A stretch of 49,099 bases of DNA from Bacteroidota bacterium (GTDB lineage: Bacteria > Bacteroidota > Ignavibacteria > Ignavibacteriales > Ignavibacteriaceae), in NCBI GenBank assembly GCA_021813585.1, contig JAKAJV010000010.1, forward strand, positions 1 to 49,099. Direction: 5' to 3'. Within the stretch, counting starts at the first letter, position 1; each line of letters begins with the position of its first letter. This document shows, one piece after another, positions 1 to 49,099 of this stretch. Below the pieces are notes generated by a model that made no database searches, was not told the DNA's origin, and saw only the letters and a list, made by a program, of their open reading frames with translations. The position numbers and the translations under genes were made by a program.

Positions 1-334
1 GGTAAGTCCCTTAGTGCGACAAATTACCTTTTTTACCTCCGTAATTTATTTAAAAACAACCACTTAATTTTTGAAAATTTTTCAGGGGACAAGTCAGGAC
101 TCCGACCTGCGTTAAAAGACACCCACGACCCAAGGGTCGAGGTATTTAAAGTCCTCCCTTTTGGGGAGGACTTAGAAGGGGCCAATAAAGGCTAAATAAC
201 CTGCACCTGCCGGATTAAAAAAAATATACGAATTAAAAATTTCCCGTTGTATCTTAAATTAAAACTAAATATCTTACAACAGTTATAATTGGTGCGGATT
301 TATTTTTAATGCTGTTTCCTTAAGAAACGACTTT
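1..334. other. Non-coding upstream region with several hairpins
   Basis: No convincing gene is visible. The stretch holds a GC-rich hairpin at 126-139 (CGACCC, 2-nt loop, GGGTCG), a stronger one at 149-173 (AAGTCCTCCC paired with GGGAGGACTT, 5-nt loop) and a small one at 314-328 (GTTTC/GAAAC). The 149-173 hairpin has no T-run on either side, so it is not a classic terminator. The region is otherwise AT-rich. It may be the 3' flank of a gene beyond the window, an untranslated leader of the downstream operon, or a repeat element; the sequence alone does not decide. Confidence 0.5.
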
Positions 335-372
335 GCCGGCTAAAGAACAAATGGAGCCGGGCTTTTTATTTT
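335..372 (+). terminator. Terminator-like hairpin abutting the first gene (possible attenuator)
   Basis: GCCGGCT (335-341) can pair with AGCCGGGC (355-362) using a 13-nt loop and one bulge, followed by TTTTTATTTT at 363-372. That is the form of an intrinsic terminator on the + strand. The next gene starts at 393 (or 375), leaving no room for a promoter between the two. It therefore either ends an upstream transcript that is read through, or acts as an attenuator for the pyrimidine-degradation operon. Confidence 0.5.
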
Positions 373-392
373 AAATGAACCCGAGGGCGGTT

Positions 393-1847
393 ATGAAATA
401 CTCTTCATTAAAAAATTATATTGAAGGTGAATTCGTCGAACAGGACCTTGAAACGATGGAAGTCCTGTCCCCCATTGACGGCAATATGATATCTTCTGTC
501 CCGCTATCCGGCTATGATGCCGTGGATAAAGCTGTCTTGTCGGCAAAAAAAGCTTTTCACAAGTGGTCCTCTGCAACAATAAAAGAAAGAGTGCAGGTAT
601 TTTACCGCTACAAATATCTGCTTGAAGAAAACATAGATGAATTATCCGAACTAATCCAGGAAGAGAACGGTAAGACGTTATCCGAAGCGCGGGCAGAAGT
701 AGAAAAGAGTATAGAGGTTACCGAGTTCGCTTGCTCTCTTCCTCAAATCTCTGCCGGAGAAATACTGGAAGTGAGCAAAGGAGTGGAATGCAGAATCGAC
801 CGTTACCCGCTGGGAGTCGTTGCTTCCATTACACCGTTTAATTTTCCGAACATGGTTCCCAACTGGACAATACCCAACGCAATAGTGCTCGGTAACGCGA
901 TGATTCTTAAGCCGTCGGAACAGGTGCCGTTAAGCGCGAACAGGATTGCAGAGCTTTTAAAAGAAGCCGGGCTGCCCGACGGCGTATTTAACGTTGTTCA
1001 CGGCGCCAGGGAAGCTGTTGAAGCAATTTGCGACCATCCCGGTATAGAAGCCGTTTCCTTCGTCGGCTCCACAAAAACTGCTAAAGCAGTTTATGCAAGA
1101 GGCACATCAAAATTAAAAAGAGTGCTGGCACTTGGCGGGGCAAAAAATCATCTCATAGTTTTCCCGGATGCAAATACCGACATGACTGCTTCAAACGTTG
1201 CCGCATCAATGACCGGATGTGCCGGACAGCGCTGTATGGCCGCTTCCGCTATGGTTGCTGTTGGACCAGTGGATCATATCATCAGCAAGATTGTGGAAGA
1301 GGCGAAAAAAATTATCCCGGGTAAAAACCTTGGGGCGGTTATTTCCAAGCAGGCAAAAGAGAGAATAGAAAACTACATTACCGAGGCAGAAAAAGGCGGT
1401 GCAAAGGTTCTGTTGGACGGAAGGAACAGCAGAGTGGAAGGGAAAGAAAACGGATTTTATGTCGGACCTACAATACTCGATTATGTGAGGCCGGAAATGA
1501 AAATTGCTAAAGAAGAGGTATTCGGGCCTGTTCTATCAATAATGCGGACCGGCAAAATTGAAGACGCAATTAAAATTCAAAACAGTTCATTGTACGGCAA
1601 CGCCGCATCTGTTTTCACCCAGAGCGGCGGAGTTGCCCGTTACGTTATCGATAACGCAAGCGCAGGAATGATCGGAGTAAATATAGGGGTTCCCGTACCG
1701 CGCGAGCCTTTCTCCTTCGGCGGGTGGAATGAATCTAAATTCGGAACCGGAGATATTACCGGTAAAAGTTCAATTGAATTCTGGACTAAGCTTAAGAAGA
1801 CAACAATAAAGTGGAATCCGGAATCGAGAACAAACTGGATGAGCTGA
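393..1847 (+). CDS. mmsA: CoA-acylating (methyl)malonate-semialdehyde dehydrogenase
   Basis: Aldehyde dehydrogenase superfamily enzyme that oxidises malonate semialdehyde to acetyl-CoA, or methylmalonate semialdehyde to propionyl-CoA, with NAD+ and CoA. The nucleophilic cysteine sits in GQRCMA, near residue 281 counted from this start. The motif FNFPNMVPNW and the lack of the usual ALDH general-base Glu (LALGGAKNH instead of ELGG) are typical of the CoA-dependent MmsA/IolA branch. I chose ATG 393 over ATG 375 because GAGGG at 383-387 is spaced 5 nt from it, while 375 has no Shine-Dalgarno; the product is 484 residues, usual for the family. It is the first gene of the pyrimidine-degradation cluster and would carry out the last step after transamination of beta-alanine or beta-aminoisobutyrate. 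Family assignment is firm; the substrate is inferred from neighbours. Confidence 0.93.
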   Translation: MKYSSLKNYIEGEFVEQDLETMEVLSPIDGNMISSVPLSGYDAVDKAVLSAKKAFHKWSSATIKERVQVFYRYKYLLEENIDELSELIQEENGKTLSEARAEVEKSIEVTEFACSLPQISAGEILEVSKGVECRIDRYPLGVVASITPFNFPNMVPNWTIPNAIVLGNAMILKPSEQVPLSANRIAELLKEAGLPDGVFNVVHGAREAVEAICDHPGIEAVSFVGSTKTAKAVYARGTSKLKRVLALGGAKNHLIVFPDANTDMTASNVAASMTGCAGQRCMAASAMVAVGPVDHIISKIVEEAKKIIPGKNLGAVISKQAKERIENYITEAEKGGAKVLLDGRNSRVEGKENGFYVGPTILDYVRPEMKIAKEEVFGPVLSIMRTGKIEDAIKIQNSSLYGNAASVFTQSGGVARYVIDNASAGMIGVNIGVPVPREPFSFGGWNESKFGTGDITGKSSIEFWTKLKKTTIKWNPESRTNWMS

Positions 1848-1882
1848 AATTAATTGTTGATAAATAATCGGAGGATAATGTT

Positions 1883-2758
1883 ATGCCTAGACTAGTCCGC
1901 GCCGGCTTAATTCAGGCCAGGCTGGATATCTCTACAGAGCAGCCGATCGAAGCTATTAAAAAGGCAATGATAGACAAGCATATTTCAATGATCGAGGACG
2001 CTGCCAACAAGGGTGTTCAAATACTTTGCCTGCAGGAACTCTTTTACGGCCCGTATTTCTGCGCCGAGCAAAAGACAAGATGGTACGCCATGGTAGAAAA
2101 AGTGCCCGGCGGCCCTACTACCAAACTAATGCAGGAAACAGCCAGGAAGCATCAAATGGTTTTAATAGTGCCGGTTTATGAAGAAGAGATAACCGGAATA
2201 TATTACAACACCGCCGCAGTTATTAATTACGACGGTAGCTACATGGGCAAATACAGGAAACACCATATTCCACACTGCGACCCGGGCTTCTGGGAAAAAT
2301 TTTATTTCAAGCCGGGCAACCTCGGATTCCCCGTCTTCAAAACACCCTTTGCAGATATAGGAGTATACATATGCTACGACAGGCACTTTCCCGAAGGCGC
2401 ACGGATACTGGGATTGAACGGCGCCGAAATAGTATTTAATCCTTCCGCTACGGTTGCAGGGTTATCGGAATACCTATGGGAACTTGAGCAGCCGGCCCAT
2501 GCAGTGGCTAACGGATACTTTGTAGGAGCTATTAACCGCGTGGGCACCGAGCAGCCCTGGAACATAGGAGAGTTTTACGGTAAGAGCTATTTCTGCAGCC
2601 CGCGCGGTAAAATAATTGCACAGGCAAGCAGGGATAAGGACGAGCTTGTGGTTGCCGATTTGAACCTGGATGAAATTCAGGAAGTGCGCAACATCTGGCA
2701 GTTCTACAGGGATAGAAGGCCGGAGGCTTACGGCGCTATTACTAGCATAGATGTTTAA
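1883..2758 (+). CDS. Beta-ureidopropionase (N-carbamoyl-beta-alanine amidohydrolase)
   Basis: Nitrilase-superfamily amidohydrolase of 291 residues. It hydrolyses N-carbamoyl-beta-alanine (from uracil) or N-carbamoyl-beta-aminoisobutyrate (from thymine) to the beta-amino acid, CO2 and ammonia. The Glu-Lys-Cys catalytic triad is visible: E52 in LQELF, K126 in KYRKHHIPH and C164 in YICYDRHFPEG. The start has a clear ribosome binding site, GGAGG at 1870-1874, 8 nt before the ATG, and lies 35 nt after mmsA, so the two are probably cotranscribed. General nitrilase-family N-carbamoyl hydrolases (for example N-carbamoylputrescine amidase) look similar; the surrounding dihydropyrimidine genes favour the ureidopropionase call. 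Confidence 0.9.
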   Translation: MPRLVRAGLIQARLDISTEQPIEAIKKAMIDKHISMIEDAANKGVQILCLQELFYGPYFCAEQKTRWYAMVEKVPGGPTTKLMQETARKHQMVLIVPVYEEEITGIYYNTAAVINYDGSYMGKYRKHHIPHCDPGFWEKFYFKPGNLGFPVFKTPFADIGVYICYDRHFPEGARILGLNGAEIVFNPSATVAGLSEYLWELEQPAHAVANGYFVGAINRVGTEQPWNIGEFYGKSYFCSPRGKIIAQASRDKDELVVADLNLDEIQEVRNIWQFYRDRRPEAYGAITSIDV

Positions 2759-2779
2759 TTTTAAAATGAATCTAACGTA

Positions 2780-3202
2780 TGTCATTCCCGCGAAAGCGGG
2801 AAACCAGAGTGTTAAAGTTAAAAGATACTCAATTATCTAGGAGAGATGAAAAGCGACAATTATTAAAAGTAATTGATATAATTGAGAATGAAAAATTATT
2901 ATGTCTATATTCTTGCTAGCAAAAGAAATGGGACGCTTTATATCGGTGTAACAAATGATCTAATAAGAAGAGTATATGAGCATAAAGAAGGTATTGCTGA
3001 TGGATTCACTAAGAAATATAATGTCAAAAACTTGGTTTACTATGAACTGCATAATGAGATTAAGACAGCAATTACGAAAGAGAAGCAAATGAAGAAATGG
3101 AAAAGAGCGTGGGAAATTGAACTCATTGAAAAATTTAACGCCGAATGGAAAGATTTGCATGTAGAATTAATTAAGTAGATTCCCGCTTTCGCGGGAATGA
3201 CA
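2780..3202. mobile_element. GIY-YIG gene boxed by a perfect 23-bp inverted repeat
   Basis: TGTCATTCCCGCGAAAGCGG followed by GAA at 2780-2802 recurs as its exact reverse complement at 3180-3202. Each copy contains its own hairpin, CCCGC-GAAA-GCGGG. The 377 bp between them hold only one gene, a small GIY-YIG nuclease-like protein. The right repeat starts 2 nt after that gene's stop codon. Translated on the minus strand the repeat reads 'VIPAKAGI', a string often seen where such dispersed palindromes are mistranslated. The unit interrupts the pyrimidine cluster between beta-ureidopropionase and the aminotransferase. Mobility is an inference from the symmetry and position. Confidence 0.55.
2888..3178 (+). 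CDS. GIY-YIG nuclease-like small protein
   Basis: A 96-residue protein of the single-domain GIY-YIG group (UPF0213/YhbQ-like). The core motif appears as YYVYIL near residues 4-9 and LYIGVT near 18-23, followed by the expected R-x-x-x-H region (IRRVYEHK) and a KEKQMKKW helix near the middle of the protein. The reading frame opens with TTG at 2882, but ATG 2888 gives the normal family N-terminus MKNYYVYIL. It lies between two halves of an inverted repeat and has no functional link with the metabolic genes around it, so it is probably a passenger or the enzyme that maintains that repeat. The fold call is strong; activity and target are unknown. Confidence 0.8.
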   Translation: MKNYYVYILASKRNGTLYIGVTNDLIRRVYEHKEGIADGFTKKYNVKNLVYYELHNEIKTAITKEKQMKKWKRAWEIELIEKFNAEWKDLHVELIK

Positions 3203-3243
3203 AATCCTATTATAAGTTTTAAACTAAATTTAATTAGGTTCAA

Positions 3244-4575
3244 ATGACTTCAGACGAAATAATTAAAACAACCGCTGAGCATACGTACGGAACATGGCGG
3301 TTTCAAAAAGGCTGGAAACCAATGCACATAGTTGATGCCGAAGGATGTTATTTTTATGATTCGGCAGGGAAAAAGTATCTCGACTTCTCTTCGCAATTAA
3401 TGTGCGTTTCTCTCGGCCACAAAAACAAGGCTGTAATAAAAGCAATAGAAGAGCAAGCAAGGAAGCTGCCCTATATTGCGCCGGGTTATACTACCGATGT
3501 ACGTGCGGAACTCAGTAATCTTCTTCTTGAGGTATTGCCGGAAGGCCTGCAGAAATTTTATTTCTCCACATCCGGCACCGAGGCAAACGAGGCCGCGATT
3601 AAAATCGCACGGATGTATACGGGCAAGTACAAAATCATTTCGCGGTACAATTCCTACCACGGCTCAACTGCGGCATCAATTGCCGCTACCGGCGATCCGA
3701 GAAGGTGGCTTGTAGAGCCTTCGGGGAAGATTGACGGAGTAATATTTGCACCCGAATGCAACTGTTACCACTGCCCCATAGGACACGGTTATCCGGGCTG
3801 CGGGGTTGCCTGTGCAAATTATATTGAGCACATGATAAGGAACGAAAGCAACGTTGCAGCCGTAATTGTTGAACCAGTTGTAGGTACCAACGGTATCCTC
3901 GTCCCGCCGGAGGAATACATGCCCCGCCTGCGAAAGGTTTGCGACGAGAATAATGTTTTGTTAATAGCCGATGAAGTAATGAGCGGCTGGGGAAGAACGG
4001 GCAAATGGTTTGCAGTCGATCATTGGAACATTCAGCCTGATATTTTAACTACTGCAAAAGGAATAACCTCTGCCTATGTGCCGCTGGGACTAACAGCCAC
4101 AACAAAAAAAATAGCCGACTACTTTAACGACCATTACTTTGCCCACGGCCATACTTACGAAGCGCATCCGTTAACACTGGCGCCGGCCATAGCAGCAATA
4201 AATGAAATAAGAAAATACAACCTGGTTGAGAGATCGCTAGAGATGGGAGAGTATCTAGGTGAAAAATTAATCGAATTAAAGTCCCGGCATAGTTCTATCG
4301 GCGATGTTCGCGGGCTGGGCTTGTTCAGGGCTATCGAAATAGTAAAGAACAGAGAAACCCGCAAGCCTTTCAATACTAAGGAGGATAAGATTAACGGCGT
4401 TCAGCTAACGGTTGATAAGATAGCGGGCGAGCTGATGAAAATGGGAATTTATGTTTCTCCCTGGATAAGCCATTTTGTACTTGCGCCTCCGTTGATTATT
4501 GAAAAAGAAGAGATTGATTCGGCAGTAGGTGCTTTTGATGAAGTACTTAAAATTGCTGATGATGAAGTCGAATAG
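3244..4575 (+). CDS. Class III omega-amino acid aminotransferase (beta-alanine/beta-aminoisobutyrate)
   Basis: PLP-dependent fold-type I aminotransferase of 443 residues. The PLP-binding Lys is K272 in TTAKGITSAYVPLG, and D243 in LLIADEVMSGWGRTG contacts the pyridine nitrogen. STSGTEANEAAIK near 108-120 is the phosphate-binding loop. A Cys-rich patch at 172-190 (CNCYHCPIG...GCGVAC) is noticeable. In this cluster the likely job is transfer of the amino group from beta-alanine or beta-aminoisobutyrate to pyruvate or 2-oxoglutarate, giving (methyl)malonate semialdehyde for MmsA. Class III enzymes also include taurine and GABA aminotransferases; the neighbours decide here. No strong ribosome binding site is visible just upstream. 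Confidence 0.88.
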   Translation: MTSDEIIKTTAEHTYGTWRFQKGWKPMHIVDAEGCYFYDSAGKKYLDFSSQLMCVSLGHKNKAVIKAIEEQARKLPYIAPGYTTDVRAELSNLLLEVLPEGLQKFYFSTSGTEANEAAIKIARMYTGKYKIISRYNSYHGSTAASIAATGDPRRWLVEPSGKIDGVIFAPECNCYHCPIGHGYPGCGVACANYIEHMIRNESNVAAVIVEPVVGTNGILVPPEEYMPRLRKVCDENNVLLIADEVMSGWGRTGKWFAVDHWNIQPDILTTAKGITSAYVPLGLTATTKKIADYFNDHYFAHGHTYEAHPLTLAPAIAAINEIRKYNLVERSLEMGEYLGEKLIELKSRHSSIGDVRGLGLFRAIEIVKNRETRKPFNTKEDKINGVQLTVDKIAGELMKMGIYVSPWISHFVLAPPLIIEKEEIDSAVGAFDEVLKIADDEVE

Positions 4576-4688
4576 CTCTGCCGGCTACCGGTTTTTATTG
4601 CTTAACTGCTAACATGGATGTTGAATAATAGAATATTTGCCGGAGATAGAATTAATTTAATCCATCATTTTAATTTGTTGGTTAAAAT

Positions 4689-6023
4689 ATGAAAAACACA
4701 GCGCCGCTTCTTTCACCAAAGGAATATGAGGCTAATTTTGCGGAGCTTCACCCGCCGTTGACGGGAATAAGTGCAAAAGCCGAAGCCGAAAGGTGCCTGT
4801 ACTGCTTCGATTCTCCCTGCACCAAATCTTGTCCTACCCACATAGATATACCAGGATTTATAAAAAAGATTTCGAGCGATAATCTGCTAGGCTCGGCAAA
4901 AACCATACTGGAGTCTAACTGGGTGGCGCTTACCTGCGCAAAGGCTTGTCCCGTTCAGGTGCTGTGCGAAGGCGCCTGTGTTTACAACGGGAAAAAAGAA
5001 AAGCCGATAGAAATAGGCAGGCTGCAGCGCTATGTAATGGATAATTATTTTGAAAGCGGCATGCCCGATCTTTTTACAAAAGCACAAGGGAAAAATAAAT
5101 CGGTTGGAATTATCGGCTCGGGCCCGGCAGGGCTTGCATGCGGCGCAGAGCTAACGCTGCTGGGGTACGATGTAACTATTTATGAGTCGAATAAAATTCC
5201 CGGCGGGCTTAACAGCTGGGGGATTGCACCTTACAAGATGAGGCAGAAGGACAGCCTGAAAGAAGTGAAGATGATAAAAGGATTGGGTGTAAAGATAAAA
5301 ACGGGGATTAGAGTCGGGGAAGCAATCTCAATCGATAAGCTTCTCGAAAAGCATGATGCAATTTTTCTAGGAATAGGCTTAAGCGAATCGCCCGAGCTAA
5401 AAATTCCCGGCGAAAATCTTAAGGGAGTGCACGACGCATTATCCTTTATTGAAGAGGTGAAATCAGAAAAATGGGACGAGGTAAAAATAGGCAAGCGTGT
5501 TGCGGTTATTGGTGCGGGCAACACGGCTATAGATGCTGCAACGGAAGCCAAGCGCCTGGGTGCAGAGCAAGTTTATATTGTTTACAGGAGGGCTGCATCT
5601 CAAATGTCGGCTTACGAATTCGAATTTATACTTGCAAAAAACGACGGCGTAATTTTCCTTTTTAATTCCGTGCCTGTAAAAATTAAAGGAAAGAAATATG
5701 TTAAGGAGATAATATGTAAAAAATCCAGGCTGGATAACCAAGCCGGATTATCTTTAATTCCAAATTCCGACTTTGTTCTGCCGGTAGATATGGTTATAAA
5801 AGCAATCGGGCAGAAACCTCACCAGGATTTTTTAAATTCAATACCCAAGCTGAAAATACGTAACGGCCAAGTAGTTGTTAATTTTAAAAATTATCAAACG
5901 GGCAACCGGAAAGTATTTGCTGGCGGAGACTGCATTAACGGCGGCAAGGAAGTAGTTAATGCCGCATTCGACGGCAAGATGGCGGCGCGCTCTATTGATA
6001 ATTATCTATCGGCTTCTGCTTGA
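4689..6023 (+). CDS. preT: NAD-dependent dihydropyrimidine dehydrogenase, subunit PreT
   Basis: Electron-input subunit (444 residues) of bacterial dihydropyrimidine dehydrogenase. The N-terminal segment has two Cys sets for [4Fe-4S] clusters: C36, C39, C44, C48 and C83, C87, C93, C97. A Rossmann FAD motif follows (GSGPAG, 143-148) and then an NAD(P)H motif (GAGNTA, 275-280). The layout matches the glutamate-synthase small-subunit-like half of mammalian DPD. It passes electrons from NADH to PreA, encoded immediately downstream, which reduces uracil or thymine. Related proteins include GltD and sulfide dehydrogenase subunit alpha; adjacency to preA makes PreT the best call. Confidence 0.92.
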   Translation: MKNTAPLLSPKEYEANFAELHPPLTGISAKAEAERCLYCFDSPCTKSCPTHIDIPGFIKKISSDNLLGSAKTILESNWVALTCAKACPVQVLCEGACVYNGKKEKPIEIGRLQRYVMDNYFESGMPDLFTKAQGKNKSVGIIGSGPAGLACGAELTLLGYDVTIYESNKIPGGLNSWGIAPYKMRQKDSLKEVKMIKGLGVKIKTGIRVGEAISIDKLLEKHDAIFLGIGLSESPELKIPGENLKGVHDALSFIEEVKSEKWDEVKIGKRVAVIGAGNTAIDAATEAKRLGAEQVYIVYRRAASQMSAYEFEFILAKNDGVIFLFNSVPVKIKGKKYVKEIICKKSRLDNQAGLSLIPNSDFVLPVDMVIKAIGQKPHQDFLNSIPKLKIRNGQVVVNFKNYQTGNRKVFAGGDCINGGKEVVNAAFDGKMAARSIDNYLSASA

Positions 6024-6109
6024 ACCTTGAACTTGAACTTGATCTTGAACTAATCAACCTGCCCCGGCAGTAAGGTTCAGGTTCAAGTATAAATTCAAGG
6101 ATAAGTTTA
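6019..6109. repeat. Palindrome with TTGAAC tandem-repeat arms
   Basis: Between preT and preA, the left arm (6019-6050) is built of about five degenerate CTTGAAC units. The right arm (6073-6109) carries the complementary GTTCAAG-type units in reverse order. Together they form a long imperfect stem with a loop of about 22 nt containing CCCCGG. The left arm overlaps the end of preT. It could modulate the preT:preA ratio or simply be a mobile intergenic repeat. Similar constructions occur at 31944-32003, 38137-38232 and 46093-46220. Confidence 0.6.
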
Positions 6110-6131
6110 AAAAAATTTTATAGGAGAATAA

Positions 6132-7451
6132 ATGACAGACCTAACGACAAACTGCGGTGGTATTAAATCGCCTAACCCGTTTTGGCTTGCATCGGCACCG
6201 CCGACAAACACTGCTTACCAGGTATGCCGCGCCTTTGAGCAAGGCTGGGGCGGCGCAGTCTGGAAAACCATCGGCGAGCCAGTTATGAACGTCTGCAACC
6301 GCTACGGCGGATATGATTATAACGGTCAAAAGCTTGTCGGACTGAATAATATAGAGCTTATAAGCGACAGGCCCATAGAGCTGAACTTAAAAGAAATAGC
6401 CGAGACGAAACGGCTCTGGCCCGACCGCGCTATAGTTGTCTCTCTTATGGTAGAATCAAAAAAAGAAACATGGCATGAGATTGTTAAAAGATCGATTGAC
6501 ACAGGCTGCGACGGTATAGAGCTTAATTACGGCTGCCCCCATGGAATGAGTGAAAGAGGAATGGGCTCTGCAGTAGGGCAGGTTCCCGAATATTGCAAAA
6601 TGATTACCGAGTGGGTAACCGAAGTTTCTACTATTCCGGTGCTTGTTAAACTTACACCCAATGTAAGCAACATCCTTTACCCTGCAAGAGCAGCCAAAGC
6701 AGCCGGCGCTTCGGGAATTTCTTTGATAAATACTATCAACAGCATCATCGGAGTCGACCTGGATACCTTTGAGATTAAGCCGAGCGTTGCCGGTAAAGGA
6801 GGACACGGCGGGTATGCAGGCGCTGCGGTTAAACCGATTGCACTTCATCTTGTCTCCCAGGTTGCACTAGATAACGAAGTCAATCTTCCCATCTCGGGAA
6901 TAGGCGGTATTTCCAACTGGAAGGATGCAGTTGAATTCATTCTGCTGGGATGTTCAAGCGTACAAGTTTGTACGGCAGTAATGCACTACGGCTTTAGAAT
7001 AATTAAAGACATGATTGAAGGTATGACGAACTGGATGCAGTCCAAAGGTTTTTCATCGATAGACGACATACGCGGCAAGTCGCTGAGCCGTTTAGACAAC
7101 TTCGGCAACTTCAATCTTCTGCACAAAACAGTCGCAAGGATCGACCAGAAAAAATGCATCCACTGCAATCTCTGCCATATTGCGTGCGAAGACGGAGCGC
7201 ACCAGTGCATAGATTTAATACCTGTTAACGGGCACAATAAAACTGTAGTAAGGGAAGATGATTGCGTCGGCTGCTCGCTCTGCTCGCTTGTATGTCCTGT
7301 TGAAGGCTGCATTGCGATGGTAAGGGTTGATGATGATTCGGAGAGAAAGACATGGAACGAATTGATGCTAAATTTCAAAAAGGAAGAGAAGCCGCTTAGC
7401 TGGGAAAACCTAGGCGAGTTTCAGAAAAAATATGGAATTAAAATTCATTAA
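6132..7451 (+). CDS. preA: NAD-dependent dihydropyrimidine dehydrogenase, catalytic subunit PreA
   Basis: Catalytic subunit (439 residues) that reduces the 5,6 double bond of uracil or thymine. Residues about 1-305 form a dihydroorotate-dehydrogenase-like FMN barrel with NYGCPHGMSERGMGS (132-146), KLTPNVS (173-179) and GIGGISNW (256-263). The C-terminus carries two [4Fe-4S] motifs: C342, C345, C348, C352 and C378, C381, C384, C388. The position that aligns by eye with the active-site Cys of mammalian DPD (in GLACGQ) is Val here (GSAVGQ). From memory this also occurs in other bacterial PreA proteins, so I do not read it as inactivation. The start follows AGGAG at 6122-6126. It pairs with PreT upstream. 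Confidence 0.93.
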   Translation: MTDLTTNCGGIKSPNPFWLASAPPTNTAYQVCRAFEQGWGGAVWKTIGEPVMNVCNRYGGYDYNGQKLVGLNNIELISDRPIELNLKEIAETKRLWPDRAIVVSLMVESKKETWHEIVKRSIDTGCDGIELNYGCPHGMSERGMGSAVGQVPEYCKMITEWVTEVSTIPVLVKLTPNVSNILYPARAAKAAGASGISLINTINSIIGVDLDTFEIKPSVAGKGGHGGYAGAAVKPIALHLVSQVALDNEVNLPISGIGGISNWKDAVEFILLGCSSVQVCTAVMHYGFRIIKDMIEGMTNWMQSKGFSSIDDIRGKSLSRLDNFGNFNLLHKTVARIDQKKCIHCNLCHIACEDGAHQCIDLIPVNGHNKTVVREDDCVGCSLCSLVCPVEGCIAMVRVDDDSERKTWNELMLNFKKEEKPLSWENLGEFQKKYGIKIH

Positions 7452-7473
7452 GAAATTCTTAGCGTAGTGATTT

Positions 7474-8076
7474 ATGGTTTCAAAATATATATCAAAAGCA
7501 AATTTAGTAACATACAAACGGATTGAGACAAAAATAATTTCTTTGCGAGCAGAGAAAGTAATTCTGGATAGTGATCTTGCCTCAATCTACGGAGTAACAA
7601 CTGCGCGCCTTAACCAGCAAGTCAAAAGGAATAAGGAAAGATTCCCTGCCGATTTTGCATTTCGACTTACGAAAGAAGAGTTCGGGAGTTTGATGTTGCA
7701 AAATGCAATATCAAACTCAATGCGCGGCGGAAGAAGAAAACTTCCTCTGGTTTTTACAGAACATGGCGCAATTATGGCGGCTAACGTTTTAAATAGTTCT
7801 AAAGCCGTTCGTATGAGCGTTCTTGTTGTTAGAGCGTTTGTCCAAATCCGCAGAAATATTTCTATCACCAGTGAGCTTGCAAAGAGGCTAGATGATCTTG
7901 AGCGAAAGGTGATTAACCATGACAGCGACATTCAAGCTTTGGTAGAAGCTATTCGCCAACTAATGCAGCCGCCGGAAAAATCAAAAAAAACATTTGGCTT
8001 CACTATCGGTGAACCAAAGGTGATTTATAAAAGTAAAAGAAAAATAAAAAATTTAGCAAATTTATCAGCGAGGTAA
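7474..8076 (+). CDS. ORF6N-domain DNA-binding protein
   Basis: A 200-residue protein whose first about 115 residues match the ORF6N domain (KilA-N/Bro-type DNA-binding family): VILDSDLASIYGV, LNQQVKRNKERFP, FRLTKEEF and LPLVFTEHGAIM occur in the order usual for the family. A helical tail (about 115-165, RRNISITSELAKRLDDLERK) looks like a short coiled coil, followed by a basic C-terminus. It lies 22 nt after preA and its stop is 2 nt before the dihydropyrimidinase ATG, whose GAGG ribosome binding site is inside its last codons, so it is cotranscribed. ORF6N genes are common passengers from phages and mobile elements. Whether it regulates the operon cannot be told from sequence. Confidence 0.82.
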   Translation: MVSKYISKANLVTYKRIETKIISLRAEKVILDSDLASIYGVTTARLNQQVKRNKERFPADFAFRLTKEEFGSLMLQNAISNSMRGGRRKLPLVFTEHGAIMAANVLNSSKAVRMSVLVVRAFVQIRRNISITSELAKRLDDLERKVINHDSDIQALVEAIRQLMQPPEKSKKTFGFTIGEPKVIYKSKRKIKNLANLSAR

Positions 8077-8078
8077 AT

Positions 8079-9467
8079 ATGTCAACCTTAATTAAGAACG
8101 GAAGGATAATTACGGCAGAGCATGATTATAGTGCGGACATCTTTGTTGAAAAAGAAAAGATTACAACTATAAGTTCAAATCTTAATATTGAAGCCGACAA
8201 TGTTATCGATGCCTCCGGGAAATATGTTATACCAGGCGGGCTGGATGTTCACACGCACCTGGATATGCCATTCGGCGGCACTACCTCCTGCGACGATTTT
8301 GAAACCGGGACAAAGGCCGCAGCTTTTGGAGGCACAACCTGCATTATAGATTTTGCAACTCAAAGTAAAGGAACCAGGATGCGCAATGCGCTGGACGTTT
8401 GGTGGAAGAAAGCCGAGAATAAAGCAGTAATAGATTACGGATTTCATATGATCGTAACCGATCTTCCGGAAGCTCATATGGAAGACATGAGCGATATGGT
8501 ACGCGAAGGAATTACAAGCTTCAAGCTTTTTATGGCCTACCCCAACGTCCTGATGGTAGACGACGCAACAATTTTCAGGGCAATGCAGCACACAGCTAAG
8601 ACAGGTGCTTTAGTTTGTATGCACGCCGAGAACGGGAACGTAATTGATCTTATTGTTAAGCAGGCTCTGGCCGAGGGTAAAACCGCACCTATCTACCACG
8701 CGCTAACCCGGCCTACAACGGCAGAAGGAGAAGCTGTTAACAGATCCATTGCGCTTGCCGAGATGGCAGGTGCGCCTGTTTATATTGTCCATCTTTCCAG
8801 CAGCGATGCTTTGGATAAAGTTGCCGAAGCCAGGGACAAAGGGCTGCCGGTCTATGCTGAAACCTGCCCGCAGTATTTATTCCTTTCCCTAGATGATATG
8901 AATAAACCCGGCTTTGAAGATGCAAAGCTTGTATTTACTCCGCCGCTAAGAGAAAAATGGAACCAGGAAAAGCTTTGGGCCGGATTAAAAAACAATACGC
9001 TTCAGGTTGTCTCCACAGACCACTGTCCGTTCTGCTTTAAGGAACAAAAGGAACTCGGGTTGCACGACTTTACGAAGATACCCAACGGCGGTCCCGGAAT
9101 TGAGCACAGGATGCAGTTGATGTTTGACGGAGGAGTAAGGCAGGGCAGAATCTCTTTGAACCGGTGGGTTGAATTAACATCGGCAACTCCTGCAAAAATG
9201 TTCGGGCTGTATCCGGAGAAAGGAACTATCGCTGTTGGTTCCGATGCGGATATTGTAATTTGGGATCCGGAAAAAGAATATACAATCTCGGCAAAGACTC
9301 ATCATATGGCAGTAGATTATTCTATGTTTGAAGGAAAGAAAGTAAAAGGAAATATCGATACTGTTTTTTCAAGAGGCGAAATGATAATTAGAAATGATAA
9401 GTTCCTAGGTAAAGCAGGCAGAGGGAATTTCGTTAAGCGCGATACATATGCAGGTGCATGGAAGTAA
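8079..9467 (+). CDS. hydA: Dihydropyrimidinase (D-hydantoinase family)
   Basis: Cyclic amidohydrolase of 462 residues that opens 5,6-dihydrouracil or dihydrothymine to the N-carbamoyl-beta-amino acid. All metal ligands of the binuclear site are present: H58 and H60 (DVHTHLDMPFGGT), the carbamylated lysine K149 (ITSFKLFMAYPN), H182 (MHAENG), H238 (IVHLSSS) and D314 (STDHCPF). CDDF after the HTH motif is characteristic of dihydropyrimidinases as opposed to allantoinases. The gene begins 2 nt after the ORF6N gene. Function fits the step between PreTA and beta-ureidopropionase. Confidence 0.95.
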   Translation: MSTLIKNGRIITAEHDYSADIFVEKEKITTISSNLNIEADNVIDASGKYVIPGGLDVHTHLDMPFGGTTSCDDFETGTKAAAFGGTTCIIDFATQSKGTRMRNALDVWWKKAENKAVIDYGFHMIVTDLPEAHMEDMSDMVREGITSFKLFMAYPNVLMVDDATIFRAMQHTAKTGALVCMHAENGNVIDLIVKQALAEGKTAPIYHALTRPTTAEGEAVNRSIALAEMAGAPVYIVHLSSSDALDKVAEARDKGLPVYAETCPQYLFLSLDDMNKPGFEDAKLVFTPPLREKWNQEKLWAGLKNNTLQVVSTDHCPFCFKEQKELGLHDFTKIPNGGPGIEHRMQLMFDGGVRQGRISLNRWVELTSATPAKMFGLYPEKGTIAVGSDADIVIWDPEKEYTISAKTHHMAVDYSMFEGKKVKGNIDTVFSRGEMIIRNDKFLGKAGRGNFVKRDTYAGAWK

Positions 9468-9470
9468 GCA

Positions 9471-9486
9471 GATTCCCCGCCCGGGA
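9471..9486. repeat. Short palindrome resembling a decayed copy of the 23-bp element
   Basis: ATTCCC-CGCC-CGGGAAT just after the dihydropyrimidinase stop is symmetric and shares the GATTCCCGC...GGGAAT ends of the repeat that boxes the GIY-YIG gene. The core differs and no gene is attached, so it may be a decayed solo copy or a chance hairpin. No T-run follows, which argues against an intrinsic terminator. Confidence 0.3.
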
Positions 9487-9570
9487 ATACAAGCTTTATA
9501 TACGGTGCCTTAAGCCTGGCATCCATTTGCTTATAAGTTAATTGAACCAATAATTAGGAGCGGATTAATT

Positions 9571-11028
9571 ATGCTTCAGCTATTCAATTCAAAGCTGATT
9601 GAGACCGACATAGACCGGGCCGACGAAAATAATTTATTCAATAAAGACCTGGCGCCGACAAAAAAAGCAGAGAGAACGTGGGACACCTATCATATTGCGG
9701 CGCTGTGGATAGGAATGAGCGTCTGCATACCTACGTATATGCTTGCCAGCGGATTGATTGCAGGCGGGATGAACTGGTGGCAGGCAATTATGACTATAGC
9801 TCTCGGAAATATAATTGTACTGATACCCATGGTTCTAAATGCTCATGCCGGGACAAAGTATGGAATCCCATTCCCCGTTCTTGCAAGAGCACCGTTCGGA
9901 ATTTTAGGCTCGAACGTACCTGCCCTGCTGCGTGCAATTGTAGCCTGCGGCTGGTTTGGAATTCAAACCTGGGTAGGCGGGCAGGCATTTAATTCTTTGA
10001 TAGGTATCTTGATGCCCTCGTGGGCTGTGTATTCCTGGGGCCCCGCTGCCGGATTCTTAATCTTCTGGGGAATGAATGTTTACTTTATTGTTAAAGGTGT
10101 TGAATCGATTAAATGGCTAGAGGCATACAGCGCGCCGTTTTTAATAGTAATGGGACTTGTGCTTTTATATTGGGCTTATATAAAAGGCGGCGGCTTCGGC
10201 CCTATTTTAAGCCAGCCCAGCAAATTCCAAACTGCAGGAGAGTTCTGGAAATTTTTCATACCCTCGCTTACCGGAATGGTGGGATACTGGGCAACACTGT
10301 CTTTAAATATACCGGATTTTTCAAGGTACGCTAAAAGTCAAAAAGCACAAATGACCGGGCAGGCAATAGGGCTTCCGCCTACAATGACTTTATTTTCTTT
10401 CATCGGTGTTGCTGTTACTTCTGCAACAATAATAATTTTCGGAAAGGCCATTTGGGATCCCGTAGAACTTCTTTCCAAATTTAACAGCCCGTTTATTATC
10501 GCTCTTTCGCTTGTAGCGCTTATAGTAGCAACCCTTACTACTAATATAGCCGCTAATGTAGTTTCCCCGGCAAACGATTTTACAAATTTATTCCCTGGAA
10601 AAATTAATTTTGTAAAAGGCGGATTGATAACCGCGGTAATTGGAATAGCAATACAGCCGTGGAAGCTTTTATCAGATTACAGCGCATATATTTTCGGTTG
10701 GCTTGTCGGTTACTCCAGCTTTCTAGGTCCCATCGCAGGCATTTTAATTTGCGATTATTATTTTGTCCGGAAGTTAAACCTTAACGTAAAAGATTTATAC
10801 CGCAGGGGCGGAGAATATGAATACCGCCGGGGCTTTAATGTCAGGGCTCTCTTAGCACTTGCATGCGGGGTTCTAACGGCACTAACGGGACTGATTATTC
10901 CGGCTCTCGGCATTCTTTACGATTACGCATGGTTTGCCGGCTTCTTTATATCGTTCGCTGTTTATTATTTCATAATGAAAAAACCGGAACAGGAATATTC
11001 CTCTTCCCCGCAAACCGATGAAATATAG
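9571..11028 (+). CDS. NCS1-family nucleobase:cation symporter
   Basis: Polytopic inner-membrane protein of 485 residues with about 12 predicted transmembrane segments. The N-terminal half has the NCS1 signatures: an early aromatic-rich segment, SGLIAGGMNWWQA, NAHAGTKYGIPFPVLARAPFG and GWFGIQTWVGGQA. Family members import uracil, allantoin, hydantoin or thiamine-type rings with Na+ or H+. Being the last gene of a full pyrimidine-degradation cluster, uracil/thymine or dihydropyrimidine uptake is likely. The start follows TTAGGAG at 9553-9559. Substrate is an inference. Confidence 0.9.
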   Translation: MLQLFNSKLIETDIDRADENNLFNKDLAPTKKAERTWDTYHIAALWIGMSVCIPTYMLASGLIAGGMNWWQAIMTIALGNIIVLIPMVLNAHAGTKYGIPFPVLARAPFGILGSNVPALLRAIVACGWFGIQTWVGGQAFNSLIGILMPSWAVYSWGPAAGFLIFWGMNVYFIVKGVESIKWLEAYSAPFLIVMGLVLLYWAYIKGGGFGPILSQPSKFQTAGEFWKFFIPSLTGMVGYWATLSLNIPDFSRYAKSQKAQMTGQAIGLPPTMTLFSFIGVAVTSATIIIFGKAIWDPVELLSKFNSPFIIALSLVALIVATLTTNIAANVVSPANDFTNLFPGKINFVKGGLITAVIGIAIQPWKLLSDYSAYIFGWLVGYSSFLGPIAGILICDYYFVRKLNLNVKDLYRRGGEYEYRRGFNVRALLALACGVLTALTGLIIPALGILYDYAWFAGFFISFAVYYFIMKKPEQEYSSSPQTDEI

Positions 11029-11076
11029 TACGCGGACAGATTAAAAAAATTCAAGCAGGCGCTTCATCGGATTTTT
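11015..11076 (+). terminator. Possible terminator at the end of the pyrimidine cluster
   Basis: CCGATGAA (11015-11022, overlapping the last codons of the transporter) is complementary to TTCATCGG (11063-11070), which is followed by ATTTTT. The loop of about 40 nt is long for an intrinsic terminator, so the call is weak. The gap separates convergent genes, where a terminator is expected. Confidence 0.35.
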
Positions 11077-11093
11077 CAAAGCATGATTTATTA

Positions 11094-11741
11094 TTATTCG
11101 AACTGCTGCTTGAACCTGGAAAACTGCTGCTTCAATTCCTGCAGCTCGCCGCGTAAAATATCTACCTGTTCTTCAAGCTCCGCTATCTTGCCCGCGTCAA
11201 CCGGGACAGCCGCCGGAGTATTATTATTTAATGACTCAAAGTCCGGCATACCGGAAAGCAGGTGCGCATACCGTGATTCTTTCATACCAGTCTGCCGGGG
11301 TAATTTTATTATCAGCGGTTTCTCCCTGTTCGTCAGGCTCTGTAGCACCCCGTCTAGCTGCGCTAGGCTCTCAAAGTTAAACATCCTTCCGCTTCTGGAT
11401 TTTATTTCTCCTGGTGTTTGGGGACCTCTAAGCATAAGCACGCACATAACGGCAATTTCCTCAGACGAGAATTTCATCTCCTCTGTAAAGTTCTGCCTGT
11501 ATTTGGGAACTCTTATATCGCTGCCGGTTACTCTTCTTACAAGAGCCTTATCCCTTAGTTTGTCAAGCATCGCTTCTATTGTTTTTTCGTCGAATGATAC
11601 TACGGGTTCCCGGTTCGATTTCTGGTTGCAGGCATTCTTTAACGCATTAACAGTAAGCGGGTAGTATTCCGGAGTCGTTAATTCTTTTTCAATTAAAGAA
11701 CCGATTATTCTTATTTCTTCAAAAGTTAATAATTCTTCCAT
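11094..11741 (-). CDS. YceH/DUF480 family protein
   Basis: A 215-residue soluble protein of the DUF480 (YceH) family, made of paired winged-helix domains. Family landmarks are clear: RIIGSLIEKELTTPEYYPL near the N-terminus, NACNQKSNREPV, LMLRGPQTPGEIKSR, and MKESRYAHLLSG. The C-terminal about 30 residues (ELEEQVDILRGELQELKQQ) form a coiled coil. The frame extends to ATG 11759, but ATG 11741 gives the usual family N-terminus. TATATTTG on the minus strand (11764-11757), a match to the Bacteroidota -7 element, would give a very short leader for it. It is convergent with the pyrimidine cluster. Cellular role is not established. Confidence 0.88.
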   Translation of the reverse strand: MEELLTFEEIRIIGSLIEKELTTPEYYPLTVNALKNACNQKSNREPVVSFDEKTIEAMLDKLRDKALVRRVTGSDIRVPKYRQNFTEEMKFSSEEIAVMCVLMLRGPQTPGEIKSRSGRMFNFESLAQLDGVLQSLTNREKPLIIKLPRQTGMKESRYAHLLSGMPDFESLNNNTPAAVPVDAGKIAELEEQVDILRGELQELKQQFSRFKQQFE

Positions 11742-11756
11742 AAAAATTTTTTTGTG

Positions 11757-11764
11757 CAAATATA
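11757..11764 (-). promoter_or_regulatory. Candidate -7 promoter element (TAnnTTTG) for the DUF480 gene
   Basis: TATATTTG on the minus strand matches the TAnnTTTG element known from Bacteroidota promoters and lies 15 nt before the chosen ATG. I see no matching -33 TTTG/TTG at the usual distance, so support is partial. Confidence 0.28.
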
Positions 11765-11790
11765 GTAAAAAACGCTTTATTATCCGGGCT

Positions 11791-11821
11791 ATAAAAAAGT
11801 CCGGCGTATAAGCCGGACTTT
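11791..11821 (-). terminator. Intrinsic terminator of the lipoprotein operon
   Basis: AAAGTCCGGC (11796-11805) pairs perfectly with GCCGGACTTT (11812-11821) with a 6-nt loop. Read on the minus strand the stem is followed by TTTTTTAT. It lies 35 nt beyond the stop of the Bor-like lipoprotein gene, which it would terminate. Confidence 0.8.
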
Positions 11822-11855
11822 ACAAGAATTAAGGCCGATTGAGACAGTTTGTTTT

Positions 11856-12152
11856 TTATTTTGTAACCGTTACCGTTCTAGAATAAACAGTGACTGCAGA
11901 AGTGAATATGTTTATTACTACATCCAGAAATGTTTGTTCAGTATGAATCGTATAGTTTGTAGCTTCCCCGGCCATAGCCTTTGAATCTACCGTATTTAAC
12001 GGAACCAGACCGAACAGAATATACCACTGCCTCGTTTCTTCAACCTGGTTTCCCTGCGCTCCGTTCCCAACAACAAATGTTTGGGCATAGCATCCGAATA
12101 TTGATACCATCATAATAGCTGCCATGATGATAGGTAAGAATTTTTTTAACAT
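11856..12152 (-). CDS. Small lipoprotein of the Bor type
   Basis: A 98-residue precursor with a type II signal peptide: basic start (MLKK), hydrophobic core and a lipobox-like IFGC at residues 18-21. The mature part (QTFVVGN near 24-30, VDSKAMAGEATNY, TEQTF) follows the pattern of the lambda Bor/serum-resistance lipoprotein family. The gene has a strong ribosome binding site (AGAGGGAGGT on the minus strand), which overlaps the stop of the upstream lipoprotein gene, so the two form an operon. An outer-membrane lipoprotein is likely; function is unknown. The Bor assignment is by motif memory only. Confidence 0.65.
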   Translation of the reverse strand: MLKKFLPIIMAAIMMVSIFGCYAQTFVVGNGAQGNQVEETRQWYILFGLVPLNTVDSKAMAGEATNYTIHTEQTFLDVVINIFTSAVTVYSRTVTVTK

Positions 12153-12163
12153 AGTACCTCCCT

Positions 12164-12802
12164 CTAATGGATTTTAATTAATTTAATTGATCCGATTGAT
12201 GACTCAATGGCCTTAACTTCATTTGAGTAATCTTCTTGTTTAGATAAATAATCAAACTGCAAAAGGTTTCCAATTCCGTTTTCAAAAAGTAGCCGGAAGT
12301 TTACAAATCCGTTTTTTTGAATTAAAAACTGCGCTATCTCTATTCCGTCTTTCGTGTAGAAGGCTTTTTTCACGTTCGTGGAATCGCTGCCGAACATTAT
12401 CCTTCCGTATTCTTTTATTTTCAGATCGAAATTGTTTTGTTCGGGATTCAGTCTTATATCTGCAATATTCAAAACAGAGCCGTCGGAGCCATTAACAAAA
12501 ATATAAAGCGGCTTTACGGAAAGCTGATTGTTGCCCGCCAAGGCCTTAGTAATTGCTCTACCGGCTTCGTCTACCTTTTTCTGTCCAGCATTATTCCAAT
12601 TTAACGGCGGGTTAAATCTTAAGTTATACAATGTATCGTTTATAGCTGCGCCTAGCTTCGAGTTATCGATATTGAATTTCATTTCGCTGCTATGGGGGTT
12701 ATTCGCCTTTTTAGATGCGCATCCCGGTAATAATGCCAGAAGATAAAATAACAATATTAAATATGCCGATGCTTTCTTACCAAGTAAAGACGAAATTCCC
12801 AT
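12164..12802 (-). CDS. Lipoprotein of unknown function
   Basis: A 212-residue precursor with a signal peptide (hydrophobic stretch about 12-26) and the lipobox LLPGC, so a lipid-anchored envelope protein. The mature region alternates beta-prone segments (KPLYIFVNGSDGSVLNIADI, GFVNFRLLFENG) and has no motif I recognise. The start is preceded by GAGAG at a suitable distance. It is 11 nt upstream of the Bor-type lipoprotein gene, and the downstream ribosome binding site overlaps its stop, implying cotranscription and perhaps joint function in the envelope. Confidence 0.75.
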   Translation of the reverse strand: MGISSLLGKKASAYLILLFYLLALLPGCASKKANNPHSSEMKFNIDNSKLGAAINDTLYNLRFNPPLNWNNAGQKKVDEAGRAITKALAGNNQLSVKPLYIFVNGSDGSVLNIADIRLNPEQNNFDLKIKEYGRIMFGSDSTNVKKAFYTKDGIEIAQFLIQKNGFVNFRLLFENGIGNLLQFDYLSKQEDYSNEVKAIESSIGSIKLIKIH

Positions 12803-12988
12803 TTTGCTCTCGTTAAATTTGAGAAATTAAAAAAGCCGAACTTTTTATTTTGATAGAAGAGTTCCAAAATCCAGTTAATAAAATATAGCATAGATGAAAC
12901 AGATTGTCAAACTGTGCAGACTAATAATTCGATGTTTTGTAAACAGATATGAAAGTAAAAAATTAAAATTTATTTGGACGCTTAACTT

Positions 12989-14002
12989 TTAATTTTTTAC
13001 AAGGGTATCCCGGTTAAATATCCAGCTGAATTCATCAATCTTGTTTGAAAAAGAAAATCTGTTTGCAAGCGCCAGATACCTATCTGATAGTGTGCATAAA
13101 TAGTCCTGAGCTTTTGAGGCAATACCGGAAAGCCCGGTTATTGATTCGATGTTCCAACCTTTTACCAGGTTATTTATTATTTCCGAATAATCTTTTACGG
13201 TATAAATACCCAGTTTTTGAGCAACATTAGAAAACTTTAAGAATAAATTCTTATCGCAGCCGTCGTACATTAAATTGGCCGGCATTGTTATTTTGGTTTT
13301 CATCATCTTGGAAAAAGAAAGAATTGCTTGGACGGGATCGGTTTCAAAAATTTTAGTCATAAACAGTTTATAAGCTTTTTCATGCCGGGCCTCATCGCCC
13401 GCAATAACACCGCAAATTTTATGAAGCTTGTCTTCACCTGCTTTTATAGCAAGCCTTGCAACATTGCTATGGGAAATTTTAGTAGCCCTTTCCTGGAATG
13501 ATGTATAAATAAATCCGAGGTAAGGATCATTTTCAGTATGAGGGTCAAAGCCGTTATTAATCAAATGGTGAATAGTTAATTCAACAGCCCGCATATTTAC
13601 TCTGCCTGTTAAAAAAAGATATTTGTTAAGCAGGTCGCCGTGACGGTTTTCCTCGGAAGTCCAGCCCCGGCTCCACCTTGCCCACGCATTTATGCTGCTT
13701 CCCGTAATATCCGTAATTCCCTCCAGACGGTTTAACCACGTCTGATATGTAGGCAAAGCCTCTTCGGTTATCATATCTCCTATTAAAACAATCATCAGGT
13801 CATCCGGCAAACCCGCTGCCTTGTTCCGGAATTCCAATACTTCGTCTCGCCAAAGCTCCGATTTCATATCCGGGAGAAAATCACTCGGCTGCCAGCTTTC
13901 TTCAATCGGTTTTAACAGGCTATGAATATTTTGATCTACAAAGCTTTCGAGACTCTTAATTACTTCAAATTTAGACTTTAACTTTATGTCTTCTTTTAAC
14001 AT
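12989..14002 (-). CDS. Acyl-[acyl-carrier-protein] desaturase (di-iron, soluble)
   Basis: A 337-residue soluble ferritin-like di-iron desaturase (stearoyl-ACP desaturase family). It introduces a cis double bond into an acyl chain carried on ACP. The iron ligands expected for the family are present: E80 (ITEEALPTY), E118 and H121 in SEENRHGD, E171 (FQERATKIS) and E204 and H207 in GDEARHEKA. No transmembrane segment is seen, unlike the membrane desaturases. It is a single gene with 186 and 284 nt of flanking non-coding DNA. Regiospecificity cannot be predicted. A redox partner (ferredoxin) is not encoded nearby. Confidence 0.9.
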   Translation of the reverse strand: MLKEDIKLKSKFEVIKSLESFVDQNIHSLLKPIEESWQPSDFLPDMKSELWRDEVLEFRNKAAGLPDDLMIVLIGDMITEEALPTYQTWLNRLEGITDITGSSINAWARWSRGWTSEENRHGDLLNKYLFLTGRVNMRAVELTIHHLINNGFDPHTENDPYLGFIYTSFQERATKISHSNVARLAIKAGEDKLHKICGVIAGDEARHEKAYKLFMTKIFETDPVQAILSFSKMMKTKITMPANLMYDGCDKNLFLKFSNVAQKLGIYTVKDYSEIINNLVKGWNIESITGLSGIASKAQDYLCTLSDRYLALANRFSFSNKIDEFSWIFNRDTLVKN

Positions 14003-14286
14003 TAATCCGCTTTCTGTTAAATGCGGGACAATTATAACTTAAAGATTTTTAAGATCCAATGTTGAAGTGAATTATTATGTAAAAGAATTGTAAAATTCCA
14101 CTGAAAAAATTTTAAATGCATATTCATAATTCTGTATTTAGGCAGTCGGACAAAAAACAACTAATCACCAGAAGTCAAAATTCACATCTATCTTTATTTT
14201 GATAAACTTTTTCAATTATTTATTTTTGATTCTAAAAATTCAATATTGCCTAAACTTACCTGCAAATTATCTTTACCGGAAAAAGT
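14003..14286. other. Divergent intergenic region
   Basis: This AT-rich gap separates the desaturase (minus) from proS (plus). It contains a candidate Bacteroidota-type promoter for proS, listed separately. I see no ORF, RNA gene or strong hairpin, and no recognisable T-box leader in front of proS. Confidence 0.5.
14198..14228 (+). promoter_or_regulatory. Candidate Bacteroidota-type promoter for proS
   Basis: TTTG at 14198-14201 and TATTTTTG at 14221-14228 match the -33 (TTTG) and -7 (TAnnTTTG) elements described for Bacteroidota, with a 19-nt spacer inside the accepted 17-23 range. Transcription would begin about 50 nt before proS. AT-rich DNA makes chance matches possible. Confidence 0.4.
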
Positions 14287-15975
14287 ATGCGATTAAGTAA
14301 ATCATTTGTACCCACGTTAAAAGAAGTTCCAAACGATGCTGTTGTAACCAGCCATATTCTTATGCTAAGGTCGGGGATGATAAGGATGGTATCTGCCGGC
14401 ATTTATTCTTTTCTGCCCCTGGGCTATAAAGTAATAAAAAAAATAACGGAAATAATAAGAGAAGAGATGAATGCCATCGGCGGGCAGGAGTTTCATCTGC
14501 CTGCATTAAATCCCCGCGAGATTTGGGAAGAGACAAACCGGGTTGAATCCTTCGGAGACACTTTATTCCATGTAAAGAACAGAGACTACGTACTGGCACC
14601 TACCCATGAAGAAATAATGACTTTCCATGCGCGCAGCGTTTTAAAATCATATAAAGATTTACCTCAGATCTGGTATCAGATACAAACCAAGTTTAGAAAC
14701 GAGGCGAGGCCGAGAAGCGGCGTAATCCGCGGCAGGCAGTTCCTTATGAAAGATTCGTATTCATTCGATGCGACGTGGGAACAGCTTGACTCTGCCTATG
14801 CACTCCACGACAAAGCCTACAGAAAAATTTTCAACAAGTGCGGACTTAAGTATTTTGTTGTCGGCGCTTCTAGCGGGGCTATGGGCGGCACCGGCTCGGA
14901 AGAATTTATGGTTAAATCCGATGCGGGTGAAGATACTGTTGCATACTGCGGGCATTGCGGCTACGCGGCAAATGTTGAAGTTGCCGTTTCGATTGCCGCA
15001 GCTAAGCTAAGTGATAAGACCAGCGAAGAAATAAGAGAGATTTTCACTCCCGGTGTAAAATCCATAGATGAGCTGTGTAAATTCCTAAGCATCAGCGAAG
15101 CTCAATGCGCAAAATCCAGAGTGTATATCCACGAAGGGAAGCCTATACTGGTTCTTATGCTCGGCAACGACGAAGTTAACGAGACCAAGCTTGAAAAAAT
15201 TATTGGAGGGATGATACGCCCCGCCCGCCCGGAAGAACTAAAAGAAATTACCGGTGCGGATGCAGGCTCAATCGGGCCTATTGGCTTTAAGGGAAAAATT
15301 ATTGCCGACTTAAAATTAAAAGATTCCAGCAACCTATTCAGCGGTGCAAATAAAAACGATTACCACCTGGGCGGAATAGATCTTAAACGCGATATTAAGG
15401 ACATGGATTATGCCGACCTCCGTATCGTTCAGTCCGGCGAAACATGTACAAGATGCGGGAATAAGCTGCAAGTATTCAGCGCCATCGAACTGGGGCATAT
15501 ATTTAAGCTGGGCACTAAATATTCTACGGCGATGGGTGCAACGTTCCTAAATGAAAACGGCGAAGAGAAACCGCTGATAATGGGAAGCTACGGCATTGGA
15601 GTTGAGCGCGTTATGGCCTGCTATATTGAGCAGCATAACGACGAAAAAGGAATTATATGGGATAAGACTCTGGCGCCGTTCCACATACACCTTCTCGGCT
15701 TGAACATGAGAAAGGAATCTACTGCGGATGCCTGCGAAAAAATCTACAGCGATCTTAGTGCTGCCGGTTATGATGTGCTGTTCGACGACAGGCCGGATGC
15801 TCAGGCGGGCTTCAAGTTTAACGACGCCGACCTTTTAGGCATGCCTGTCCAGATAATAGTAGGCGAAAAAAAATTGAAAGAGAACATAGTTGAAATTAAG
15901 CTTAGAAAATCCGGGGAACGATCCGACGTTCAATTAAACGACCTAAAAGAAAAGATTGACAATTTATTCAAATAA
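14287..15975 (+). CDS. proS: Prolyl-tRNA synthetase (bacterial type)
   Basis: Class II aminoacyl-tRNA synthetase of 562 residues that charges tRNA-Pro. Motif 2 is seen in RNEARPRSGVIRGRQFLMKD (near residues 138-157) and motif 3 in GSYGIGVERVMACYIEQ. Between them lies the YbaK-like editing insertion (about 225-390), which clears mischarged Ala-tRNA-Pro; this marks the bacterial-type enzyme. The C-terminal anticodon-binding domain has DDRPDAQAGFKFNDADLLG. It is a stand-alone gene. ATG 14287 gives the standard N-terminus (MRLSKSFVPTLKE), although the ribosome binding site is weak (GGAAAAAGT). Confidence 0.97.
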   Translation: MRLSKSFVPTLKEVPNDAVVTSHILMLRSGMIRMVSAGIYSFLPLGYKVIKKITEIIREEMNAIGGQEFHLPALNPREIWEETNRVESFGDTLFHVKNRDYVLAPTHEEIMTFHARSVLKSYKDLPQIWYQIQTKFRNEARPRSGVIRGRQFLMKDSYSFDATWEQLDSAYALHDKAYRKIFNKCGLKYFVVGASSGAMGGTGSEEFMVKSDAGEDTVAYCGHCGYAANVEVAVSIAAAKLSDKTSEEIREIFTPGVKSIDELCKFLSISEAQCAKSRVYIHEGKPILVLMLGNDEVNETKLEKIIGGMIRPARPEELKEITGADAGSIGPIGFKGKIIADLKLKDSSNLFSGANKNDYHLGGIDLKRDIKDMDYADLRIVQSGETCTRCGNKLQVFSAIELGHIFKLGTKYSTAMGATFLNENGEEKPLIMGSYGIGVERVMACYIEQHNDEKGIIWDKTLAPFHIHLLGLNMRKESTADACEKIYSDLSAAGYDVLFDDRPDAQAGFKFNDADLLGMPVQIIVGEKKLKENIVEIKLRKSGERSDVQLNDLKEKIDNLFK

Positions 15976-16279
15976 TTTAAAGCCTGCTTCCGGTAAAATT
16001 TTTAGTCTCAATTTGCTTTTAGAATATTTTGCGGCGCGTCTTAAAGTATCGGTTTAGTGCGGCCGGTTTGCCCATCAATACACGCCTGCCCGAAGTTTTT
16101 TCTTAAATGAAGGTTAGCTTTTCTTTGGGATAAAACTTATTTTTTCACCAACAAAGTGAAAATAGTTTGCAAAAAGTGATAAAATTTTTTCTTATAAATA
16201 ACCTTTCTTTTAATCGCCGGCTAACCAAAAGTAAAGCCGCCGCTAATAAATCTACTCAAAAAGTACAGGGAAATAAAAA
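15976..16279. other. Intergenic region upstream of the transsulfuration-type gene
   Basis: No gene is visible. A small hairpin TTTTCAC (16142-16148) / GTGAAAA (16156-16162) is the only clear symmetry. I looked for a SAM-riboswitch-like fold, which could suit a methionine enzyme, and did not find its conserved core. Promoter elements are probably in the AT-rich second half. Confidence 0.45.
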
Positions 16280-17494
16280 ATGAAGAATAATAAAAACGAT
16301 TTCGAAACTAAATGCGTCCATTCAGGGATCGATGAGTACGAATTCGGTTCCGTAGTGCCGCCTATTTACCAAACTTCCACGTTCAAATTTAAATCCGCAC
16401 AGCACGGCGCAGCCTTGTTTGCTGGAGAAGAAAAAGGATATATATACACGCGCATGCTTAACCCCACCGTTGAAGCTCTGGAAAACAGCATAGCCGAGCT
16501 TGAAGGCGGCTGCAAAGGTTTGGGATGTGCGAGCGGGATGGCTGCTGTTCATACCGTATTTGCATCGCTTACAAAATGCGGCGACCATGTGGTATGCTCT
16601 GCCGCTGTTTACGGGCCTACTACCACACTGCTTAATACAATCCTGAAGAATTACGGGGTTGAAACTACGTTTGTAGATACTTCGGATCTCAATCTTGTAC
16701 GAGCTGCCGTAAAGCCGAATACAAAAGTTATTTATGTAGAAACTCCGGGCAATCCTACTCTCGCCGTCTCGGATATACATGAAATATCCTTGATTGCGCA
16801 TGCGAACGGGGCGCTTATGGTTGTTGATAACACATTCATGAGCCCGGCATTGCAGCGCCCGCTGGAACTTGGATGCGATATAGTACTTCACAGCTTGACG
16901 AAATTCTTAAACGGCCACGCCGATGTCGTCGGCGGAATTGTAGTTGTAAAGGATGAAGAGACATACGGCCGATGCAGGAAAACTTTAAATCAAATCGGCG
17001 GAGTAATTGATCCGTTCAATTCGTTCCTTGTTCACCGCGGCATAAAGACACTTTCGCTTAGAATGCAAAAGCACTGCGAAAACGCGATGAAGGTTGCAGA
17101 GTTCCTTGAATCTCACCCGATGATTAAGTCAATATCATACCCGGGATTAAAAAGCCACCCGCAGTTTGAACTCGGACTAAAGCAGCACAAAGGTCCGGGC
17201 GGGATGATTACATTCGAACTGGAAGGCGGATTTGAGGCTGGCCAGCTAATGATGAATTCGGTTAAGCTTTGCCAGCTTGCCGTAAGCCTAGGCGGAGTTG
17301 AGTCTTTAATCCAGCATCCCGCCAGCATGACTCATTATACTATGGGAAAAGAAGCACGGCTCGCAGCAGGTATTTCTGACGGGCTGGTAAGGCTCTCGGT
17401 AGGAATAGAAAATGCGCAGGATATAATCAGTGATCTTAAAGGCGCTCTTGACAAAGTAAAAGAATTACAAACTGCCGAAGTAGAACATTCATAA
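16280..17494 (+). CDS. Cys/Met-metabolism PLP enzyme (methionine gamma-lyase / cystathionine lyase family)
   Basis: PLP enzyme of 404 residues in the Cys/Met metabolism family (MetB, MetC, methionine gamma-lyase). The internal aldimine lysine is K208 in HSLTKFLNGHADVVGG. Y111 (AVYGPT), D183 (VVDNTF) and the GYIYTRMLNPTVEALE segment (53-68) are family hallmarks. Sequence style suggests methionine gamma-lyase (methionine to methanethiol, 2-oxobutyrate and ammonia). However, the Cys found at the YGC position of well-studied methionine gamma-lyases is Pro here (YGPT, 111-114), so cystathionine gamma-lyase or beta-lyase activity is equally possible. The next gene starts 3 nt after its stop. Confidence 0.85.
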   Translation: MKNNKNDFETKCVHSGIDEYEFGSVVPPIYQTSTFKFKSAQHGAALFAGEEKGYIYTRMLNPTVEALENSIAELEGGCKGLGCASGMAAVHTVFASLTKCGDHVVCSAAVYGPTTTLLNTILKNYGVETTFVDTSDLNLVRAAVKPNTKVIYVETPGNPTLAVSDIHEISLIAHANGALMVVDNTFMSPALQRPLELGCDIVLHSLTKFLNGHADVVGGIVVVKDEETYGRCRKTLNQIGGVIDPFNSFLVHRGIKTLSLRMQKHCENAMKVAEFLESHPMIKSISYPGLKSHPQFELGLKQHKGPGGMITFELEGGFEAGQLMMNSVKLCQLAVSLGGVESLIQHPASMTHYTMGKEARLAAGISDGLVRLSVGIENAQDIISDLKGALDKVKELQTAEVEHS

Positions 17495-17497
17495 AAA

Positions 17498-18247
17498 ATG
17501 TATAAAAGATACTCAAGCATAGTTCAACTTAAGAGCAGAGAAATATTTTTTCTTGCTCTTAAGTTTGTCGGTCCGGTTTTACTGTTCTCGCTCATTTCAG
17601 TTTCATGCGGAACCGGTGAGAAGATTATAGATTCGCCGATTTCCTTTTCCGCAAATAGAATTGAATTAACCAAAGAATATATTCATCAGCATTACGGCAT
17701 TACTCCAAAAGATATTTCAATCGTCCCGAAAATTATTGTTCTTCACTGGACTGCCATCGGGACGTATGATTCAACATTTGCAGTATTTAATAAAGAAACG
17801 CTAGAAGGCTCTCGCCCGGAGCTTGCTTCCGCAGGCCAATTGAATGTATCCATTCAATTTGTAGTAGACCGGGACGGAACGATTCACAGGCTGATGCCGG
17901 AAACGTGGATGGCGCGCCATTGCATCGGCTTAAATTATGAATCGATAGGTGTTGAGAATGTGGGCGGTGTAAATGATAAAGATGATTTAACTGCAGCCCA
18001 GGTTAAATCCGATATTTACCTTGTGAGATACCTGGTAAAAAAATACCCGACTATCGAGTACCTAATAGGCCATATGGAATATATGGACTTTGAGGGAACG
18101 CCTTTATGGCTTGAGAAAGATCCTAATTACCATACGATGAAATACGACCCGGGTGAAAGATTTATGGAGGCTGTAAGGGAAGGCGTGAAGGACCTTCATT
18201 TAAAAGGCGTAACGCAAATCCTTAATGAGCCAACAAATTTAAAATAA
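17498..18247 (+). CDS. Lipoprotein N-acetylmuramoyl-L-alanine amidase (amidase_2)
   Basis: A 249-residue envelope protein. A hydrophobic N-terminal segment ends in ISVSC (near residue 37), a plausible lipobox after a long n-region, so it is likely lipid-anchored. The catalytic part matches the zinc amidase_2/PGRP fold: IVLHWTA (first Zn His), VDRDGTIHRLMPE, ARHCIG (second His region), and KYDPGERFM with the Asp ligand near the C-terminus. It would cleave the bond between MurNAc and the stem peptide in the periplasm. It begins 3 nt after the upstream PLP enzyme, so it is transcribed with it, though the functions seem unrelated. A start a few codons downstream is possible. Confidence 0.85.
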   Translation: MYKRYSSIVQLKSREIFFLALKFVGPVLLFSLISVSCGTGEKIIDSPISFSANRIELTKEYIHQHYGITPKDISIVPKIIVLHWTAIGTYDSTFAVFNKETLEGSRPELASAGQLNVSIQFVVDRDGTIHRLMPETWMARHCIGLNYESIGVENVGGVNDKDDLTAAQVKSDIYLVRYLVKKYPTIEYLIGHMEYMDFEGTPLWLEKDPNYHTMKYDPGERFMEAVREGVKDLHLKGVTQILNEPTNLK

Positions 18248-18383
18248 TTCCTAAACCACTCCGGCAAATTTATTCCTGCTACTTTTCCGCAGAAAATATT
18301 ATTTATTTTATTTCATTGGCTTTAATGAAAAAATAATTATTTTATAACAAGTATTTTTTAATAAACCGGGGATATATCGAAAA

Positions 18384-19508
18384 ATGGAAACACAAAAATC
18401 CGAACGCCTTCTTTCGTTAGACGTCTTTAGAGGAATTACCATTGCAGGGATGATACTGGTGAACAACCCCGGCAGTTGGGGTAATATTTACCCTGCCCTG
18501 GAACATGCAAAGTGGAACGGTATAACTCCCACCGACTGGATATTCCCGTTCTTTCTTTTCATCGTTGGGGTGGCTATAACATTTTCTTTAACTAAAAGGA
18601 AAGAAAGAGGCGACGACCATAAAAGATTGATGGTTCAAATTTTCAGAAGGGCGGCAATTCTATTTGTGCTTGGATTAATCATGTACGGGTATCCTTATTT
18701 TAATTTATCCACGCAGAGGATTCCGGGCGTACTGCAGCGAATAGCCGTTTGCTATTTCTTTTCCTCCTTTATTTTTTTGAAAGCCGGAGTTAAGACCATC
18801 GCTTACATATCTGCAGCGCTGCTGTTGGCTTATTGGGGAATAATGACTTTAATACCCGTACCCGGCATAGGCTACCCAAACCTTGAACCTGCGACTAATT
18901 TAGGTGCATGGCTGGACAGAGCTATTTTAGGCTTGGACCACTTATGGAAAGGCTCAAAGGTTTGGGACCCCGAAGGCATATTAAGTACTGTGCCCGCAGT
19001 TTCCACAACCCTGCTTGGAGTTCTTGCCGGTTACTGGCTAAGGAAGAAAATCGAACCCGCACAAAAAGTAGTCTGGCTGTTCGTCTTCGGGAACGCAGGG
19101 CTTGTGCTGGGAACAATATGGGATATTTGGTTCCCGATAAATAAGGGACTCTGGACTTCATCTTATGTTGTTTTTACCGCCGGCCTCGCTCTTCAGTTTC
19201 TTGCAATATGCTACTGGCTTATTGATGTGAAAGGATTCAAGTGGTGGACGAAGCCGTTCGTAGTATACGGGATGAACGCGATTACGGTTTTCTTTCTATC
19301 GGGCATTGTTGCAAAGACTCTTGGCTTTATCCGGTTTACTAATGCCCAGGGAAAAGAAACCAGCTTGATGGGTTATTTATATAACTCTATGTTTACCTGG
19401 TGGCTAAGCCCTGTAAATGCATCGCTAGCATGGGCAATATTAAACGTGCTGTTCTGGCTTGGAATAATGTGGATTCTGTATGCTAAAAAAATCTTTATTA
19501 AAGTTTAA
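18384..19508 (+). CDS. HGSNAT/NagX-like membrane acyltransferase (DUF5009)
   Basis: Integral membrane protein of 374 residues with about ten hydrophobic segments. The start region RLLSLDVFRGITIAGMILVN followed by NPGSWG and TPTDWIFPFFLFIVG is the signature of heparan-alpha-glucosaminide N-acetyltransferase-like proteins (NagX/DUF5009). In characterised relatives the family moves acetyl groups across the membrane to amino-sugars. It is monocistronic, with a strong terminator 50 nt after the stop. Substrate in this organism is unknown. Confidence 0.85.
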   Translation: METQKSERLLSLDVFRGITIAGMILVNNPGSWGNIYPALEHAKWNGITPTDWIFPFFLFIVGVAITFSLTKRKERGDDHKRLMVQIFRRAAILFVLGLIMYGYPYFNLSTQRIPGVLQRIAVCYFFSSFIFLKAGVKTIAYISAALLLAYWGIMTLIPVPGIGYPNLEPATNLGAWLDRAILGLDHLWKGSKVWDPEGILSTVPAVSTTLLGVLAGYWLRKKIEPAQKVVWLFVFGNAGLVLGTIWDIWFPINKGLWTSSYVVFTAGLALQFLAICYWLIDVKGFKWWTKPFVVYGMNAITVFFLSGIVAKTLGFIRFTNAQGKETSLMGYLYNSMFTWWLSPVNASLAWAILNVLFWLGIMWILYAKKIFIKV

Positions 19509-19559
19509 CCTGCACAGACTGAAGCAATTGTTTAAGCAAATGCAAATGAGTAGCAGATG

Positions 19560-19586
19560 AAAGCGGATTATTCCGCTTTTTATTTT
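19560..19586 (+). terminator. Intrinsic terminator after the NagX-like gene
   Basis: AAAGCGGA (19560-19567), a 4-nt loop, and TCCGCTTT (19572-19579) form an 8-bp stem followed by TTATTTTAT. It sits between two same-strand genes. It overlaps the upstream part of the open frame that precedes the glucanotransferase, which supports the later start for that gene. Confidence 0.85.
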
Positions 19587-19631
19587 ATACGTTCATTTCT
19601 TATTTTTAGGCGCAAATTTTTAGAGGTAAAT

Positions 19632-21167
19632 ATGAGATTCGAGCGTTCGGCAGGCATCCTTCTTCATCCCACTTCTCTTCCCGGCAGGTTTGGAATAGGA
19701 GACATGGGAAGCGAAGCATATAATTTTGTTAATTTTTTGGAGGCAGCAGGCCAAAGGCTTTGGCAGGTTTTTCCGCTCGGCCCAACCGGCTACGGCGATT
19801 CCCCTTACCAATGCTTCTCTGCCTTTGCGGGAAACCCGCTTATTATAAGTCCGGAAAAATTATTTGAAAAGGGATTTCTGTCCGCCGAAGATTTAAACAA
19901 TTCCATCCATTCCGATCATCATAAAATTGACTACGGTGCGGTAATAAACTATAAGAAGACGCTGTTGAAAAAGTCCTTTGAGAACTATAAGAAAAACCAT
20001 AACGGCGTAAAAGAATCTTTTGATGAATTCTGCGGGCAAAATAAAATTTGGCTGGAAGACTACGCCTTCTTTATGGCCGCTAAAGATTACCACGGTGGTG
20101 TTGTCTGGACGCAGTGGGATAAGGGACTGGTACACCGCGATGAGTCCGCATTAAAGAGCTGGCAGAAAAAGTTAGCCGATGAAATTCTTTACTACAAGTT
20201 TATCCAGTTTCAATTCTTTGAGCAATGGAAGGAACTGAGGGCATACGCCAACGACAAAGGGATTAAGATTATCGGCGATATGCCGATCTTTATAGCTTAC
20301 GACAGTGCGGACTTATGGGCGCATAAAGAACTCTTTACCGTTGACAGCGAAGGCAGCCTAGAGACAGTAGCCGGCGTACCGCCAGATTATTTCAGCGAGA
20401 CCGGCCAGCTGTGGGGCAATCCTCTTTACAGATGGAAGGTAATGGAACAGGACGACTTTCTGTGGTGGAGGCAGCGCTTCGCTCAACTGTTCGAAATGAT
20501 TGATATTATCAGGATAGACCATTTCCGGGGCTTCGATGCATATTGGGAAATACCCGGCACTGCAACAACGGCGCAGACCGGGAGATGGGTAAAGGCGCCG
20601 GGAGAAAAATTGTTCTTAACTGTAAAAAAATATCTTGGCGAGCTGCCTATAATTGCAGAAGACCTTGGCGTAATTACAAAATCGGTAACCGAGCTAAGGG
20701 AAAGATTAAGCTTCCCAGGGATGAAAATAATGCAGTTCGCTTTCGGCACCAATATGGAGAGGAAATTCCTCCCCCATAACTATGTGCAGAACTGTATGGT
20801 CTACACCGGCTCGCACGATAACGATACTACGCGCGCCTATTTTGAAAAAGAGAAAAATAACGGAACGGACATCTATACCCACGCCCAAAAATATTTAAAT
20901 TATTACGGCAACGACGTTGTCGCACAGTTAATCAGGGCGGCATACGCTTCCGTAGCAGATGTGGTAGTTATTCCGATGCAGGATATTTTAAACCTGGGCG
21001 GAGAGGCGCGAATGAATTTTCCCGGTACGCTCGGCGGTAACTGGACGTGGAGGTTTACGTGGGATCAGGTGCCGCATCACCTGGCTCAATATTATAAAGA
21101 GCTTGCAGCGCTTTACGAGCGGCCGCCCGAGCCGGAAAAAGTTGTTGAGATTGAGACCGAGGAGTAA
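19632..21167 (+). CDS. malQ: 4-alpha-glucanotransferase (amylomaltase, GH77)
   Basis: Glycoside hydrolase family 77 enzyme of 511 residues that transfers alpha-1,4-glucan segments between maltodextrins. Catalytic residues are recognisable: nucleophile D296 (IIRIDHFRGFD), acid/base E343 (IIAEDLG) and transition-state Asp D396 (GSHDNDTT). The reading frame is open back to ATG 19557, but that stretch overlaps a terminator and lacks family similarity. ATG 19632 has GAGG at 19623-19626 and gives the standard N-terminus RSAGILLHPTSLPG. Cytoplasmic, glycogen/maltodextrin metabolism. The stop overlaps an ATG (TAATG), so a downstream gene is coupled. Confidence 0.95.
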   Translation: MRFERSAGILLHPTSLPGRFGIGDMGSEAYNFVNFLEAAGQRLWQVFPLGPTGYGDSPYQCFSAFAGNPLIISPEKLFEKGFLSAEDLNNSIHSDHHKIDYGAVINYKKTLLKKSFENYKKNHNGVKESFDEFCGQNKIWLEDYAFFMAAKDYHGGVVWTQWDKGLVHRDESALKSWQKKLADEILYYKFIQFQFFEQWKELRAYANDKGIKIIGDMPIFIAYDSADLWAHKELFTVDSEGSLETVAGVPPDYFSETGQLWGNPLYRWKVMEQDDFLWWRQRFAQLFEMIDIIRIDHFRGFDAYWEIPGTATTAQTGRWVKAPGEKLFLTVKKYLGELPIIAEDLGVITKSVTELRERLSFPGMKIMQFAFGTNMERKFLPHNYVQNCMVYTGSHDNDTTRAYFEKEKNNGTDIYTHAQKYLNYYGNDVVAQLIRAAYASVADVVVIPMQDILNLGGEARMNFPGTLGGNWTWRFTWDQVPHHLAQYYKELAALYERPPEPEKVVEIETEE

Positions 21168-21172
21168 TGCGT

Positions 21173-21646
21173 ATGTTTGAATTCATTAAGAGCCGGTTGA
21201 ATGAGCAAATTAACGGCGGATATTATAATCAGCCGCAAAACAACTTTCATCTAATTGAAAATGCACTTTGCATACTGCTGGTAGATGTAGCAAAAGCCGA
21301 TGATGATTTTTCCGCCAACGAAAGAATGATGATTGTTTCCTTGATGAAAAAATATTTTGATATTGATGAAACAGGAGTTGCCGAATTGATTGTAAGCGCC
21401 GAGGATTATTTTAAGCGCGAGGACAGCTTTTATGAATATGCAGTTATGATTAACGAAAACTTCTCAACCGAAAACAAGTATGAGCTGCTGAAAGATCTCT
21501 GGCGCCTTGCCTTTGCCGACGCGAAAACGGATGTGTACGAGGAAAGCATGGTTAAGAAGATAGGCGGCCTGCTGGATGTGGATTACCAGGCTGTTATAAA
21601 TGCAAAGCTATATGTAAAGGAAGAATTAAAGGGCCGGCTTTTTTAA
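21173..21646 (+). CDS. TerB-like protein
   Basis: An acidic all-helical protein of 157 residues resembling the TerB (tellurite resistance B) domain: LIENALCILLVDVAKADDDFSANERMMI is close to the TerB repeat with its acidic AD-x-D-x-F-s-x-x-E motif. A second acidic pair (FADAKTDVYEE) forms the other half. ATG 21173 lies 8 nt after GAGGAG (21159-21164); ATG 21167 overlaps the malQ stop but is only 2 nt from that site. It is in an operon with malQ and a membrane protein. TerB domains bind metal and often work at the membrane; its task here is unknown, and no other ter gene is nearby. Confidence 0.75.
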   Translation: MFEFIKSRLNEQINGGYYNQPQNNFHLIENALCILLVDVAKADDDFSANERMMIVSLMKKYFDIDETGVAELIVSAEDYFKREDSFYEYAVMINENFSTENKYELLKDLWRLAFADAKTDVYEESMVKKIGGLLDVDYQAVINAKLYVKEELKGRLF

Positions 21647-21648
21647 TT

Positions 21649-22794
21649 ATGTTTTCAAAAGATCATTTAATTAATAACATCTCCCTCTCTATTACTGCTT
21701 TAATAAGCAGCATATATTTTTTCAAATACTATTCAATTTATATAAACGTTTGGCCGCCGGTAATTACTGCCGCTTATTTTATCATATTTATTTTCCTGTT
21801 AAGATGGCTGGGCAAGGCGGGAGAAGAAAAATTTAATTGGCTTAATAAAAGAAAATATGTTCTGTTAATTTTGCTGATAATTATTTTTGCTTCTGCCTAC
21901 GTAATATTTTTCCCGAGGCTTGGCAGGTTAGGAAGGCTTCCGGCTATTGCCGATTGGCTCGACAGGCTTTCTGCCGGAAAATATCCTTACAACAATACAT
22001 TCTTACCTTCAGGGTTCCCCGTTTTATTCTTTCTTGCAGCGCCGTTTTATCTAATCAATAATATCGGTCTGCTCGAGGTTATCGGTCTCGGCATTTTTCT
22101 TCTCCTAATTCTGTTTACTTCAAAGAACTCCAAGGACTGCGTAATTAAGCTTGTTATTGCTGCAATATGCCCGGTGGTTTTATTCGAGATAGCGGTGCGG
22201 AGCGAACTGCTTGCAAACACTGTGCTTACTATTTTGCTTATCCTTCTTTCCGAAAAATACCTTGAGGATGAAAAGACGGGCTTTAAGTTTTTTGCCTATG
22301 CGGTATTATTCGGGCTGCTACTTTCTACCAGGAGTATTGTTGCATTGATATATGTTATTTATCTCCCGTATAAATTCAGGTACGAGCTGGCAAAAGGATT
22401 TTTCTTTGCGGGTATAATATTTTTTGTTTTTCTCTTAACACTTCTGCCCTTTGTTATTTGGAGCCCGGAAGAATTTTTTAATTACGGGCCGTTCGCGGTA
22501 CAGTCTTTGGTTTCATTTCTGCCGGTCTGGGCTGCAGCGCCGATTTTACTCTTTGCGCTTTTAATAAGCTGGGGAATTTCAGACATCCAGGAAGTTTTTT
22601 TTACATCCGGTATATTCCTTTTTCTTCCGGCATTTTTTTCTATGCTGCACAAATTTTTTGCCTTCGGAATTTATAGCTCAATAGTATTAGACCGGTTCGA
22701 TATTTCATATCTTATTTTCTGCGTGCCTTTCTTTGTGCTTTCAATTAAAGATTACAAAGTGGATAAGTTCCTTCGGAAAGTGCTTGAAGACTGA
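21649..22794 (+). CDS. Polytopic membrane protein, possibly GT-C-type glycosyltransferase
   Basis: A 381-residue hydrophobic protein with about ten transmembrane segments. The motif DWLDRLSAGKYPYNNTFLPSGFPVLF after the second or third segment resembles the 'D...G..PY...P' loop of GT87/mannosyltransferase-like GT-C enzymes, but no Asp-Asp or Glu motif is conclusive. It begins 2 nt after the TerB-like gene, with no separate ribosome binding site needed, so it is the third gene of the malQ operon. It is very rich in Phe, Ile and Leu. The glycosyltransferase idea is tentative; otherwise it is an unknown membrane protein. Confidence 0.6.
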   Translation: MFSKDHLINNISLSITALISSIYFFKYYSIYINVWPPVITAAYFIIFIFLLRWLGKAGEEKFNWLNKRKYVLLILLIIIFASAYVIFFPRLGRLGRLPAIADWLDRLSAGKYPYNNTFLPSGFPVLFFLAAPFYLINNIGLLEVIGLGIFLLLILFTSKNSKDCVIKLVIAAICPVVLFEIAVRSELLANTVLTILLILLSEKYLEDEKTGFKFFAYAVLFGLLLSTRSIVALIYVIYLPYKFRYELAKGFFFAGIIFFVFLLTLLPFVIWSPEEFFNYGPFAVQSLVSFLPVWAAAPILLFALLISWGISDIQEVFFTSGIFLFLPAFFSMLHKFFAFGIYSSIVLDRFDISYLIFCVPFFVLSIKDYKVDKFLRKVLED

Positions 22795-22808
22795 TTAAGA
22801 CAAATTGA

Positions 22809-24155
22809 TTATTCTGCCGGAGCGTTTAATCGCTTAACGAGGAAGAAAGCGGGTATTGTTAATACTACAAATAGTAATGCGAACAGCGCATTTAAAGGAT
22901 CACCGATTATATCGCCGATAAGAAAAACCAAAGAGCCGATTAAAAAAACAGATGTCGTCCATGGGTATCCCCATGCTTTAAACGGTCTTTCTAGTCCCGG
23001 TTCTTTTTTTCTTAGGACAAACAGAGAGCTGAATCCGGCAAAATAATTTACAACATAAAAGAAAGCAGATATTGCAATCAGAATTTCAAAAGTACCCGAG
23101 ACAATAAGCAGAGCCACCAGCCCAGCACTAACAAGCAATGCCGGGCGCGGAGTTCCGCCTTTACTTACTTCGGTAATTCTTACTGTAAATAATTTATCGC
23201 GCCCGAGTGCAAAAATTATCCGTGTTGCAATAAGCAGGACTGCATTTAAAATACTTACCAGCGATGCTATAGAAAGTACGGTAATAATTTGTCCCCCCTT
23301 AGTTCCGAACAAAGCTTCCGCCGCATCTGTAGCGGGCGCAACAGATGCTGCCAGCTTAGATACCGGAAGCACATAAAGAAGGCCGGCGTTAACAAGCAGA
23401 TATATTGCAATGGTTGCAAACACTCCCCCGATAGCAGAGCGCGGAAGGTTCTTACCGGGGTTTTTATCTTCTTCGGTAAAGTATACTGCGCTGTACCACC
23501 CGTCGTATGTAAATATTATTGATTGAAGCGCTATAACCAATGCGATGAATAAAGCTCCTATGGCAGAAGGAATTTTTACTGTAGAAACTGCCGAAGCGGA
23601 AATATTGCCGCCCCAGATAAAACAAGCTGCAACCAAGGCTATAAATGCTGCGGCTTTAATTAAGCTGGTTACCTGCTGGGTTCCGCTGCCGGACTTTAAT
23701 CCTATCCATTGGATGCCTGCGAAAAGAAGCAGAATAATTAAGGCGATTACTTTAATATTTGAAGACAGACCCGGGAACAGCACTGAGAAAAATTCTCCTA
23801 TTGCGATTGCTATGGATGCCAGGGATGCACACGTTGCAATCCAATCGCTCCAGCCTACGATAAATCCGCCGTAGTCTCCAAAGGCTTTCCTTACGAAGAC
23901 GTACCATCCCCCGGCTCTGGGGTACATTGTGCCTAGCTCAATAACCGAAACTGTTCCGAGCAGCGCATAAATTCCGCCGGCAACCCAGGCAAGGATTATT
24001 AGCCAGCCGCTGCCCAACTGTGCGGCTACCATTCCGGGCGTGCGCAATATTCCCACGCCAATGGTACCGCCAATTGTTACGGCTATACCGAAGCCAACCC
24101 CGAGTATTTGTTTAAGCTTATTTTTATCGGAATGGAATCCGCTATCTTTATCCAT
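22809..24155 (-). CDS. APC-superfamily amino acid permease
   Basis: A 448-residue inner-membrane transporter with about 12 transmembrane segments. Segment 1 has the unwound GGTIGVGILRTPG motif of APC permeases, and the loop SVIELGTMYPRAGGWYVFVRKAFG is typical of the family's segment 2-3 region. FTYDGWYSAVYFTEEDKNPGKNLPRS matches the conserved stretch in the middle of the protein. It is convergent with the malQ operon (14 nt apart) and divergent from the secreted Asp-box protein. Likely imports or exchanges amino acids; the particular substrate cannot be read. Confidence 0.88.
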   Translation of the reverse strand: MDKDSGFHSDKNKLKQILGVGFGIAVTIGGTIGVGILRTPGMVAAQLGSGWLIILAWVAGGIYALLGTVSVIELGTMYPRAGGWYVFVRKAFGDYGGFIVGWSDWIATCASLASIAIAIGEFFSVLFPGLSSNIKVIALIILLLFAGIQWIGLKSGSGTQQVTSLIKAAAFIALVAACFIWGGNISASAVSTVKIPSAIGALFIALVIALQSIIFTYDGWYSAVYFTEEDKNPGKNLPRSAIGGVFATIAIYLLVNAGLLYVLPVSKLAASVAPATDAAEALFGTKGGQIITVLSIASLVSILNAVLLIATRIIFALGRDKLFTVRITEVSKGGTPRPALLVSAGLVALLIVSGTFEILIAISAFFYVVNYFAGFSSLFVLRKKEPGLERPFKAWGYPWTTSVFLIGSLVFLIGDIIGDPLNALFALLFVVLTIPAFFLVKRLNAPAE

Positions 24156-24496
24156 ATGCCAGTCGATTATTGGAACTTATTGGAAATAACCTGATTGAAC
24201 TTAATTAATTTGTCTTTTCAAATCAATTTGTCCCGGCATAAAAGCGAATATTCTCTGCCGGCATTCTAAAAGTTGCTCAGCGCACCAGAGGATGAAAATT
24301 TGATTTATATCTCCCCGGTAAAAATCCTTTATGTTTAGTTTTACAATTGTTAAACTGCAGGTGTGTCTGCTACTATTTAACATTTCAATTTGATTTATAA
24401 ATTTAAAACCGGGAATTTATTTCGATCAACTTCAATTTCAGTTAATCTCTTGCGCTTCTACCCCGCTCTGAATATAAAACCCGGTTAAAGGAACGA
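24156..24496. other. Divergent intergenic region with operator-like palindrome
   Basis: This gap lies between the APC permease (minus) and the Asp-box protein (plus). AGTTTTACAATTGTTAAACT at 24337-24356 is a 20-nt palindrome with one mismatched pair, centred on CAATTG, and could be an operator. CCGGCAT occurs twice as a direct repeat near 24233 and 24259. No gene is visible. Confidence 0.4.
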
Positions 24497-27091
24497 ATGA
24501 AGAGGTTAAGAGCCAAAGCTCCTATTTTAATCTTGCTGGTGTTTATTACTGCGGCGGTAATTTATTTACCGCTTCTTAAAAGTACTCTGCACAAAGGCGG
24601 CATCACCTTGAAGGAAGCCAACAGGGAATGGTTTAAGCTTATAAGCCGTCATCCGGAAGAAGGCCCGGAATTTGAAAAATGGTATTTCAATTACTGGCAC
24701 CAGCCATATGGTCATCAGCTAGGTAGAAAAGCGCTGAGTGAAATTTGGAAAAGTCTAAAGAACATGCCTGCGGAAAATTTTTCTCTTAAACCCAAAGGAA
24801 ACAGTATCCAGTCCTTATCTTCATCCGGCGGATGGAAATTACTGGGCCCGTCGGGGTTATTATCAACTTCCGATCTGCCGGGCGAAGTTTATAATTCCGG
24901 CAGGCTGCTGGATGTTGAGACAAGCCGGGATAATTCTTATATAAGATTGGCTTCGGCCTCGGGCGGGCTCTGGCAGTTAAACTTAAACAACAATTCGATT
25001 ATCCCTCTGAGTGATAACTTATCTTCTCTGGCTGCAGGCTCATTCGCATCAAAGCCAGATGATCCCAATACAATTTTTATAGGCACCGGCGAGCCCGGAG
25101 TTAGAACGGGCACCGGACTCTGGAAGACTGCCAACGGCGGCTCAACCTGGGATTCCGTTCCGCTCCCGACTGTTCCGGATGCATTTTATAAAATAAGATA
25201 CGCAAGGAATAATTCCGGAAAAATTAATGCGGCTTCTACCGACGGCCTTTTCAACTCGATTGACGGAGGCGATACATTTAAACTTACTTTGCCGGGCGAT
25301 GTAACGGATTTCTGCGAAGCACCCGATAACCCGGACGTTTTTTATGCTTGCGTTAAATATTGGGGATTATTCAAATCTGCCGACGGAGGATTAAGCTGGA
25401 GCCGGTTGTCAATTCCCGGTATTTCATCATCAAGCTACGGAAGAACTTCGGTATCGGTCTATAGCTCTGGCATCCTTTTTACCGCCGTTTCTAATGCAGC
25501 CACTAACGGCCTAACAGGGATTTACAAATCTACAGACGGCGGAGTTAGCTGGATTAAAAAAGAAGTCCCTTTCAATTATCTTGAGCAGCAGGCTTGGTAC
25601 GATAATTTTATCTCGGTTTGTCCTTCGAATCCGGATTTAATTTTTGCAGGCGGCGCATCTCTACTTAGATCGGAAGACGGCGGCAATACATGGGAAGCTA
25701 TAAAATCCGGCAGCGTGCACCCCGACCATCACTCGCTGGCCTGGGTGAATGACGGCAGTACAATCCTTGAGTGCAACGACGGCGGATTGACAATATCATC
25801 CGACAAGGGCAATAACTGGACTACGAAGTTGAACCGCCTGCCGGTTACTCAATATGTTAATATCAGCGTAGGCAGGGAGGATCCCGGAGTAATCTTCGGC
25901 GGCTCGCAGGATAACGGCATAAGCGGAACATCAGACGGTGGTAACTCCTGGTTTCAAACCTACGACGGGGACGGCGGTGGTGTTACGGTAGATAAAAGCA
26001 ACGCCTCGGAAATTTTCGGGTCAGACGGCGTTTTTGCCGACGGCCGGAAGTTCCACTTTTTAGAATCACCGGATTACGGCACCCATTGGCATGAAATTGA
26101 TAACGGCATAGCTCCGTCCGATCAGTGGTATACTTCAATTAGAGAATATAAAGACCAGTACAAAACAGTACTCTACGCCGCTTCGGGATATTATGTTTAT
26201 TATTCATATAACAACGGCGCCGGCTGGAACAAGTTAAATCCGGAAACTTTCAACTCCACCGCCCTTGGCAACTTTTCAGTTTCTCCTACTTCTCCCGGCA
26301 GTACTCCTATAGTTTATGCCTGCATGGAAGATATTTACGGAGTAAACATTTTAAAAGTCTTTGATGAAGGAATATGGCATGAACGATCGGCGGGCCTTCC
26401 GAAAGATTATTTTGTTAGAAAGGTAGTGCCGGACCCAAAGGACTACAACTCTGCTTATGCGTTGATTAACGGCTTTTCGTCGCAAAAAATATTTAAGACA
26501 ACAAACCGGGGTATTACATGGTTGGATATTACCGGCAATCTCCCCGATATTCCGGTGGCGGATCTTATAGTTAATCCGATGGACAATAATAAACTTTATC
26601 TGGGCACCGAGATGGGCTGCTTTGAAACCGCGGACGGCGGTACAACCTGGGTAAGATGGAATAGCGGTTTGCCTGAAGCCGCGATTATTACCGAGATGAA
26701 ATCAATCGACAGCATTGCCGTAAACGGAAAGTTCTACGTAGTCGCCGGTACTTTCGGCAGGTCTATCTGGATTAGGGAAATAGACAGCGCCGGCCCCAAA
26801 GCAGAAGGAAACAACAAACCTCTTTCTGCAGATTTCGAGCTACTGCAAAATTATCCCAACCCGTTTAATCCTTCTACAACAATCCGGTTTTCCGTTCCCC
26901 GCGCCGGGTATACTCAATTAAAAGTTTACGACCTTAGTGGAAAAGAAATAGGCACCCTGGTAAACGGAATTTTAAACGCAGGCTTTCACGAAGTAAATTT
27001 TTCTGCCGGCAGTCTGGCATCCGGTATTTATCTTTATAAGCTATCGATTGATTCATACTCTTTGGTTAAAAAGATGATACTGCTGCGGTGA
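24497..27091 (+). CDS. Secreted Asp-box (BNR) beta-propeller protein with T9SS sorting domain
   Basis: An 864-residue exported protein. A signal peptide or anchor occupies about residues 7-27. The body carries about nine Asp-box repeats of the form S/T-x-D-x-G-x-x-W (at about 211-218, 254-261, 294-301, 345-352, 392-399, 434-441, 479-485 and two further on), as in sortilin/VPS10-type and sialidase-type beta-propellers; VHPDHHSLAW is another hallmark. Residues about 779-864 are a Por-type C-terminal sorting domain (LLQNYPNPFNPSTTIRF... ending in a basic-hydrophobic tail), which sends proteins through type IX secretion. Probably surface-attached or released. It is monocistronic; substrate unknown, and catalytic sialidase residues are not evident. 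Confidence 0.88.
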   Translation: MKRLRAKAPILILLVFITAAVIYLPLLKSTLHKGGITLKEANREWFKLISRHPEEGPEFEKWYFNYWHQPYGHQLGRKALSEIWKSLKNMPAENFSLKPKGNSIQSLSSSGGWKLLGPSGLLSTSDLPGEVYNSGRLLDVETSRDNSYIRLASASGGLWQLNLNNNSIIPLSDNLSSLAAGSFASKPDDPNTIFIGTGEPGVRTGTGLWKTANGGSTWDSVPLPTVPDAFYKIRYARNNSGKINAASTDGLFNSIDGGDTFKLTLPGDVTDFCEAPDNPDVFYACVKYWGLFKSADGGLSWSRLSIPGISSSSYGRTSVSVYSSGILFTAVSNAATNGLTGIYKSTDGGVSWIKKEVPFNYLEQQAWYDNFISVCPSNPDLIFAGGASLLRSEDGGNTWEAIKSGSVHPDHHSLAWVNDGSTILECNDGGLTISSDKGNNWTTKLNRLPVTQYVNISVGREDPGVIFGGSQDNGISGTSDGGNSWFQTYDGDGGGVTVDKSNASEIFGSDGVFADGRKFHFLESPDYGTHWHEIDNGIAPSDQWYTSIREYKDQYKTVLYAASGYYVYYSYNNGAGWNKLNPETFNSTALGNFSVSPTSPGSTPIVYACMEDIYGVNILKVFDEGIWHERSAGLPKDYFVRKVVPDPKDYNSAYALINGFSSQKIFKTTNRGITWLDITGNLPDIPVADLIVNPMDNNKLYLGTEMGCFETADGGTTWVRWNSGLPEAAIITEMKSIDSIAVNGKFYVVAGTFGRSIWIREIDSAGPKAEGNNKPLSADFELLQNYPNPFNPSTTIRFSVPRAGYTQLKVYDLSGKEIGTLVNGILNAGFHEVNFSAGSLASGIYLYKLSIDSYSLVKKMILLR

Positions 27092-27463
27092 GCTAAAAGA
27101 ATTCAATCCTTCTTAATAAAATTGAAGTGGAGAGATTATTGAAGTATTACCCTTTCACTATGAGATTAACATGTCGACCGTGCTTTAATTATCGATTGGA
27201 AATATCTTCCCGATAAGCTGATTTCCAAATCACTTCCAGGTTGTAAATGAGCCGGTTTTCTTGTATTTCTTTTCAAAAACGATTAATTTAAGTCGCTAAA
27301 TTTACGGATAACGCTTACCCGTTTGCACAGCAGAAAGCAAAATATTAACAAAGAAAATCTCGGTGGCCGTTTAAAACCCGGCTTAGCGGATTGTTTTACC
27401 GGGCATGCAAATCCTTCAGGGCTAGTTTCAATAATTGATTAAACCGGAAAAAGGACACATAAA
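27092..27463. other. Intergenic region before aceE
   Basis: No gene is visible. GATTGGAAAT (27194-27203) and ATTTCCAAATC (27221-27231) form an imperfect hairpin, which could be an operator or a weak terminator. The remainder shows no recognisable riboswitch or repeat. Confidence 0.45.
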
Positions 27464-30133
27464 ATGAGCAACGATAAATCAAAAGAATTTAAAGATATAG
27501 AAACAAGTGAATGGCTGTATTCGCTGGATTACGTTCTTGAACACAGCGGACCGGAAAGAGTAAAGGAACTTTTACAGGAGCTCCAGATAAGGGCGCATAA
27601 AGCAGGCGTTGAAATCCCCTTCTCCGCCAACACGCCTTATATAAATACCATACCAAGAGAAAAGCAGCATCCATTCCCGGGCGATAGGGAAATCGAGCGA
27701 AGGATTAAAAGCTTAATCCGATGGAATGCGATGGCAATGGTAGTAAAGGCCAACAAACTGGAACACGGCATAGGCGGGCATATTTCCACGTACGCTTCGG
27801 CGGCTACACTTTACGAGATAGGCTTTAACCATTTCTTCCGGGGTAAAGGAGACGACTACGATGGCGATCAGATATTTTTCCAGGGCCATGCATCTCCCGG
27901 TATTTACGCCAGAGCTTTTTTAGAAGGAAGATTAACAAAGGGGCAGATGGATAATTTCCGCAGAGAATCCAAACCCGGAGGCGGATTGTCTTCTTACCCC
28001 CATCCCTGGCTTATGCCCTCCTTCTGGGAATTTCCGACTGTCTCTATGGGTCTCGGCCCCATCATGTCTATTTATCAGGCAAGGTTTAACCGCTACCTAG
28101 AAGACCGCGGTTTAAAGAAAACGAACGAACATAAAGTTTGGGCTTTTCTGGGAGACGGTGAAACAGACGAGCCTGAAACACTAGGCGCTATTACTCTTGC
28201 CGCTAGAGAAAAACTCGACAACCTGATATTTGTTATTAACTGCAATCTGCAGCGGCTTGACGGCCCGGTTAGAGGCAACGGAAAGATTATTCAAGAACTA
28301 GAGGCAGCCTTCCGCGGCGCCGGATGGAATGTAATTAAAGTGGTTTGGGGAAGCGATTGGGATCCGTTGTTCGCAAAAGATATCGACGGAAAGCTCGTCA
28401 AACGGCTGAGCGAAATAGTAGACGGCCAGTATCAAAAATATTCTGTGGAATCCGGTAAATATATACGCGAGCATTTATGCAACGGCGACGCCGATCTTTT
28501 TAAAATGCTGGAGAACCTTTCCGATGAGCAGCTCCGTAAAATGAAGCGGGGCGGACACGACCCTGAAAAAGTTTATACTGCTTTTAAAACCGCAATAGAA
28601 CATAAGGGTTCACCAACTGTTATTCTGGCAAAGACGATTAAAGGCTACGGACTGGGCGAAGCGGGCGAAGGCAAGAATATTACTCACCAGCAAAAAAAAT
28701 TAAACGAAGACGAGCTGGCCGAATTCCGTACGAGATTCGGCATCCCTATTTCCGATGAAGAAGTTGCCCAGGCACCGTTCTACAGGCCGGCAGAAGAGAG
28801 CCCTGAGATTAAATACATTAAGGAAAGAAGGAAATTATTGGGCGGGTTTGTTCCGGAAAGAAAAACTAATATCCGTCCTTTAAAAACTCCCCCGGAAGAA
28901 ATCATTGAAGAATTCTACAAAGGCACCGAAGGTAAAGAAGCTTCAACTACAATGGTCTTTGTAAGAATTCTTGCAAAGCTTTTAAGAGACAAGGAGCTTG
29001 GTAAGCTGATAGTTCCTATTATTCCGGATGAGGCCAGGACGTTCGGTATGGAAGCTCTCTTCCGGCAGGTAGGCATTTATTCCCATGCCGGCCAGCTGTA
29101 TGAGCCGGTTGATAAAGAAACTCTGCTTTACTATAAGGAGGCAACCAACGGGCAGATTCTTGAAGAAGGAATAACAGAGGCCGGGGCTATGTCCTCGTTC
29201 ATCGCCGCAGGTACAGCCTATGCAACCCACGGAATAAATATGATTCCCTTCTTCGTCTACTATTCAATGTTCGGATTTAACAGGGCGGCGGATTTAGTAT
29301 GGGCAGCAGGAGACATGAGCTGCAAAGGATTCCTGCTGGGAGGAACCGCCGGCCGTACCACTCTTGCCGGCGAAGGCTTGCAGCACCAGGACGGCAACAG
29401 CCATCTTATGGCTTACCCGGTGCCCAACCTGGTTGCATACGATCCGGCATTCGCATACGAGCTTGCAGTAATAATTAGAGACGGCATAAGAAGGATGTAC
29501 GAAGAGCAGGAAAAAGTTTTTTATTACATTACGGTGATGAACGAAAACTATGAAATGCCTCCCATGCCCAAAGGCGCAAAAGAAGGCATTCTTAAAGGGA
29601 TGTACAAATTTAAAGCCTCGTCTAAAAAAGCGTTGAAGCTAAAAGCCCAGCTCTTCGGAAGCGGGACAATCCTTAACGAGGTTTTAAAAGCACATGTAAT
29701 ACTTGAAGAAGATTTTAAAGTAGCCTCCGATGTTTGGAGCGTTACCAGCTATAAAGAACTTAGAAGAGACGGTCTTGACGCAGACAGATGGAATATGCTT
29801 CACCCTGCGGAAGCCCCCAGAACCCCGTACATTACAGAAGTACTGAATGATGAAGAAGGAGTTTTTGTTGCAGCCTCGGATTATGTTAAAGCCCTGCCCG
29901 ATTCGGTATCAAAATGGTTCCCGCGGCCGCTGGTAAGCCTGGGAACCGACGGTTTCGGAAGAAGCGAAGGCAGAGCAGGACTGCGCGACTTTTTTGAGGT
30001 GGATGCAAAGCATATTGTCGTCGCTACTCTTAATGCATTGGCTATGGAAAACAAAATTAAAACGCAGGTGGTAGAGAAGGCAATTAAAGATTTCGGAATA
30101 AGCCCGGATAAGCTTAATCCGGTTTACCTGTAA
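27464..30133 (+). CDS. aceE: Pyruvate dehydrogenase E1 component, homodimeric type
   Basis: Thiamine-diphosphate enzyme of 889 residues, decarboxylating pyruvate and acetylating the lipoyl group of E2. The ThDP/Mg motif GDGETDEPE (230-238) ends with NCNLQRLDGPVRG (259-271), characteristic of the single-chain AceE type and not of the alpha/beta E1. QGHASPGIYAR (140-150) and EGLQHQDGNSHL are further AceE landmarks. The start follows AAAAAGGA at 27449-27456. It heads an operon with aceF and lpdA, giving a complete pyruvate dehydrogenase complex that forms acetyl-CoA. Confidence 0.96.
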   Translation: MSNDKSKEFKDIETSEWLYSLDYVLEHSGPERVKELLQELQIRAHKAGVEIPFSANTPYINTIPREKQHPFPGDREIERRIKSLIRWNAMAMVVKANKLEHGIGGHISTYASAATLYEIGFNHFFRGKGDDYDGDQIFFQGHASPGIYARAFLEGRLTKGQMDNFRRESKPGGGLSSYPHPWLMPSFWEFPTVSMGLGPIMSIYQARFNRYLEDRGLKKTNEHKVWAFLGDGETDEPETLGAITLAAREKLDNLIFVINCNLQRLDGPVRGNGKIIQELEAAFRGAGWNVIKVVWGSDWDPLFAKDIDGKLVKRLSEIVDGQYQKYSVESGKYIREHLCNGDADLFKMLENLSDEQLRKMKRGGHDPEKVYTAFKTAIEHKGSPTVILAKTIKGYGLGEAGEGKNITHQQKKLNEDELAEFRTRFGIPISDEEVAQAPFYRPAEESPEIKYIKERRKLLGGFVPERKTNIRPLKTPPEEIIEEFYKGTEGKEASTTMVFVRILAKLLRDKELGKLIVPIIPDEARTFGMEALFRQVGIYSHAGQLYEPVDKETLLYYKEATNGQILEEGITEAGAMSSFIAAGTAYATHGINMIPFFVYYSMFGFNRAADLVWAAGDMSCKGFLLGGTAGRTTLAGEGLQHQDGNSHLMAYPVPNLVAYDPAFAYELAVIIRDGIRRMYEEQEKVFYYITVMNENYEMPPMPKGAKEGILKGMYKFKASSKKALKLKAQLFGSGTILNEVLKAHVILEEDFKVASDVWSVTSYKELRRDGLDADRWNMLHPAEAPRTPYITEVLNDEEGVFVAASDYVKALPDSVSKWFPRPLVSLGTDGFGRSEGRAGLRDFFEVDAKHIVVATLNALAMENKIKTQVVEKAIKDFGISPDKLNPVYL

Positions 30134-30274
30134 GTTGAATTTATAAAGCTCAAAATTTTTCTTGAATTATTTTTGCGGCTTTAGATAGAGGACAGAAAAT
30201 CTTTAACAAATTTGCTTAACCGGCAAATGCTAGAAAAAATTTTTTCAAAATAAAAAATGAAATTAAGGTAGAAA

Positions 30275-31936
30275 ATGGCAATAGAATTTAAGTTACCGGA
30301 ACTTGGTGAAAATATAGAATCTGCCGACGTGTTGACTGTGCTGGTTAGTCCAGGAGATAGAATCCAAAAAGAACAGGGAGTTATTGAAATAGAGACGGAC
30401 AAGGCTACAATCGAAGTTCCTTCGGCAGTTACGGGAACAATAAAAGAAGTACTGATAAAAGCCGGCGACAAGGTTAAAGTGGGGCAAGCTATAATAACTG
30501 TGGAAGAATCCGGCGGTAAAAAGGAGGATATGTCCAAAGAGCAAAAGTCTTCTGCAGCAAAAAGTGAAATAAGCGTCGAAGCAAAATTAGAGAAAAAGCC
30601 TCTGCCTAAAGAACCGGAAAAAAAACAAGGCGGCGCAACAGTCGAAATGAAAATGCCCGAACTCGGAGAGAATATCGATTCTGCAGATGTTTTGAATGTG
30701 CTTGTAAAAGCCGGCGATGTAATTGAGAAAAACCAGGGCATACTCGAAATTGAAACCGATAAGGCTACTATTGAAGTCCCTTCCGCCTACAGAGGTAAAG
30801 TGGTTGAGGTTTTAGTTAATGCCGGCGCAAAGGCTGCCGTTGGCCAGCCGATAATTAAAATAGAATTAAGTGAAGAGGAAGAGGCTGAAGCCGAGCCGGT
30901 AAAAAAAGAGATTACCGAGATTGAAGAAAAACCTCCTGAACACGGGATGGAATCTGTTGAACAGGAAATCCCGCGCGGGGTGCGAGAAAGTATTTTGCCC
31001 GGCGAGAAGGATAGCCAGCCGCCAATTACAAAAGGCGCCGCTCCAGCTGCACCCTCGGTTAGAAGAATAGCCCGTGAGCTTGGTGTGGATGTAAATAAAG
31101 TACACGGCACCGGCCCTGCAGGAAGAATCTCCATGGACGATGTAAAGAACTATGTTAAGAAGCTGAATGAAGAACGATCGCAGCGGCCTGCTGCAACAGT
31201 AAAGCAGGAGCCTCTTCCAGACTTTGCCAAGTTCGGCGCGATCGAAAAAAGGCCTATGAGCAGCATACGCTCCAAAACGGCAGAGCATCTTAGCTATGCA
31301 TGGACTTCCGTACCTCACGTTACCCAGCACGACAAGGCGGATATATCCGAGTTGGAAAAAATGAGGAAGGCTTTCAATCCCAAGGTTGAAAAAGCAGGTG
31401 GCAAGCTTACCGTTACAGCAATACTATTAAAGATTATTGCTTCGGCTTTAAAAGTATTTCCGCAGTTTAATGCCAGCATAGATATGGAGAAGAAGGAAAT
31501 AATTTATAAAAATTACTTCAACATTGGGATTGCGGTAGATACCGAGCACGGCCTGATTGTTCCCGTTATTAAAGAAGTAGACAAGAAAAATCTTTTTGAG
31601 CTCTCCGTTGAGATGAACACTATAGCTGAGAAGGCCAGGATTAGAAAGATATCCCTTGAAGAGCTGCAGGGCGGCTGTTTTACAATAACAAACCTGGGCG
31701 GTATAGGCGGCACATATTTTACACCGATAATAAATTCTCCCGAAGTTGCCATTCTCGGAGTTTCCCGGAGTTTATACGAACCGGTGTTTATCGACGGCAA
31801 GTTCGAGCCGCGCTTAACTCTCCCCCTCTCTTTATCGTACGACCACAGAATTATTGACGGCGCAGACGCCGCCAGATTTTTAAGATGGGTCTGCGAAGCT
31901 CTAGAGCAGCCGATGAAAATATTAATTGAAGGATGA
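30275..31936 (+). CDS. aceF: Pyruvate dehydrogenase E2, dihydrolipoamide acetyltransferase
   Basis: A 553-residue E2 core protein. It has two N-terminal lipoyl domains, each with IEIETDKATIEVPS and lipoylated lysines K43 and K163, separated by a charged Lys/Glu-rich linker. After a second linker comes the peripheral subunit-binding domain (about 257-295, SVRRIARELGVDVNKVHGTG), then the acyltransferase domain with the catalytic DHRIIDG (H524, D528) near the C-terminus. It transfers acetyl groups to CoA. It starts 141 nt after aceE. The two lipoyl domains are near-repeats at DNA level as well. Confidence 0.96.
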   Translation: MAIEFKLPELGENIESADVLTVLVSPGDRIQKEQGVIEIETDKATIEVPSAVTGTIKEVLIKAGDKVKVGQAIITVEESGGKKEDMSKEQKSSAAKSEISVEAKLEKKPLPKEPEKKQGGATVEMKMPELGENIDSADVLNVLVKAGDVIEKNQGILEIETDKATIEVPSAYRGKVVEVLVNAGAKAAVGQPIIKIELSEEEEAEAEPVKKEITEIEEKPPEHGMESVEQEIPRGVRESILPGEKDSQPPITKGAAPAAPSVRRIARELGVDVNKVHGTGPAGRISMDDVKNYVKKLNEERSQRPAATVKQEPLPDFAKFGAIEKRPMSSIRSKTAEHLSYAWTSVPHVTQHDKADISELEKMRKAFNPKVEKAGGKLTVTAILLKIIASALKVFPQFNASIDMEKKEIIYKNYFNIGIAVDTEHGLIVPVIKEVDKKNLFELSVEMNTIAEKARIRKISLEELQGGCFTITNLGGIGGTYFTPIINSPEVAILGVSRSLYEPVFIDGKFEPRLTLPLSLSYDHRIIDGADAARFLRWVCEALEQPMKILIEG

Positions 31937-31943
31937 ATTTCCC

Positions 31944-32003
31944 GCTCTTACTCTTAATCCTTACTCTTACTCCTTCAACCAAAGAAAGAGTAAGAGTTAG
32001 AAT
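31944..32003. repeat. Palindrome with ACTCTT tandem-repeat arms
   Basis: The gap between aceF and lpdA is almost filled by CTCTTACTCTTAATCCTTAC and further CTTACT units on the left, and AAAGAGTAAGAGTTAGAAT on the right, which are mutually complementary in reverse. The frame of lpdA stays open through it, giving a spurious N-terminal extension. It resembles the palindromes at 6019, 38137 and 46093. Confidence 0.6.
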
Positions 32004-32019
32004 AATAAACTGGAGAAAA

Positions 32020-33432
32020 ATGGACAGACAAAAATTAACTGTAATAGGAGGCGGACCAGGCGGCTACGCCGCTGCGTTTTTTGCCGCCGACCTTGGAATG
32101 GAAGTAACACTTATAAACAACGAAAAGAACCCGGGCGGCGTTTGCCTTTACCGCGGATGCATCCCTTCCAAAGCATTGCTTCACGTTGCTAAATTAATTA
32201 ATGAAACCGAAGAAGCTAAAAACTGGGGACTGGAATTTTCGAAACCCAAAATTAATCTTGATAAACTGCGCGAGTGGAAAAACAAAGTAATTGAAAAACA
32301 AACCGGCGGACTGGGAATACTTTCCAAACAGCGCAAGATAAATTACATCCAGGGCACCGCTAGCTTCCTCAATTCTTCTACGCTAAAAGTAGAGAAAGCC
32401 GGAGGCGGAAGCGAAGAGCTGAAATTTGTAAAGGCGATCATCGCTACCGGTTCGGTTATAGCAACTATTCCTTTCCTGAACATAGAAAGTAAGCGGGTCT
32501 TGAATTCCACTACAGCACTCGATCTGCCTGAAATACCGAAATCTCTGCTGGTAATAGGAGGCGGATATATCGGACTGGAGCTTGGCTCCGTTTATAACGC
32601 GCTCGGCACCAAAGTATCTGTTGTAGAAATGATGCCGGGTTTACTCCCCGGCGCCGATAGAGACCTTGTAGCGTTCCTTTCTAGACGCGTTGCACAAAAA
32701 TTTGAAAAAATAATGGTTAACTCAAAGGTTCTTTCAATTAAAGAGGTGAAGGACGGAATAAGCGTAAATATTCAGGACGGCGAGGGCAACGTTACGGAAC
32801 AGACTTACGACTACGTGCTTATGTCCATTGGCCGCAGGCCGGAGACCAGAGGCCTAGGTTTGGAGAATACAAAAGTAAAGACAAACGGGCGCGGCTGGAT
32901 TGCAGTTAACGAACAGATGAAGACCGACGACGACAACATTTATGCGATAGGCGATATTGTCGGCGAGCCGATGCTGGCACATAAAGCATCGCACGAAGGA
33001 AGAGTTGCAGTTGAAGCAATACTCGGCCATAAAGTTGCCTTCGAACCGCGGGCCATTCCTGCTGTGGTTTTTACCGACCCTGAAATTGCATGGGCAGGCT
33101 TAACCGAGATAAAAGCAAGAGAACAAAACATTAAGGTTGACATTGCAAAATTTCCCTGGGCCGCATCGGGAAGGGCTACTACACTTGATAGAAGCGACGG
33201 AGTTACAAAATTAATTATTGAGCCGGAAACACAAAGGATTTTGGGCGTAGGCATTTGCGGGCCAGGTGCCGGCGAGCTAATTGCCGAGGGAACCCTTGCA
33301 ATAGAAATGGGAGCGAATGCAACCGATCTAAAACTAACCATACATCCGCATCCAACACTTTCGGAAACGGTAATGGAAGCGGCTGAGGTTTTCTTCGGGC
33401 AAAGCACCCATGTCTATCGTCCAAAGAAATAG
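32020..33432 (+). CDS. lpdA: Dihydrolipoyl dehydrogenase (E3)
   Basis: FAD-dependent disulfide oxidoreductase of 470 residues that reoxidises dihydrolipoamide on E2 with NAD+. The FAD motif GGGPGGYAA (10-18), redox disulfide C42-C47 (GGVCLYRGCIPSK), the NAD-binding GGGYIGLE, and the C-terminal HPHPTLSE with the catalytic His-Glu pair are all present. The frame is open from ATG 31933, but that segment is the translated simple-repeat palindrome. ATG 32020 has GGAGA (32012-32016) and directly precedes the FAD motif. It is the third gene of the PDH operon. Confidence 0.96.
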   Translation: MDRQKLTVIGGGPGGYAAAFFAADLGMEVTLINNEKNPGGVCLYRGCIPSKALLHVAKLINETEEAKNWGLEFSKPKINLDKLREWKNKVIEKQTGGLGILSKQRKINYIQGTASFLNSSTLKVEKAGGGSEELKFVKAIIATGSVIATIPFLNIESKRVLNSTTALDLPEIPKSLLVIGGGYIGLELGSVYNALGTKVSVVEMMPGLLPGADRDLVAFLSRRVAQKFEKIMVNSKVLSIKEVKDGISVNIQDGEGNVTEQTYDYVLMSIGRRPETRGLGLENTKVKTNGRGWIAVNEQMKTDDDNIYAIGDIVGEPMLAHKASHEGRVAVEAILGHKVAFEPRAIPAVVFTDPEIAWAGLTEIKAREQNIKVDIAKFPWAASGRATTLDRSDGVTKLIIEPETQRILGVGICGPGAGELIAEGTLAIEMGANATDLKLTIHPHPTLSETVMEAAEVFFGQSTHVYRPKK

Positions 33433-33464
33433 AAGAGCTTTCAAACAAGAATGAGAGATTGATG

Positions 33465-33505
33465 TCTGTTCCCGCCCGCAGTAATTTTTTGCCAGCGGGA
33501 ACAGA
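33465..33505. terminator. Hairpin after lpdA
   Basis: TCTGTTCCCGC (33465-33475) is perfectly complementary to GCGGGAACAGA (33495-33505) across a 19-nt loop. It lies between convergent genes (lpdA and the sigma-like gene). The loop contains the T-run, and no T-run follows the stem, so it may end transcription or protect 3' ends, or it may be a REP-like palindrome. Confidence 0.5.
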
Positions 33506-33564
33506 TATTAAATTAAATTACCGAAATATATTTTTAGTTTTCTTCCTGCCCTGTTTAATAAATA

Positions 33565-34398
33565 TTACTTCTTAAGAAATTTCTTTATCCGTGTTAAAAA
33601 TCCTTTAGAATCTTCGGATACCGGAATTTCTCCGGTTAAGCTTTTCAAATCACCTGCCCAGTGTCCCTTTTTCTTTTTTATCTTGCTAAAGTCAATTTCC
33701 TCAGCTTCCTCCGTGTCGGATACATTTACCTTTTGCGCTTGAACAGTGATAGATCTCATCCGGTGAATTTCTGTAAAAATTTCTTTCCATAAATCGGCCG
33801 GAGGTTCAATTCTTGCAGGCAGTTGAGAGATTTTACTTTTTATTGTTTGAATAGAATCAATAAAGGCGCCGGAAGGCTCAAGAAGTTTACGGGCTCGGGT
33901 AAGGATTTCATCCAGCCCGGACTTGTCAACGAAAAGTATGTCGGCGGTTTCTTCTTTAGTATACTCTTCCATATCGTGCAGAATAAATGCAATTCTTTCC
34001 CTGGAGGGAAGCGATAAAATATTTTCTTCAAAAGTTACTTCCCCGGCGGGGCTTTCGCGGCTTTCCTCATGTTTGTTCCTGCCGAAGAATTTTTTCTTAG
34101 CTACCTTTTCGTCCACAAGATCGCCGTTGTTTCTCAAAGCTTCCAGAGCGGTATATACCGCAATGCCAATAAGCCAGGAGGCAAAGGACATATCGTCTCT
34201 GAAGAAAGATATTTGCTCACGGGTAGTAATAAAAATCCGTTTGGTTAAATCCCTGGCGTTTTTTTTATCGGCAGCAATTCGTAGAACAAGAGCATAGATG
34301 CGCCCCGCATTCATTTGGTAAAGCTGTTCAAAGGATGAATCATTTCCCTTTTTAACATTTTGAATCAGCGACCGAACTAGTTTATTATCCTGTTCCAG
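33565..34398 (-). CDS. ECF-type sigma-factor-like protein with anti-sigma-like C-terminal segment; likely CTG start
   Basis: Sigma region 2 is seen in GRIYALVLRIAADKKNARDLT and SFASWLIGIAVYTALEALR, and region 4 in LPSRERIAFILHDMEEYTKEETADIL followed by ILTRARKLL. The first ATG (34314) would begin in the middle of region 2. The open frame upstream encodes the missing conserved start, KLVRSLIQNVKKGNDSSFEQ, and contains no ATG, GTG or TTG. A CTG at 34398 lies 5 nt after GAGG (minus strand 34407-34404) and would give EQDNKLVRSL at the N-terminus, the normal place; the product is 277 residues. After region 4 comes a tail of about 110 residues with LPARIEPPADLWKEI, a motif I associate with anti-sigma proteins, but no Cys/His zinc motif. 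No separate anti-sigma gene is adjacent. Confidence 0.7.
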   Translation of the reverse strand: MEQDNKLVRSLIQNVKKGNDSSFEQLYQMNAGRIYALVLRIAADKKNARDLTKRIFITTREQISFFRDDMSFASWLIGIAVYTALEALRNNGDLVDEKVAKKKFFGRNKHEESRESPAGEVTFEENILSLPSRERIAFILHDMEEYTKEETADILFVDKSGLDEILTRARKLLEPSGAFIDSIQTIKSKISQLPARIEPPADLWKEIFTEIHRMRSITVQAQKVNVSDTEEAEEIDFSKIKKKKGHWAGDLKSLTGEIPVSEDSKGFLTRIKKFLKK

Positions 34399-34532
34399 AT
34401 TAACCTCGCTTAGCTTAAAAGGAAATTTGTTTAGTTCGTTTTAAAGTTTTTTTGACCGTGGTTAATTTACATTTTGCAGGTGAAACTTTCTATAGCTGAA
34501 GTTATTTTTTAGGCAAACCGGTAAGACACGGT

Positions 34533-36629
34533 TTAAATTTCTTTAAGCAGCTCCTTCAGACCGGCAACGCTCGTTACCGGCATCTCGCACTTGAAATTGC
34601 GGCATATATAGACCGCCGCTTTTCCGTTTACCATAGCTTGTTCTTTAGCGAAGGGAGCTAGGCTGATTATTTCGCTGCCGCCCGGTTCTGCCAAAACCAA
34701 TGATTTGTTCGGAAGATATTTCTCTCTTATTGCTTTAATAAATAACTGGGTTTGGGCCGAACTTAGCTCGCCGGCTATTACAATTTCATACGCCGGCCCT
34801 AAGGCAAAATCGACGGCGGTAAGCATTTGCGTATAGGCCGACGGTGCCGAGCTTAATTCTTCGGAGAAAGCTTTGATCATCAACGCAGCATAAGATTCAT
34901 ACTCTGTGTTTGACGTTATTCTGCTCAACCGCAGCAGGTTCATCATTTCAATTGAATTGCCCGAGGGGACTGCGCCGTCGTAAATTTCCTTCCGCCGCAT
35001 TATAGTAGTTTCATTTTTGTCGCCGGTAAAAAAGAAACCGCCCGAATTATTATCCCAAAAATGTTTTATAAGATAACCGTTCAGCAGTATCGCATCTTTT
35101 AAGTAGCCGATCTTAAAAGTCGCCTCGTATAAGTCCAGCAGTGCACTAATAAAAAACGCATAATCATCAATATAAGCCGTAATGCCGGACTCATTATCCC
35201 TATGCCTGTGCAGCAATTCTTCGCCGCGTCTCATGTTTTTCAGAATAAATGCAGCACATTCCTCTGCGGCGAAAAGATAATTCTCATTTTCAAATGCCAG
35301 GCTTGCCTTAACAAATGCGGAGATCATTAAGCTGTTCCAGTCGGTCAATATCTTATCATCCTTATAGGGGTGAGTTCTTTTACTTCTAAGTTCGAACAGC
35401 TTCTTCCTGATTGTATTTATTGTAAGATAAAATTCATCTGCGCCTTTATTTTGTTCGTCCGTAAATGCGCTAAGCTTATTTGAGGTGTGAAGAATAAAAG
35501 CGCCGTTCAATTCCCCGGTAAGGTTATCTTCTCGGCCGGTCTCCACATTAGATGAACTGCCGGCATCTACATTAAAATATTTTGCCGCCAAATCAGCCTC
35601 AAACATGTTCAGGGCCTCATTAAAATTTTCTTTACGCCATAAATAAAACTTTCCTTCTTCGCCTTCGCTGTCGGCATCTTCGGCGGAATAGAATCCGCCT
35701 TGGGCAGATGTCATATCTCTTTTAACATAAGCTAAAATTTCTTCTGCCGTATTTTTATAAAAAGTATTTTTTGTAATCTGGTAAGCTTCTATATAAGCCA
35801 GGCATATCAAGGCCTGATCGTAGAGCATTTTTTCAAAATGCGGTACGAGCCATTCCCTATCAGTAGAGTAACGGTGAAAGCCGAATCCCACATGATCGTA
35901 AATTCCACCGATCCTCATGTGCATAAGAGTTTCTTCAACCATCTTTAATGCCTCACCGGAATTTTTTCGCTTCCAGTAGCGGAGTAAAAAGACAAGGTTA
36001 TGCGGAGTTGGAAATTTGGGAGCGCTGCCGAAGCCTCCATAGCTTATATCGTATCTGCTCTTTAATTCGTTAAATGCCCGGTCTAAAATCTTTTCATCAA
36101 CCTGCATTACATTCCCTGTCCGTACGGAATGCATAACCGCAACGGTTATTTCATCTGCAGATTTCAATATGTCCTCTCGCTTTGTCTGCCATAGCTCTTT
36201 AATCTTAAGGATGAGTTCAATTATGCCGGGCCTTCCGAACCTGCTTTCCTTGGGGAAATACGTGCCTGCAAAAAAAGGTTTTTTATCCGGCGTTAAAAGT
36301 ATTGTTAACGGCCAGCCGCCGCTGCCAGTCATCATCTGGCAGACGTTCATGTAAACTCCGTCTATGTCCGGGCGCTCTTCTCTATCCACTTTAATCGAGA
36401 CGAATGTATCGTTCATTAAGGCGGCAACTTCTTCATCCTCGAAAGATTCATGTTCCATAACATGGCACCAATGGCAAGTGGAATACCCGATGGAAAGAAA
36501 TAACGGCTTGCCGGTTACGGCGGCCAATTCAAAAGGCTCTTCTCCCCAGGCATACCAATTAACCGGGTTGTAAGCATGCTGTAGAAGGTACGGACTTTTT
36601 TCATTTATCAGTCTGTTAGGCTTTTTCAT
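34533..36629 (-). CDS. DUF255 thioredoxin-fold protein (YyaL/SSP411 family)
   Basis: A 698-residue protein of the DUF255 family. The N-terminal about 170 residues form a thioredoxin-like domain: [19 protein letters not shown], then C52 and C55 in [11 protein letters not shown], and [16 protein letters not shown]. The remainder is an (alpha/alpha) barrel like N-acylglucosamine 2-epimerases, with [23 protein letters not shown] and YLWRKENF typical of the family. Predicted cytoplasmic; biochemical role not established, although a redox or sugar-related function is often suggested. No clear operon partner. Confidence 0.92.
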
Positions 36630-36706
36630 TTTTTTTCATCTATAAAATTATTTTAAGGTGCCGCAGTCCAATATAAAAAAATAAAAGTGCTTTGCATATG
36701 TTTTTT

Positions 36707-36734
36707 GTTCCGTTAGGAACAAAATATTTATAGA
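36707..36734 (+). repeat. Hairpin + ATATTTATAGA repeat, solitary copy
   Basis: GTTCC-GTTA-GGAAC (36707-36720) followed by AAAATATTTATAGA (36721-36734). The same architecture occurs in two clusters inside the cas locus (42408-42638 and 46264-46409), with compensated stem changes, so it is a dispersed family. It is in the gap between the DUF255 and SIMPL genes. Confidence 0.65.
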
Positions 36735-36893
36735 CGGCAGAATCATCCAAAATATTAGAAGGACCATAGGTACGGAATAAAAAATAATTTTGGCAGTTAT
36801 TGACGGATATATTTCTCAATTGGTTAAGCATATAATTTTTCTTAATTTTGGCGTCGGTTAAAGTGATTTTAATTAACAAAAAGGAGCATAATT

Positions 36894-37625
36894 ATGGGTG
36901 AAAAGAACAGCCTTTTAATTCCTGCATCAATACTTGGTGTGTGCTTCTTGTTGGGCGCTATAATACTGGCATGGACGTGGAAATCGAACTACAATGCCAG
37001 CCAGACGATTACCGTAACCGGTTCTGCAAAGCAGGATATTGTATCGGACCTGGCTATTTTGAAGGGCACGCTGTCTGCCCAGCAGCCCACAGCAGATGCC
37101 GCATACAGGCAGATGCAGAGTGAAAAGCCGGCTTTGTTATCATATTTAAAATCCAAAGGCTTCCCGGAAAGCAAAATTAATTTTTCAGCCGTTACCAGCT
37201 TCCCCGTTTATGAAATGAGTCCGAGCGGATATCAAACTACAAATATAAAAGGCTACGTGTACAACCAGAGGATTGAGATACAGTCCGGCGATGTAAATAA
37301 GATTAAGGAGATATCGATAGACATTTCATCGCTAATTGAGAAAGGCGTGGACTTTAAGGTTGATAACCCGGAATATTATTATACAAAGCTGGCGGAATTG
37401 AAAATACAGATACAGGCGGCTGCTGCAAAGGATGCAATGGTAAGGGCAGATAAAATTGCCGAAGCTACCGGAAGAAGCCTTGGGCCGATGCGCGATGCCC
37501 GTATGGGAGTTTTGCAAATTACGCCTACTTTTTCCAACCAGGTATCGGATTACGGTATAAACGATAATACTTCAATAGATAAAGTAATTACCGCGGTAGT
37601 AAGCGCATCTTTTAAGATTGACTAA
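36894..37625 (+). CDS. SIMPL-domain (DUF541, YggE-like) protein
   Basis: A 243-residue protein with one N-terminal membrane anchor (about 9-28) and a SIMPL/DUF541 domain: ITVTGSAKQDIVSDLAILKGTLS near 39-61, followed by ALLSYLKSKGFPESKINF and a C-terminal KVITAVVSASFKI strand. YggE-type proteins sit in the periplasm and have been linked to oxidative stress, without a known activity. The start has a good ribosome binding site, AAAAGGAG at 36880-36887. The following cytochrome gene starts 33 nt later and may be cotranscribed. Confidence 0.85.
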   Translation: MGEKNSLLIPASILGVCFLLGAIILAWTWKSNYNASQTITVTGSAKQDIVSDLAILKGTLSAQQPTADAAYRQMQSEKPALLSYLKSKGFPESKINFSAVTSFPVYEMSPSGYQTTNIKGYVYNQRIEIQSGDVNKIKEISIDISSLIEKGVDFKVDNPEYYYTKLAELKIQIQAAAAKDAMVRADKIAEATGRSLGPMRDARMGVLQITPTFSNQVSDYGINDNTSIDKVITAVVSASFKID

Positions 37626-37658
37626 ACAAATATTTTTTTAATTGAAACAAAGTAGTGT

Positions 37659-38078
37659 ATGACAAAACCTCAAATATGGATAGCGGCAGTTTTAATTTTA
37701 TTCTTCATTTTATTTTTCCTTGAAAAAAGCACAAAGCGATCGGACGTGCAGCAAAAATCCGAGCCCACAGTTACACAGCAGACGCAGCAATCCGGCCAGG
37801 CAAAAACTCCAGAGCAAATGATGGCAAGCCTGGGCTGCACCGGTTGCCACGGCGCAGACCTTAGCGGGACTAATATGGCGCCAAGCCTGCACGGCGTAAG
37901 CAGGTTTTGGACTAGAGACGCTCTTATAAACTATTTAAGAAATCCCTCTTCTTACATGAGCACCGGAAGGCTTAAAGATTACCAGGCCAAATACCAGATT
38001 ATGATGCCGTCCTTTAATAACATTGATGTGAAAGACCTGGGCAAGATTGCCGACTATCTGCTTAGCCTGAAAAAATAA
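37659..38078 (+). CDS. Membrane-anchored monohaem cytochrome c
   Basis: A 139-residue protein with an N-terminal transmembrane anchor (about 6-21), a Gln/Thr-rich linker and a class I cytochrome c domain. The single haem-binding motif is CTGCH in MASLGCTGCHGADLSG (near residue 60), and the likely axial Met ligand lies in KYQIMMPSF. The C-terminal helix DLGKIADYLLSL is typical. It would face the periplasm and carry electrons to or from respiratory complexes. It lies 33 nt after the SIMPL gene. Confidence 0.88.
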   Translation: MTKPQIWIAAVLILFFILFFLEKSTKRSDVQQKSEPTVTQQTQQSGQAKTPEQMMASLGCTGCHGADLSGTNMAPSLHGVSRFWTRDALINYLRNPSSYMSTGRLKDYQAKYQIMMPSFNNIDVKDLGKIADYLLSLKK

Positions 38079-38136
38079 GAAAACCGGCATAGAGCTAAGC
38101 GCAAAGAGCACAGGGTTTAACTTATGTAACTCATTT

Positions 38137-38232
38137 TACGCATGATTCTTACTCTTACTCTTACCTTACTCTTAATCGGATTAAATCGAGTAAGATTACG
38201 ATTAAGGTAAGAGCAAGGATTAGTTTTGCGTA
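38137..38232. repeat. Palindrome with ACTCTT tandem-repeat arms
   Basis: The left arm runs from TTACGCA through CTTACTCTTACTCTTACC to CTCTTAATC; the right arm runs from GAGTAAGATTACGATTAAGG through TAAGAGCAAGG to TGCGTAAC. The outer TTACGCA / TGCGTAA ends match exactly. The loop is about 10 nt. It is the same type as 31944-32003 and follows the cytochrome gene. No terminator T-run. Confidence 0.6.
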
Positions 38233-38414
38233 ACGTGTCTTATGTAAGTAAAATTATTTTGGACAGCCCCGCCATAAAATTATTTTGCTTGAGATATATT
38301 TTTAATTTTCATAATTTATAACCGAAGGATAAAAGCGGGTTCTTATACGGAATGTAGTTTGGGTAAAAACGGGAATTATTTTTTAATTGCGTTTATCAAA
38401 AGGGAAAAACGAAA
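38233..38414. other. Non-coding region before the unknown two-gene module
   Basis: AT-rich, no gene visible. It contains a direct repeat of AAATTATTTT (near 38250 and 38276) and must hold the promoter of the downstream module, but no element is clear enough to mark. Confidence 0.4.
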
Positions 38415-39092
38415 TTGAATTCCTTATCTGCCGGAAATTATTTTCTACTAGCTTATAACCGCTGCGGAAACAATGTATACTTATTTACAGATTCGGCAGG
38501 AGTGTTTACACAAAATACGCACCCTCAATTATGCTTAATCCAAATAACACATAAGAAAATTTTTCCGCCCGGGAAAGCGGACAGCACAATAAGAATAAAA
38601 TACTCTAATAAAAATTCCCCTTCCATAAACTTCACAGCATCAGACATTCAGATTCCTACCCAATGCATTACTGCCGTAAACAAGTGCAATTTAAAATTAT
38701 TAAATGACGAAAAAGTTTCACTTTGTTACTACTTTCATCCGGGAAATGACTGCGCAGCTTTACACCGGTACAGTACAGCTTTATTAAAGGACGGCCTAAC
38801 TTTAGGGCAGTACAGCTTTACTTTAGACATGTACGCCCATGCTTTTTACAGGGACGGCATAACTTTAACAACCGGCAGCCTGAATTTAAACCGGTGCGGC
38901 GCAGCTTTAACAGCTGACGCGGTTTATTTGCCCCCATACAACTTGAATTTACATGGAGCGCCGGAAAATTATAGCTTAATCATTCGAAATTTGAATAAAA
39001 CCGCAATAAAAGGATTTAATTACCGGATTATTTTAAGGAAAAGCAGACCCCAAAAAAATAATTGTTTAACAAACAAAAGGAGCGAGAGATGA
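38415..39092 (+). CDS. Unknown protein with about 21-residue repeats (first gene of unknown module)
   Basis: I do not recognise this 225-residue product. The frame starts at TTG 38415 with AGGG about 10 nt upstream; no early ATG exists. It is rich in Asn, Leu, Tyr and Thr, with nine or so Cys. From about residue 98 onward there are three to four imperfect repeats of about 21 residues with pattern A-x-x-x-D-G-[LI]-T-L-x-x-x-S-[FL]-x-L: for example LLKDGLTLGQYSFTLDM, FYRDGITLTTGSLNLN and LTADAVYLPPYNLNLHG. Alternating hydrophobic residues suggest a beta-solenoid-like or beta-hairpin stack. No signal peptide. Its TGA overlaps the ATG of the next gene (ATGA) and the next gene's AGGAG is inside it, which supports translation. 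It might still be a chance frame. Confidence 0.45.
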   Translation: MNSLSAGNYFLLAYNRCGNNVYLFTDSAGVFTQNTHPQLCLIQITHKKIFPPGKADSTIRIKYSNKNSPSINFTASDIQIPTQCITAVNKCNLKLLNDEKVSLCYYFHPGNDCAALHRYSTALLKDGLTLGQYSFTLDMYAHAFYRDGITLTTGSLNLNRCGAALTADAVYLPPYNLNLHGAPENYSLIIRNLNKTAIKGFNYRIILRKSRPQKNNCLTNKRSER

Positions 39093-39784
39093 ACGTAAAG
39101 ATTAATTACAACATCCAGGACGGGAATGCCCTGGACGAAACAGTAAGCCGGAATGAGGCCGCATTAGCGGAGAAGGGATTCCCCGCAGAATAGCGAACAA
39201 CACTGCAGGAAATAATAAGCAGTCTTACCGCAAAGGAGGATAATCTGAACACAAAGGAAAAAAGGCAGGAAGACTTAACCGCCGGGCAAAATGCATACAT
39301 TGTCGAATCTCAAAATTTGATAAGCAAAGTACGCAATGCGGCAAGCGGCGCTTATGTGGGTAATACCCGCATTTTAAAAATTTTTAACTTAGGTGTAAAC
39401 AAGCGTATTCCCAAAGGCATATCCTCTCTTCGCGCGGAGTGCGAATATCTTATTCCCATAGTAACAGAGAGAACGGCCGATCTAATAAAAGGAGGATTGC
39501 AGCAGGCAGATATTACGGCATTAGGCGAAGCGCCGGCAAAGCTGACTGACGCCGACAAACAGCAGGAAGACGCCAAGAAGCAGAGGAACCAGGCAACTAT
39601 AGAAAGAGACGAAGCGGACAAAGAATTAAAAAAGATAAAAACAAAGATTCGCAATTTTGTTAAGACCGCATTTGCAGGCAATAAGGCCATGCTTACACAG
39701 TTTGAGCCTATACCCAAAACCAGAGGCGGAGGCGGCAAGGATGATGAGGGAGGAACTACGCCGCCGGCACCACCTGCACAATAA
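39089..39784 (+). pseudogene. Coiled-coil protein gene split by an in-frame amber codon
   Basis: ATG 39089 (ribosome binding site AGGAG at 39078-39082) opens a frame of 34 codons ending at TAG 39191-39193. The same frame then continues without interruption to 39784, giving 231 codon positions in all. A single CAG-to-TAG change would explain the split. The downstream part has helical, charged sequence (KLTDADKQQEDAKKQRNQAT, ERDEADKELKKIKTKIRNF) and a Gly/Pro-rich tail (GGGGKDDEGGTTPPAPPAQ). Restart is conceivable at CTG 39245, 5 nt after AAAGGAGG, or at TTG 39317. I do not recognise the family. A strong terminator follows. It could be a pseudogene, a readthrough gene or two polypeptides. Confidence 0.5.
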
Positions 39785-39792
39785 GACATTGG

Positions 39793-39864
39793 CTGTAGTC
39801 TACAGTTTTCAGCTTGCTGTATGTTAAATAAAAAGGGACGGCATTATAATAACGGTGCCGTCCC
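39793..39864 (+). terminator. Strong intrinsic terminator of the unknown module
   Basis: GGGACGGCA (39835-39843) pairs perfectly with TGCCGTCCC (39856-39864) across a 12-nt loop, followed by TATATCTTTTA and preceded by AAATAAAAA, so it may work in both directions. A perfect short palindrome CTGTAG-T-CTACAG lies just upstream at 39793-39805. The remaining about 240 nt to cas3 show no gene. Confidence 0.75.
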
Positions 39865-40104
39865 TATATCTTTTATGATTTTAACAAAAAAATTATTTAA
39901 GTTGAATCGGATTTTATAATATCGATCTTAAATTTACAGCGGGAAAAGTATATACGGGGCAGGCTTGCATGAAGAAGACTTACGTAAAAGACTAAATTAA
40001 ATTTTGTGTAAAGGATAATTAAAGGCTGTTTAATACGGTACGGGCCAAAGATTAATTAATTTTTGTGGCTTACGTGCCGGAGGAATATCCAGCCGGAAAG
40101 GAAA

Positions 40105-42405
40105 ATGATGAAAGAGTTTATTGCGCATGTAAAACAAAATGAAGACGGCAGCTGGAAAAAGCCGCAATCTTTAAAAGAACATCTTGAAGCAGTTGCCAGG
40201 CTCTCTGGTAAATTTGCTGATGAATTTGGAAATAAAGATTGGGCGGAATTAGTTGGTTATCTGCACGATCTCGGCAAATATCATCCCGATTGGCAAAAAT
40301 ATCTGTTTAGAAATTCGGGATATCCCGACCCGGATGCACACATCGAAAATTACGGCAGTAGACCCAACCACAGCACCGCTGGTGCAGTTTATATTTTTGA
40401 AAAGTTTAACCATTCAAAAATGGCTAACGCCTTAGCTTACACTATTGGCGGTCATCATTCAGGTTTACCGGATTGGAGTCCGCAGCTTTATACAAGATTA
40501 TTTGATGACAAACAGAATTTGATTCTGGACGATTTAGAAAAAATAAAACCAATTGAAGATGCAAAAGAATTTCTTACATCTCCAATTCCGACTTCGATTC
40601 CGGCAATTTATAAATTAGGAAACAGTAAAGAAGCCGCCGAACAAAATCATCTGTGGATAAGAATGCTTTTTTCCTGTCTTGTTGATGCTGATTTTCTTGA
40701 TACGGAAAAATATACGGAAGAAAAAGAACGGGGGAATTATTTACCGCTTGATGAACTGAAGAAAAGAATTGATGATTTTTTATCAAAGAAAAAACCTGAC
40801 TCCGAGTTAAATATAAAAAGAAATGATATTTTAAAACAATGTGTTGAAAAAGCAAAACTAAAACCAGGCTTCTACTCTTTAACCGTTCCTACTGGCGGGG
40901 GGAAAACTTTATCATCTATGGCTTTTGCACTTGAACATGCAATAAAGCACAATAAAAAAAGAATCATTGTTGCAATTCCCTACACAAGTATTATTGAGCA
41001 AACATCAAAAGTATTTAAATACGGAAGTGATATTGATGAAGAAATTGAAAGATTAAAAACCAATGGAAAATTTCTCTTTGGTGAAGATCAAGTTGTAGAA
41101 CACCACAGCAATCTTGATCCGGAGTTTGAGAATTCTAAAAATAGACTTGCTTCGGAAAACTGGGATGCGCCAATTATTATTACAACTAATGTACAGCTTT
41201 TCGAATCCTTATTTGCAAGCAAAACTTCGGCTTGCAGAAAATTACACAATATTGCAAACAGTGTAATTATTCTTGATGAAGCTCAAATGATTCCTACAGA
41301 TTATCTAAAACCAATTATTAGTGTATTAAAAGGATTGGTAAAATATTTTGGAGTTACTGTGTTATTAATGTCTGCAACGCAGCCGGCACTTAAGGGAAAA
41401 ATTGGAAGCGATACTTCAGTAATTGACGGACTTGAAAATGTAACTGAAATAATTGATGATCCCGATTCGCTTGCATTAAAATTTAAAAGAGTACAAATAA
41501 AATTGCCAAAGAATTTAACAGAGCCACAAACTTTTGAAGAAATTGCGGATGAATTAGAAACTTATGAACAAGTTCTCTGTATTGTTAACAGAAAAGATGA
41601 TTGCAGACAAATTCATAAATTAATGCCGGAAGGAACTATTCATCTTTCAGGATATATGTGCGGAGAAGAACGAAGCGAAGTTATTTCGGATATTAAGACC
41701 AAATTGAAAAATAGTGAACCAATACAGGTTATCAGCACGCAGCTTGTTGAAGCAGGGGTTGATATAGATTTTCCGGTTGTTTATCGTGCGCTATCTGGTC
41801 TTGATTCAATCGCTCAGGCTGCCGGAAGATGCAACAGAGAAAACAAATTGAAAGATGGAGGCAAAGTTGTTGTTTTTGTTCCGCCTAAACCTTCTCCTTC
41901 GGGATTTTTAAGAAAAGCAGAAGATGCCGGCAAAGCTGTTATTAGAAATAAAATTAGTCTTGAATTAGTACCAAGTATCTATTCGGAATATTATAAAAAT
42001 CTTTACTCAAATCTTAATACATTCGATAAAGCTGACTTTGAATATCACATTTTAAACAGCTCTTCTGATTTTTCTTTTTCCTTTAAAACCTTTGCACAAA
42101 ATTTTAATATGATAGATTCAACACAACAATTTAGCATAATAGTTAAGTACGATAATAAAGAAAAAGAGAAAAGTAGTTTACTTTTAATAGAACAGTTAAG
42201 ATACAATCCAACAAAAGAATTATTAAGAAGATTGCAGCGATATATCGTTAATGTTCCGATAAACATTTTTAACAACATTAAAAATGCAAATTATATTGAA
42301 GATATTAACGGCTATTGGGTGCAGAGTGATGAAAATCTTTATAAACCAGGCTTGGGTTTATTGGGAAATGAATCGGATTGGGTTATTGGGAACGACGTGG
42401 TTTAA
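40105..42405 (+). CDS. cas3: Type I-C CRISPR helicase-nuclease Cas3
   Basis: A 766-residue fusion of an N-terminal HD nuclease and an SF2 helicase. HD motif: H54-D55 in GYLHDLGKYH, with further metal ligands in PNHSTAG and GGHHSGLPDW. Helicase motifs: Walker A PTGGGKT, motif II DEAQ (DEAQMIP), motif III LMSATQP, and motif VI QAAGRCNREN. It unwinds and degrades target DNA after recruitment by the type I-C Cascade. The frame is open from TTG 40063, but AAAGG at 40097-40101 places the start at ATG 40105 or 40108. Its codons look more A+T-rich than the metabolic genes, as do the other cas genes, consistent with acquisition by transfer. Confidence 0.95.
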   Translation: MMKEFIAHVKQNEDGSWKKPQSLKEHLEAVARLSGKFADEFGNKDWAELVGYLHDLGKYHPDWQKYLFRNSGYPDPDAHIENYGSRPNHSTAGAVYIFEKFNHSKMANALAYTIGGHHSGLPDWSPQLYTRLFDDKQNLILDDLEKIKPIEDAKEFLTSPIPTSIPAIYKLGNSKEAAEQNHLWIRMLFSCLVDADFLDTEKYTEEKERGNYLPLDELKKRIDDFLSKKKPDSELNIKRNDILKQCVEKAKLKPGFYSLTVPTGGGKTLSSMAFALEHAIKHNKKRIIVAIPYTSIIEQTSKVFKYGSDIDEEIERLKTNGKFLFGEDQVVEHHSNLDPEFENSKNRLASENWDAPIIITTNVQLFESLFASKTSACRKLHNIANSVIILDEAQMIPTDYLKPIISVLKGLVKYFGVTVLLMSATQPALKGKIGSDTSVIDGLENVTEIIDDPDSLALKFKRVQIKLPKNLTEPQTFEEIADELETYEQVLCIVNRKDDCRQIHKLMPEGTIHLSGYMCGEERSEVISDIKTKLKNSEPIQVISTQLVEAGVDIDFPVVYRALSGLDSIAQAAGRCNRENKLKDGGKVVVFVPPKPSPSGFLRKAEDAGKAVIRNKISLELVPSIYSEYYKNLYSNLNTFDKADFEYHILNSSSDFSFSFKTFAQNFNMIDSTQQFSIIVKYDNKEKEKSSLLLIEQLRYNPTKELLRRLQRYIVNVPINIFNNIKNANYIEDINGYWVQSDENLYKPGLGLLGNESDWVIGNDVV

Positions 42406-42407
42406 AA

Positions 42408-42638
42408 ACATATATCATCCCTAAAGGGATTTAGGTTCTGTCTATCCTAAAAGTTTTTTATAAATATTCAATCCCTATCGGGATTAAAATAATTTAAAAA
42501 TGGTTTTAGCCTCGTTAGAGTCGAAATATTTATAGACAGAAACCAGATATAAAAGCTAGTGTCTTTAGAGACGAAATATTTATAGAATCAAAAATCAAAA
42601 AGAAAAAATGAGTCCCGTAGGGACGATATATTTATAAA
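42408..42638. repeat. Cluster of five to six hairpin + ATATTTATAGA repeats between cas3 and cas5
   Basis: This 265-nt gap is filled by copies of one element: a 4-6 bp stem with a 3-4 nt loop and a conserved AAATATTTATAGA tail. Copies: minus strand 42408-42430 (stem ATCCC/GGGAT) and 42458-42485 (AATCCC/GGGATT); plus strand 42511-42536 (CTC/GAG), 42561-42586 (GTCT/AGAC) and 42612-42638 (GTCCC/GGGAC). Stem bases vary in compensated fashion, so secondary structure is preserved. Orientation switches within the cluster. They resemble REP-type palindromes known to be dispersed in this phylum; the enzyme that moves them is not in the window. Confidence 0.7.
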
Positions 42639-42670
42639 TAAATATAAACAAACCATAGGAGGAAATATGT

Positions 42671-43429
42671 ATGAACAATCTTAATCACAAACCATTCTGT
42701 CTTGAAGTTTGGGGAGATTATGCTTGCTTTACACGCCCTGAAATGAAAGTCGAGCGAGTAAGCTATGATGTTCCCACACCATCATCTGTTCGCGCCGTGT
42801 TTGAATCGATTTTTTGGAAACCGGCAATCAGATGGCATCCGACAAAAATTGAAATCATCAATCCCTTCAAATGGATCTCTATAAGGAGGAATGAAGTCGG
42901 CGCTGTTGCTTCCAACAAAACCGGTATAATTATAGAGGATAATCGCCAGCAGCGAGCCGGATATATTCTTCGCGATGTCAAATACCGCTTTTATGCTGTT
43001 CTTGAATTCATTCCCATCGTTGATAGAAAAAATAATAAACATACAATGGTTCCAGAATTTCTTTGGGATCACCATGAAAGAGAATTTATGCTGGAAGAAA
43101 TTAAAGATTGGGAAGAACAAAAAGATGCTTACCGGAAAGATGAAAATCCGGGAAAATATCTCTCAATTTTTGAACGCCGTGCTTTAAAAGGACAATGTTT
43201 TAATCAGCCTTATCTTGGCACAAGGGAGTTTAGCTGTAATTTCAGATTTATAAAAAATCCCGAAGAAGAACCAGCGAAAGTAATTGATGAAACACGTGAA
43301 CTTGGTTTTATGCTTTACGATATGGACTTCACAGATTTGAAAGATCCCAAACCTATGTTCTTCCCGGCAAGAATTGAAAGCGGTGTTGTTAAAATTCCAC
43401 ACTATACAAGCGAGGAGATAAGAAAATGA
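42671..43429 (+). CDS. cas5c: Type I-C Cas5 (Cas5c/Cas5d), crRNA-processing subunit
   Basis: A 252-residue RAMP protein of the Cas5d subtype. In type I-C, Cas5 replaces Cas6: it cuts the precursor crRNA in the repeat and then holds the 5' handle. Family features include LEVWGDYACFTRPEMKVERV at the N-terminus and FERRALKGQCFNQPYLGTREF in the middle. The start has a strong site, AGGAGG at 42658-42663. The stop overlaps the start of cas8c (ATGA), so translation is coupled. Confidence 0.95.
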   Translation: MNNLNHKPFCLEVWGDYACFTRPEMKVERVSYDVPTPSSVRAVFESIFWKPAIRWHPTKIEIINPFKWISIRRNEVGAVASNKTGIIIEDNRQQRAGYILRDVKYRFYAVLEFIPIVDRKNNKHTMVPEFLWDHHEREFMLEEIKDWEEQKDAYRKDENPGKYLSIFERRALKGQCFNQPYLGTREFSCNFRFIKNPEEEPAKVIDETRELGFMLYDMDFTDLKDPKPMFFPARIESGVVKIPHYTSEEIRK

Positions 43430-45189
43430 TACTACAAGCTTTGTATGATTACTACCAGAGGAAAGCTAATATTCTTCCACAAGAAGGATTTGAATTAAAG
43501 GAATTAAAATTTGTAATCATAATTAATAGAAATGGCGAGTTTGTTGATCTACAAGATCTAAGAGAGAACAGGAGGGGTAAAATATTTTTGCTGCCCAAAT
43601 CCCAGAGCAGAACAGGTAAAAATGCTTGGCAAAATGCTTCTCTTTTATGGGATCATTATGGTTATGTGTTAGCTCATCCCAAAGATGATTCTGTTGATGC
43701 AATACAAATGGCTCTAAATCAGCACGAAACTTTTATTGAAAAGATTAAACAATTACCACCAGAAATAAAAAATGATGTAGGAGTTCAAGCAGTATTACAA
43801 TTCTATCAAATGAATCAGATAGAAAAAGTAAAATCACATCCTACTTGGGAAGATTGTAAAAGAATTCCAGGATGTAATTTAACCTTCAGATTTGATGGAG
43901 AAATTGAATTAATTCCGCAAAGAGAAGCGATTAACGAATATGTTAAATCAATTTCTCGTAATAATTCAGATGAAGATGGAGAAGCATCAGGATTAATTGC
44001 CCCTTGTCTGATTACAGGTGAAAGAAGAAATATTGCCCGACTACATACGCCCACACCAATTCCCGGTGGTAAAAGCAATGCAAGGTTAGTAGCATTTCAA
44101 ATCAATTCGGGTTTTGATTCTTATGGTAAACTAAAAGCATTTAATGCACCGATATCAAAAAGTGCAGAATCTGCTTATACAACTGCCCTTAAACACTTGA
44201 TAAGTTCTAAATCTAACAAAGTGATTGTTGCCGATACCACAATAGTCTTCTGGGCTGAGAAGAAAACAGAAGAAGTTAATACCGAAGAAATATTTGCCTT
44301 TCTTGTTGCGCAAAAAGCAGATGAAGATAATCCCGACAAAGGCGTACAGGTAATTGAATCTTTTATTAATTCTGTTTTTACAGGAAAGCTCTCATCGGAA
44401 AAAACAAATCACTTTTATGTATTAGGGCTTTCACCTAACGCTGCAAGAATTTCTGTCCGTTTCTGGAAAGCTCCTTCAGTTGAAGATTTTGGTCAGAACA
44501 TCAAAAAACATTTTGATGACTTTGAAATTGTACACGGACCTAAAGATCAGAAATACCTTTCACTATATCAGATTTTGTCTTCTACTGCTCTTTCTTACAA
44601 AATGGATAACGTTCCTCCAAATATTGCTGGAGCTATCATTGAAAGTATTATTGATGGGACTCCTTACCCCAAAACGCTAATGCAGCAGTGTATTCGCAGA
44701 ATTAGAGCAGAACAAAATGTTAATCGAACCCGTGCTGCTATTCTAAAAGCTTACTTAAATAGGTTTAATAAAATTTATAATCAAAACGAAAAGGAGATTA
44801 CTATGGGACTCGATCCAAATAACACAAATGTTGCTTATCGAACCGGACGTTTGTTTGCAGCTTTGGAAAAAATACAGGAAGAATCTGCTCTTCCGGCTAA
44901 GATCAATACAACAATTAGGGATAGATTTTACGGTGCTGCTTCCAGCAGTCCTGTTACAGTTTTCCCCAGGTTACTCAGCTTAAAAAATTCTCATCTTAAA
45001 AAACTAAGCGAGGGAAGAAAAATTTATTTTGAAAAACTTGTTGGAGAAATTTTATCAGAGGTCGTTTCTTTTCCGACAAATCTATCTCTGAATGAACAAG
45101 CTAATTTCGCAATTGGTTATTATCATCAGCGGCAGGATTTCTTCACAAGCAAATCAGACAAAACTTTAAACGAAACAAACAATAATTAA
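43426..45189 (+). CDS. cas8c: Type I-C Cascade large subunit Cas8c (Csd1)
   Basis: A 587-residue large subunit of the type I-C Cascade, recognising the PAM and starting DNA unwinding. N-terminal ILQALYDYYQRKA and the later LPKSQSRTGKNAWQNASLLWDHYGYVL are typical of Csd1. The start overlaps the cas5c stop by 4 nt. Codons 460-587 also form an independent gene, Cas11c, from an internal ATG. No truncation seen; length matches the family. Confidence 0.95.
   Translation: MILQALYDYYQRKANILPQEGFELKELKFVIIINRNGEFVDLQDLRENRRGKIFLLPKSQSRTGKNAWQNASLLWDHYGYVLAHPKDDSVDAIQMALNQHETFIEKIKQLPPEIKNDVGVQAVLQFYQMNQIEKVKSHPTWEDCKRIPGCNLTFRFDGEIELIPQREAINEYVKSISRNNSDEDGEASGLIAPCLITGERRNIARLHTPTPIPGGKSNARLVAFQINSGFDSYGKLKAFNAPISKSAESAYTTALKHLISSKSNKVIVADTTIVFWAEKKTEEVNTEEIFAFLVAQKADEDNPDKGVQVIESFINSVFTGKLSSEKTNHFYVLGLSPNAARISVRFWKAPSVEDFGQNIKKHFDDFEIVHGPKDQKYLSLYQILSSTALSYKMDNVPPNIAGAIIESIIDGTPYPKTLMQQCIRRIRAEQNVNRTRAAILKAYLNRFNKIYNQNEKEITMGLDPNNTNVAYRTGRLFAALEKIQEESALPAKINTTIRDRFYGAASSSPVTVFPRLLSLKNSHLKKLSEGRKIYFEKLVGEILSEVVSFPTNLSLNEQANFAIGYYHQRQDFFTSKSDKTLNETNNN
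44803..45189 (+). CDS. cas11c: Cas11c small subunit, internal translation product of cas8c
   Basis: ATG 44803 is in frame with cas8c (codon 460) and is preceded by AAAAGGAG ending at 44796, 6 nt upstream, a better ribosome binding site than most starts in the window. The product of 128 residues (MGLDPNNTNVAYRTGRLFAA...) corresponds to the C-terminal helical region of Cas8c. In type I-C systems an internally translated Cas11c of this kind is known to be needed for Cascade assembly along the crRNA-target duplex. Seen directly: site and frame; the function is from the family. Confidence 0.88.
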   Translation: MGLDPNNTNVAYRTGRLFAALEKIQEESALPAKINTTIRDRFYGAASSSPVTVFPRLLSLKNSHLKKLSEGRKIYFEKLVGEILSEVVSFPTNLSLNEQANFAIGYYHQRQDFFTSKSDKTLNETNNN

Positions 45190-45206
45190 ATAAAGGAGAA
45201 TTTAAA

Positions 45207-46052
45207 ATGGAACCAATTAATAATCGTTATGACTTTGTTTTTTATTTTGATGTAAAAGACGGTAATCCAAACGGAGATCCAGATGCAGGTAATTTACCAC
45301 GTATTGATGCTGAAACAGCTAATGGTTTAGTTACCGACGTTTGTATTAAAAGGAAAGTTCGAAACTATGTTTTGATGACTAAAGAAGAAAAAGCACCGTT
45401 TAATATTTTTATAAAAGAAAAAGCCGTACTTAATAATTTGATTGATGAGGCACACGAAGATGAAGAAGTAAGCAAAAAAGAGAAAGGTGATAAAACAGAA
45501 GCGGCAAGAATGTGGATGTGCAAAAACTATTATGACGTTAGAACATTTGGTGCTGTAATGTCAACAGGAAAAAATGCCGGGCAAGTTCGCGGACCAATCC
45601 AATTAACATTTGCACGTTCTGTAGATCAAATCGTTGCACTTGAACACAGCATTACTCGTGTTGCAAAAACAACAGAAGAAAGATCAGAAACTGGAGGTTC
45701 CGAAATGGGGCGCAAATACACTGTACCTTATGGCTTATACAGAACACATGGATTTATTTCAGCTCATCTTGCAAATCAAACAGGATTTAACGAAGATGAC
45801 TTACAATTATTCTGGGACGCAATGCAAAATATGTTCGACCACGACCATTCAGCAGCACGCGGAATGATGAATACAAGAAAGCTGGTTGTATTCAAACACA
45901 AAACAGCTCTCGGCAATCAACTTGCCCACGAGTTGTTTGCAAGAGTAACACATAAAAAATTAACCGATACTCCGGCAAGAGATTATTCCGACTATGAAAT
46001 TTATCTCGACGGCAAAACGTTTCCGGAAATATTTAAAATGGTTGAATTGTAA
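45207..46052 (+). CDS. cas7c: Type I-C Cascade backbone subunit Cas7c (Csd2)
   Basis: A 281-residue RAMP protein of the Csd2/Cas7 family, forming the helical crRNA-binding backbone of Cascade. Landmarks: FVFYFDVKDGNPNGDPDAGN at the N-terminus, KRKVRNY, DVRTFGAVMS and GPIQLTFARSVD. The ribosome binding site AAAGGAG (45192-45198) lies 8 nt before the ATG, and the gap from cas8c is 17 nt, so it is in the same operon. Confidence 0.95.
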   Translation: MEPINNRYDFVFYFDVKDGNPNGDPDAGNLPRIDAETANGLVTDVCIKRKVRNYVLMTKEEKAPFNIFIKEKAVLNNLIDEAHEDEEVSKKEKGDKTEAARMWMCKNYYDVRTFGAVMSTGKNAGQVRGPIQLTFARSVDQIVALEHSITRVAKTTEERSETGGSEMGRKYTVPYGLYRTHGFISAHLANQTGFNEDDLQLFWDAMQNMFDHDHSAARGMMNTRKLVVFKHKTALGNQLAHELFARVTHKKLTDTPARDYSDYEIYLDGKTFPEIFKMVEL

Positions 46053-46263
46053 GAAAGAAATATATCGTCCTTACCTGCCTGACGGCAGAGTCTGTTGCAC
46101 AACCACTCAGTGAAACACTGTGCTTCCTCTGAGCTACTCTGTGTACCTAATTTTTAGAAATTACACAGAGTTCCACCGAGTATACACAGAGCAACACAGA
46201 GGAAATACGATTCTGCAACACGCTCGGCAGGCGGGACTTCGGATTGTTTTGGGTTTGTTTACT
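46053..46263. repeat. Palindrome with ACACAGAG tandem-repeat arms
   Basis: Between cas7c and the hairpin cluster lies a long inverted structure (46093-46220) with exact outer ends TGTTGCA (46093-46099) and TGCAACA (46214-46220). Its left arm has CTCTGAGCTACTCTGTGTACC and its right arm ACACAGAG, ACACAGAGCAACACAGAGG, that is, degenerate ACACAGAG units in both orientations. It is preceded by half a hairpin-ATATTTATAGA copy in reverse (46057-46070) and a small CTGCC/GGCAG hairpin at 46075-46088. No gene is plausible: the frame at 46120-46320 is a translation of this repeat. Confidence 0.6.
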
Positions 46264-46409
46264 CTAGAAATATTTTGTCCCTATCGGGATAATCCAGATC
46301 GCATCACTGGAAAAACATAGCGGAGAAAAGTCCCTTTAGGGACTGGATATTTATAGAAAAAAAAACATCCAACATAAACTAAGTCCCATAGGGACGAAAT
46401 GGAAATAGT
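46264..46409. repeat. Cluster of three hairpin + ATATTTATAGA repeats before cas4
   Basis: Copies: minus strand 46264-46290 (stem GTCCC/GGGAT, imperfect), plus strand 46330-46357 (GTCCC-TTTA-GGGAC, tail TGGATATTTATAGA) and 46383-46409 (GTCCC-ATA-GGGAC, tail decayed to GAAATGGAAATAGT). The last copy directly abuts the cas4 ATG and takes the place of a ribosome binding site. Same family as at 42408-42638 and 36707-36734. Confidence 0.7.
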
Positions 46410-47033
46410 ATGTACACCGAAGATGATTTCATAATGATCAGCGCATTGCAGCATTACATTTTTTGTCCGCGACAATGCGGACTCATTCACGTTGATGACG
46501 TTTGGCAGGATAATTTATTTACCGTACGCGGAGAAATTCTTCACGAAAAAGTTGATACCGATACCTACGAAACTCGTGGAGATGTAAAGACAGTCCGCGG
46601 CTTAAGAATTCATTCATATAAATACGGTTTGGTTGGCAGATGCGATGTCGTTGAATTTAAAAATACTCTTAATGGTAAAGAAGTTTTTCCCGTTGAATTT
46701 AAAGCAGGTCAGCCAAAAGAAGATATGAGCGATAAAGTTCAGCTTTGTGCGCAGGTGCTTTGCCTTGAAGAAATGCTGAATACTCATATCTCAAAAGCAG
46801 CATTCTTTTACGGCAAAATTCGGCGAAGAAATATTGTAATAATCGATGAAGAACTTCGCAAGCAGACAATCACGGTAATTCAGTCGGTAAGAGAAATTGT
46901 AGACAATAAGAAAATTCCTAAAGCCGAATATTCGGCTAAATGCGGGAACTGTTCACTAATAAACATCTGTCAGCCCAAAGCAATGAATAAAAGAAGGCTT
47001 CAGAATTATATTAAGGAGTTGTATTCAGTATGA
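46410..47033 (+). CDS. cas4: CRISPR adaptation nuclease Cas4
   Basis: A 207-residue RecB-family nuclease with an iron-sulfur cluster. Nuclease residues: D78 in GRCDVVEF and the E95-x-K97 motif in VEFKAGQ. Cluster Cys: C19 (IFCPRQC) with C178, C181 and C187 near the C-terminus (CGNCSLINIC). It trims prespacers and helps set PAM and orientation with Cas1-Cas2, which are encoded downstream. There is no usual ribosome binding site: the start abuts a decayed hairpin repeat. Separation from cas7c (357 nt) is larger than usual for type I-C loci. Confidence 0.93.
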   Translation: MYTEDDFIMISALQHYIFCPRQCGLIHVDDVWQDNLFTVRGEILHEKVDTDTYETRGDVKTVRGLRIHSYKYGLVGRCDVVEFKNTLNGKEVFPVEFKAGQPKEDMSDKVQLCAQVLCLEEMLNTHISKAAFFYGKIRRRNIVIIDEELRKQTITVIQSVREIVDNKKIPKAEYSAKCGNCSLINICQPKAMNKRRLQNYIKELYSV

Positions 47034-47261
47034 TAAGGAAGAAAGTTGAGATTAGCTTTTCAGCTAACTTTGAACCCACTCTAATCTCTCCCTTACAAAC
47101 CTGCCAGCCGGTAGGCGGGGGAGAGACTGATTATCAACAAAACGATTTATGATAATATTCTGACAGAATAATAAATAACAAGTCATAAAATTTTATAATC
47201 CCTTCCCTTCGCAAGGGAAGGGTTGGGATGAGTTCAAAATAACTAAACTAAATTATATAAA
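47034..47261. repeat. Two unrelated hairpins between cas4 and cas1
   Basis: TCTCTCCC (47085-47092) pairs with GGGAGAGA (47119-47126), enclosing CCTGCC...GGTAGG. A second, stronger hairpin is CCCTTCCCTT (47200-47209) / AAGGGAAGGG (47213-47222), 10 bp with a 3-nt loop, followed by TTGGGATGAG. Neither has a terminator T-run. Both look like dispersed palindromic repeats. No gene is visible. Confidence 0.55.
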
Positions 47262-48290
47262 ATGAAAAAACATCTTAACACACTATACATTACTTCTGAT
47301 GATGCCTTTGTTCATAAAGAACGGGAGACGTTTATAGTTGAGGTCAATAATCAGAAAGTATTTCAGGCTCCGATACATACAATTGAAAACATAGTATGTT
47401 TTGGATTCAAGCCGCTCACTCCGCAGGTTATGGCTTTTTGTGCAGAGAATAATGTTGGAATTAGTTACTTAACGGAAACAGGTAAATTTCTTGCGAGAGT
47501 TTATGGTGCGCAGAAAGGAAATGTACTTTTGCGTAAAGCTCAGTACGCAATTTCAGAAAATGAATTTGAATCTTTGCAGATAGCTAAACCTATTATAGCC
47601 GCTAAGGTATCAAACTACCGGTATCTGCTTTTGCGGCATCAGCGCAATCATCCCGAAAATTGTACCGATGCAGTTATTTCAGCCGCTGAAACTCTTGGGA
47701 GAAGATTAAACAATATTCAGCAGACACAAACGCTTGACGAACTTAGAGGCTACGAAGGCGAATGCGCTAATTTATACTTTGGTGTTTTGTCTTCCCTTAT
47801 TACCTCACAAAAAGATGACTTCACTTTTAACCAGAGGACAAAACGTCCCCCGCTTGATGCTGCAAATGCTCTTTTATCTTTCTTATATTCTATTCTTGCA
47901 AATGATGTTCGTTCTGCTCTTGAAACAGTCGGTCTCGATCCTCAGGTAGGATTCCTTCATCAACTAAGACCGGGGCGACCGAGCCTGGCTTTGGATATTA
48001 TGGAAGAATTCAGAGCTTACCTTGGCGACAGAGTGATGCTGAATTTAATTAATCTAAAACAGGTAACAAAAAAGGATTTTGAGATTAGAGAATCGGGTGA
48101 AGTAAGAATGTCAGACAGCGCAAGAAAAGAATTATTAACTTCATATCAAAAACGAAAGCAGGAAGAAATCACTCACCCTTTCCTTGGTGAGAAAATGACG
48201 ATTGGATTATTACCGCATATACAAGCGCAGCTTCTTGCAAGATATATACGCGGAGATATGGAAACTTATCCGCCATTTTATTTGAAGTGA
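47262..48290 (+). CDS. cas1: CRISPR integrase Cas1 (type I-C)
   Basis: A 342-residue integrase that inserts new spacers at the leader end with Cas2. The metal-binding residues can be placed: Glu in LRGYEGECANLYF (E165 most likely), H233 in GFLHQLRPGRPSL and D245 in LALDIMEEFR. The N-terminal beta-domain begins NTLYITSDDAFV, typical of the I-C branch. Length is as expected. No strong ribosome binding site is present. 28 nt separate it from cas2. Confidence 0.95.
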   Translation: MKKHLNTLYITSDDAFVHKERETFIVEVNNQKVFQAPIHTIENIVCFGFKPLTPQVMAFCAENNVGISYLTETGKFLARVYGAQKGNVLLRKAQYAISENEFESLQIAKPIIAAKVSNYRYLLLRHQRNHPENCTDAVISAAETLGRRLNNIQQTQTLDELRGYEGECANLYFGVLSSLITSQKDDFTFNQRTKRPPLDAANALLSFLYSILANDVRSALETVGLDPQVGFLHQLRPGRPSLALDIMEEFRAYLGDRVMLNLINLKQVTKKDFEIRESGEVRMSDSARKELLTSYQKRKQEEITHPFLGEKMTIGLLPHIQAQLLARYIRGDMETYPPFYLK

Positions 48291-48318
48291 ATCAAAAATT
48301 ATTTAATTGTTAATTTTT

Positions 48319-48609
48319 ATGATGATAATAGTTAGTTATGACGTTTCCACAAAAACAATGAGCGGCAGAAAACGCTTGAAAAAAGTTGCGGACACATGTC
48401 TTAACTTCGGCATCCGCGCGCAGGATTCGGTTTTCGAATGCATAGTTGAGCCGGCTCAGTGGGAAATTCTTAAGAATCAATTACTGTCGATTTACAACGA
48501 AGAAGAAGACAGTCTTAGATTTTATTATCTCGGCTCTAATTGGCAAAAGAGATTAGAGCACCACGGTAAGGATAGAAATTTTAACGTTGAAGACACGTTA
48601 ATACTTTGA
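48319..48609 (+). CDS. cas2: CRISPR adaptation protein Cas2
   Basis: A 96-residue ferredoxin-fold protein that bridges two Cas1 dimers. The first strand IIVSYDVST carries the conserved Asp (D8). GIRAQDSVFECIVEPAQWE and LRFYYLGSNW are typical of the family. The frame is open from TTG 48307, but ATG 48319 or 48322 gives the normal N-terminus. It is followed directly by the CRISPR leader. Confidence 0.94.
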   Translation: MMIIVSYDVSTKTMSGRKRLKKVADTCLNFGIRAQDSVFECIVEPAQWEILKNQLLSIYNEEEDSLRFYYLGSNWQKRLEHHGKDRNFNVEDTLIL

Positions 48610-48781
48610 ATTTAGGCATGCGCTAACCGAAGTGCACACTAAAACACCGGTATGTTAGCGGTGTAAAAATAAATTAAAATTAAATTTTATTTTGATATTT
48701 ATTTTTTATTGATGAAAATATTTTTATTAAGCGGAACATATAGTTTAACTTGTTCTTTTTTATTTACTTAACTTATATACA
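48610..48781 (+). promoter_or_regulatory. CRISPR leader
   Basis: A 172-nt AT-rich stretch between cas2 and the first repeat, as expected for the leader that drives transcription of the array and directs Cas1-Cas2. Near its start, CGCTAAC (48621-48627) can pair with GTTAGCG (48654-48660), and ACACCG (48644-48649) with CGGTGT (48659-48664). These two hairpins overlap and exclude each other. Long A/T runs (TTTTATTTTGATATTTATTT) follow. No gene is visible. Confidence 0.75.
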
Positions 48782-49099
48782 GTCGCGCTCCGTGCGAGCG
48801 CGTGGATTGAAACATATTTGGTTTTAAGTTTGCCCGCAACCGCACTAGTCGCGCTCCGTGCGAGCGCGTGGATTGAAACAGTTTTAAGCGCAGAGCCAAG
48901 TTGTCTTTTCTTGTCGCGCTCCGTGCGAGCGCGTGGATTGAAACACTTCTGTACCGAAATGAACAATCACGGACTGACGTCGCGCTCCGTGCGAGCGCGT
49001 GGATTGAAACCAATATCCATATCAAAAATAGAAATGAAGGAAATGGTCGCGCTCCGTGCGAGCGCGTGGATTGAAACAGTAAAAACATGAGATGAATCG
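48782..49099 (+). CRISPR. Type I-C CRISPR array (first five repeats; continues past window)
   Basis: Five identical 32-nt repeats start at 48782, 48848, 48913, 48979 and 49046. Each begins GTCGCGCTCC, contains the GCGCTCC/GCGAGCGC-type stem and ends GTGGATTGAAAC, as in type I-C repeats. Spacers are 34 nt (48814-48847), 33 nt (48880-48912), 34 nt (48945-48978) and 35 nt (49011-49045), plus an incomplete fifth from 49078. The perfect identity of repeats fits the leader-proximal, recently grown end. I saw no match between any spacer and the rest of the window. Confidence 0.97.

Follow-up and report, generated by a model that had tools for sequence, protein, structure and literature searches.

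A short GIY-YIG nuclease gene between head-to-head CGTC-type REPs, a candidate minimal REPtron-like element

Introduction

REPs of the CGTC type are a widespread class of short bacterial repeats. In the part of Di Nocera et al. (2013; PMC3733652) that is drawn on here, they carry a CGTC or TGTC tag, stems of 8 to 9 bp that start with AT, loops of 4 to 5 nt, and a CCA tail. They are dispersed through many genomes, where head-to-head dimers prevail, and the superfamily takes in dRS3 of Neisseria and RPE-6 and RPE-4 of Rickettsia. The same part describes them as apparently without a dedicated transposase and leaves open what spreads them.

REPtrons hold one small nuclease gene, that of the Y1/HuH transposase RAYT, inside an inverted pair of tagged hairpins, the GTAG REPs, and have gene-less dimers known as REPINs. 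IS elements and MITEs likewise have terminal inverted repeats around one gene and short gene-less relatives. Free-standing GIY-YIG homing endonucleases of the phage Seg type are single GIY-YIG genes with presence/absence polymorphism. Slx1, which shares the GIY-YIG fold, cuts branched DNA and works with Slx4.

We present here a 423-bp unit in which a short GIY-YIG gene lies between head-to-head CGTC-type REPs, together with an analysis of its relatives. The unit lies in a 49,099-nucleotide stretch of DNA from a Bacteroidota bacterium (GenBank assembly GCA_021813585.1, contig JAKAJV010000010.1, positions 1 to 49,099; hereafter the window). No report of a GIY-YIG gene paired with CGTC REPs or dRS3 was found in open-access full text; preprints and most subscription journals lie outside this search, and a report elsewhere is possible.

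Results

The proposed unit spans window positions 2780 to 3202. Its ends are TGTCATTCCCGCGAAAGCGGGAA at 2780 to 2802 and the exact reverse complement at 3180 to 3202, and each forms a hairpin around a GAAA loop (DNA folding energies of −8.6 and −9.0 kcal/mol, equaled by none of 200 shuffles). ATTCCCGCNNNNGCGGGAA occurs with zero mismatches at just three sites in the 4.54-Mb genome, two of which are the window unit, so the window repeats are not due to chance. Taken as REPs, they extend to 2780 to 2807 (plus strand) and 3176 to 3202 (minus strand). The left REP, with its tag outward, consists of TGTC (2780 to 2783), a hairpin (2784 to 2803), and CCAG (2804 to 2807); it is assigned from sequence, fold, the consensus of 50 elements, and the published definition. 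The right REP, inverted and assigned from sequence, fold, and the hairpin detector, consists of TGTC (3199 to 3202), a hairpin (3179 to 3198), and CTA (3176 to 3178), a tail that contains the stop codon of the enclosed gene on the other strand. The right stem is 8 bp long and the left 7 bp, its outermost pair being mismatched; both loops are 4 nt.

The repeats enclose a single GIY-YIG open reading frame on the plus strand (2882 to 3178), which encodes 96 amino acids from ATG 2888, or slightly more from TTG 2882, and ends with TAG at 3178. It matches PF01541 with an E value of 1.2e-15 and 58 bits, against a curated cutoff of 22.6, and no other Pfam-A domain was found in the protein. The unit separates a carbon-nitrogen hydrolase gene (1883 to 2758) from a class-III aminotransferase gene (3244 to 4575), all on the plus strand; in relatives the two genes adjoin without it. 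The preliminary description, made from the letters alone, had thus read correctly the identical inverted 23-mers, the GAAA-loop hairpin inside each, the single GIY-YIG gene between them, and the setting among metabolic genes. An ORF6N-domain gene (7474 to 8076; PF10543, E value of 3.3e-30), of a kind usual in phages, also lies among the same-strand genes of the region.

In 32 protein sequences from several phyla, Y7, Y18, G20, R28, H32, E53, and N84, which we take to be the catalytic GIY-YIG positions, are invariant. The protein match is free of internal stops in 75 of 80 related loci, and some genomes hold several copies of the gene. A structure model of the window protein has a pLDDT of 94. 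Its only Foldseek matches with E values below 0.1 are the UPF0213 proteins (BH0048 and EF2693; best E value, 7e-4) and, weakly, Slx1 (0.03 to 0.09). These GIY-YIG proteins are the nearest solved structures, with 26 to 27% and 19 to 35% identity, respectively, in the aligned part. The likeness to Slx1, a weak match to a predicted model, would suit an enzyme acting on extruded hairpins or cruciforms; Slx1 has Slx4 as a partner, whereas the GIY-YIG domain here stands alone.

By their sequence, the window repeats are classed as CGTC-type REPs with the pattern YGTC-[AT-stem-loop-stem-AT]-CCA; both window tags are TGTC, not GTAG. The flanks of the 80 relatives share this pattern (YGTC outside, a hairpin, and CCA or CCAG on the gene side) and no one fixed palindrome. 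Their stems mostly begin and end with AT, and the stem letters differ between genomes. The hairpin detector itself requires GTC, pairing, and a C. Among 50 complete elements, the base before GTC, which is not demanded, is T at a frequency of 0.80 or C at 0.18 (one end being cut), stem positions 1 and 2 are A (0.98) and T (0.94), and the tail reads C (demanded), C (0.91), and A (0.95). Some units have stems or loops longer than 8 to 9 bp or 4 to 5 nt. The tag, the AT-initial stem, the CCA tail, and the head-to-head dimers are those of the published CGTC REPs, as far as these are set out in the part of that paper used here (PMC3733652).

The repeats are also dispersed. With up to 2 mismatches, the tagged pattern has 198 matches in the genome of the window (98 forward and 100 reverse; reversed control, 0), and plus/minus pairs about 50 bp apart occur in several genomes. 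Among the places listed, the own-genome matches mostly have another stem type than the window unit. By the same pattern counts, this genome holds about 100 copies of an element of about 145 bp. Two that were read (L006, about 200 to 420; L007, about 380 to 620) are 94.6% identical, each a head-to-head pair of CGTC REPs enclosed by a larger inverted repeat, ACTCATGTTACGCA...TGCGTAACATGAGT. Since their stem differs and, in the two read, a larger inverted repeat surrounds them, an enzyme other than the window nuclease may move these dimers.

From 584 confirmed stretches, the 80 most similar to the window protein were taken as loci related to the window gene, with protein similarity as the sole basis of choice; 74 of them had enough flanking sequence. 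Counting hairpins within 100 bp whose tag points outward, 55 of the 74 have one on the left, 58 have one on the right, and 49 have one on both sides, the head-to-head arrangement of a REPtron. At least one side has a hairpin in 69, both tags point inward in 4, and no REP is detectable on either side in 5. In the same loci, head-to-head pairs frame 0.065% of 133,637 random positions at least 1 kb away and 3 of 710 control open reading frames of at least 120 amino acids, 69 of which have a hairpin within 100 bp on either side. The statistical link between GIY-YIG homologues and the palindrome that had been set as a test of the idea is therefore present. Hairpin density is 18.4 per kb in the 25 bp next to the gene and drops to about 0.2 per kb at distances above 800 bp. 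The 80 loci cover 19 named phyla, 14 of which include a head-to-head case, and 14 loci have no rank. Complete head-to-head units number 50 among all 80 loci, L081 being added to the 49 after exclusion from the 74 for its short right flank, and are 346 to 481 bp long (median, 373 bp).

Both ends of a unit resemble each other more than chance pairing allows. In 16 of the 50 units the left and right 9-nt arms are the same, whereas shuffling the pairings gives 2.9 (at most 9 in 2,000 shuffles), and left-right arm mismatches average 1.22 against 3.42, though stems differ between genomes. These sequence comparisons indicate that the left and right ends of one unit belong together. Stem distance and protein distance are weakly correlated (r = 0.23; 2 of 2,000 permutations as high).

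The framing is specific to this GIY-YIG subfamily. Of the 146 genomes of the window's order, 91 have a match to the family profile at E values up to 1e-12; strong matches have at least 126 bits, and weaker ones (about 59 to 78 bits) belong to other GIY-YIG subfamilies. Strong matches have a CGTC hairpin within 100 bp in 41 of 50 rows (40 of 49 distinct genes, L176 and the first gene of L276 being one gene) and are framed head-to-head in 16 of 50 rows (15 of 49 genes); 9 of the 49 lack a detectable REP. L190, L200, L281, and L303 are outside this count, L177, L178, and L189 recur in the set of 80 loci (as L059, L070, and L082), and L180 is the window's own gene. Beside other GIY-YIG genes of the order, no CGTC hairpin lies within 100 bp in 20 loci, and 1 of the 20 has one within 350 bp. 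The same holds for Y1_Tnp genes, the RAYT superfamily, with 0 of 30 within 100 bp and 1 of 30 within 350 bp. These are 30 of 52 matches from ten chosen genomes (eight of the window's order and two Bradyrhizobium), with approximate positions at three loci with cut flanks.

Genomes with the gene also tend to be richer in REPs, in a comparison that covers one stem type and ignores kinship. Among the 65 genomes of the order with a strong gene match (E values up to 1e-20), 37 contain the CCCGC-stem REP (up to 2 mismatches), as do 28 of the 81 without, and at least 10 copies are found in 11 of 65 versus 1 of 81. For the nearest gene type (E values up to 1e-42), 17 of 18 genomes have this REP, against 48 of 128 others. 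Some genomes, G118 (19 copies), G151 (9), and G111 (8) among them, have many REPs and no strong gene match.

The arrangement recurs in further gene copies and on plasmids. Six of eight new copies (L168 to L175) in genomes already holding a relative are head-to-head; L166 and L167, whose coordinates coincide with those of L092 and L128, are outside this count. A plasmid collection contains 34 records that match the window protein; of the 13 read, 7 are head-to-head and 8 have a hairpin on either side. No CGTC hairpin lies within 100 bp of the related GIY-YIG gene in Rhizobium plasmids L141 and L142, Sinorhizobium L145, Planktothrix L144, Novosphingobium L368, L171, or L172. The gene in Planktothrix plasmid L144 adjoins another palindromic repeat family (GTCATTCTGAG...), which suggests that other repeat families may have GIY-YIG partners. 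In a Neisseria gonorrhoeae record from the same collection (L138), a GIY-YIG gene without listed annotation sits amid dRS3-like repeats; a hairpin lies 7 bp downstream of the gene, and the dRS3 copies are not head-to-head. A tblastn search of 50,697 phage records (E value, 1e-5) gave no relatives of the window protein.

The same sites exist in filled, gene-less, deleted, inverted, and empty states. At the window site, the GIY-YIG gene is absent from all 11 readable relatives of 12 (L040 being unreadable); L034, L038, and L039, whose downstream gene is just 35 to 37% identical, were left out as orthologous sites. In a member of the same genus (G001), the gene is missing and a single degenerate palindrome, GTCAT...ATGAC, remains at the site. 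The site holds a different small gene in L030, L033, and L036 (120 amino acids in L036), with short inverted repeats of 13 nt in L036 and 10 nt in L033; the L036-type product presumably resembles four-helix-bundle/S23-type proteins.

In Azospirillum lipoferum 4B, the gene lies between sufB and sufC with a head-to-head dimer on each side; among 12 suf records of Azospirillum from the plasmid collection, no other has the gene there. The 11 others match the 4B flanks in two pieces (84 to 86% covered). Four of these relatives were read, and neither gene nor tagged hairpin was found between sufB and sufC; in three of them, about 94% identical, the intergenic region is 91, 87, and 129 bp, versus 617 bp in 4B.

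Two Bradyrhizobium sites were compared in the same way, with gene-less loci chosen by hand from match lists, so that the proportions are not frequencies. The unreadable loci L275 and L356 do not enter the comparison. Site 1 (L126) is filled in 31 of 69 readable loci, holds a remnant in 1, and is without the gene in 37. Thirty full-length matches there carry hairpins partly because the query did. Of the gene-less loci, 9 of 37 have a tagged hairpin, and 4 of 37 (L249, L255, L259, and L261) have a head-to-head pair with a short spacer; the left contexts of dimers and gene units differ. L250 is a unit reduced by deletion, with 14 residues of the gene left between its two REPs. The filled state requires at least 19 changes on a quick flank tree, 15 of them forced by supported branches. 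Since 31 of 500 shuffles need no more changes than this, presence is only weakly tied to kinship. Site 2 (L128) is filled in 36 and without the gene in 13 of 49 rows (one genome appearing twice, as L345 and L358), with at least 11 changes, 5 forced by supported branches, and a tagged hairpin in 4 of the 13 gene-less rows. L346 has flanks 96 and 93% identical and neither gene nor REP; in L363, the unit is inverted with both REPs kept. Together with G001 and Azospirillum, these loci provide the empty sites in close relatives by which the mobility of the unit was to be judged.

Solo palindromes in L029, L236 to L241 (site 1), L352, L353, and L365 are chimeric, joining the outer half of a left REP to the outer half of a right REP. 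They were considered as excision scars and dropped, as deletion between the REPs, which are imperfect direct repeats, suffices without a nuclease. Much of the gain and loss in Bradyrhizobium can be such deletion, with no need of the nuclease.

Junctions were compared in the 50 elements. Target-site duplication did not emerge consistently: of 80 offset/length combinations, 3 lie beyond 3 SD of the shuffled pairings and share no pattern, so the junctions give no reading of insertion. There is also no consistent target consensus outside the tag. In Azospirillum and Bradyrhizobium, the intergenic DNA is too diverged to place the exact pre-insertion junction to the base, and flank searches gave no clean empty site for plasmid loci L140, L366, and L369. 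G051 holds a pair of copies with 99% identity over 420 bp, separated by 6.4 kb within a REP-rich local repeat array, so segmental duplication is possible. G049 (L277, G049:C86:44000-47200) has three GIY-YIG units in tandem, 89 to 93% identical, with a period of 419 bp.

Discussion

We consider it probable that the unit is a minimal REPtron-like selfish element, in which the gene for a structure-selective GIY-YIG nuclease is the spacer of a head-to-head CGTC REP pair and takes the place of RAYT. The architecture, its orientation, its restriction to one subfamily, the conserved catalytic residues, and the varied states of the sites are observed, and they make the nuclease a strong candidate for the enzyme that spreads CGTC hairpins; recognition, cutting, and movement by the protein are inferred from them. 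The REPs would extrude as hairpins or a cruciform, in single-stranded DNA at a fork or in supercoiled DNA. The hairpin, together with its YGTC tag and CCA tail, would be what the nuclease recognizes, and cutting would take place at the REP ends. Repair of the cut would then move or copy the DNA between the two inverted REPs, which is the nuclease gene itself in a full unit and a short spacer in a gene-less dimer. Such dimers, which are REPIN-like, may originate from gene-bearing units that lost their interior by deletion, and they could be movable in trans.

The likeness to known systems is partial. In the part of PMC3733652 consulted, CGTC REPs are not associated with transposase genes, whereas here a GIY-YIG gene is a regular resident of head-to-head pairs. 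The preliminary description had spoken of dispersed palindromes (translated 'VIPAKAGI') with no accepted mobilizer; these are the CGTC REPs, apparently without a dedicated transposase in the same source, and its guess at a mobilizer becomes sharper for it. REPtrons share the single small nuclease gene inside an inverted tagged-hairpin pair and the gene-less dimers. They differ in a nuclease of an unrelated superfamily (HuH there and GIY-YIG here, a search of Pfam-A giving no Y1 domain in the window protein) and in the tag (GTAG there and YGTC here). The units share presence/absence variation with free-standing GIY-YIG homing endonucleases, but they are intergenic, REP-framed, and without a phage match. 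Unlike in IS elements and MITEs, just a GIY-YIG domain is found, and target-site duplication is not seen in the 50 elements.

The most serious rival, which we regard as unlikely, is a homing-type nuclease that cuts gene-less REP dimers, its gene being copied in by homologous repair between REPs that something else spreads. GIY-YIG is a well-known fold of homing endonucleases, gene-bearing units and gene-less dimers share one intergenic site across Bradyrhizobium species, and the 50 elements have no consistent target-site duplication, all of which such a nuclease would accommodate. However, at Bradyrhizobium site 1 the dimers and gene units differ in left context, and the four Azospirillum relatives have no tagged hairpin where A. 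lipoferum 4B has the gene. The known REP movers, Y1_Tnp genes, are without a CGTC REP within 100 bp in all 30 loci.

It is less likely still that the gene is a passenger, beside which REPs spread by an unrelated enzyme have settled, or which became trapped in a dimer at some time and has traveled with it ever since. A short gene is easily carried, CGTC REPs are dispersed in many genomes according to the part of PMC3733652 used here, and 69 of the 710 control open reading frames have a tagged hairpin within 100 bp on a side. Against this, other GIY-YIG genes, Y1_Tnp genes, and open reading frames in general are not framed, the stems agree left and right within units while differing between genomes, and the catalytic residues are invariant in the 32 sequences from several phyla.

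A host function appears very improbable. The protein would be an Slx1-like structure-selective repair nuclease that resolves REP cruciforms, with the hairpins as terminators or an autoregulatory site; Slx1 is, weakly, among the Foldseek neighbors, and the hairpins flanking the gene could act to end transcription. This reading sits poorly with the patchy occurrence of the gene at orthologous sites, its location inside operons (the window and sufB-sufC), its several copies per genome, and tags conserved beyond the needs of a terminator. Chance or an artefact of a detector that itself demands GTC, pairing, and a C is effectively refuted, as the same detector gives 0.065% at the 133,637 positions, 3 of 710 open reading frames, and 0 of 20 and 0 of 30 control genes, and the undemanded pyrimidine before GTC, AT at the stem start, and A and G in the tail still emerge.

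With a regular, subfamily-specific partner gene, what spreads CGTC REPs becomes directly testable. If the nuclease moves the REPs, a GIY-YIG enzyme would drive a mobile system that has no transposase, an unrelated fold would have converged on the design of RAYT and its REPs, and the element could explain the CGTC repeats of Neisseria, rhizobia, and many uncultured phyla. A wider and more tentative proposal, which we hold less firmly than the element itself, is that GIY-YIG REPtrons are among the smallest autonomous mobile elements (96 residues, about 370 bp), occur in many phyla, and made and maintain the CGTC REP superfamily, including dRS3 and RPE, and that a second, separate class may exist in which short GIY-YIG genes lie between long direct repeats, some by tRNA or tmRNA genes.

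This possible second class of minimal GIY-YIG element comes from other short GIY-YIG genes (L008, L009, and L012 in the window's genome and L296 to L315). They have no CGTC hairpins, and 13 of 24 lie between direct repeats of 17 to 85 bp; repeats of at least 17 bp surround 7 of 637 control open reading frames, taken from other loci, and 23 of 71 genes of the REP-framed subfamily itself. A tRNA gene lies near GIY-YIG genes L008, L009, and L304, and a tmRNA call lies near L011.
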